Assembly (NCBI GenBank): GCA_000961575.1
Contig: LADP01000047.1
Span: forward strand, 1-32,144
DNA from: Peptococcaceae bacterium BRH_c8a
Lineage (GTDB): Bacteria > Bacillota > Desulfotomaculia > Desulfotomaculales > Desulfallaceae
DNA length: 32,144 nucleotides
Reading direction: 5' to 3'
Position 1 is the first letter of the stretch, and every line of letters begins with the position of its first letter. Both the position numbers and the translations under genes were made by a program. Positions 1-32,144 of this stretch are shown piece by piece. The notes under the pieces are model-generated. The model was not told where the DNA came from, made no database searches, and was given only the letters and a program-made list of their open reading frames with translations.

Positions 1-496
1 GGTAAATGATTGGATAGATGCGTTCTAAGGGCCGCGATTGCCATTCTGTTACTACGGGTAGGATTTTATCCGTTACTTTGCTAACCATAGTTGGGGATAC
101 GTCGATACCGTAGATGTCCCGCATATGGCTTTCAATATCACGGGTAGACATGCCTTTGGCGTACATGGCGATAATCTGATCTTCTAGGTCATTAGAGGTT
201 GTCTCGTACTTCTTGATGACCCTTGGTTCGAAGTCCCCGTTACGATCCCGGGGGATTTCAATATCCGTTTTACCAAGCTTTGTTTGGATGGTTTTCTTGC
301 TGTAACCGTTACGGCTGTTGCCTGTGTTATTGCCTTCCAGACTGTGCTTATTGTAGCCTAAGTGGTCTTCCATTTCAGCTTCGAATATTTGCTGCAGGGT
401 ATCCTTGAAGAGGTTCTTGAGCAAGTTGTGTACGTCTTCTACGGTATCGCATTCCCCAGCCAGTTCCTTGATAGTCTTGTTCGCATAATCTTGCAT
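1..496 (-). CDS. IS256-family (Mutator) transposase, N-terminal part, cut by window edge
   Basis: The reverse strand translates from an ATG at 496 without stops to the left edge (165 residues). It shows the typical start of IS256-family DDE transposases: a KELAGE-like N-terminus, the EAEMEDHLGY segment near residue 50, then NSRNGYSKKTI and the IPRDRNGDFEP segment that precedes the first catalytic Asp. Later MYAKGMSTRDIE and the SPTMVSKVTDKI helix are intact. The enzyme would cut and join the ends of its own element. An SD-like GGAGCT lies 8-9 bases before the ATG. The catalytic core and C-terminus are outside the window, so whether it is intact cannot be judged. Confidence 0.93.
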   Translation of the reverse strand, partial: MQDYANKTIKELAGECDTVEDVHNLLKNLFKDTLQQIFEAEMEDHLGYNKHSLEGNNTGNSRNGYSKKTIQTKLGKTDIEIPRDRNGDFEPRVIKKYETTSNDLEDQIIAMYAKGMSTRDIESHMRDIYGIDVSPTMVSKVTDKILPVVTEWQSRPLERIYPIIY

Positions 497-685
497 AAAT
501 GGTCAGCTCCTTTTACTGTAAGTTATAACCATTTACACAAAATTATCTACGTTCTCATCTTGAGAGATATAATGGACCTACTGCTAATGATAAAACCAGA
601 ACCGGTCGAACATTACCCATTACCCCTAAGACAGATATAGGCTAAAACTAGGGGTACTCCCCTACTCTAACGACTACCACTGAGG
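497..685. other. Right end of the IS256-type element and flanking non-coding DNA
   Basis: No gene is visible. Read towards the transposase, ATAATTTTGTGTAAATGG (about 531-548) resembles terminal inverted repeats of IS256-family elements, so the element probably ends near 550. The left end is outside the window, so the repeat cannot be paired and no target duplication can be checked. The remaining bases show only scattered short stems. Confidence 0.4.
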
Positions 686-718
686 CATAAAAAATAGACT
701 GGGCATAGTTACCCAGCC
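686..718 (-). terminator. Rho-independent terminator downstream of the SLH protein gene
   Basis: On the minus strand GGCTGGG (718-712) pairs with CCCAGTC (703-697), with one G-T pair and an 8-base loop. A T-rich tract follows (A-run at 689-694 on the plus strand). It lies about 165 bases past the stop of the 1,310-residue surface protein gene and points the right way to end that transcript. Confidence 0.6.
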
Positions 719-881
719 TACTTAATTTATTTCTCAGCCCAACTTTCCCCAACCGACATCGGCTTTGAAGGAAGGTACCGACCAGCAGAGCAGTATACTC
801 ATTGGCTTAGTCTCGATTACCAGGAAACAGGGTTACTACAAAAGTTGGCTTGCCCGCTATTTGTAACTGCATCAACCATTT
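719..881. other. 3' untranslated region of the SLH gene
   Basis: No open frame of note and no clear repeat is seen between the surface protein stop codon and the downstream hairpin. It is probably untranslated trailer. Confidence 0.4.
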
Positions 882-3800
882 TTAGACATCTTCTATAATA
901 ACTATTTGAATTGAGCAATTTACTTCATGTCCGGCCTTTTGAGTCAAAATAATATCCGTCCCGGAAGTGGATACATCCAGTACATCGGATATATCGGTAT
1001 CTGCTGCCAAAGCAGCCCTTATTCTTTCCGCCACCATAACGGCTGAATCATGGGCAACTACAGTCACCGGTACAACCTTATCGAGCTCGTACTGGGTGAC
1101 TTTGACTTGTATAGTCTCAGACACAGTTGATCCCGTCAAAACCGGCGTGGTGCTGATAGCTGCTACCGGTGCATAACCTGGTTGGCTCTCGCCGCCAACA
1201 ACGTTAAATATTACACCAGTGTTATCCGGGTCACGAAACTGAATAGTAACCGGCTTATCCTCTTCTTTTGTTTTATTGGTTACCATGATGTACCCGGGAC
1301 TGTAATTATTTATTGCTTCGTAAGCAGAATTAAATTCTGCATTATCATTAAGAGCCTGTGCTAATCTATCCGCTGCAAGAATAGTTCCTTCGGGCATAGC
1401 AACCGGTGCTGTGACGGTGATATTAATATCCCCATCATTAAACAACAGCTCCAACGTTCCATTATTCATGTACGCATTACTACTGTTTGAATAGCCTATA
1501 GCGTTTATTTCATATTGCCCCGGGTACCCTGGTCTGGTCATGACACTTGCCCCCAGTGTAACATGGGTAAGTTCCGCCAGTGGTATATTATCCGTTTGCC
1601 ATTGGAAATACGGATAAGAAGCCGGGTCGGTATCCGTCGTCCAGACAGTTCCGAATTCCCAACCGGTAAAAGTTTCTTGGTCGATCATCTCCGCGGTTGT
1701 TTTTGGTACTCCTTTGCCGGTATCCGATTGGCCGGTGGTCTCGGTATCGTAGCAGCTGTTGGAAACTGTGTAGTCGCCAGTCAGATACCCAATCAGGCCG
1801 CCAACGTCACTGCTTCCCGAAACAGAACCCAATGCATAGCTATTGGTAATAACCTGTCTGTTATCCCCTGCCAGACCGCCGACACGGCTATTGCCTGTTA
1901 CATCTCCCGTGGCATAGCAGTTGTCAATTGTACCTAGATAGTTGTATCCCACCAGGCCACCTACACTTAAGTAGGTGCTTACAACATCCCCGGTGGCATA
2001 ACTTTCACTAATTAAACCATTATTATAACCTACCAAACCGCCGATAAATTCGTTATATCCTCCGATGCCCGTTACACCACTTGTTGAGTAGCACCTGTTA
2101 ACTTCACCATCACTATGGCCAACTAAACCGCCGATACGTTTCGTACCTGTAACTGTTCCGCCAGAATGGCTATTTTCAATTGTTGTCAATGATATGTCAC
2201 CCACCAGCCCGCCAACATAGGACGGACCACTGACATTTCCTGAAGCAAAGCAATTCTGTATTAGGGTATCTGCCGCAGCTTCACCGACCAACCCGCCGAC
2301 GTCGCCGTAGCTTCCCGTGACGCTGCCTGTTGCGTAACATTCATTGATGTTGGTTGTACTGGCATCACCAACAAGACCGCCAACCCGGTCACTCCCGACA
2401 ACTGCGCCCGTTGAATAAGAACTCTCTATATCTCCATAGGAATCATTACCAATCAGGCCGCCTACCACTTCATCACCAGTGACGTCGACACTGCTATAGC
2501 AGTTTAGAACACTTCCGGATTCAGCTAAATATATATCCCCGCTATATGAGCCATTTTCACCAATCAGACCTCCGACATAGGAATAGGTGCTCTCGACTTC
2601 TCCGGTGGCATAACTGTCTTGTACTACGCCATAGTTAATTCCTATTAAGCCGCCGACATTCCTATATCCGGCAAGATCCACGTTGATTGACGAACAATCT
2701 GACACTGTGCCGTAATTCACGCCCACAAGGCTGCCGATCTCATGTTTCCCGCTTAGAACGGCATCTTCCAAAATAATATCCCGAAGTGCCGCGTCCTTGG
2801 AAGTGTGTCCAAACAGACCGGTGTACCAGCCATTATCCGGATCAGAAAAGGTCATGCCGGTAATCTTAAAACGGTCACCGTCGTATGTTCCTGTGAATTT
2901 GGTACTGTTATTCCCAACGGGTACCCAACCTTTTCCTTCGTTATACCCGTCTCCACCAACACTTAGATAATCGGTCAAATCGATGTCTGCGATCTGAATA
3001 AAATGCTTGTCCAGATATTCATGAACCTTGTCCAACTGCTCCGCCGTGGCCACTTGATAGGGGTTTTCCACCGTACCGTCACCGCCGGCAAATGGACCTG
3101 GTTCCACCACTGTAACTAAAGCGCTGCCTTTCACTTCCGAACCGTCATTGGCAGTGGCCTTGACTGTAACCGTACCCGCACCCGTCCCGGTCAATAAGCC
3201 GTTGGTATCAATGGCCGCTGCTCCGGTACCGGCTTCAACACTCCAGCTTACACTTGGATCAGTGGCATTGGCAGGTTCAACCGCCGCTGTCATTTGGAGG
3301 TTCTGTCCAACAACAACGGTTGTCGCCTCTCCTTCGCCCGATACGGTTATTGCCGTGACCGGCACTGCTTCAGATATTACCGTGTACGAAAAAGTTGCTG
3401 TACTGCTGGCATTCCAACCGCTTTTTAATGCCTTTGCCTTAATGGTCACGGCTTCGGTTATGGTTATTGGGGAGGAATACTGGGTACTCGTTGTGGTTGG
3501 TTCACTACCGTCGGTTGTATAGCGTATGGTAGCCCCGGTTGTGTTTGTGCTCAAAACGACTTCGGTGCCGGCCTGTACCGCACCGGATGCGGGGCTGGCC
3601 GTGGGTGTGGCCGCGGTACCGGTACTGATGCCACCGCCACCACCTCCGGAAGATGTTACCAGGGCGTAAGTAGTCCTGATTGTGCCGATGGACTGGCTGC
3701 CTGCCGTCTCGGCTTCGATATTGTCGAGCAATATTTCAAGCCCGGATGTCGGCTTGTTGTTTTTGTAACCGCGTACCTTGTATTTTTTTCCTGCCGGTAC

Positions 3801-4814
3801 GTATACTTTAAAATCTCCGGAACCATCCGTGGAGGTTAAAAAGGTAGGGTTGGTGGTAAAGAACAGTTTGGCGTTCTTTACGGCACTGCCGTTTTTGTCC
3901 ACCAGCCGCCCGCTGATGAGAGTGCCTTCAGCCAGCGCAAGATCCTGAACCACACCATCCCCGGTAAAGGATACGTTTGCGGCATAGGCCACGAATTTGT
4001 CTTTGGCGGCGGTGATGTCGTAAGTTCCGGCGTCCACCTGAAAAGCGTATTTTCCGTCCCTGCCGGATGTTGTTTCATTAATCGGTTCAATGCCGTTTTC
4101 GGCAAAGAGCAGCACAACAGCGCCCTCCATTACCTTGCCATCCATTGTAATGCTGCCCATAATACCCTCAGATATAACTGGGGGGGTGCGTGTGGTATTT
4201 GACGCCCGATCCAGGGTTACCACTGCCTCTGCCCTGGTGATGGGGTTGGTACCTTTGAAGGTGCCGTCAGTGTAACCGCTCATGATACCGGCAGTCGACA
4301 CAGCGTTAACCGCATCCCGAGCCCAGGGAGCGATGGATTCGGCGTCGGCGTAGTTTTTATCTGCTGCACCGGCGCCAAGCTCAAGCAGTCTGGTTACTAT
4401 TGAGGCCACTTCATGCCTGGTGATAGGGTTTAAGGGCCTGAAGGTGCCGTCGGTGTAACCGGCACAATAACCCTCAGCACTGGCCATCGCCACTTCGGCG
4501 TAAAACCAGTCAGAGTCTTTGACATCCTTGAAGTCCACCCGGACTGTTTTGTCTTTTTTCCCGAAGGCTCGGTTGGTCAGAGCCACAAATTCCGCCCGGG
4601 TTATCTGGTTGTTGGGCCTAAAAGTGCCATCGGTATAGCCCCCGGCGAGTCCCCTGTCCACCCAGTCGTTAATTTGCCATTCCGCCCAGTTGCCCTTGAT
4701 GTCCGAAAACTGAGCATAAGCCGGTTGGACGGGCATTGCGCCAAATACTATGGAGCAGAGGAAGATAAGCGTCAAGGCCAGTGAAAACTTTTTTGATTTT
4801 AGTCTGTGCTGCAC
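882..4814 (-). CDS. S-layer-homology surface protein with GLUG repeats
   Basis: The start is GTG at 4814 behind AAAGGGTGA. Residues 1-34 form a Sec signal peptide ending AYA. Three SLH domains follow (about 36-85, 95-145 and 155-204), each with a GYTDGTF motif, which bind pyruvylated secondary cell-wall polymer. Next come two carboxypeptidase-regulatory-like beta-sandwiches (218-295 and 296-378), a glycine linker (389-395), a chitobiase C-terminal-like domain (403-478) and a bacterial Ig-like (BIG2) domain (485-570). About 12 GLUG repeats occupy roughly residues 690-1015. The last 230 residues are unassigned beta-rich sequence. The protein should sit on the cell wall and expose a long repeat stalk, probably for adhesion or matrix contact; the ligand is unknown. 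The receiver-like gene upstream may share its transcript. Confidence 0.92.
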   Translation of the reverse strand: MQHRLKSKKFSLALTLIFLCSIVFGAMPVQPAYAQFSDIKGNWAEWQINDWVDRGLAGGYTDGTFRPNNQITRAEFVALTNRAFGKKDKTVRVDFKDVKDSDWFYAEVAMASAEGYCAGYTDGTFRPLNPITRHEVASIVTRLLELGAGAADKNYADAESIAPWARDAVNAVSTAGIMSGYTDGTFKGTNPITRAEAVVTLDRASNTTRTPPVISEGIMGSITMDGKVMEGAVVLLFAENGIEPINETTSGRDGKYAFQVDAGTYDITAAKDKFVAYAANVSFTGDGVVQDLALAEGTLISGRLVDKNGSAVKNAKLFFTTNPTFLTSTDGSGDFKVYVPAGKKYKVRGYKNNKPTSGLEILLDNIEAETAGSQSIGTIRTTYALVTSSGGGGGGISTGTAATPTASPASGAVQAGTEVVLSTNTTGATIRYTTDGSEPTTTSTQYSSPITITEAVTIKAKALKSGWNASSTATFSYTVISEAVPVTAITVSGEGEATTVVVGQNLQMTAAVEPANATDPSVSWSVEAGTGAAAIDTNGLLTGTGAGTVTVKATANDGSEVKGSALVTVVEPGPFAGGDGTVENPYQVATAEQLDKVHEYLDKHFIQIADIDLTDYLSVGGDGYNEGKGWVPVGNNSTKFTGTYDGDRFKITGMTFSDPDNGWYTGLFGHTSKDAALRDIILEDAVLSGKHEIGSLVGVNYGTVSDCSSINVDLAGYRNVGGLIGINYGVVQDSYATGEVESTYSYVGGLIGENGSYSGDIYLAESGSVLNCYSSVDVTGDEVVGGLIGNDSYGDIESSYSTGAVVGSDRVGGLVGDASTTNINECYATGSVTGSYGDVGGLVGEAAADTLIQNCFASGNVSGPSYVGGLVGDISLTTIENSHSGGTVTGTKRIGGLVGHSDGEVNRCYSTSGVTGIGGYNEFIGGLVGYNNGLISESYATGDVVSTYLSVGGLVGYNYLGTIDNCYATGDVTGNSRVGGLAGDNRQVITNSYALGSVSGSSDVGGLIGYLTGDYTVSNSCYDTETTGQSDTGKGVPKTTAEMIDQETFTGWEFGTVWTTDTDPASYPYFQWQTDNIPLAELTHVTLGASVMTRPGYPGQYEINAIGYSNSSNAYMNNGTLELLFNDGDINITVTAPVAMPEGTILAADRLAQALNDNAEFNSAYEAINNYSPGYIMVTNKTKEEDKPVTIQFRDPDNTGVIFNVVGGESQPGYAPVAAISTTPVLTGSTVSETIQVKVTQYELDKVVPVTVVAHDSAVMVAERIRAALAADTDISDVLDVSTSGTDIILTQKAGHEVNCSIQIVIIEDV
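1745..2760 (-). repeat. Array of about 12 GLUG repeats
   Basis: Within the SLH protein, VGGLIG or VGGLVG recurs about every 25-30 residues. Each copy is followed by a Cys/Ser-Tyr-Ala/Ser-Thr-Gly pattern such as CYATG or SYATG. This is the GLUG motif of bacterial surface proteins and adhesins. Copies differ in sequence, so the array is old rather than freshly duplicated. Confidence 0.85.
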
Positions 4815-4916
4815 AATAAATCACCCTTTCTTTAATTGTTAAATTAATCTGCTGCTTGTCCTAATATAGTCTGCAGCCTAAAGATTGAAGCCCGGTATTG
4901 CGAATCACTACACCCA

Positions 4917-5324
4917 TCATTCGGATAAATCGCCCCACCTCCAGAGATCACGTCTTCTAATATTTGCAACCACTTCGTCCAGAGCCTGTTGCGTTACTGG
5001 CAGCACCAAATAACCACTGGCCTGTTCCTCAAAGGCTATGACTGCATAGCTTTTTACACTGGATATAAAAACAATCCTCGTGACCGGAGATATCCCCTTG
5101 GTTTCCATGGCTAGAGACAACCCCTGAAGACCCGGGCTGTCCACTCGGATAAATACTATATGTATGTTTCCTTTTTCCAGTTCGCCCAGGTATTCTGACC
5201 ACTGGTGAAAGCAGGTCACCGAATTGATTAACCCGTTTTCCTTTAGCAAGCGGGAAATGTGATTCAGACAACCGTTATCGGTATCAATAACCACAGTGTT
5301 ATACAAAATGTCATCCCTTTTCAT
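4917..5324 (-). CDS. Receiver-like protein lacking the phosphoacceptor (pseudo-receiver)
   Basis: The 135-residue protein follows the fold pattern of a LytTR-type receiver. It has VVIDTDN in place of the acidic pair, then IVFIRVDSPGLQGL where IVFLDIxMPGxxGL is expected, VFISSVKSYAVIAFE with the conserved Ser, and GYLVLP in place of DYLLKP. The phosphorylatable Asp is therefore Arg and the conserved Lys is Leu. No output domain follows. It cannot be phosphorylated in the usual way and may act through protein contacts, or be decaying. The stop lies 102 bases before the SLH gene on the same strand. A second possible start is the TTG seven codons on, behind AAAAGGGATG. Confidence 0.7.
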   Translation of the reverse strand: MKRDDILYNTVVIDTDNGCLNHISRLLKENGLINSVTCFHQWSEYLGELEKGNIHIVFIRVDSPGLQGLSLAMETKGISPVTRIVFISSVKSYAVIAFEEQASGYLVLPVTQQALDEVVANIRRRDLWRWGDLSE

Positions 5325-5386
5325 CCTGATGCTGTTATTGTAAAGTAAGCCACTAAACCACGACTAAACAAGCTTATTCAGTTAGT

Positions 5387-5425
5387 AAAAAAAAACAACG
5401 CAAAACACGTTGGTGTTCTACGTTG
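5387..5425 (-). terminator. Strong rho-independent terminator after the TetR gene
   Basis: On the minus strand a 13-bp stem (CAACGTAGAACAC with GTGTTTTGCGTTG, two G-T pairs) has a CAAC loop and is followed by nine T. It lies about 147 bases past the TetR stop and separates that gene from the receiver-SLH pair. Confidence 0.85.
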
Positions 5426-5571
5426 CCATAATTGATTGTTGGGCGACATATCATATGAAATTCCTGTATTAACAAACCCTTGAAGTACCAAAAACATCGC
5501 CACCGTGGAAACGTAGTAACGACGGGGCCAAGTGAGGATGGTGGACATGGTGAGGGTACTTGTTTAATTCT
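5426..5571. other. Non-coding stretch between the TetR stop and its terminator
   Basis: No gene is seen. It is probably the 3' untranslated region of the TetR transcript. Confidence 0.3.
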
Positions 5572-6180
5572 TTAGCTGTTTTTAATGCCTGCCAGTAAAA
5601 GGTCAAAGTGCTGTAAAACCTCTTTTTTTAAATCAAAATCGGGGTAACGTGCACACCATTCAAAGGTCATTCCCCTTATGCTCATGACGCAATGGTTTGA
5701 AACGGAATCTATAGTAAGTGTTTCCCTAAACTCCCCCTGCCGGACTCCCTGCATAATAATCTGGCTGTATATTTGATTAAGTTTGCGGTTATAGTTAAGC
5801 AACCCCTGCGTACCGTCAGCTTTTTTAAGCGCAGCCTCATAAAGAGTTCTCATCACATCAAATTCGAGATCGTTTACCAGCACGTCTACAATTTTTTCTG
5901 TTACCAGCAGCAGCATCTTTGATGGCTTAATATCAGGGGGAATAGAATTAAAGAACTCCTCATAACCATCATCTATTGTGCTGACATAGTCCGCAACCAA
6001 TGAAAACTTGGATTTAAAATGAACATAGAATGTCCCTACGGATACTCCGGCCGCCTTTACGATGTCATCTACAGTGAAATTATCAAGACCGCGCTTTCTC
6101 ATTAACTCCATAGTACATTCATAAATTCTCCTTTTTGTCTCAGCCGCCTTCAGTTTTCTTGAATTTGACCTAACCTTCAT
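5572..6180 (-). CDS. TetR/AcrR-family transcriptional regulator
   Basis: The 202-residue protein has an N-terminal TetR HTH. It begins KRRIYECTMELMRKRG, continues with NFTVDDIVKAAGVSVGTFY and ends VHFKSK. The C-terminal half is helical and would bind a small ligand that I cannot name. I chose the ATG at 6180 because AAGGGG lies 8 bases before it; an in-frame upstream ATG 13 codons earlier has no ribosome site. It has its own sigma-A-type promoter and repeated boxes between promoter and gene, the usual layout for self-repression. The divergent gene at 6570 is a possible second target. Confidence 0.9.
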   Translation of the reverse strand: MKVRSNSRKLKAAETKRRIYECTMELMRKRGLDNFTVDDIVKAAGVSVGTFYVHFKSKFSLVADYVSTIDDGYEEFFNSIPPDIKPSKMLLLVTEKIVDVLVNDLEFDVMRTLYEAALKKADGTQGLLNYNRKLNQIYSQIIMQGVRQGEFRETLTIDSVSNHCVMSIRGMTFEWCARYPDFDLKKEVLQHFDLLLAGIKNS

Positions 6181-6234
6181 AAATTTTCCCCTTATCTTGA
6201 CATGATTATGGAAAAACAATATAATTTACCTTAG

Positions 6235-6267
6235 TCACTGAATCCATTCACTGAGTAACCTCACTGA
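6235..6267 (-). promoter_or_regulatory. Candidate TetR operator: three TCACTGA repeats with 13-bp period
   Basis: TCACTGA occurs at 6235, 6248 and 6261, exactly 13 bases apart. The spacer sequence also creates the palindrome TGAATCCATTCA (6239-6250). The block lies just downstream of the predicted transcription start of the TetR gene. A repressor bound here would block its own transcription. Assignment to this TetR protein is inferred from position. Confidence 0.5.
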
Positions 6268-6282
6268 ATAAACCCAACACAA

Positions 6283-6311
6283 ATTATAACATTGACCTGT
6301 ATCTATTACAA
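6283..6311 (-). promoter_or_regulatory. Sigma-A-type promoter of the TetR gene
   Basis: On the minus strand TTGTAA (6311-6306), a 17-base spacer and TATAAT (6288-6283) form a near-consensus promoter. It points at the TetR gene with about 100 bases of leader. Confidence 0.75.
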
Positions 6312-6422
6312 GCGTTTAACTCTCTTGATTGACTATCTCATTAATTAGCTCTATTAATGAACGTTTGTTGGTAAATATAAATAATCAACTTGCTACATCC
6401 AAACATAAGTCTCTTGTATAAG

Positions 6423-6523
6423 TATAATTTGGAGAGCGATGACCCCCTGGTTTGAAATGGACGCTTATAAGCCAGGGGCGAGCCAGTAGCGTAACCGGCC
6501 ACTTTTTTAAGTGGTCTTTTTTT
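6423..6523 (+). promoter_or_regulatory. Structured leader ending in an intrinsic terminator (possible riboswitch or attenuator)
   Basis: A TATAAT element (6423-6428) is followed by a foldable region. CCCCTGG (6444-6450) pairs with CCAGGGG (6472-6478), and the palindrome GCTTATAAGC (6463-6472) lies inside. Then GGCCACTT (6497-6504) pairs with AAGTGGTC (6509-6516), followed by seven T. The terminator ends 46 bases before the start codon at 6570. A compact fold, an intrinsic terminator and then a gene is the usual architecture of transcriptional riboswitches. I could not match it to a class I know. Confidence 0.45.
6497..6523 (+). terminator. Intrinsic terminator inside the leader
   Basis: An 8-bp stem with one G-T pair, a TTTT loop and a run of seven T forms a textbook terminator on the plus strand directly before the next gene. 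Confidence 0.8.
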
Positions 6524-6569
6524 ATACTTAGTTTGTTAATTATTGTTTATATTAAAAGGGGGAGAAATA

Positions 6570-7934
6570 ATGGTAAAGAAAAAAAGCTTCAAAAGATCTT
6601 TAAGCATCACCCTATCGTTACTCTTGCTGTTTGGGCTTGGATTGACCGTCCTGTGGACTGAAAGAGCAGATGCTGAGGATAGATACGGTAAGGTCGTTGA
6701 AACATTTTATCCGGGCCAGCACACTTGGGCGGTCCCACCTGGCGTTACTGAGGTCTTTGTCGAAGCCTGGGGCGGTGGTGGAGCAGGTGGAGGAGTTGAT
6801 GCTACAAGAAGCAGTTTATTTATACAGGTAGGCGGAGGCGGTGGAGGCGGTGCATACGCAAGCTCAACCCTCCTTGTAGAACCTGGTGAAACGTTAACCA
6901 TTAAGGTAGCGGATGAGACACCTGCACATACCAATGGTATTGATGGTGAACATTCCTTCGTGGGACCGGACACAAACCCCGAGAATGCATTTGTTCTCGC
7001 TGCAGGTGGTTCCGGTGGACAGAATATCACCCATGTTGGTGACACTTTCGCAGCGGGTGGTGCAGGTGGGTCTAAAGCAGAGTCTATTGGCGATATTGTA
7101 ATTGCCGGGGAAGCTGGGGATGATGGCAATTCGATCGATCATAATAATTTTGAAGTTTATTCGGGAGCAGGCGGTGATGCAGGCGGAGACGGCGGAGCAG
7201 GTGGCGCGGGGATTGGTGGGGTTCGTCCGCTTACTAACCCGGGAGAGGCACCCGGTGGAGGCGGCAGTGGAGGATTTTTTGGCCCAAGGCAACATCGTAG
7301 TGAACGGGGTGACCAAGGCGCAAGAGGCGAAGTAGAATTTACGTACGCTCGGCCAGAGGGGTATATCATTAACCTAATGGTGACGGATGAAAATGAGGAA
7401 CCAATTGATGGAGCAAATGTGGATGTCGGGGACATTAGGAGAATCACCAACTCTTACGGTGAGGCTTTGTTCGTAGGTTTAGCGCCTGGCACGTACGATT
7501 ACACCGTGAACAAGGCTGGATATGAGTCCGCCGAGGCTCAGATAACCATTGTCGATGACGACGTCAACCTAATGATTGCCATGAAAGAATCTACCTTCGA
7601 TATAACCTTTACTGTCTTCGAAGCTAATGAGCATTTGCTCCAAGGCGCTGAGGTTTACTTAGGGGGTAGGAACACGCAGGTAACCGAAGAAGCAGGTATA
7701 GTTACATTCCCAAGTGTTGCACCTGGCAATTACTATTACAGCGTGAGCAAGGCTTGCTATGAGACCATCGAGGACTGGGTTAATATTGTTGATAATGACA
7801 TCAACCTACAGATTACACTGGAAGTGGAAGAGGAACCAAACGCTATCATCTATGTATTATCTAACGCAGCTGGAGCAAATGATGGTGATTCATGGGAAAA
7901 TGCCTTTACATACCTCCAATACGCTTGGGAATAG
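6570..7934 (+). CDS. Glycine-rich secreted surface protein, N-terminal part (frame-disrupted gene)
   Basis: The start is ATG at 6570, behind AGGGGGAG. Residues 1-35 form a signal peptide (KKKSFKRS, then a leucine-rich core). About residues 50-250 form a glycine-rich domain with many GGGG and GGAGG blocks. Two PEGA/CNA-B-like sandwiches follow (about 262-340 and 345-425), each with an APGTYDYTV- or APGNYYYSV-type core. The frame then enters a start-of-beta-helix segment (IIYVLSNAAGANDGDSWENA) and stops at 7932-7934. The same domain continues in the -1 frame from about 7915, so the gene has lost one base near 7918. If not a sequencing error, this product ends inside its third domain. It is exported; its role is unknown. 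Confidence 0.75.
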   Translation: MVKKKSFKRSLSITLSLLLLFGLGLTVLWTERADAEDRYGKVVETFYPGQHTWAVPPGVTEVFVEAWGGGGAGGGVDATRSSLFIQVGGGGGGGAYASSTLLVEPGETLTIKVADETPAHTNGIDGEHSFVGPDTNPENAFVLAAGGSGGQNITHVGDTFAAGGAGGSKAESIGDIVIAGEAGDDGNSIDHNNFEVYSGAGGDAGGDGGAGGAGIGGVRPLTNPGEAPGGGGSGGFFGPRQHRSERGDQGARGEVEFTYARPEGYIINLMVTDENEEPIDGANVDVGDIRRITNSYGEALFVGLAPGTYDYTVNKAGYESAEAQITIVDDDVNLMIAMKESTFDITFTVFEANEHLLQGAEVYLGGRNTQVTEEAGIVTFPSVAPGNYYYSVSKACYETIEDWVNIVDNDINLQITLEVEEEPNAIIYVLSNAAGANDGDSWENAFTYLQYAWE

Positions 7935-8878
7935 CTGAGCCGGGGCAACAGATCTGGGTTGCAAAGGGTACCTATCATCCCGTTGGAAACGAGTACGGGC
8001 ACTTCGAGATGAAAAATGGTGTCGCAATCTACGGAGGCTTTGCCGGAAACGAGGAGCCCGAGTTTGACCTGAGTAACCGGGATTTTATAAGTAATGAAAC
8101 CATCCTCAGTGGTTTCCCATACAATTATCATGTTTTTTACCATGATAATTTGCAACTGGATGATGCGTTATTGGATGGGTTTACTATCACAGAAGGCAAC
8201 GCCGACGGCAACAACTCTGGGGCTAAAGGGTTTGATTTCTATGGCGGCGGTATGGTAAACATAAATAGCAGCCCGACACTTACCAATATCATCTTCAGCG
8301 AGAATAGGGCCTACTATGGCGGCGGGATGTATAACGATGGATCCAGCAACCCAACACTTATTAATGTTACTTTTAACGAGAATTATGCTAAGTATTTTGG
8401 CGGCGGGATGCATAACGATGACAGCAGCCCAACACTTACCAACGTCACCTTCAGCGGGAATAGGGCTGATTATTATGGCGGCGGGATGTATAACGTTGGA
8501 TCCAGCAACCCCAAAATTGTAAATTCTATATTTTGGGGTAATACGGCGGGATCCGATGGCGTCGATTATTTCAACATTCCCGGCTGCTCATCTATTATCA
8601 GCTACAGCTTAATAAAAGGTTCAGGCGGCAGCGGTGTTGGTTGGGATGACAGTCTAGGAATTGATGGCGGCGGTAACATTGATGCAGACCCCTTGTTTAT
8701 TTGGCAGAACGGCTTAAGGCTTCATAAGGGCTCTCCAGCCATTGATGCCGGCACAAATGCCACCTTTGATGAAGATGGTGTCGCTTATGGAGTTACTACT
8801 GACTTCCCTTGCGTTTTGTTAGTGAAATTATGGGCGCAAAGGTGGACTGGGATGAAGCAACCCGTCAAGTTACGATAA
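7892..8878 (+). CDS. Beta-helix (Pmp-like) domain, continuation of the disrupted surface protein
   Basis: Restoring one base near 7918 gives LQYALGIAEPGQQIWVAKGTY, which carries straight on from the frame before it; this frame has no good ribosome site of its own. The segment is a right-handed beta-helix of the chlamydial polymorphic-membrane-protein type. GGGMYN or GGGMHN rungs of 25-27 residues appear at 8243, 8318, 8399 and 8477, with TNVTFSGN-like turns between them. It ends in the usual LHKGSPAIDAG motif, and then the frame runs into unrelated residues after VTTDF near 8805. It probably forms the outer stalk of a secreted protein. Confidence 0.7.
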   Translation: MGKCLYIPPIRLGIAEPGQQIWVAKGTYHPVGNEYGHFEMKNGVAIYGGFAGNEEPEFDLSNRDFISNETILSGFPYNYHVFYHDNLQLDDALLDGFTITEGNADGNNSGAKGFDFYGGGMVNINSSPTLTNIIFSENRAYYGGGMYNDGSSNPTLINVTFNENYAKYFGGGMHNDDSSPTLTNVTFSGNRADYYGGGMYNVGSSNPKIVNSIFWGNTAGSDGVDYFNIPGCSSIISYSLIKGSGGSGVGWDDSLGIDGGGNIDADPLFIWQNGLRLHKGSPAIDAGTNATFDEDGVAYGVTTDFPCVLLVKLWAQRWTGMKQPVKLR

Positions 8879-8886
8879 GGAAGTAA
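8806..8886 (+). pseudogene. Tail of a copper-amine-oxidase-like stalk domain in a third frame
   Basis: From 8806 the third forward frame reads PLRFVSEIMGAKVDWDEA and then TRQVTIRK and a stop. This is the signature end of the copper amine oxidase N-terminal-like domain (stalk domain) common in clostridial surface proteins. The first 60-80 residues of that domain are absent. A deletion or recombination appears to have joined the beta-helix gene to the end of a different surface protein gene. Confidence 0.75.
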
Positions 8887-8923
8887 AGCCTTGCTATTGG
8901 AGAAATATGTTTACAAAAACAAC

Positions 8924-8965
8924 AAAGCCGTAATTCCTTACCCCACAAGGAACTACGGCTTTTTC
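8924..8965 (+). terminator. Rho-independent terminator after the disrupted surface gene
   Basis: A 16-bp stem with a single A-C mismatch (8924-8939 with 8947-8962) has a 7-base loop and runs into T. The mirrored A-run makes it potentially active in both directions. Confidence 0.85.
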
Positions 8966-8990
8966 ATTATCTGAGTTGCAACAAAAATGA

Positions 8991-9020
8991 GCACAATCAA
9001 TAAGGTTTTGTCATAATATG
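8991..9020 (+). promoter_or_regulatory. Candidate sigma-K-like promoter of the multicopper operon
   Basis: GCACA (8991-8995) and CATAATATG (9012-9020) match the sigma-K pattern AC, 16-17 bases, CATAnnnTA, except for the final base. The sequence lies 110 bases before the giant gene. No convincing sigma-A pair was found nearby. The pattern is short and could arise by chance. Confidence 0.3.
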
Positions 9021-9129
9021 GAACAATTCCGGTCCATTTATTTTAAAGAATGGTAAATAATAAGCAAAAATAATAACCATCGTGGTATCCGGTAATTGCT
9101 GCGGAAACCAGGCTCGAGGAGGTTATTAA

Positions 9130-12100
9130 ATGAAAAAAAATTCAATGGAGGAGCCTGCATTTAAGGAGACCACCCTTGACGAAACAAGGAATAACGCAAA
9201 TTTAACCGTTGTGGTAAAGGATTTTAATAGCGGGGCTTTAATTTCGTCATTTAAATTCATTGTTAACGAAAATAATGTAGGAGACCCGCAAGTCGATCTG
9301 CCACTGGATGAGCGAGACCCCAATCTGTTTCCTTCATTAAAACCCGGTGCCAGCCATAGCCCGGTAGTTGCCACGGGTGAAGCTTCGGAAACCTCAGCGC
9401 CTGTGGTAGCACTGCCAAACGGTAAATACTTGGTTTCGGTATTATCTCCCCGCTACAAAATGGGTGGCAATTGGGTAACTATGGATAATGCGGATAAAAC
9501 ATTGGAAGTTGCCCTGTACCCCAACCCTTTACCCCTGTCCAAAATAAGGGTGCATGTCTTTCATGATAACAACCCGGTCAACGGTGAAGACGATATCCCG
9601 CTGGAGAGCGGGCTGGTGGGTTTCAGCATTATTATCGGGGACGCGGTTGGTGAAGTAACCGTAGACTATTTCGGCAACCCGCTGGGCACAGAATATGAGC
9701 GGGATGAGTTCGGCAATTTGATTTTGGAGGCCGGTAATCCCATTCCTATCCCGGGTACCGGAGGAAAAATACTCACTGACGATAACGGGGACGCGCTGAT
9801 CGACAACCTTCCCCCCGGCAAATACGGGGTGCAGGCCATCCCGGCGGACGGCACGGACTGGATTCAAACAACTACTATTGAAGGTACCCATACCATAGAT
9901 GCCTGGATTGAGGAAGGTAATGACGGCTACAGTCCCAGGGAAGGGTTTAAGATGCCCCTGGTATGGTTCGGATTTGTCAGGCCAATGGGGTTTGGGCCGC
10001 CCAGCCCCTGGGAAACCGGGCTAATTACGGGCCGGGTGCGGGCTGTTATTGAATTTATCCCGCCTTTTAAACCGCTAACTTTAGGGGGGCCGGTGGATCG
10101 TCCCTGGATAGCCCTTTGTGACATCGGAGCCAATGACCAGCAGGTTTATACCGGGCGTGGTGACAGTAACGGCAACTTCATCATTGAGAACGTGCCGCCG
10201 GGTTTGTATCAGATGGCTATTTGGGACGAACCGCTGGATTACATTATCTCCTTCCGCACGGTACAGGTGCAGCCGGGTGAAACCGTCGATATGGGTGACA
10301 TCGGTATTCCAAGATGGTATGGCTACATTAAGGGTACAGTTTTTAATGACCTGAACAGTGATGGAGTGCGTGATCCCGGCGAGGACGGTATACCAAATGT
10401 TGCGGTAAATACCCGTTTTAAAGACGGCAGCATTCAGTACAGCACTATCACAGATATGCATGGCAATTATGCGTTTAATGAAGTATTTGAGCTGGAACGC
10501 TTGGCAGTGGCCGAGGTGGATTTTACCCGTTTTGCCCGTACCGGAGCTACGGCTACTCCGGACTATGGGATACCGGTGCCCAACCCGGCTAACCCGGATG
10601 TTTTATGCCGGGACGACCGCGGTAATTACGTCAGGTGTTCAGAGACCTATGACGGTGTCCTGACTCTCGCAGAGCTTACCTGGGCCGCCAAAACCAACCG
10701 GATTGACTGGGGTAAAAGGCCGTATAACAGGGGGGAAAACGGCGGCATTTCCGGCATGGTTTATTATGCTACCATGCGCAACGAGACCGATCCCAGATAC
10801 GAAATAGCTGAAGAATACGAGCCCGGCATTCCCAATGTAACCCTTAACCTTTATACGGCGGTTGTAGACGCGGAAGGTAAGGTAATCCAGGGGGATTTAA
10901 TCAACACCGCTGTCACTGACGCCTGGGAGCACCCCACGGACTGTATGGACCCGGACGGCAACCTTGATGAAAAATGTATCGAGGTACCCAACATATCAAA
11001 CCAGATTAAACCCGGTGTTTTTGACGGTGGTTATGCATTTGAAACTTATTGGGACCCATACTACGGGCACCCCGAAGCGGTAGAAAAACCGCTCCCTGCC
11101 GGTACGTATATCGTGGAAGTGGTACCGCCTGTGGAATATAATGTACTGGACCGGGACGGTTCTGTTAATACGGAACAGGGCGATGACTTTGTCGGCACCG
11201 CTCTCTTCCGCATGCCCCCTCCGCCATATCTCCCCACTACACCTCCGGACTTTGATGTTTACAAGAAAGTGGTCAATGTTGTCGATGGAATGAATGCTGT
11301 GGCAGACTTTTTCCTTTATACCGATGTCCCCGTGCCCGGCCGTATTGTAGGGTTTTTGCTGGACGATGTCAACCTGGAAACCGATCCGAATTTTATCTAC
11401 TTCGGGGAAAAAAGGGGCATCCCGAACACTCCGGTAGGCATACGGGACTTTACCGGTAGGTTAATCACCACGGTGCACTCGGATATTAACGGTATTTTTG
11501 AAGTGCTGCTGCCTTCCACTTATACCCGCAATGTACCCACCCCTTCAGGGGTAGCGCCGGGCATGTACCAGGTTATCGGCAATGATCCGGGGGATCCGGA
11601 TCAGCCCAATGTTCACTATAACCCCAATTACCAGTCTTTAAAGCTGGTTTTCGACCTATGGCCCGGGAAAACGACCTATGCCGATGTGGCCCTATTCCCG
11701 ATTACGGCTTTTACCGGCACACCCGGTGGGCAATTCTCACAACCTCCGCAATGCAGTATCCCGGCAGATACGCCTCAAATATTCCAGGTAAGCCGTGTGG
11801 AGGTAAATTTACTGGACCCCAATGACGAGGACCGTGCGGTTAATATTGCCGGCACCGGTTTCGGAGATGCGCCGGGCCAGGTAACACTGGACGGGCAGGA
11901 AATCAGCATCCTGGGATGGACCGAACAGTCGATTCAAGCTTTTGTACCCCAAGGTTTTAGTGCCGCCGGCCCTGGCCCTGTACAATTATTGGTCACAAAC
12001 GCCGCCGGAAATACAAGCAGAAAGGGTATCACTTTCCATCTCAGCCGGCAGGGCGCGTACCAGCCCAATATAGCGAGGGTTCAAGAAGACGGCACCGCTG

Positions 12101-13728
12101 ACTATACCACTATTCAGGAAGCCATCGACAATGAACCCGACGGGACAATTGTAGTTGTGTCGGCTGAAACTTATTATGAAAGCCCTATACTCTATAAGAA
12201 CATTAAGCTGCAGGGTCTGGGGCCGGGAGGGATACGGCCGGACGGTACTGCGGTTGCCGGTTCCGTTATAGATGGCCGCTTCTACCTTTCCTATACCAAC
12301 CAGTGGATTGATAAACTGGCCGGTATAGATTTTGACGGCCCGGAATTGGTGCCGCCAGGCGAGGTTAAAGAGATCACCAGGGGGCAAGTTCTGACGGTAG
12401 TTGCCCAAGCGGGGGCTTTTAGCGACACGTTCAGGCCCCAGGTGGACGGTTTTAAGATCACGGGCGCCAGGGGTGAAGATGGCGGCGGCATATACGTAAA
12501 CGCGCACTGCAACCACCTGGTGATTAGTAATAATATCATCCAGAGTAACGGCGGCGGTTTCGGTGGCGCCATTAATATCGGCAGAGCTTACGTGGGAGAC
12601 AATTATAACGATAATATCCTGATCAGCCACAACCGTATACTAAACAACGGCGGTATCAGTTTGGCCGGCGGTATCGGCATCTTTAACGGCGCTGACAATT
12701 ATGAGATTGCCAATAACGATATTTGCGGTAATTACTCAGCTGAATATGGCGGGGGCTTATCGCACTTCGGCTACAGCCCGGGCGGGAAAATCCACCACAA
12801 TCGTATTCTATTTAACGCCTCGTTTGATGAAGGAGCCGGCGTGTTTGTGGGCGGAGAACAGCCTGTCCCACCGGAAACGCTTACCACCGGTTCAGGGGAA
12901 GTCGATATCTACAATAACCTTATCCAGGGTAACCTGGCCAACGACGACGGCGGGGGCATCCGGCTGCTGCAGCCCCTGGACTACCGGATCAATATTTATA
13001 ACAATGTGATTGTAAATAATGTCTCCACCGATGTGGGCGGCGGTATAGCCTTGGATGACGCTTGTAATGTCGTCATAGTCAACAATACTATCGCCAAGAA
13101 CATTACTACCGCCACGGCAGAGGACAGTGACGGTCTACCCCATGCCGCCGGTTTGGTGAGCGAACCAAACAGTGCCGCCTTCCAGGCTTACCTGGACAGT
13201 AACCAACCGGGCGCGCCCACTTTCAGTGACCCGGTGCTGTTTAACAACATTTTTTGGGATAACAGAGCAGGCATTTTTAACCAAACCCTTAATGAGGGCC
13301 GGGGAGGTATCAGCGGCATCGGGGCCGACGGTGATCCACAACCCGTTAATATTATGGATTTAGAGGTGTTTGGCACCGCGGCACTGTTAAGTCCCCAGTA
13401 TTGCAGCCTGTCGGAACCATATACCGGAGGCAGCCAAAATGTTTACGGTGACCCGGTGTTTGCGGGTGCATATGACACCGCGCTAACGGCCGTGGCTTTT
13501 AACATGGAACCTAATTTTAAATCGGTTAAAATAGTGACCGTTATTCCCGAACTAACCGGTGATTATCACCTTACCAATAGTTCTATTACGGTTATAAACC
13601 GGGGTACCAATGCAATCACCAGGGAAGACGAAGTGTTCCAGGCCCCACAAACAGACTTTGATGACCGCCCCAGGCCACAGGGCGCAGGCTATGATATTGG
13701 TGCCTATGAACATGTTGAACTTCCCTAG
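9130..13728 (+). CDS. Giant SdrD-B / IPT / beta-helix protein, first gene of the multicopper operon
   Basis: The ATG at 9130 follows GAGGAGG by 7 bases. The 1,532 residues begin with polar sequence and show no signal peptide, LPxTG or SLH anchor. Several carboxypeptidase-regulatory/CNA-B-type sandwiches fill the first half (NFIIENVPPGLYQM near 350; SdrD-B core VFNDLNSDGVRDPGEDG near 405; others near 540 and 740). An IPT/TIG fold lies at about 887-965 and a right-handed beta-helix with Pmp-like GGGI and GGGF rungs at about 980-1460. The end, DDRPRPQGAGYDIGAYE, is typical of Pmp-type proteins. It is probably a scaffold or surface fibre. The next gene begins 21 bases downstream, so it should be made together with the three oxidase-like proteins and may hold them in place. 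Confidence 0.88.
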   Translation: MKKNSMEEPAFKETTLDETRNNANLTVVVKDFNSGALISSFKFIVNENNVGDPQVDLPLDERDPNLFPSLKPGASHSPVVATGEASETSAPVVALPNGKYLVSVLSPRYKMGGNWVTMDNADKTLEVALYPNPLPLSKIRVHVFHDNNPVNGEDDIPLESGLVGFSIIIGDAVGEVTVDYFGNPLGTEYERDEFGNLILEAGNPIPIPGTGGKILTDDNGDALIDNLPPGKYGVQAIPADGTDWIQTTTIEGTHTIDAWIEEGNDGYSPREGFKMPLVWFGFVRPMGFGPPSPWETGLITGRVRAVIEFIPPFKPLTLGGPVDRPWIALCDIGANDQQVYTGRGDSNGNFIIENVPPGLYQMAIWDEPLDYIISFRTVQVQPGETVDMGDIGIPRWYGYIKGTVFNDLNSDGVRDPGEDGIPNVAVNTRFKDGSIQYSTITDMHGNYAFNEVFELERLAVAEVDFTRFARTGATATPDYGIPVPNPANPDVLCRDDRGNYVRCSETYDGVLTLAELTWAAKTNRIDWGKRPYNRGENGGISGMVYYATMRNETDPRYEIAEEYEPGIPNVTLNLYTAVVDAEGKVIQGDLINTAVTDAWEHPTDCMDPDGNLDEKCIEVPNISNQIKPGVFDGGYAFETYWDPYYGHPEAVEKPLPAGTYIVEVVPPVEYNVLDRDGSVNTEQGDDFVGTALFRMPPPPYLPTTPPDFDVYKKVVNVVDGMNAVADFFLYTDVPVPGRIVGFLLDDVNLETDPNFIYFGEKRGIPNTPVGIRDFTGRLITTVHSDINGIFEVLLPSTYTRNVPTPSGVAPGMYQVIGNDPGDPDQPNVHYNPNYQSLKLVFDLWPGKTTYADVALFPITAFTGTPGGQFSQPPQCSIPADTPQIFQVSRVEVNLLDPNDEDRAVNIAGTGFGDAPGQVTLDGQEISILGWTEQSIQAFVPQGFSAAGPGPVQLLVTNAAGNTSRKGITFHLSRQGAYQPNIARVQEDGTADYTTIQEAIDNEPDGTIVVVSAETYYESPILYKNIKLQGLGPGGIRPDGTAVAGSVIDGRFYLSYTNQWIDKLAGIDFDGPELVPPGEVKEITRGQVLTVVAQAGAFSDTFRPQVDGFKITGARGEDGGGIYVNAHCNHLVISNNIIQSNGGGFGGAINIGRAYVGDNYNDNILISHNRILNNGGISLAGGIGIFNGADNYEIANNDICGNYSAEYGGGLSHFGYSPGGKIHHNRILFNASFDEGAGVFVGGEQPVPPETLTTGSGEVDIYNNLIQGNLANDDGGGIRLLQPLDYRINIYNNVIVNNVSTDVGGGIALDDACNVVIVNNTIAKNITTATAEDSDGLPHAAGLVSEPNSAAFQAYLDSNQPGAPTFSDPVLFNNIFWDNRAGIFNQTLNEGRGGISGIGADGDPQPVNIMDLEVFGTAALLSPQYCSLSEPYTGGSQNVYGDPVFAGAYDTALTAVAFNMEPNFKSVKIVTVIPELTGDYHLTNSSITVINRGTNAITREDEVFQAPQTDFDDRPRPQGAGYDIGAYEHVELP

Positions 13729-13749
13729 TGCCGGAAAGGAGCATTGAAT

Positions 13750-14748
13750 ATGGCCACAGTAATCAAGCGATTCGGTGCTACAGACGGGTGGGTAAGCATG
13801 CCGGACGGCACCGACCATTATATATTTGGCTTTGTTGATATCAGCGTAGTGCCTGAGAATCAAATTTTCCAGTACCGGGGTAAAGCTACTCTGCTGGCCC
13901 CTTTACTGGATGTTTACGAAGGTGATGAGGTTTATTTAACCCTTACTAACCTGGGTTTCCCGAACAGGCCGGATTTGGATGACACCCATACCATCCACTG
14001 GCACGGTTTCCCCAACCAAATCCCCTTATGGGACGGTGTTCCTGAAGCATCCATTTCTGTGCCGGTGGGCAGGGATTTTACTTACTATTACCAGCCGTTG
14101 GACCCGGGTACCTATATCCATCACTGCCATTTTGAGCCTGTTGAACACATTCAAATGGGTATGGTTGGTCCTGTAACGGTACGGCCAAAACTAGAAAAAG
14201 AACTGGGACTTAAGTTTGCTTATAATGATGAAAATACAGCGTATGATCGGGAAGGTCTTATCTTTCTCACGGAATTGGACCCCAGGCCCCATCATCTGGT
14301 GGCCAACGTGCAGGAATTTGACTGGACGGAGTACAGCCCGGAATACTGGTTGATAAATGGGCGAAGTTATCCTGATACGGTGAAACCGGCTAACGACCAG
14401 TCTATGCCCCAACAGCCCTTTTCTGCGCTGGTTGAGGCATACCAAGGAGAAAAGGTGTTGCTCCGGTTCGTGAATATTGGGTTTCAGCAACACTGCCTGC
14501 AGATACCCGGAGTACCTTTAAAGGTTGTGGGATTGGATGCCCAGCAGCTACGCGGGTATAACGGTGAGGACATTAGCTATTGGAGAGATGTTATATATAT
14601 TGCCGCTGGCCAAACGATGGATGTCATCTTCACCGCCCCGCGTGCAGGAATATATCCCCTTTATAACCGCAACCTCAATAAAAATACCATAGCGGGAACG
14701 GAATTCGGCGGCATGGTCACGGAAATAAGGGTGTCTCCAAAACCTTAA
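13750..14748 (+). CDS. Two-domain multicopper-oxidase-like protein A (copper ligands in domain 1 only)
   Basis: The ATG at 13750 is 8 bases after AAAGGAG. The 332 residues form two cupredoxin domains. Domain 1 has H80-TI-H83-W-H85-G and H125-C126-H127-FEPVE-H133-IQ-M136-G-M138, which supplies a full type 1 set (H80, C126, H133, M) and half of a trinuclear cluster (H83, H85, H125, H127). Domain 2 has lost its ligands: QQHCLQIPG stands where HPxHxHG is expected, and no HxH motif precedes the final FGGM. This is a type-1-in-domain-1 (type C) arrangement without its partner half. No signal peptide is seen. The missing half is present in the next gene. Confidence 0.88.
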   Translation: MATVIKRFGATDGWVSMPDGTDHYIFGFVDISVVPENQIFQYRGKATLLAPLLDVYEGDEVYLTLTNLGFPNRPDLDDTHTIHWHGFPNQIPLWDGVPEASISVPVGRDFTYYYQPLDPGTYIHHCHFEPVEHIQMGMVGPVTVRPKLEKELGLKFAYNDENTAYDREGLIFLTELDPRPHHLVANVQEFDWTEYSPEYWLINGRSYPDTVKPANDQSMPQQPFSALVEAYQGEKVLLRFVNIGFQQHCLQIPGVPLKVVGLDAQQLRGYNGEDISYWRDVIYIAAGQTMDVIFTAPRAGIYPLYNRNLNKNTIAGTEFGGMVTEIRVSPKP

Positions 14749-14810
14749 CCTTATTAAAAATCTTTAGTGCCGGCGGTTAAACTTGGGTGAAAACCAAAGG
14801 AGAGAATAAA

Positions 14811-15965
14811 ATGCCTGTAATAGACCTTTGGGCAAAAGACGGCTATTTAAGTACCCCTGACGGCAACAGTATTTATTTTTGGGGCTTTTCCAAAAGTGAA
14901 ACCGGCCCTGCTCAATTACCGGGACCTCACATTGTTGCCAGGCAGGGAGAAACAATTAATATTAACCTATACAATACATTGACCGAACCGGTTTCCATTT
15001 CTTTTTCCGGCCAGTCAGGGATAATGGCGGATGGGCAACCGGTACAGCCGCAATATACCGACGGCAAACTTTTGTCCTTTTTCAACCACGCTGAACCAGG
15101 TGGTATGGTGTCGTATACATTTACGCCTTCCTTCCCCGGAACCTTTATTTACGAAAGCGGGACTAACCCGCACAAGCAAGTTCCTATGGGGTTGTACGGG
15201 GGAATGGTGGTGCGGCCTGCTGATTACAACCCGGATGCCCGGGAGTTTAAAACCGCCTACGGTGCCGGCACGGATACGGAATACGACCGGGAATATTTGC
15301 TAATCACCTGGGAGATTGATCCTGACATGCACCAGGCGGTTGAGGAAGGTAAGCCATACCAGGTCAGCAAATTTTTGCCCCGCTACTGGACATTAAACGG
15401 GCGCTGTGCGCCGGATACCATGTTGATGGACGGTTTAGATTATCTCCCCCACCAGCCGTACGGCTCTATGATTATGGGGCAGCCCGGAGAAAAAATTTTA
15501 ATGCGCTACATCGGGGCCGGTATCGAGAATCACCCCCTTCATCCACACGGTACCCATACCAGGGTGGTGGCGGTGGACGGACGATTGCTAAGAAATGAAA
15601 ATGTCGATTTATCTTTTAAACGTTTTACGGTCCTGGTCGGAGCCGGCCAGACTTACGACCAAATTTATCAGTGGGATGATTTAGGCTACACCACCCAAAA
15701 CCCCATCCCTACAATTTTACCCAACCTGCGGAACATGGGCGTAGGAGATGCCGGGTGGACCATGTGGAGCGGGAGCCCCTACCTCGGAGTCAAAGGAGAT
15801 ATCCCCGTAGGGGTAGTTTCCTATAATGAATTCGGTGAATATTACTTTATGCTGCACTCCCACGAGGAACTACAAATTACTAACTGGGGTGAGTTTCCGG
15901 GTGGAATGATGACAATGGTAGCCATATACCCGTCATTATCCCCTGCCGTTGGAATTTTAGAGTAG
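14811..15965 (+). CDS. Two-domain multicopper-oxidase-like protein B (trinuclear ligands in domain 2 only)
   Basis: The ATG at 14811 follows AAAGGAGAG. The protein has 384 residues and no signal peptide. Domain 1 has a cupredoxin fold but no copper ligands: SISFSGQSG replaces the HWHG region and YESGTNPHKQVPMGLYG replaces HCH-x5-H. Domain 2 keeps H241-PL-H244-P-H246-G and H349-S-H351 before FPGGM. These four His are the domain-2 share of a trinuclear cluster. The Cys of HCH is Ser, so no type 1 copper is possible in this domain. B thus carries exactly what A lacks. It lies 62 bases after A and 24 before C in the same operon. Confidence 0.87.
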   Translation: MPVIDLWAKDGYLSTPDGNSIYFWGFSKSETGPAQLPGPHIVARQGETININLYNTLTEPVSISFSGQSGIMADGQPVQPQYTDGKLLSFFNHAEPGGMVSYTFTPSFPGTFIYESGTNPHKQVPMGLYGGMVVRPADYNPDAREFKTAYGAGTDTEYDREYLLITWEIDPDMHQAVEEGKPYQVSKFLPRYWTLNGRCAPDTMLMDGLDYLPHQPYGSMIMGQPGEKILMRYIGAGIENHPLHPHGTHTRVVAVDGRLLRNENVDLSFKRFTVLVGAGQTYDQIYQWDDLGYTTQNPIPTILPNLRNMGVGDAGWTMWSGSPYLGVKGDIPVGVVSYNEFGEYYFMLHSHEELQITNWGEFPGGMMTMVAIYPSLSPAVGILE

Positions 15966-15989
15966 TACTTCGAAAAAGGAGTGAAAGGC

Positions 15990-16997
15990 ATGGCGACAAT
16001 AACTAGGGTTCTGCAAGTTAGTACCGGGTCCTTATCTTTGCCCGGCGGGAATATTCCCTTTTGGGGTTTTGCCGATGCCCTAAGGGTTATTCCCCAGCTG
16101 CCCGGTCCGATTATCGAAGCAACAGCCGGCGATCGAATACTAATATTTTTAATGCGAAATTTCTTCAGACCCATAGGAGAACCAATCTCAATATTATTTC
16201 CGGGGCAGGAGAATGTACTGGTCAGAAAAATTCCCGGAGGGCCTTTTATCTTAGAACCGGTTAAACCCCAATACTCTTCGGGTAAAATAATATCCTTTAC
16301 AAACTTTCTGGATGAATTACAGGACCTTATAATCGAGTATAGCTTTATAGCCAGAAAGGCCGGAATTTATTTGTATGAAAGTGGTACCAACCCGGAAAAA
16401 CAAATTCAGATGGGGTTATATGGGATAATAATAATTAGGCCGCCTGGTTATAACAATCCCGGTCACCCCAACTTTAAAACGGCCTACGGCACCGATACAA
16501 ATTCATTTTTTGATGTGGAAAAGATATTGGTTTTGAGTGAAATTGACAGTGTTATGCATAATGATGTTCTCCCCAATGTCTATTACGATATGCTTAAATT
16601 CAAACCGGATAACTGGGTAATAAACGGCCGTTCTTTCCCGGATACAGTTAATGAGGATAACAATTCAAGCCAGCCCTACGGTTCCCAAATAAATTGCCGG
16701 GTGGGGCAGCGAGTATTATTAAGGATAGTAAACGCCGGGTTGCAAAACCATACACTTAATTTGGGTGGCTTCGTAGGGCTGGTAGTTGCCGAGGACAGTT
16801 TCCCCTTAAAAACCTCCACACTGGATGCTACCTATGAGAAAACAAGCCTGACCCTAGGCTCGGGACAAAGAATGGACATAATAATTACCCCGAATGCCTC
16901 GGGTGAATATTATTTGTTTGACAGAGGATATCATCACCTAGTGAATAATGACCATTTCCCGGGAGGTATGATGACTAAGATAAACGTAAGTAGTTAA
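15990..16997 (+). CDS. Two-domain multicopper-oxidase-like protein C without copper ligands
   Basis: The ATG at 15990 lies 8 bases after AAGGAG. The 335 residues align along their length with A and B (NFKTAYGTDT, WVINGRSFPDTV, PGGMMTKI). Domain 1 has SILFPGQE and YESGTNPEKQIQMGLYG; domain 2 has QNHTLNLGG and FDRGYHHLVNN. None of the multicopper HxH or HCH motifs remains, so it cannot bind the cluster, yet the fold-defining residues are kept and the frame is intact. A structural subunit in an A-B-C assembly is the simplest reading. There is no signal peptide. It is the last clear gene of the operon. Confidence 0.85.
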   Translation: MATITRVLQVSTGSLSLPGGNIPFWGFADALRVIPQLPGPIIEATAGDRILIFLMRNFFRPIGEPISILFPGQENVLVRKIPGGPFILEPVKPQYSSGKIISFTNFLDELQDLIIEYSFIARKAGIYLYESGTNPEKQIQMGLYGIIIIRPPGYNNPGHPNFKTAYGTDTNSFFDVEKILVLSEIDSVMHNDVLPNVYYDMLKFKPDNWVINGRSFPDTVNEDNNSSQPYGSQINCRVGQRVLLRIVNAGLQNHTLNLGGFVGLVVAEDSFPLKTSTLDATYEKTSLTLGSGQRMDIIITPNASGEYYLFDRGYHHLVNNDHFPGGMMTKINVSS

Positions 16998-17027
16998 TAA
17001 AAGTAATGCACAAAAGGGTTAATAATC

Positions 17028-17171
17028 ATGGTTAAAAAATTAGTCATTCATCCCTCTGATGGTGCCGCGCTAGCGGCATTGGCGTCTACCTGTTATTTTT
17101 TTCAAAATCAAGACTTGCAGTATGTTACAAACAAACAAAATATAGATAATAACGGGGAACTTATTAAATAA
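17028..17171 (+). CDS. Small hypothetical protein (47 aa)
   Basis: An ATG at 17028 with AAAGGG about 9 bases before it opens a 47-residue frame. It begins MVKKLVIHPSDGAALAALAS, has one Cys and a polar tail. It is not recognised. It lies 30 bases after gene C and could be the last member of that operon, or a chance frame. Confidence 0.35.
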   Translation: MVKKLVIHPSDGAALAALASTCYFFQNQDLQYVTNKQNIDNNGELIK

Positions 17172-17224
17172 GGAGCGGCAAATGCTACTCCTTATTTATG
17201 GGTATAGGAAAGTGGTAATCTTAG

Positions 17225-17419
17225 CAACTGATTGAAACATTTTGGGGAACGGTTGTAGGATTTTTAATAGATTTTACCGTTGGTGGAATGTTCGGCGTAA
17301 TCCTGGGTTTATTAATAGAATGGCGGGGGCTGGGCTATACTGGTCCAGGCTTTTTTTACTTAAATATCATAGCCATTTTTGTTGACATATTATATGTCAG
17401 GATGTACAATGACATATAA
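17225..17419 (+). pseudogene. Fragment of a small membrane protein without a start codon
   Basis: The frame after TAG at 17222 reads 64 residues to TAA at 17417. It includes TFWGTVVGFLIDFTVGGMFG and VILGLLIEWRG, a hydrophobic glycine-rich segment typical of membrane proteins. There is no usable start and the last part overlaps the promoter palindromes. It is probably the remnant of a gene displaced when the resistance operon arrived. Confidence 0.4.
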
Positions 17420-17426
17420 TATGTCA
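17382..17426 (+). promoter_or_regulatory. Promoter with two 17-bp palindromic operators before the HTH-cat operon
   Basis: TTGACA (17382-17387), 17 bases, then TACAAT (17405-17410) form a strong sigma-A promoter. TGACATATTATATGTCA (17383-17399) and TGACATATAATATGTCA (17410-17426) are perfect palindromes differing only at the centre, 27 bases apart. One covers the -35 and spacer; the other covers the start site up to the AAAGGAGA ribosome site. A repressor dimer on each would shut the promoter. The HTH protein encoded next is the obvious candidate. Confidence 0.85.
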
Positions 17427-17442
17427 AAGGAGATGTAGTTTA

Positions 17443-17892
17443 ATGGATATAACAAAAGGTTTACATACGAAAACGACATTAGAGCACCTCATTTTCTTGA
17501 GCAATAAAAACATCGTAAGCGTATGTAAAGAACTGCAAATTACGCCACAGCAGTTTTCTGACTGGATTAAAAATAGGCGACCAATCCCCACCGATCGACT
17601 GGAGCAACTCGTTGAGTATTTCCAGGTTCCTGAAGAGATGTTGGTGGATAGAAAGTTTGCTCGCCGCCTTTCTGCCCTGACTGCGGTGGAGTTGGAGATG
17701 GTGGTGGCTGCTAACCGGTTGCAATGCTGCGCTAATGAGGAAAAAGAAGAACTTAATTATCGGTTGGATTGCTTGAAAGCAGAACGGGAAAAGCAGATTA
17801 GAATTGCCCGTTTGACGGCGATTCTGGAGGAAAACGAGCCTGTAAAGATGGATAAGATCGATGCTTTTTTAAATAAATTGGAGGAAAAATAG
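17443..17892 (+). CDS. HTH (Cro/CI-like) regulator with coiled-coil tail
   Basis: The start is ATG at 17443, 9 bases after AAAGGAGA. Residues about 10-68 look like a lambda-repressor-type HTH: NIVSVCKELQITPQQFSDWI, then PIPTDRLEQLVEYFQVPEEML. Residues 75-149 are charged and heptad-like (ANEEKEELNYRLDCLKAERE), suggesting a coiled coil for dimerisation. It is translated together with the acetyltransferase gene, whose ATG begins one base after this stop. The twin palindromes in its promoter fit an autoregulating dimer. It may sense the drug or a stress, but no ligand domain is evident. Confidence 0.7.
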   Translation: MDITKGLHTKTTLEHLIFLSNKNIVSVCKELQITPQQFSDWIKNRRPIPTDRLEQLVEYFQVPEEMLVDRKFARRLSALTAVELEMVVAANRLQCCANEEKEELNYRLDCLKAEREKQIRIARLTAILEENEPVKMDKIDAFLNKLEEK

Positions 17893-17893
17893 T

Positions 17894-18553
17894 ATGGAAC
17901 CACAATTTAACACACTTGACCTCACAAGCTGGCCAAGGGGGCAGATGTTTTATTACTTTTCTAAAATGGCACCTACCGGTTACTCCATTTGTGTTGATGT
18001 GGATATTACGCTTACAAGGAAGGCACTTAAGGCGCAAGGTAAGAAGTTTTTTCCTGCATATTTATACCTGGTAACTAGGCTGCTTAATAAACAAACTGAA
18101 TTCAAAGTGGCCTATCAAGATGAAACATTGGGATACTGGAATACTTTAACTCCACTCTACGCCACTTTCCATGAGGATGACAAAACAATATCCTTTCTTT
18201 GGACGGAATTCAGTGACGACTTTGCTGAATTTTATGAGCAATATATCGAGGACGGTGAACAATATGGCAATAACCACGGCGTGTTGGCAAGGCCTGGTGT
18301 TCCGCCTGCCAACAGCTATACGGTTTCTTGTGTGCCATGGATTAGCTTTAAGGAATTTTGCGTGCATAGCTACGACAACAAGAATTACTTCTTCCCGTCT
18401 ATCGAGGCAGGTAAGTTTTTTGAGAACGACGGCAGGATCATCATGCCATTGTCCATAACGGCACACCATGCTACAACCGATGGATATCATATTAATCTGT
18501 TCCTTGAAAAATTGCAGCAAGAAATGAATCACCCTGAAAACTGGTTAAAATAA
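17894..18553 (+). CDS. cat: Type A chloramphenicol O-acetyltransferase
   Basis: The 219-residue protein matches the CAT trimer family in length and order: FNTLDLTSWPRGQMFYYF at the start, SCVPWISF in the middle and the catalytic HHATTDGYHINLFL near residues 191-204. The second His of HHxxxDGxH is the general base and the Asp is structural. CAT transfers acetyl from acetyl-CoA to the 3-hydroxyl of chloramphenicol, in the cytoplasm. The ATG at 17894 is one base past the HTH gene stop, within reach of GGAGG in that gene's end. An operon with an autoregulated HTH gene is not the usual attenuation control of Gram-positive cat genes. Similar family members may acetylate other substrates. Confidence 0.9.
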   Translation: MEPQFNTLDLTSWPRGQMFYYFSKMAPTGYSICVDVDITLTRKALKAQGKKFFPAYLYLVTRLLNKQTEFKVAYQDETLGYWNTLTPLYATFHEDDKTISFLWTEFSDDFAEFYEQYIEDGEQYGNNHGVLARPGVPPANSYTVSCVPWISFKEFCVHSYDNKNYFFPSIEAGKFFENDGRIIMPLSITAHHATTDGYHINLFLEKLQQEMNHPENWLK

Positions 18554-18689
18554 ACAATTAATCCTTTGAGCAATAGATTAAAGTCCTCAATACCACCAAG
18601 GAAAATAAATAAAGATATTATATCGCGCACACGCAAGGCCAACATAAACTCCGGTTAACAACTCGACATGTTCCATCATCAACAATTCT
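18554..18689. other. Intergenic region between converging genes
   Basis: No gene and no convincing terminator hairpin is seen between cat and the converging GNAT gene. Confidence 0.3.
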
Positions 18690-19133
18690 TTATTTTTCTA
18701 GCTTCATAATAACAGTATCAATGCCGGCAGGATTTTTCCCTCCATCTTTGAAGTCTATAAAGCCAAACTTTAAATACATCTTTCTTGCCATCTCGCCGTC
18801 TTTTATGTTTGGAGAAAAGGTTTGCACGAAAACAGGTCTCTTATTATCCAAAAAACTAAGTGCCCTTGCAACCAACTGATGGCCATACCTTTTACCGCGA
18901 CTTTCCTCTCTGACCGCCAGCCATATTATCTCATTTGTATTACTATTGACAGCTATTATGCCTTGAATTTTATTATTACTCTCAATACAAAAAGCTAATG
19001 AATTAAAAATGCATTCCCTAATACCATTTTCAAAATCTATATCATCAACCATTTTACCAAATATAGGTTCAACTTCTTTAGCTAAATCCAGCCAGGCATT
19101 ATAATCATCCATTTTAACGAATCTAACAACCAT
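18690..19133 (-). CDS. GNAT-family N-acetyltransferase
   Basis: The ATG at 19133 follows AAGGAGA by 8 bases. The 147 residues show the GNAT core: a beta strand IIWLAVREESRGKRYGHQLV holding the acetyl-CoA pyrophosphate loop (RGKRYG), then ARALSFLD, and a C-terminal ARKMYLKFGF. The acceptor is unknown. It is probably a single-gene transcript, convergent with cat. Confidence 0.85.
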   Translation of the reverse strand: MVVRFVKMDDYNAWLDLAKEVEPIFGKMVDDIDFENGIRECIFNSLAFCIESNNKIQGIIAVNSNTNEIIWLAVREESRGKRYGHQLVARALSFLDNKRPVFVQTFSPNIKDGEMARKMYLKFGFIDFKDGGKNPAGIDTVIMKLEK

Positions 19134-19214
19134 GATGTAATCTCCTTTTTATCTATTAGAGCGAATCGTACACCTTCTACCCTGTTGGCAAGGTGTTGGT
19201 TATATCCAGAAGTT

Positions 19215-19400
19215 CTACCTTGAGGATAAAATAACCTCTTCTAAAGAACTGATATATAGCAGAGATCCATCTAATGTACTAATTAATCTGCCCTGCTCGT
19301 CATGCTTAAATTTTTCTTTGTCGTCCTTTATTTCATCAAATCTATAAACGTTAGGGGATAGGTCTTTAAGGCCAACCAAAACCGCTTTTTGCTTGAAGGG
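19215..19400 (-). pseudogene. 3' end of an unidentified gene cut by the recombinase fragment
   Basis: On the minus strand an open frame of about 60 codons (QKAVLVGLKDLSPNVYRFDE, later FKHDEQGRLISTLDGSLLY) ends at TAG 19217-19215. It has no start: its sequence breaks at about 19395, where the serine recombinase frame begins on the other strand. It looks like the C-terminus of a protein interrupted by insertion or rearrangement. I do not recognise the family. Confidence 0.45.
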
Positions 19401-20033
19401 ATGCTAGAGGTAATATCAGAGTTCTATAACATGAACCTGGTCAATGAGACAAGAAAAGGTATGACGGAAAACGCCAAGCGTGGGTTCCATAACGGCGGGG
19501 CTGCACCTTATGGTTACCGCAACTACCGCTATGATCATAACGGTACCATTAAAACAATTTGGGTTCTAGGATCAGAGGAAGAGGTCGCAACAGTAAAGCG
19601 TATTTACCACTTGTACTGCTATGAAAACATGGGTTACAAGAAGATAGCCAGTATGCTTAATGAAGAAGGCATTCCTTGTCCCACCAGAACAAAATGGAGC
19701 TTATCAACTATTTGGCACATACTCCACAATGAAACCTATATAGGTAACAGGGTCTGGATCAAGCAAGAATATAATATACCCGGACAGAAATGGAAGTCAA
19801 AAGACCAATGGATCAGGGTTGAAAATGCCCATCCTGCCATTGTCAGTAAGGAAGCTTTTGAACTGGTTAAAGTGAAAGCAAAACAGAAAACTAAGAATGC
19901 CTCACCTTTTAAGGCCTCTGGATCGGATTTAGCTAACAACATGTTCAGGATTATTATAGGTATTCCGCATTCAGACCCAGATGCTGACCCATTGTTAGAG
20001 AAAGTATGCTACGCTGGGTATGTGTGCTCATAA
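19389..20033 (+). pseudogene. Large serine recombinase, N- and C-terminally truncated
   Basis: The frame carries the middle of a large serine recombinase. LLEGMLEVISEFYNMNL is the end of the resolvase domain and linker helix. Then comes the Recombinase domain (GGAAPYGYRNY, YENMGYKKIASMLNEEGIP, STIWHILHNETYIGNRVW, HPAIVSKEAFELV). The catalytic N-terminal domain with its Ser is missing, and the zinc-ribbon/coiled-coil C-terminus degrades after residue 185. It cannot catalyse recombination and marks a former integrative element. Confidence 0.85.
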
Positions 20034-20414
20034 GAATCGATGCGGTCACCTAATCGATATTGACCACAAAAAAGCAGGGTTCAGAATCACAACCTGCAAA
20101 ACTCAATAACAAAGCGGTCTCCGGTAACCAAGCCGAAGACCGCATTATCCTCATAAAAGCAAAAACCGCCCAAAGGCGGTTAATAGCTTATAAGGTTGGT
20201 GGAGGCGGGCCTCATGTCCACGTATACACAGACACAGACAATGCTTCTTTTTTTATATTTTTCTCAGAACCCAGACCTGTTAGTACATGAGACATCTTCC
20301 TTCAGGAAAAGAATTCCCGGGAAATCCGTGCCACCTCCTATGGCCAGGGCTTCATTCATAATAATGTATAGCCTTTGACTGAAAGCCGGTATTTAGATAA
20401 AAACAAATTTATTG
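20034..20414. other. Non-coding remnant region with hairpins
   Basis: No confident gene. A stop-free stretch just after the recombinase reads AHKNRCGHLIDIDH in a shifted frame, with Cys/His residues like a zinc ribbon; it may be decayed C-terminus. An imperfect 11-bp hairpin lies at 20114-20143. Confidence 0.3.
20156..20181 (-). terminator. Hairpin with minus-strand T-run
   Basis: AACCGCC (20164-20170) and GGCGGTT (20175-20181) form a 7-bp stem. On the minus strand it is followed by TTTTTGCTTTT. It would end leftward transcription, but no gene feeding it is evident, so it may belong to lost sequence. Confidence 0.4.
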
Positions 20415-20450
20415 TTGCGACACATTTTTGTGACATTTGTTATCTATAGT
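20415..20450 (+). promoter_or_regulatory. TTGTGA-box promoter of the small secreted protein
   Basis: TTGTGA at 20428-20433 lies exactly 11 bases before TATAGT (20445-20450). A weaker TTGCGA lies at 20415. The box-to-minus-10 distance equals that before the gene at 21699 and fits the one before 26671, suggesting a shared activator. Confidence 0.4.
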
Positions 20451-20508
20451 TAACACGCATAGTTTATTACTATTGCGCCAACAAATATTTACAGATGGAG
20501 GTCTTGCT

Positions 20509-20751
20509 TTGAAAAAAATCATCTTATTAATTGTCGCTGCTCTAACCTTGTTTGTTGCCGTACCTGCTTTCGCTGCTCCCGCGGAAAACGCTAATCCAAG
20601 GGCTTTTCAGGTCTAGGTTATCAAGGTTTGTCGTGATATGATGAGGGATGCTGTTGATACAAAAATGATTACCAAGGAACAGGCCAAAGCCTGTATAGAG
20701 ATGATGAAAACTGCTCCCTGCCCCGATATGCTGACTACAACTACTGAATAA
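20509..20751 (+). pseudogene. Small secreted protein with an in-frame TAG
   Basis: The start is TTG at 20509 with GGAGG 7 bases before it. Residues 1-24 are a clear signal peptide ending AFA. At codon 36 (20614-20616) the frame hits TAG, then continues for 44 codons to TAA: DAVDTKMITKEQAKACIEMM and then a CPDM segment. The second half is a helical KEQAKA motif like that in the DUF2680-type protein at 26671. The single-base change CAG to TAG would explain it as a young pseudogene. Readthrough, or pyrrolysine if the genome has the pyl genes, is the alternative. Confidence 0.6.
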
Positions 20752-20787
20752 GTGCAATCTTGGGCATTAATAAATTAATGTTCAGCA

Positions 20788-20834
20788 AAAACCAGGTCCT
20801 AGGGTTTACACTAACATCATTAGGACCTGGTTTT
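20788..20834. terminator. Bidirectional terminator between converging genes
   Basis: AAAACCAGGTCCTA (20788-20801) and TAGGACCTGGTTTT (20821-20834) form a perfect 14-bp stem, with A-run on one side and T-run on the other. It lies between the small secreted gene and the converging methyltransferase gene and can serve both. Confidence 0.8.
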
Positions 20835-20862
20835 AGTTTAATAATGTTGAGATTTAAGCACA

Positions 20863-21525
20863 TCAATTGCTTTCAATATTCAACTTTTTTCCTTTACTTA
20901 AAACAGGTATGAAAGCCGGTGTAACTTCCCTGTACTTAACATAATCATCACCGAAATAATCTATAGAATCTATTTCTTCCTGTTTTGCAAGCCGCCTGTA
21001 AATCCAAACCAAGACGGGGAACATCAGCAGTGTTAATAATGTGGGCCACTGCAGTAAAAAGGCGATCATAATTAACATGAACGCTGTATATTGAGGGTGG
21101 CGAATATAGGCATACAAGCCGGTGGTTGCCATTACACCTTTTTGTTGTGCCGCATGCAGAACTCTCCAGGCGCTGATGATCATATACATACCGGCAAAAA
21201 TTAATACGTTGCTTAACAAATGAACTGGCGAAGTATGAGGATCACCTTCCAAACCTAAAAGAGTGTACCACAGGTGTCCGGCATCATGCGTCAATAAGTT
21301 TAAGCCCGGGAAACTTGTCCCCAACCATCCCGAAAGAAAGTAAATAGTTAGCGGGAAACCGTACATTTCGGTGAAGAGCGCGATAATAAACGCAGAAAAT
21401 CCCCCAAATGAACGCCAGTCCCGTGTTGTTTTGGGCTTAAAAAAGCTAAAAGCAAAAATGATGAAGATCAAAGAATTGATCAAAACCACTGTCCATAAGC
21501 CGTATCCGTTGGTTATGCTTTCCAT
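20863..21525 (-). CDS. Membrane methyltransferase-like protein (isoprenylcysteine methyltransferase family)
   Basis: The 220-residue protein has about five to six membrane segments. A C-terminal signature GLYAYIRHPQYTAFML is followed by a hydrophobic pair and EEIDSIDYFGDDYVKYREVT. This RHPxY motif plus a late EE and YF.Y is the SAM-binding part of the ICMT/PEMT-like family. The substrate in bacteria is mostly unknown. The start is ATG at 21525 after GGAAGGAGA. A tiny gene ends 24 bases upstream on the same strand, so the two form an operon behind the TTGTGA-box promoter at 21756-21808. Confidence 0.8.
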   Translation of the reverse strand: MESITNGYGLWTVVLINSLIFIIFAFSFFKPKTTRDWRSFGGFSAFIIALFTEMYGFPLTIYFLSGWLGTSFPGLNLLTHDAGHLWYTLLGLEGDPHTSPVHLLSNVLIFAGMYMIISAWRVLHAAQQKGVMATTGLYAYIRHPQYTAFMLIMIAFLLQWPTLLTLLMFPVLVWIYRRLAKQEEIDSIDYFGDDYVKYREVTPAFIPVLSKGKKLNIESN

Positions 21526-21549
21526 TAAAACTCTCCTTCCCCTGATACT

Positions 21550-21699
21550 CTACTGGTGATGCGCGTTGTGATCGACAATGTAAGCAGGGTTTGTCATGGC
21601 TGCCGGTTCAAACTGGGCAGTCAAATAGTTGTTATAATAAATACCGGCTGCTAATATAACCACTAAGACCGTAACCATTAAAATTATTGTTTTTTTCAT
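21550..21699 (-). CDS. Small single-membrane-span protein (49 aa)
   Basis: The ATG at 21699 follows GGAGGTC. The peptide starts MKKTIILMVTVLVVILAAG, one hydrophobic span or signal anchor, and ends in a polar tail rich in His and Asn (VDHNAHHQ) that could contact metal. It is not a family I know. It precedes the membrane methyltransferase in a two-gene operon. Confidence 0.65.
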   Translation of the reverse strand: MKKTIILMVTVLVVILAAGIYYNNYLTAQFEPAAMTNPAYIVDHNAHHQ

Positions 21700-21755
21700 T
21701 TTTTGACCTCCGGTTTTTTAGCTACTTTTATAGAACCATTGAAAAGCATATAAGA

Positions 21756-21808
21756 ATTATACAAAGCCAATATCACAATAGTTTCACAAAAGGTTAACAG
21801 TTTTGTGA
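21756..21808 (-). promoter_or_regulatory. Promoter with TTGTGA direct repeats
   Basis: On the minus strand two TTGTGA boxes (21789-21784 and 21778-21773) lie 11 bases apart, one helical turn. The nearer box is 11 bases before TATAAT (21761-21756). A third, inverted copy (21801-21808) makes the palindrome TCACAAAA-N9-TTTTGTGA. Direct repeats at one-turn spacing next to the -10 are typical of OmpR/PhoB-type activators. Confidence 0.55.
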
Positions 21809-21828
21809 CGTTTAAACAGCTAAAACCT

Positions 21829-21899
21829 AAAAAGGCTTGCTTAATAAGCCCACCAGTACAAAGATGCTGTCAGGACGTTTACCTGACAGCATCTTTGTA
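21829..21899 (-). terminator. Double hairpin ending the Cys-rich copper protein gene
   Basis: An 18-bp perfect stem (21857-21874 with 21882-21899, 7-base loop) is followed on the minus strand by a second small stem, GGCTT/AAGCC, and five T (near 21829-21850). Together they should stop leftward transcription about 40 bases after the gene. Confidence 0.75.
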
Positions 21900-21933
21900 T
21901 AAAAGCTAACATGGGGGATTGGTGTAACAGCTT

Positions 21934-22278
21934 TTAGGAAGCCATATTCCGACAAGCCTGGGCACATTCACGGCAAATTTGGGCGCAAGCCTGGCAATGG
22001 TCGTCTTTAAACATTTCACATTCTTTAGCACAAGCGTCGCAGATATCGGCGCACAGATTGCAAATCGGATTGGCAAAACTGCTGTTTCTGGCCATGAATT
22101 GCACGGCCTGCAGGCAAATCTCGGCGCAATCGTTCAAGGTTTTGATGCATTTGTCCCGGGCTTTTACATCTGCCTCTTCCAGGCAGGCGGTAAAGCATTC
22201 TTCACAGGCCCGAGCGCATTTAACGCAAGAATTAATGCAGGCATCCATAGTTTTTGGTGAATTAGGTAATACACCCAT
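21934..22278 (-). CDS. Four-helix-bundle Cys-rich copper-binding protein (DUF326/Csp-like)
   Basis: The 114 residues contain 19 Cys, nearly all in CxxC or CxxxC pairs along helices (CINSCVKCARACEECFTAC at 14-32; CADICDACAKEC; CQACAQICRECAQAC near the end). This is the pattern of the DUF326 family, to which the copper storage proteins Csp1 and Csp3 belong, where Cys line a four-helix bundle and hold many Cu(I). No signal peptide is seen, so a cytosolic Csp3-type role is likely. The copper ATPase gene nearby supports this. The start is ATG at 22278 after GAGGTT. Confidence 0.88.
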   Translation of the reverse strand: MGVLPNSPKTMDACINSCVKCARACEECFTACLEEADVKARDKCIKTLNDCAEICLQAVQFMARNSSFANPICNLCADICDACAKECEMFKDDHCQACAQICRECAQACRNMAS

Positions 22279-22716
22279 TGGTTTAGAACCTCGTATTTAA
22301 GTTTAAACCTATTATGCTTGGGTTGAATAAAAAAAATACTTAAAATGCTATATACTTACAACCACGTAACTAAAGATGGTGAAGTTCTGCCATTATTTAG
22401 GCAAGGTTTCAAAGAGATCCCAATTTCTTTACCATTAACGGCCGGGCATTTCCGTTTACAGTGCCTCTTTATACCGGAATGGGCGAACGGGTACGTTGTA
22501 GAACTCAGTGCCATAACCCCGGGGCATGGCCGCTGGTTGGAACTAAACCGTTTCACACACTTCTAACAACGGGGAGACTCCCGGTGGGATGACCAGGTTT
22601 ATTTATCAGCGCAGGACTTTAAATAAAAAGTATAAGCTTGCATAAGGTTTTTGTTGCTGTTAATAATAAAAACGCACAGCTAACGTTTAATTTTTAGTTC
22701 TTTAGAGGTGTAACCC
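22279..22716. other. Intergenic region with no convincing gene
   Basis: Overlapping open frames exist on both strands (22345-22566 plus, 22356-22556 minus). Neither has a ribosome site or a recognisable family. A short GGGAG/CTCCC hairpin lies near 22571-22582. I see no repeat or RNA gene. Confidence 0.3.
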
Positions 22717-22959
22717 ATGTTATCCCAGATGGATGTAGCTTTAATGAAAAGCCATTTGATGGATCATCAGGCCGGCATCAACAAACTAAACGCCTACCTT
22801 GGTCAGGTCCGTGACCCGCAGCTTGCCCAGGCGATTCAACTGCAGCAGCAAACCATGCAAAGGCACTATCAAATTATGGTAAATTTATTGCAAAACAGCG
22901 GCGGAACCCAGTATGCCATGAACCAACCTGTCACCCAAAGGAGTGAATTTTATGTTTGA
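22717..22959 (+). CDS. CotF-like spore coat protein, short form
   Basis: The 80 residues (HLMDHQAGINKLNAYLGQV, then AIQLQQQTMQRHYQIMVNLL) are amphipathic helices like the first helical pair of short CotF-type coat proteins in clostridia. The ATG at 22717 follows AGAGGTG. A second reading frame with its own SD overlaps its end, the usual tandem arrangement of coat genes. Assignment rests on pattern, not an alignment. Confidence 0.6.
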   Translation: MLSQMDVALMKSHLMDHQAGINKLNAYLGQVRDPQLAQAIQLQQQTMQRHYQIMVNLLQNSGGTQYAMNQPVTQRSEFYV

Positions 22960-23011
22960 TGAACACACCATTGCCGTGGACGCAATGACAATGGCCAATA
23001 AGTTTCCTTGA
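22952..23011 (+). pseudogene. Start of a second CotF-like coat gene, truncated after 19 codons
   Basis: AAAGGAG and an ATG at 22952 overlapping the previous stop open MFDEHTIAVDAMTMANKFP and then TGA. The DEHTIAxDAxTxA start is that of CotF-family proteins, normally over 80 residues. The rest is missing and a terminator follows directly, so a deletion removed the body of the gene. Confidence 0.55.
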
Positions 23012-23039
23012 CACCCCGAAAAATGGGGTGTTTTGCTTT
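23011..23039 (+). terminator. Rho-independent terminator after the coat genes
   Basis: ACACCCC (23011-23017) and GGGGTGT (23025-23031) form a 7-bp stem with a 7-base loop, followed by TTTGCTTT. Confidence 0.75.
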
Positions 23040-23138
23040 AGAGCGTAAATATACGTTTAATTGTTCGGGCAGCAACCTGTTAATAAAATAGCATCAACTT
23101 GCAAAATACTAAGGATTAAAGTAATTAAGGGGGACGAC

Positions 23139-24878
23139 ATGAGCCAAAAAGTATCCTTTAATGTGCAGGGTATGGAGTGTGCATCCTGTGCGGCAAAAAT
23201 AGAACGGCAGCTTAAAAAAACAGTCGGAGTTTTAGATGTGGCGGTAAACCTTGCGGTAACCAAGATTACTGTGGAATACGATCCCGACCGGGTGGGAGTG
23301 GACAAGCTGATCGGTGTGGTAGCCGACCTGGGTTACCGTATTCCCACCCGGCGGGTGGATTTAAAAATTAGCGGCATGAGTTGCGCCGCCTGCGCCGCCC
23401 GGGTGGAAAAAACCCTGGCCGGCCAGGAGGGGGTACTTCGCGCCAACGTCAACTTTGCCCTCGAGCGGGCTACCGTGGAATATGACCCCAGCCGGGTGGA
23501 CGTGGCAGATCTTACAAAAACGGTAACCGATGCCGGTTACCGGGCCGAAGCCGGGGATAAGCGTTATGACGCTGACGAGGAAAAATTGGCGCGTGAGCGG
23601 GAAACCAGGCGGCAGACCAACCTGCTCATTTTATCCGCCGCGTTATCCATTCCACTTTTGGCCATGATGTTTGCGGAACTGTTTAATATCCATCTCCCCG
23701 CCCTGGTACATAACAAGGTATTTCAATTCGCCCTGGCCACTCCGGTGCAGTTTATCGCGGGCTTCCAGTTTTACCGCGGGGCGTATAAATCTTTAAGGCA
23801 CGGCAGCGCCAATATGGATGTGCTTATTGCTATGGGCACCTCCGCCGCTTATTTTTACAGCGTGGCCACCACCTTTTTTGTCCCGGGCCATGTTTATTAT
23901 GAAACGGGCGCCATCATCATTACCCTCATTATCCTGGGCCGGTTGCTGGAGTCCGTCGCCAAAGGGCGCACCTCCGAAGCCATCAAAAAACTGATGGGTC
24001 TGCAGGCCAGAATGGCCCGAGTTTATAGAGACGGCCGGGAAATGGATATCCCCGTGGAAGAAGTGCAGGTAAGCGATTTGCTCCTGGTGCGGCCAGGAGA
24101 AAAGGTGCCCGTGGACGGCATCATAGAAGATGGCTTTTCCACCATTGACGAATCCATGCTTACCGGGGAGAGCATACCGGTGGATAAACGCGCCGGTGAC
24201 GAAGTAATCGGCGGCACCATCAACAAGCATGGCGCGTTTAAATTTAAAGCCACCAAAGTCGGCGCCGATACCGCGCTTTCGCAGATTATTAAAATAGTTG
24301 AGGAAGCCCAGGGTTCAAAGGCCCCTATTCAACGCCTGGCCGACGTGATTTCAGCTTATTTTGTGCCTGCCGTGATGGGCATTGCCATCACTGCCTTTCT
24401 GGCCTGGTATTTTATCGGCGACACCGGGAATTTTAGCCGGGCACTGATTAATTTTACAGCAGTGCTGGTGATTGCCTGTCCCTGCGCCCTGGGTTTGGCC
24501 ACCCCCACTTCGATTATGGTGGGCACCGGGCGGGGAGCGGAAAACGGTATCCTAATCAAGGGCGGTGAGCATTTGGAAAAGGCCTATGCCCTTAATACCA
24601 TTGTCCTTGATAAAACTGGCACCATCACCCGGGGAGAGCCTTCCTTAACCGACTTACTTATTACCGCGCCCGACATGGACGAGCGCGAACTGCTCGGGCT
24701 GGTGGCGGCTTTGGAGAAGGGCTCGGAGCACCCGCTGGGGGAGGCTATCGTCAAGGGCGCGCGGGAAAAGGATATCGAACTGGTGGACCCGCAGGGCTTT
24801 GAGGCCATCCCCGGCCACGGCGTGTCCGGCCACAAGTTGGGGACAAGCAGTTGCTGGTGGGCAATCGCCGATTATTAG
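23139..24878 (+). CDS. copA: Copper-exporting P1B ATPase CopA, N-terminal two thirds (frameshifted)
   Basis: The ATG at 23139 follows AAGGGGG. Two heavy-metal-associated domains come first ([10 protein letters not shown] near 11, [10 protein letters not shown] near 80). Then membrane helices, the actuator loop LTGESIPV, the CPC metal site [13 protein letters not shown], the phosphorylation loop [12 protein letters not shown] and the SEHPLGEA motif of the nucleotide domain. CopA pumps Cu(I) out of the cytoplasm at the cost of ATP. The frame breaks at GGGG (24838-24841): one more G restores [16 protein letters not shown] into the frame below, giving a full-length gene 23139-25606. Unless this is a sequencing error or programmed slippage, the pump is inactive. 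Confidence 0.92.
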
Positions 24879-25606
24879 CTTCCCGCAACGTAGATATTGC
24901 GCCCATTATGGATAAGGTAGAAAAACTCGAAGGAGAAGGGAAAACCGCCATGCTGGTGGCTGTAAACGGTCATGCCGCCGGCGTGGTAGCCGTGGCCGAC
25001 ACCGTAAAAGAAACTTCCGCGGCGGCTATCAAGGCACTACGGGAGATGGGCATTGAAACGATTATGATTACGGGCGATAACCGGCGCACCGCCGAAGCCA
25101 TCGCCCGGGAGGTGGGGATTGCCTCCGAAAACGTGCTGGCCGAGGTGCTGCCCCAGGACAAGGCGCGTGAAGTGGGTAGACTGAAAGAACAGGGCCGAGT
25201 AGTTGGGATGGTCGGTGACGGTATCAACGACGCGCCGGCGCTGGCCACCGCCGACGTGGGATTTGCCATTGGCACCGGTACCGACGTGGCTATGGAAGCA
25301 GCTGACATAACCTTAATGCGTGGGGACCTGCGGGGTGTGGCGGCCAGCATCAAGTTAAGCCGCGCTACCATGCGCAATATCAAACAAAACCTGTTCTGGG
25401 CCTTTATTTACAACAGTTTGGGTATTCCCGTGGCGGCCCTGGGCTTTCTTTCACCGGTGTTGGCCGGCGCGGCAATGGCTTTTTCTTCGGTTTCTGTGGT
25501 GGCCAACTCCCTGAGGTTAAAGCGTTTTGACCCGTACCGGGACTTTAGAGAAAAGGAACGGACGGCTTTTCGCTTGTTGCCCGCACCGGCCCGGCGGCCT
25601 AAATAA
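24851..25606 (+). CDS. copA: CopA C-terminal third (ATP-binding end and last membrane pair)
   Basis: This frame, -1 relative to the one before, carries the remainder of the P1B ATPase: [19 protein letters not shown], the hinge [27 protein letters not shown] and the final membrane helices ([31 protein letters not shown]). No separate ribosome site is convincing; it is not an independent gene. Together with the upstream part it makes an uninterrupted CopA of about 820 residues. Confidence 0.9.
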
Positions 25607-25633
25607 ATTAAATTAAACTGGGGGTTATGTGAA

Positions 25634-25735
25634 ATGGAATTTTTAGAAGACTCGCTGCTGGCGATAGCTCTGGTGGCCGGGGTGGCCATAGCCTGGTGGG
25701 TTGTTGCTTACCGAAAAAATATAAAGAAGAAATAA
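25634..25735 (+). CDS. Tiny membrane protein after copA (33 aa)
   Basis: An ATG at 25634, 27 bases past copA and behind GGGGGTTATG, starts a peptide with one hydrophobic span (SLLAIALVAGVAIAWWVVAY) and a lysine tail (RKNIKKK). By position it recalls CcoS/FixS-like peptides beside copper ATPases, but the sequence is too short to assign. Confidence 0.5.
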   Translation: MEFLEDSLLAIALVAGVAIAWWVVAYRKNIKKK

Positions 25736-25757
25736 ATAGACGGGGTTAGACAATTAT

Positions 25758-25958
25758 TTATTGCACTCGGGCCGTTATCCATGTACAGCTTAAGTAACTA
25801 TATCCAAGCCAAAGGCCAATGGGAATATAAAGCAAAGATAATACATAAATGGGCCACATTTGCGGCAACAGGTAGCAGAAAGAAATGCAAACAACTGCCG
25901 CAGCCAATCCGGTAAATGCACCATATAACTTGCCTTTGTTCCTTTGATTTATTTTCAT
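25758..25958 (-). CDS. Small two-span membrane protein (66 aa)
   Basis: The ATG at 25958 follows GAGG by 7 bases. There are two hydrophobic helices (LYGAFTGLAAAVVCISFCYL and WPIYVLSLLYIPIGLWLGYS) with a short turn, preceded by a basic N-terminus. No family is recognised. It converges on the copA transcript. Confidence 0.5.
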   Translation of the reverse strand: MKINQRNKGKLYGAFTGLAAAVVCISFCYLLPQMWPIYVLSLLYIPIGLWLGYSYLSCTWITARVQ

Positions 25959-26181
25959 GTCCTAGCCTCTAAAAAGCGAATTTATAAGATATTTATAGTG
26001 GGTGGTGGTTGTAGTATTTACTCCCAATGCTTGTTCTTCATAATTCGACAATTTCCTGCAACCACCAGCTGTCATAGGGGATACGTTAGAAAAAGTAGAA
26101 GCCGAGAATATTCCCGGCAAAAGACTGGCTGGCAATGATAAATTCAATTAAGAGAAAAGCAATTAATTCTTACGTTTAAGG
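25959..26181. other. Non-coding stretch with possible coding debris
   Basis: No intact gene. A 35-codon open stretch ending near 26150 (AVIGDTLEKVEAENIPGKRL) looks protein-like but lacks a start; it may be the tail of a lost gene. Confidence 0.25.
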
Positions 26182-26292
26182 TCAACCTCTAAGCAAATCC
26201 TCTTTCATGCTGCTGAAATCTTCTTTGGAAATCTCTCCACTGGCATATCTTTTTTTCAGGACAAATTTGTTACAACGGGTTGAGAAAGTGCC
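26182..26292 (-). pseudogene. SHOCT-domain remnant
   Basis: On the minus strand FVLKKRYASGEISKEDFSSM, then KEDLL and a stop codon, is a clear SHOCT (short C-terminal) domain, normally at the end of small membrane proteins. Upstream, in frame, a stop occurs before any start codon, so the N-terminal part is gone. Confidence 0.65.
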
Positions 26293-26351
26293 AGACTAAA
26301 AAATATTAACGGAGGGTAACATAAATTAACAATTGGAAAAGGGGAATTTAT

Positions 26352-26464
26352 ATGGTTTTTAGGTTACGACACAAAAATACACGGAAAAAAGCTAAAAAAA
26401 AGTAGTTGACAATAAACCCATACCGGAGCGCCAGGATTTAGAACAAATTTTAAGCGGGTTATGA
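26352..26464 (+). pseudogene. Small basic/acidic peptide gene with a frameshift in an A-run
   Basis: After AAAAGGGG, an ATG at 26352 opens MVFRLRHKNTRKKAKKK and stops at 26405. Adding one A to the run at 26394-26401 lets the frame continue as VVDNKPIPERQDLEQILSGL to a stop at 26464. The continuation looks genuine. The peptide is not recognised. Confidence 0.45.
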
Positions 26465-26468
26465 TTTA

Positions 26469-26555
26469 TTGTTTCATATTATAAGCTACATAGCTTATGG
26501 TTTGGCAGTTGCTTATACCATTTTTAAGTTTACCCACCTGAAAGAACAAAACTGA
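26469..26555 (+). CDS. Tiny membrane peptide (28 aa)
   Basis: A TTG at 26469, behind GCGGG, opens a 28-residue peptide with one hydrophobic span (HIISYIAYGLAVAYTIFKF) and a polar end (THLKEQN). It starts 5 bases after the previous small frame. The size and start codon leave doubt. Confidence 0.35.
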   Translation: MFHIISYIAYGLAVAYTIFKFTHLKEQN

Positions 26556-26570
26556 TGATATCAAAAAACT

Positions 26571-26626
26571 TTGTGAAAAAGTCTTTAATCTTTTGTGATA
26601 GAATCGTGACATTTTTTTAATAACCT
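26571..26626 (+). promoter_or_regulatory. TTGTGA-box promoter of the Met-rich secreted protein
   Basis: TTGTGA at 26571 and 26593 and TCGTGA at 26604 lie 22 and 11 bases apart, all on one face of the helix. Eleven bases after the last box is TAACCT (26621-26626), a weak -10 in the same position as at 21756. Alternatively the box at 26593 acts as -35 with TTTAAT 17 bases on. Confidence 0.5.
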
Positions 26627-26670
26627 AAAGCCAGACAAACCAAATCAAATTTAAAGGAGGCTATTTATCA

Positions 26671-27042
26671 ATGAGGAAAAACAAGATTTGGTTACTGGCG
26701 GCAGCAGGTCTTCTGGTTTTAGCCCTGGCGGCTCCCACCGCTTTCGGAGCAGTTGCAGGTGATGGCCAGAATGCACAGAATCAGCAGTTTGTTGACCAAA
26801 TGTTTGGATGGCATCAAAGCTGGCTTGACCAGGCTGAAAAGGACGGCAGTGTAACGCCGGAACAGGCTAAGGCCTGGCAGGAACACTTCAATTACATGCG
26901 TGATTTCCATGCCCAAAACGGTTTCGGCCCGATGATGGGCGGCGGCGGTATGATGGGCCCCGGCATGATGGGCAATTATGACGGCGGTAACGGATTTGGC
27001 GAAATGATGGGCGGGTTCAACAACCAGTCCCAAACGAATTAA
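26671..27042 (+). CDS. Met- and Gly-rich secreted protein (DUF2680/YckD-like)
   Basis: The start is ATG at 26671 with AAAGGAGG 10 bases before it. A signal peptide spans about residues 1-26 (LLAAAGLLVLALAAPTAFGA). The middle has paired helices with GSVTPEQAKAWQEHFNYM, as in DUF2680 proteins. The C-terminus is rich in Met and Gly (MMGGGGMMGPGMMG), a composition that binds Cu(I) in exported copper proteins. It is likely an extracytoplasmic copper buffer, given copA nearby, but metal binding is inferred. It may be expressed with the peptide gene that follows. Confidence 0.7.
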   Translation: MRKNKIWLLAAAGLLVLALAAPTAFGAVAGDGQNAQNQQFVDQMFGWHQSWLDQAEKDGSVTPEQAKAWQEHFNYMRDFHAQNGFGPMMGGGGMMGPGMMGNYDGGNGFGEMMGGFNNQSQTN

Positions 27043-27049
27043 CACTGGC

Positions 27050-27069
27050 GGGCGGGGGACACCCCGCCC
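27050..27069 (+). terminator. GC-rich hairpin after the Met-rich gene
   Basis: GGGCGGGG and CCCCGCCC form a perfect 8-bp stem with a 4-base loop directly after the stop. No T-run follows, so it may slow rather than stop transcription, or protect the upstream mRNA. Confidence 0.45.
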
Positions 27070-27101
27070 TTACTAACATCGGTTAAGGAAAGGTGATTAA
27101 T

Positions 27102-27242
27102 ATGGAGAAATGGTACTTGTTACTCTTTCTGCTATGTCCCATCATGCACTTGCTGATGATGCGCGGCCATAAACACGGGAGCCATGCCGGTTGCCATAAA
27201 ACTACGGCTAAAGGGCCAAGCAGCTCATTCGAGGAAAACTAA
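27102..27242 (+). CDS. Small His-rich membrane protein (DUF2933-like)
   Basis: The ATG at 27102 follows GGAAAGGTG. The 46-residue product has a short hydrophobic helix (YLLLFLLCPIMHLLMM) and then a His/Gly segment (RGHKHGSHAGCHK), as in the DUF2933 family often found in copper and heavy-metal resistance regions. It is probably membrane-anchored with the metal-binding tail outside or inside; the side is not determined. Confidence 0.65.
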   Translation: MEKWYLLLFLLCPIMHLLMMRGHKHGSHAGCHKTTAKGPSSSFEEN

Positions 27243-27276
27243 AGGATCATTTTGGCATATCCCCGCAGCACCACCT

Positions 27277-27305
27277 ACCCCTGCGCAGTGCAGGGGTTAT
27301 TTATA
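27277..27305 (+). terminator. Rho-independent terminator after the DUF2933-like gene
   Basis: ACCCCTGC and GCAGGGGT form an 8-bp stem with a 5-base loop, followed by TATTTATAT. A second perfect 8-bp hairpin (GGCCTGCC/GGCAGGCC) lies just after it at 27320-27341. Confidence 0.65.
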
Positions 27306-27397
27306 TCGTTTTGGCTAACGGCCTGCCTGCAAAGGCAGGCCGGCGCATGCCTGCATTTACTTCGGAAATTACGGCATCCTAACCGGGAGGTAGGCTG

Positions 27398-27736
27398 GTG
27401 GAAAATACTAATATTCTAGTGGTGGACGATGAGCGCAAGATTCGTGATTTAGTGCGGCTTTACTTGGAAAAAGAAGGCTTTAACGTGGGCGAAGCTGATG
27501 ACGGACAGAAAGCCTTGAACATATATCAACAGGGGCAATATGAATTAATCGTCCTGGACCTGATGATGCCGGGCATGGACGGCTGGGAAGTTTGTAAAGA
27601 AGTAAGGAGAAAATCCAATGTACCCATCATTATGCTCACCGCATTGAAACAATTATACTACGACCTGGCGGAAGCACACGAAGAAATGGAAATAAATACA
27701 ATGAAACCACAAAATAAAAAGGAGATGAAGATATGA
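27398..27736 (+). pseudogene. OmpR-family response regulator, truncated and fused
   Basis: The start is GTG at 27398 with GGGAGG 7 bases before it. The receiver domain begins normally (ILVVDDERKIRDLVRLYL), has the phosphoacceptor in LIVLDLMMPGMDGWEV (Asp near residue 52) and the Thr in VPIIMLTA. It then jumps to LKQLYYDLAEAHEEMEINTM, which is not receiver sequence. The conserved Lys, the DNA-binding domain and a partner kinase are missing. A deletion has joined it to the tail of another gene, and that tail overlaps the next ATG by four bases. It cannot regulate DNA on its own. Confidence 0.8.
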
Positions 27737-28278
27737 ATAACGGACAAATGATTCTTCGTACTCCAGATAAAAGGCTTGCCGCCGTTTGCGGGTTGTTTTG
27801 TCCTGCTTGTCCCTTATTTATTGGAAACAAAGAAGCTCCAGAAAAGCTAAAAATGTTTACCAAACTTTTTAAACGCCCAATTGAAGAATTAAAATGTGAA
27901 GGTTGCCGGACAGATAAGCGATCCTTTTACTGTAATGAAAACTGTAAAATGACAAACTGTGCTACTAAAAAAGGTATAGACTTCTGTGGAGAATGTACCG
28001 ATTACCCATGTGAAGATTTGAGAATGTTTCAAGCCGAAATGCCGAATAGAATCGAGTTGTGGAAATCTTAAGAACGCATCAAAAAGGTTGGCTACGAGAA
28101 ATGGTATACAGAGATGATTGAGCATTATTCATGTCCCGAATGTCGAACAATTAATTCTATCTCTGATATGGCATGCAGGAAATGCGGTACAACTCCGAGT
28201 TGTACGTATGTAAGTCAGCATAAAGGTGAAATAATCAAACACCAGGCTAGATTGAGGCTTAAACTTGAACTTAAATAA
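27733..28278 (+). pseudogene. DUF3795-like Cys-rich protein with an internal stop
   Basis: The ATG at 27733 follows AAGGAGATG and overlaps the previous stop. The first 112 residues match the DUF3795 pattern: AAVCGLFCPACPLFIG, KCEGCRTD, CNENCKMTNCATKKGIDFCG and CTDYPC, Cys clusters likely binding zinc or Fe-S. TAA at 28069 interrupts the frame, which then runs on for 69 codons (ERIKKVGYEKWYTEM; a CPEC...CRKCG zinc knuckle) to TAA at 28276. A single CAA-to-TAA change explains it. The function of the family is unknown. Confidence 0.7.
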
Positions 28279-28400
28279 ACCATCCATGTTGCAAATAATT
28301 CAGTGTAAAAACCAACTGAAGGCCAAATTTCATGGTATAAGAAGAATAACAAGTTAAACCTCGTCAAGGAAGCAATTCCTGAGCGGGGTATTTTCGTTCG

Positions 28401-28440
28401 GGGTCAAGGTAAAATCAATATCCCTTGGCCCTTTTATTTT
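28401..28440 (+). terminator. Rho-independent terminator before the radC remnant
   Basis: GGGTCAAGG and CCTTGGCCC form a 9-bp stem with one T-G pair, followed by TTTTATTTT. It ends the DUF3795 transcript, or attenuates the gene that follows. Confidence 0.75.
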
Positions 28441-28460
28441 CATGAAAGGAGCTAAAGGAA

Positions 28461-28825
28461 ATGTCCACAAAATATCCTGACCTATCAAAACTCTCAGTTA
28501 ATCAGTTGCTGGCCATAACCATCAGGGAGAGCGCCGATAACCAAGTTATCAAATTACAGCGCATTACCCTTCCCTCAAAGAATTAACAGAGGCCACATTT
28601 GCAGAGTTAACACAGATAAAAGGTATAGGCCCTCGCAAGGCCTCAGCAATCCTGGCCTTGATTGAATTGGCCAAGCGCCTATCAACCCCACCGCCACAAG
28701 AGCAACCCATGCAAATCCTCAGCCCCCAAGACGTAGTTAACATGGTCACACCAGAGATGCGTTATTACTGTCGACTGGGTAGAGAAGATCTGCGAGCAGG
28801 TACCCAGGCGCTTGAGGCTCGTTAA
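28461..28825 (+). pseudogene. radC: radC (DNA repair/JAMM family) remnant, frameshifted and truncated
   Basis: The ATG at 28461 is preceded by GGAGCTAAAGG. The first frame reads KYPDLSKLSVNQLLAITIRE. After about residue 35 a small deletion shifts frame, and HYPSLKELTEATFAELTQIK, GIGPRKASAILALIELAKRL and SPQDVVNMVTPEMRYY follow: the N-terminal helix-hairpin-helix region of RadC. The metalloprotease (MPN/JAMM) domain with its HxH is absent; sequence from about 28765 belongs to the recombinase-like gene. It is not functional. Confidence 0.8.
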
Positions 28826-29810
28826 AACAAGCCTCTTATGCTTTTTGCAGGAACAGGGGATTCTCAAAATGCCTGATGAGAATGATTTGCTGCAAGCCAG
28901 AATCTTAAAGCAAATTGAACAGATCCCAGCCGGATTTAGAAGGCTTGTGAACATTTACTACCAAACCCGTTTAGAACTGAGAAATCGTCAAATAAGCCAT
29001 AATGAAGCTACGCCCCTATCTTTGCAGACCATCAACAGCGACATCGGAATATTCTCCCGGTTCGTCAAGTGGCTTGACCATGAGCACCAGGAAGTAAGCT
29101 CCTGGAACCTGGTTCAGGAAAGCCACGTCCACGAATTCTTGCTGATATTGACTCCCCATAATAGAGAGATAGTTAGGAAAGATCTCTACGTCTTGTTTAA
29201 GCTAGCCAGGCGCAGAAAAGCGATCACCCACATTCCTATGACCAACTACCCTGCCAGAGAACTGCCTCCGGTCTCCGAACCGCTGAGCATGACTGAACAA
29301 AAGCGGGTAGCCAGGATCCTGCTGCAGAGCATTCATTTGAATCCCCTCGGATGCCTTTTGGGATGCCTGTGTTTTTTCCACGGGCTCACCACAAAACAAA
29401 TCCAAAGTATTAAGCTTTCCGTTGTCGATCTGGCCGGCAAAAAAATCATCGTTAAAGATAGGCCGCCCGTATATTTATCAACGGAGGAACTACTGGCCTT
29501 AGAAAACTATGTAAAACTCCGCTCTCACATGAGAAATGTTAACAAAAGAGAGTATCTGGTCATCGGAGATTGGGGTGCCAGAATCTATGAGAACAGGCCA
29601 TTGGGAAGCAGGGCTATTCTGAAACAGGTTAAGGAATTAACGGGCTATACCACAAAGCAGTTGCGGATAACGTGCTATCATTCATTCTCGGCCAGATTTG
29701 GCCCTTTGATGCTAATAGACGCTTTTGGACTATCAAAAACTCAGGCGTCCAGGTATGGCAGGTTTGAGGAATACCTACTGGAAGAAGAGATCCGTTCACA
29801 GAGAGATTGA
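28812..29810 (+). CDS. Tyrosine-recombinase-like protein lacking key catalytic residues
   Basis: The frame is open from before 28812; AGGGGA and ATG at 28869 give a plausible start, while protein-like sequence (VDWVEKICEQVPRRLRLVKT) extends upstream to the radC junction near 28765. A core-binding domain (NSDIGIFSRFVKWLDHEHQE) is followed by a catalytic-domain-like region. There LCFFHGLTTKQIQSIKLSVV stands where the family has GLRxxEL, so the first catalytic Arg is Thr. ITCYHSFSARF stands where HxLRH is usual. A Tyr is near YGRFEEYLLEE. It is probably inactive or a DNA-binding relative of integrases. Its job is unknown. Confidence 0.65.
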   Translation: MRLVKTSLLCFLQEQGILKMPDENDLLQARILKQIEQIPAGFRRLVNIYYQTRLELRNRQISHNEATPLSLQTINSDIGIFSRFVKWLDHEHQEVSSWNLVQESHVHEFLLILTPHNREIVRKDLYVLFKLARRRKAITHIPMTNYPARELPPVSEPLSMTEQKRVARILLQSIHLNPLGCLLGCLCFFHGLTTKQIQSIKLSVVDLAGKKIIVKDRPPVYLSTEELLALENYVKLRSHMRNVNKREYLVIGDWGARIYENRPLGSRAILKQVKELTGYTTKQLRITCYHSFSARFGPLMLIDAFGLSKTQASRYGRFEEYLLEEEIRSQRD

Positions 29811-30099
29811 TTAATTAACCAAACTCCAGGGTACCAGCCGAAGGCAGATCGGCCTTGCCGGACAAAAGGGTTGATGGAAGCAAAATAAGTAGCAGCAAGC
29901 TAAAAAGACAGTTCAGGCAACTTGAGTCGGTTCCCACAACAACTATCAGTAACCTACTATAAAACCATTCAACAATTTAGATGGGGTTTTTGTTGCGCTT
30001 AATCTTTGTATTGTACCATAAATCTAGAAATTGACCGGGCAGGAATTCATCAAAGTGAAAGAGAAAATCCAATTAAACAGAACTAATATGGAGGTTGTC
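29811..30099. other. Intergenic region before the QueG-like gene
   Basis: No gene. A weak hairpin (AAAACCAT with ATGGGGTTTT, about 29961-29993) followed by TTGTTG may be a terminator for the upstream gene. A TTGTAT/TACCAT-like stretch near 30006 could hold the next promoter; it is not convincing. Confidence 0.3.
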
Positions 30100-30774
30100 A
30101 TGAATTTTAAAAAAAACATTGAAGATATTTGTACTCGCTTAGATGGGGTAGACCTATTTGGCGTTGCACCAATAGAAAGGTTTTTAGATCTCCCAGAAAA
30201 TAAAAGACCAACTAATTTACTTCCTGATGCGAAATCCGTTATCGTCTTAGCTTCCCAAGTATTTAAAATTCTTACAGATAAACTTTCAGTTTCAAACAAA
30301 GTAGGCGAAATCTCTTACCGGGATATCTATAATGCCCATAACGAAACTGTGATCAATGATTTAAGGCAAACAGGTTATCGTGTTGCCCGATACTTGACAA
30401 ACAAGGGCTTTACTTCAATTAACTTAGGACAAGATCTAACTGATTACCGTACAATATCTTCAATTTTTTCTTTCAAATATGCAGCCGTTGCGGCAGGCCT
30501 CGGTGTCATTGGTAAAAATGGATTGCTTATTACCCCAATTTACGGACCTCGGATAAAATTAACCGCAGTAATCACTGAAGCACCCATTGAGCCGGATGCA
30601 GTAAACGCGGAAGACCCCTGTCAGGACTGTAATATTTGCATAAAGGTGTGCCCCTCCGGGGCTTTAAAAGAACCAGAGCAAGACCAACGGGTAAACCACA
30701 ACCGTTTTGTTTGTAATTCATATTATACGGCTAGCGGAGGGTGTGGACTTTGTATGAGCCGGTGCCCCCGTTAG
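30100..30774 (+). CDS. QueG-like double-cluster iron-sulfur protein
   Basis: I chose the ATG at 30100 because GGAGGT lies 6 bases before it. The 224 residues resemble short epoxyqueuosine-reductase-like proteins: DLFGVAPIERFLDLPENKRP, KSVIVLASQVF, AAGLGVIGKNGLLITPIYGP. Then a ferredoxin motif CQDCNICIKVCPSGAL and a second Cys group CGLCMSRCP at the very end, for two [4Fe-4S] clusters. True QueG is about 300-380 residues and binds cobalamin; this short form is probably a redox protein of anaerobes with an unknown substrate. It appears intact. Confidence 0.8.
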   Translation: MNFKKNIEDICTRLDGVDLFGVAPIERFLDLPENKRPTNLLPDAKSVIVLASQVFKILTDKLSVSNKVGEISYRDIYNAHNETVINDLRQTGYRVARYLTNKGFTSINLGQDLTDYRTISSIFSFKYAAVAAGLGVIGKNGLLITPIYGPRIKLTAVITEAPIEPDAVNAEDPCQDCNICIKVCPSGALKEPEQDQRVNHNRFVCNSYYTASGGCGLCMSRCPR

Positions 30775-30943
30775 GATTACAACGCATAATAAACATTAGC
30801 AATAACTCAAGTATATTGAGTCACGATGAAATTATTAAAGCTAATAGAATTATTTTAAAATGCTAACACCTAATTAATTCTATAAGCGTTCTTCACAAGA
30901 GGCCAAAAAATAATTGTTTCTAATAAAAAACCGCTCATTTATT
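30775..30943. other. AT-rich intergenic region
   Basis: No gene, repeat or clear terminator is visible. Confidence 0.3.
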
Positions 30944-31231
30944 TTAAAGATAAAAATACCACACCCCCTGCCGGTACTTGTCCCTGTTAACCGGACCAGG
31001 TTCTTTCCCTTCGGATTGAAATCCCTTTTTTACATCCTCAGCCGCTTCCTTGCTGCCGTATACCCTCACAAACTCTTTGCCACCGCGAGTACGGCCGGTC
31101 TCAACCTTGACTCCACTTTGCTCACCGATAGTAGTCGTAGTATTAGGATTACTGTTCTCCCGTTCATCTCCAATCCTTTGTTGTTCCTGCTGCCCTATAA
31201 TGCCCGAAAGCTGATGGTGTTGCCTGTCCAA
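30944..31231 (-). pseudogene. Unidentified ORF cut at its 5' end by the IS element
   Basis: The minus-strand frame ends with VKVETGRTRGGKEFVRVYGS, KEAAEDVKKGFQ and NRDKYRQGVWYFYL, which looks like genuine coding sequence with a charged composition. The N-terminal part is Gln/Asn/Thr-rich and its only start is a TTG without a ribosome site. The frame approaches the boundary of the IS element near 31235, so the true start was probably lost by that insertion. No family is recognised. Confidence 0.45.
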
Positions 31232-31363
31232 AAGTTGCCATATATAATGATCATATCATGAAGAAAGGAAAGACGCCCCTGTTTAAATGTGCAACTGCGC
31301 CAACAGAAGCACCAGAGGCGTCCACCACTGATTGTATGGTCATTTTAACAGAATATGAGCTAA

Positions 31364-31885
31364 TTGAAAACCTTGAAAAATGTGTTTTTTGTAAAGAGCG
31401 CGGAGCAGATTCCCTGCCCCTGTTGTAACGGGTCACTAGATGTCATCGGCAGCCGGCAACGAAAGTACATAAATGGCCTTGGCGATCAAATAGTTCTCAT
31501 CATTCGCCGGCTCCGTTGTGAACACTGCCAGCGGATACATCACGAACTTCCGGATATCGTCGTCCCGTACAAACGCTACGGCAGAGCAAGTATCGAGGCG
31601 GTCATAACCGGAGACACGGCACTAACCGTCACCGCCGACGAATCCACCCTAGGCCGTTGGCGTAACTGGTTTAGTGAAATGTACTATCACTTCCTGGGTT
31701 GCCTGGCCTCCATCGATACCCTACTCGGTAACCAATCTGTGAAAGAATCGTCCTGTCTTTCCCAGTCTGCGCTCACAAGGATTTGGGACTATGTTGGCAA
31801 TGCGTCCGGCTGGCTGGCCAGAGTTGTCCGACCAGTGGCAAACACGAATTGTTGGGTACATACCCGTTCTGCATTCCTGTCCTAA
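31364..31885 (+). CDS. IS-associated zinc-ribbon protein (DUF6431-like)
   Basis: The frame starts at TTG 31364 (no strong ribosome site; GTG 31382 is an alternative). It has a four-Cys zinc ribbon (CPCCNG near residue 18; CEHCQRIHHELPD near 52), then VPYKRYGRASIEAVI and a helical DNA-binding-like region with STLGRWRNWF. This layout is typical of the small protein that precedes DDE transposases in some clostridial IS elements. It probably aids end recognition; the function is inferred. Confidence 0.7.
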   Translation: MKTLKNVFFVKSAEQIPCPCCNGSLDVIGSRQRKYINGLGDQIVLIIRRLRCEHCQRIHHELPDIVVPYKRYGRASIEAVITGDTALTVTADESTLGRWRNWFSEMYYHFLGCLASIDTLLGNQSVKESSCLSQSALTRIWDYVGNASGWLARVVRPVANTNCWVHTRSAFLS

Positions 31886-31902
31886 CGGGCAGGATATAAA
31901 CT

Positions 31903-31938
31903 CATGCTAAAGCCTAAAAATTAGGGGGTTTTAGCATG
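31903..31938 (+). promoter_or_regulatory. Hairpin sequestering the transposase start codon
   Basis: CATGCTAAA (31903-31911) pairs perfectly with TTTAGCATG (31930-31938), whose last three bases are the transposase ATG. Inner bases GCC/GGT extend the stem into the GGGGG ribosome site. In the mRNA the start signal would be hidden unless something opens the stem, such as ribosomes arriving from the upstream gene or not. Confidence 0.6.
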
Positions 31939-32144
31939 AAAGACCAACAAAAGGCCGAAGAGATTGCCGCCCAGCGGGTGCAACTACTATCCCCGCTGCT
32001 AGCGGACGGGCTTGATGTGGCCAAAATCAGGGAAATCAAGAAAAATATCTGCCAGCAGACCGGCCTATCCGAGCGTACACTGCGCAGATACCTGGCCCAG
32101 TACCGGGCAGTAGGTTTTGGGGGATTAAAACCTAAAGGTAAAGG
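31936..32144 (+). CDS. DDE transposase (IS481/Mu-like), N-terminal part, cut by window edge
   Basis: The ATG at 31936 follows GGGGG. The visible 69 residues (KAEEIAAQRVQLLSPLLADG, GLSERTLRRYLAQYRAVGF, GGLKPKGK) form the helix-turn-helix domain that precedes an rve/DDE integrase core in IS481-type transposases. The catalytic part is outside the window. Confidence 0.8.
   Translation, partial: MKDQQKAEEIAAQRVQLLSPLLADGLDVAKIREIKKNICQQTGLSERTLRRYLAQYRAVGFGGLKPKGK

Follow-up and report, generated by a model that had tools for sequence, protein, structure and literature searches.

Can three adjacent genes for two-domain multicopper oxidases, none of which holds a complete trinuclear copper site, encode a single enzyme? 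The question is raised by genes D, A, B, and C of Peptococcaceae bacterium BRH_c8a, which lie in tandem, all on the + strand, in the window analyzed here (the whole 32,144-nucleotide stretch of LADP01000047.1).

Gene Set and Copper Ligands

The genes of the unit are as follows:

9130..13728, + strand: gene D, 1532-aa protein, conserved fourth gene of the unit
13750..14748, + strand: gene A, two-domain cupredoxin, domain 1 with copper ligands, domain 2 site dead
14811..15965, + strand: gene B, two-domain cupredoxin with a dead domain-1 site, domain 2 His kept
15990..16997, + strand: gene C, two-domain cupredoxin without copper site, carries E130 (domain 1) and R312 (domain 2)

A, B, and C have the reading frames, starts, and ribosome sites initially described; these are separate genes, each with a stop and a ribosome site, and there is no six-domain single chain. 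Both halves of all three proteins match Pfam Cu-oxidase (some matches lie under the Pfam cut-off), and phmmer matches each of them to 3g5w, the best solved match being 2zwn for A and 3g5w for B and for C. We take 2zwn and 3g5w to be type C two-domain multicopper oxidases, a class also read from their ligands.

The copper ligands and the insertion specific to B map to the following positions:

13987..14163, + strand: A codons H80 to M138, all domain-1 copper ligands
15540..15548, + strand: B H244-P-H246, first domain-2 trinuclear HxH
15855..15863, + strand: B H349-S-H351, second domain-2 trinuclear HxH
15672..15830, + strand: insertion found only in domain 2 of B, roughly residues 288-340, without counterpart in A or C (mean pairwise identity 0.735)

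Domain 1 of A contains the type-1 copper ligands H80, C126, H133, and M138 together with the trinuclear histidines H83, H85, H125, and H127. The claim of the initial annotation that A has every domain-1 ligand and none in domain 2 is thus confirmed, residues H80 to M138 having been checked letter by letter; domain 2 of A in the window reads Q-P-Y-N-R, with R307 at the place of B H351. The claims that B has the four domain-2 trinuclear histidines (H244, H246, H349, H351) and no domain-1 site, and that C has no ligands, were equally borne out: the former was verified by residue, with E115-S116-G117 standing in domain 1 of B where His-Cys-His is expected, and C of the window has no such ligand set. 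The replacement of Cys by Ser reported for domain 2 of B was a misreading, since 3g5w and 2zwn, with the type-1 site in domain 1, read H-D-H there, and hence H-S-H is to be expected in such a domain 2.

Type-1 ligands in domain 1 are present in A, not in B or C, and the type-1 Cys sits in domain 1 of A, not in domain 2 as in the type B two-domain oxidase (small laccase). No chain holds both trinuclear halves, as A is without the domain-2 half, B without the domain-1 half, and C without both, and the ligands of the three two-domain units add up to not more than one trinuclear site. Because domain 2 of A and domain 1 of B provide no second half-site, a homotrimer of either A or B has no trinuclear site.

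Distribution of the Ligand Split

A search for the three-gene set with the same ligand split, which the initial annotation had called for, found that it recurs. The A, B, C triplet is present in 30 genomes, with a large scaffold-like gene (D) ahead of it, and spans at least 15 families (phylum sample and class sample pooled), with Desulfallas sp. Bu1-1 and Tepidibacillus decaturensis among its cultured carriers; the only widely shared neighbors are D, A, B, and C (frames of at least 90 aa counted). All 12 ligands are found in the same split in 29 of the 30 genomes with A, B, and C, namely, at 28 of 29 one-piece loci and in G176, where the locus is split over two contigs. Of the observations proposed earlier as refuting the hypothesis, the one on homologous loci was not made: ligand losses at homologous loci do not differ at random, given that 29 of 30 share the split, nor is one paralogue usually absent from them.

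In the deduplicated set, the type-1 ligands of A are intact in 32 of 33 proteins and its domain-1 trinuclear histidines in 31 of 33, and all four domain-2 histidines are present in 29 of 31 B proteins, the exceptions being H349N in L054 and a fragment in L056, in which both readable histidines are intact. Domain 2 can be read in 32 A proteins, and not one of them carries any of the four domain-2 histidines. A complete half-site is found in none of the 36 C proteins, in either domain, with one or two relic domain-2 histidines left in 11 of them. The split is far beyond chance, although the loci share ancestry and their counts cannot be taken as independent events.

Where B is missing and A is unbroken, as in two genomes, A has lost trinuclear histidines: three out of four in L105, with all type-1 ligands kept, and, in L055, nearly all ligands. 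Other exceptions are L054 (A intact, B with H349N, D missing), L107 (without B, yet the frame-shifted A still reads the domain-1 ligands), L106 (C and about a third of D kept, A and B gone), G480 (most of D kept, without A, B, and C), and L047 (C frame-shifted).

Rows L089, L092, L093, L094, L097, and L098 were removed as second copies of L035, L038, L042, L040, L044, and L045, respectively. The placement of MAFFT rows was checked, and an alignment of 29 rows that combined single with joined chains was discarded, as it put A and C on B. A 1086-aa frame holding A in L104 was rejected as a fusion: this long frame is open by accident and overlaps D, which is read in a different frame. L059, from the same genome as the window, and L057 and L058, from other genomes of the class, are ordinary relatives with other ligand patterns and were left outside the set.

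Conservation, Selection, and Phylogeny

With the ligands excluded, the mean pairwise identity over 26 loci (the 29 one-piece triplets minus L038, L047, and L054) is 0.766 in domain 1 vs. 0.597 in domain 2 of A, and 0.607 vs. 0.741, respectively, in B; C, with 0.492 and 0.540, is the least conserved. Domain 1 is more conserved than domain 2 in 324 out of 325 locus pairs for A and in seven out of 325 for B. Ligands aside, the conserved domains are domain 1 of A and domain 2 of B, in a mirror image. C is under purifying selection (dN/dS 0.107–0.191 in eight pairs), and dN/dS is below 0.4 for A, B, and C alike in these pairs, those with L090 and L101–L103 having been computed on stop-to-stop frames, with some non-coding codons included. 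In the tree, rooted on distant relatives and also without A_L038 (masked bases), C_L047 (frame-shifted), and B_L056, A_L107, and C_L107 (fragments), each of A, B, and C forms one clade, and B and C are sisters.

Residues at the Proposed Vacated Interfaces

Positions 125 of domain 1 and 351 of domain 2 presumably bind the same copper, by analogy with ascorbate oxidase. At the vacated interfaces the former is mostly Glu and the latter mostly Arg; in the window, two of these residues are:

15153..15155, + strand: B E115, proposed ion-pair partner of C R312
14668..14670, + strand: A R307, proposed ion-pair partner of C E130

Denoting domain 1 of A as A1 and so on, the pair at positions 125:351 of A1:B2 is His:His in all 28 loci considered (the 29 one-piece triplets minus L047). 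For B1:C2 it is Glu:Arg in 22 of 28, with the exceptions of His:Arg in four (L101–L103 of one genus, and L051), Glu:His in L052, and His:Gly in L042; for C1:A2 it is Glu:Arg in 27 of 28, the remaining one being Gln:Thr. The reverse ring order gives His:Arg in 26, Glu:His in 27, and Glu:Arg in 22 of the 28 loci. Only the ring A1:B2, B1:C2, C1:A2 yields His:His, Glu:Arg, and Glu:Arg. The register of the two positions was also checked alignment-free, by motif, which missed one or both sides or picked the wrong copy in A_L053, A_L091, A_L095, A_L100, A_L107, B_L056, C_L047, C_L052, C_L055, C_L090, C_L100, and C_L107.

Proposed Heterotrimer and Alternative Explanations

We consider it likely that A, B, and C form an obligate ring heterotrimer of type C ancestry with one active site, that is, a “ceruloplasmin in three genes.” The more detailed version, an obligate A:B:C multicopper oxidase in which complementary loss spared one catalytic interface, Glu–Arg pairs at the two vacated copper sites dictate the ring order, and Arg evolved independently in domain 2 of A and of C, at the same position, appears probable. 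The initial proposal that A and B rebuild one type C site, with C as the third subunit, is supported by the mirror-image conservation of domains, the fit of Glu and Arg to the ring with A1:B2, purifying selection on C, and the loss of trinuclear histidines from A in L105 and L055, where A is unbroken and B missing; the complex, its 1:1:1 stoichiometry, and catalysis remain inferred.

According to the proposed mechanism, the enzyme would have a single trinuclear copper cluster, formed jointly by domain 1 of A (type-1 copper and four histidines) and domain 2 of B (four histidines); the type-1 copper of A would oxidize an electron donor, and O2 reduction would take place at the A1:B2 cluster. The other two interfaces, B1:C2 and C1:A2, would have lost the cluster; at each of them, a pair of Glu (B E115, C E130) and Arg (C R312, A R307) would replace two histidines of one type-3 copper, and these pairs would lock the ring order. 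AlphaFold2 predictions of B alone (14 rows; pLDDT 40, pTM 0.39) and of a tethered read-through A-B-C chain (6 rows, the A third with one sequence only; pLDDT 41, pTM 0.30) were too poor for use, and thus the A:B interface is inferred from published homotrimers.

The composite site of A and B might also reside in a trimer other than a 1:1:1 ring, for example A:B:B or A:A:B, while C serves separately as a scaffold or in assembly. B and C, sisters in the tree, share the E-S-G motif, which makes an earlier enzyme built from just two kinds of subunit, A and a B/C ancestor, likely; C is also the least conserved protein and persists in L106 in the absence of A and B. However, Glu would meet His at a B1:B2 interface, and His would meet Arg at A1:A2, so that matched positions at all three interfaces are obtained only with A, B, and C once each, and in no locus examined do A and B occur without C (though C of L047 is frame-shifted). 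We regard such a trimer as unlikely.

It is very improbable that the A:B site is nitrite-reductase-like, or another copper site, and not an O2-reducing trinuclear center, even though NCBIfam nitrite reductase models match A and B and nitrite reductase chains of the PDB match all three proteins, since the best solved match is an oxidase each time. NirK has three histidines for type-2 copper and no His after the Cys; this pattern is not matched here, as A reads HCH, with H125 and H127 flanking the Cys, and B holds both HxH pairs, giving eight histidines in total. Finally, A, B, and C could be degenerate relics, decaying from a homotrimeric oxidase, with A merely a type-1 (blue) copper protein. 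A of L105 indeed has type-1 ligands only, and decay is visible in L055, L106, L107, and G480, but the complementary split shared by 29 of 30 genomes, the low dN/dS of all three genes, and the highest conservation of A1 and B2 leave this explanation with hardly any credibility.

Gene D and Genomic Context

The repeats of D are of the SdrD_B and carboxypeptidase-regulatory types; TIG is matched weakly, and the C-terminal part resembles a beta helix, the Pfam beta helix being matched in the L037 copy. Matches suggesting a NosD-like protein were weak, and no copper role is claimed. All 18 triplet genomes in the phylum sample have D, and D has no match in G155 and G004, both without B. It is the constant partner of the triplet and is inferred to be, most likely, a structural scaffold.

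The unit is flanked by two elements:

8992..9019, + strand: sigma-K-like promoter match (AC, 17 nt; CATAATAT), weak evidence
17327..17348, + strand: terminator-like hairpin downstream of C

The promoter match is placed between a terminator-like hairpin (- strand, 8924-8962) and gene D. Sigma-K-like sites were found upstream of six out of 20 D genes vs. 14 out of 271 control genes, with a loose pattern, script-recognized D starts, and related loci; an earlier base-shuffle test, in which some D starts were misplaced, gave nine out of 31 vs. 1.8 on average in the shuffles. Terminator-like hairpins in the region are at the chance level (11 found vs. 10.9 in shuffles). Hydropathy gave no sign of a signal peptide in the four proteins of the window. 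SpoIVA occurs in 17 out of 18 carriers but also in 336 out of 398 genomes of the phylum sample, and was rejected as spore evidence, as it does not discriminate. The most likely scenario, albeit weakly supported, is that the proteins are assembled in the mother cell and deposited on the spore surface, the location, like the substrate, being a guess; if this location holds, an O2-reducing enzyme on spores of anaerobes would be of interest.

Comparison with Known Systems

Two-domain oxidases are described as trimers of classes A, B, and C, with each trinuclear site built from two protomers (PMC13151041, PMC3192119). 2zwn and 3g5w, the closest PDB matches of A, B, and C, share with them the two cupredoxin domains and have type-1 copper in domain 1 and trinuclear histidines in both domains. 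In type C oxidases, however, one gene yields a homotrimer with three like sites, whereas here three genes encode deficient subunits with one site. In the fungal V-ATPase proteolipid ring, gene duplication was followed by complementary loss that fixed the order of subunits; the loss is complementary as in A, B, and C, but no enzyme active site is split.

No bacterial heteromeric multicopper oxidase or nitrite reductase with paralogous subunits was found described in titles and abstract openings among the matches listed, most subscription literature being outside this search. 9cck was rejected as a heteromeric nitrite reductase precedent: its two chains do not differ at any of the 101 residues of domain 1 that were compared, and thus probably represent one protein in two lengths. 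A paper on fungal oligomeric oxidases has “heterotrimer” once (PMC10673308). Within the literature searched, the three-gene arrangement with a shared site is undescribed.

The Bacillus Mnx complex (MnxE, MnxF, MnxG) is a spore-associated multicopper oxidase needing co-encoded partners; MnxG is the sole multicopper oxidase, and MnxE and MnxF are reported to have no known homologues (PMC5622069), whereas A, B, and C are paralogues sharing a site. The layout of small MnxE and MnxF beside a large MnxG is not matched at the triplet loci.

Ceruloplasmin, hephaestin, and MnxG-like proteins consist of three two-domain units with at most one trinuclear site and relic ligands at the lost ones, and six-domain oxidases have been proposed to have arisen by triplication of a two-domain ancestor, with at most one of the three sites surviving (PMC3600357). 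The one-site, three-unit plan is shared, but theirs is one chain, and A, B, and C are three. If our interpretation is correct, the operon represents a ceruloplasmin-type reduction of sites with the three units still separate, and both the order of site loss and the transition from a homo-ring to an obligate hetero-ring become testable.

Gene organization and distribution of the ligands

The three paralogous two-domain multicopper oxidases A, B, and C (domains 1 and 2 of each are denoted A1, A2, etc.) are preceded by a large scaffold-like gene, D:

9130–13728, upstream of A: gene D, 1532 aa; SdrD_B and carboxypeptidase-regulatory repeats, a weak TIG match, a beta-helix-like part
13750–14748, + strand: gene A, 332 aa; own ribosome site
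14811–15965, + strand: gene B, 384 aa; own ribosome site
15990–16997, + strand: gene C, 335 aa; own ribosome site

Each of A, B, and C matches Pfam multicopper oxidase families. Among solved structures, the top two phmmer matches for both A and C are 2zwn and 3g5w; for B, 3g5w is the best and 2zwn ranks fifth. The domain-1 ligands are complete in A, all four domain-2 trinuclear His are present in B, and C lacks both sets. B domain 2 contains an insertion of about 53 residues (15672–15830), missing from A and C, which may cover the copper site or a substrate path. No strongly hydrophobic N-terminal stretch was seen in A, B, C, or D of the window, as judged without a signal-peptide predictor.

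Upstream of the D-A-B-C unit, the window encodes an S-layer-type protein (882–4814, − strand; SLH, GLUG, and Big_2 domains). Two more genes lie before D (6543–8878), with glycine-rich, PEGA, carboxypeptidase-regulatory or polymorphic-repeat matches; they are not among the shared-neighbor clusters (25 largest clusters listed).

Conservation of the ligand split

The own genome holds A, B, C, and one weak relative. B was matched in 19 of 113 genomes of the class sample (cut-off 1e-5), and its profile, in 52 of 398 genomes of the phylum sample (cut-off 1e-8), ordinary oxidases included. One scan of genome contigs yielded 14 loci, including Desulfallas sp. Bu1-1, Tepidibacillus decaturensis, and Thermincola. 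With ORFs read and duplicates taken out, we find A, B, and C together in 30 genomes, 29 with the genes in one piece and one (G176) over two contigs; the 27 carrying genome handles are covered by 15 families. In genomes G013 and G005, the contig end falls within B. Many loci come from metagenome bins, and the counts are not independent due to shared ancestry.

Of 33 A proteins, 32 have the type-1 ligand set intact and 31 the domain-1 trinuclear His; none of the 32 with a readable domain 2 has any domain-2 trinuclear His. The four domain-2 His of B are complete in 29 out of 31, the exceptions being loci L054 (H349N) and L056 (a fragment), and B1 retains one relic His in five loci (L042, L051, L101–L103). 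C has no site in any locus, its domain 2 keeping one or two relic His in 11 out of 36. All 12 ligands, that is, the domain-1 set of A and the domain-2 set of B, are kept in 29 of the 30 genomes, and the split proposed in the initial annotation (domain-1 ligands in A, domain-2 His in B, no site in C) is confirmed. The relic His suggest that the ancestors of the subunits had full sites.

In several families (L043, L050, L051, L052, L053, L054, L055, L056), C has a C-terminal extension. Three were tested: a fibronectin type III match exceeds the Pfam cut-off in L043, and weaker ones fall below it in L050 and L053.

Substitutions at the proposed inactive interfaces

Two trinuclear His places were compared, 125 (domain 1, A numbering; first His of HCH) and 351 (domain 2, B numbering). 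The matching His of ascorbate oxidase bind the same type-3 copper. Position 125 is Glu in 25 and His in five of 30 B proteins, and Glu in 33 of 35 C proteins, with one Gln and one misread in the frame-shifted L047. Position 351 is Arg in A (31/32) and C (34/36), and His in B (31/31). Position 351 was also read without alignment, by counting a set number of residues from the GG motif; wherever the correct motif could be located (31 A, 30 B, and 32 C proteins), the residues agreed. The GG-to-351 spacing is identical in 3g5w and 2zwn.

In 28 loci, the order A1:B2, B1:C2, C1:A2 gives His:His in 28, Glu:Arg in 22, and Glu:Arg in 27, respectively; the reverse ring order gives His:Arg in 26, Glu:His in 27, and Glu:Arg in 22. 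Exceptions at B1:C2 are His:Arg in four loci and Glu:His in one; both sides are changed in L041 (C1 Gln, A2 Thr) and L042 (B1 His, C2 Gly).

Origin and selection

A, B, and C each form a single clade in a 98-sequence FastTree phylogeny with distant relatives at the root (supports 0.999, 0.964, and 0.991, respectively); the B and C clades are sisters (0.999). Hence, most simply, the split would have arisen once and then been kept, and, since B and C are sisters, the Arg of A2 and that of C2 are most simply inferred to have arisen twice.

Mean pairwise identity (26 loci, ligands excluded) in domains 1 and 2, respectively, is 0.766 and 0.597 in A, 0.607 and 0.741 in B, and 0.492 and 0.540 in C. 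Without the insertion, B2 identity is 0.743, and the insertion itself (0.735) is level with it. Domain 1 is the more conserved one in 324 out of 325 locus pairs for A, seven for B, and 89 for C. In eight pairs, dN/dS is 0.057–0.258 for A, 0.067–0.364 for B, and 0.107–0.191 for C; by domain, A1 is below A2 and B2 below B1 in all three pairs considered. If A1 and B2 formed the sole working interface, such a pattern would be expected.

Gene D and incomplete units

D lies directly 5′ of A in 28 of 29 one-piece loci (the exception is L054, which has no D and keeps B with H349N) and in G176. ORF clustering in 35 loci with varying flank lengths recovered A/B/C-type proteins in all 35 and D in 30; the other clusters, among the 25 largest listed, are either shadows (reverse-frame or out-of-frame) or groups present in at most five loci. 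In L034, L035, and L039, D is interrupted or spread over two frames: it lacks a middle part in L034, and has a single in-frame stop (TAA, 5814–5816) in L035, which shares its record with L089 and is otherwise intact.

In the phylum sample, D occurs in 21 genomes: all 18 with the triplet, plus G276, G470, and G480. The class sample has 13 D genomes, of which 12 match B; the remaining one, G016, contains only a D fragment. In G480 (L108), D ends near residue 1127, inside a 184-kb contig, and A, B, and C were not found in the 13 kb read; G442 of the same genus has the full unit.

Four genomes hold part of the unit without B. In G155 (L105), A and C are adjacent, B and D are unmatched genome-wide, and A has H83Y, H85E, and H127Y, retaining H80, H125, C126, H133, and M138. 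In G004 (L055), 72% complete, the A frame is unbroken with nearly all ligands gone, and neither B nor D was matched. In G470 (L106), C remains, neither A nor B is present, and roughly two thirds of D are missing. In G276 (L107), A is frame-shifted with domain-1 ligands still readable, and C is cut short; the unusually weak SpoIVA match of this genome (5.3e-112) perhaps reflects sporulation decay or poor assembly.

Proposed mechanism and comparison with known oxidases

Two-domain oxidases are trimers in which each trinuclear site takes residues from two protomers, according to PMC13151041 and PMC3192119. Therefore, a cluster would be impossible in a homotrimer of A or B, and possible for A1 with B2. 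We infer, without a usable structure, a 1:1:1 ring in which type-1 oxidation would occur on A, O2 would be reduced at A1:B2, C would close the ring, and D would act as a scaffold. The initial proposal that A and B rebuild one type C site, with C as the third subunit, is supported by the split kept in 29 of 30 genomes, the domain conservation, and the Glu/Arg ring order, the complex itself being inferred.

A sigma-K-like site precedes D in six out of 20 loci and is found at 14 out of 271 control genes (p 0.001 by Fisher's test, with non-independent loci). Along with the absence of hydrophobic N-termini, this weakly suggests an enzyme of the spore layers. In the case of Mnx, it is spores that carry out Mn oxidation (PMC5622069). 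SpoIVA, matched in 17 of 18 carriers (G434 is not among the matches) vs. 336 of all 398 genomes, adds little, being common throughout.

The A/B/C set resembles type C oxidases in the proposed mode of working, and ceruloplasmin in the site count, but does not meet all defining features of either.
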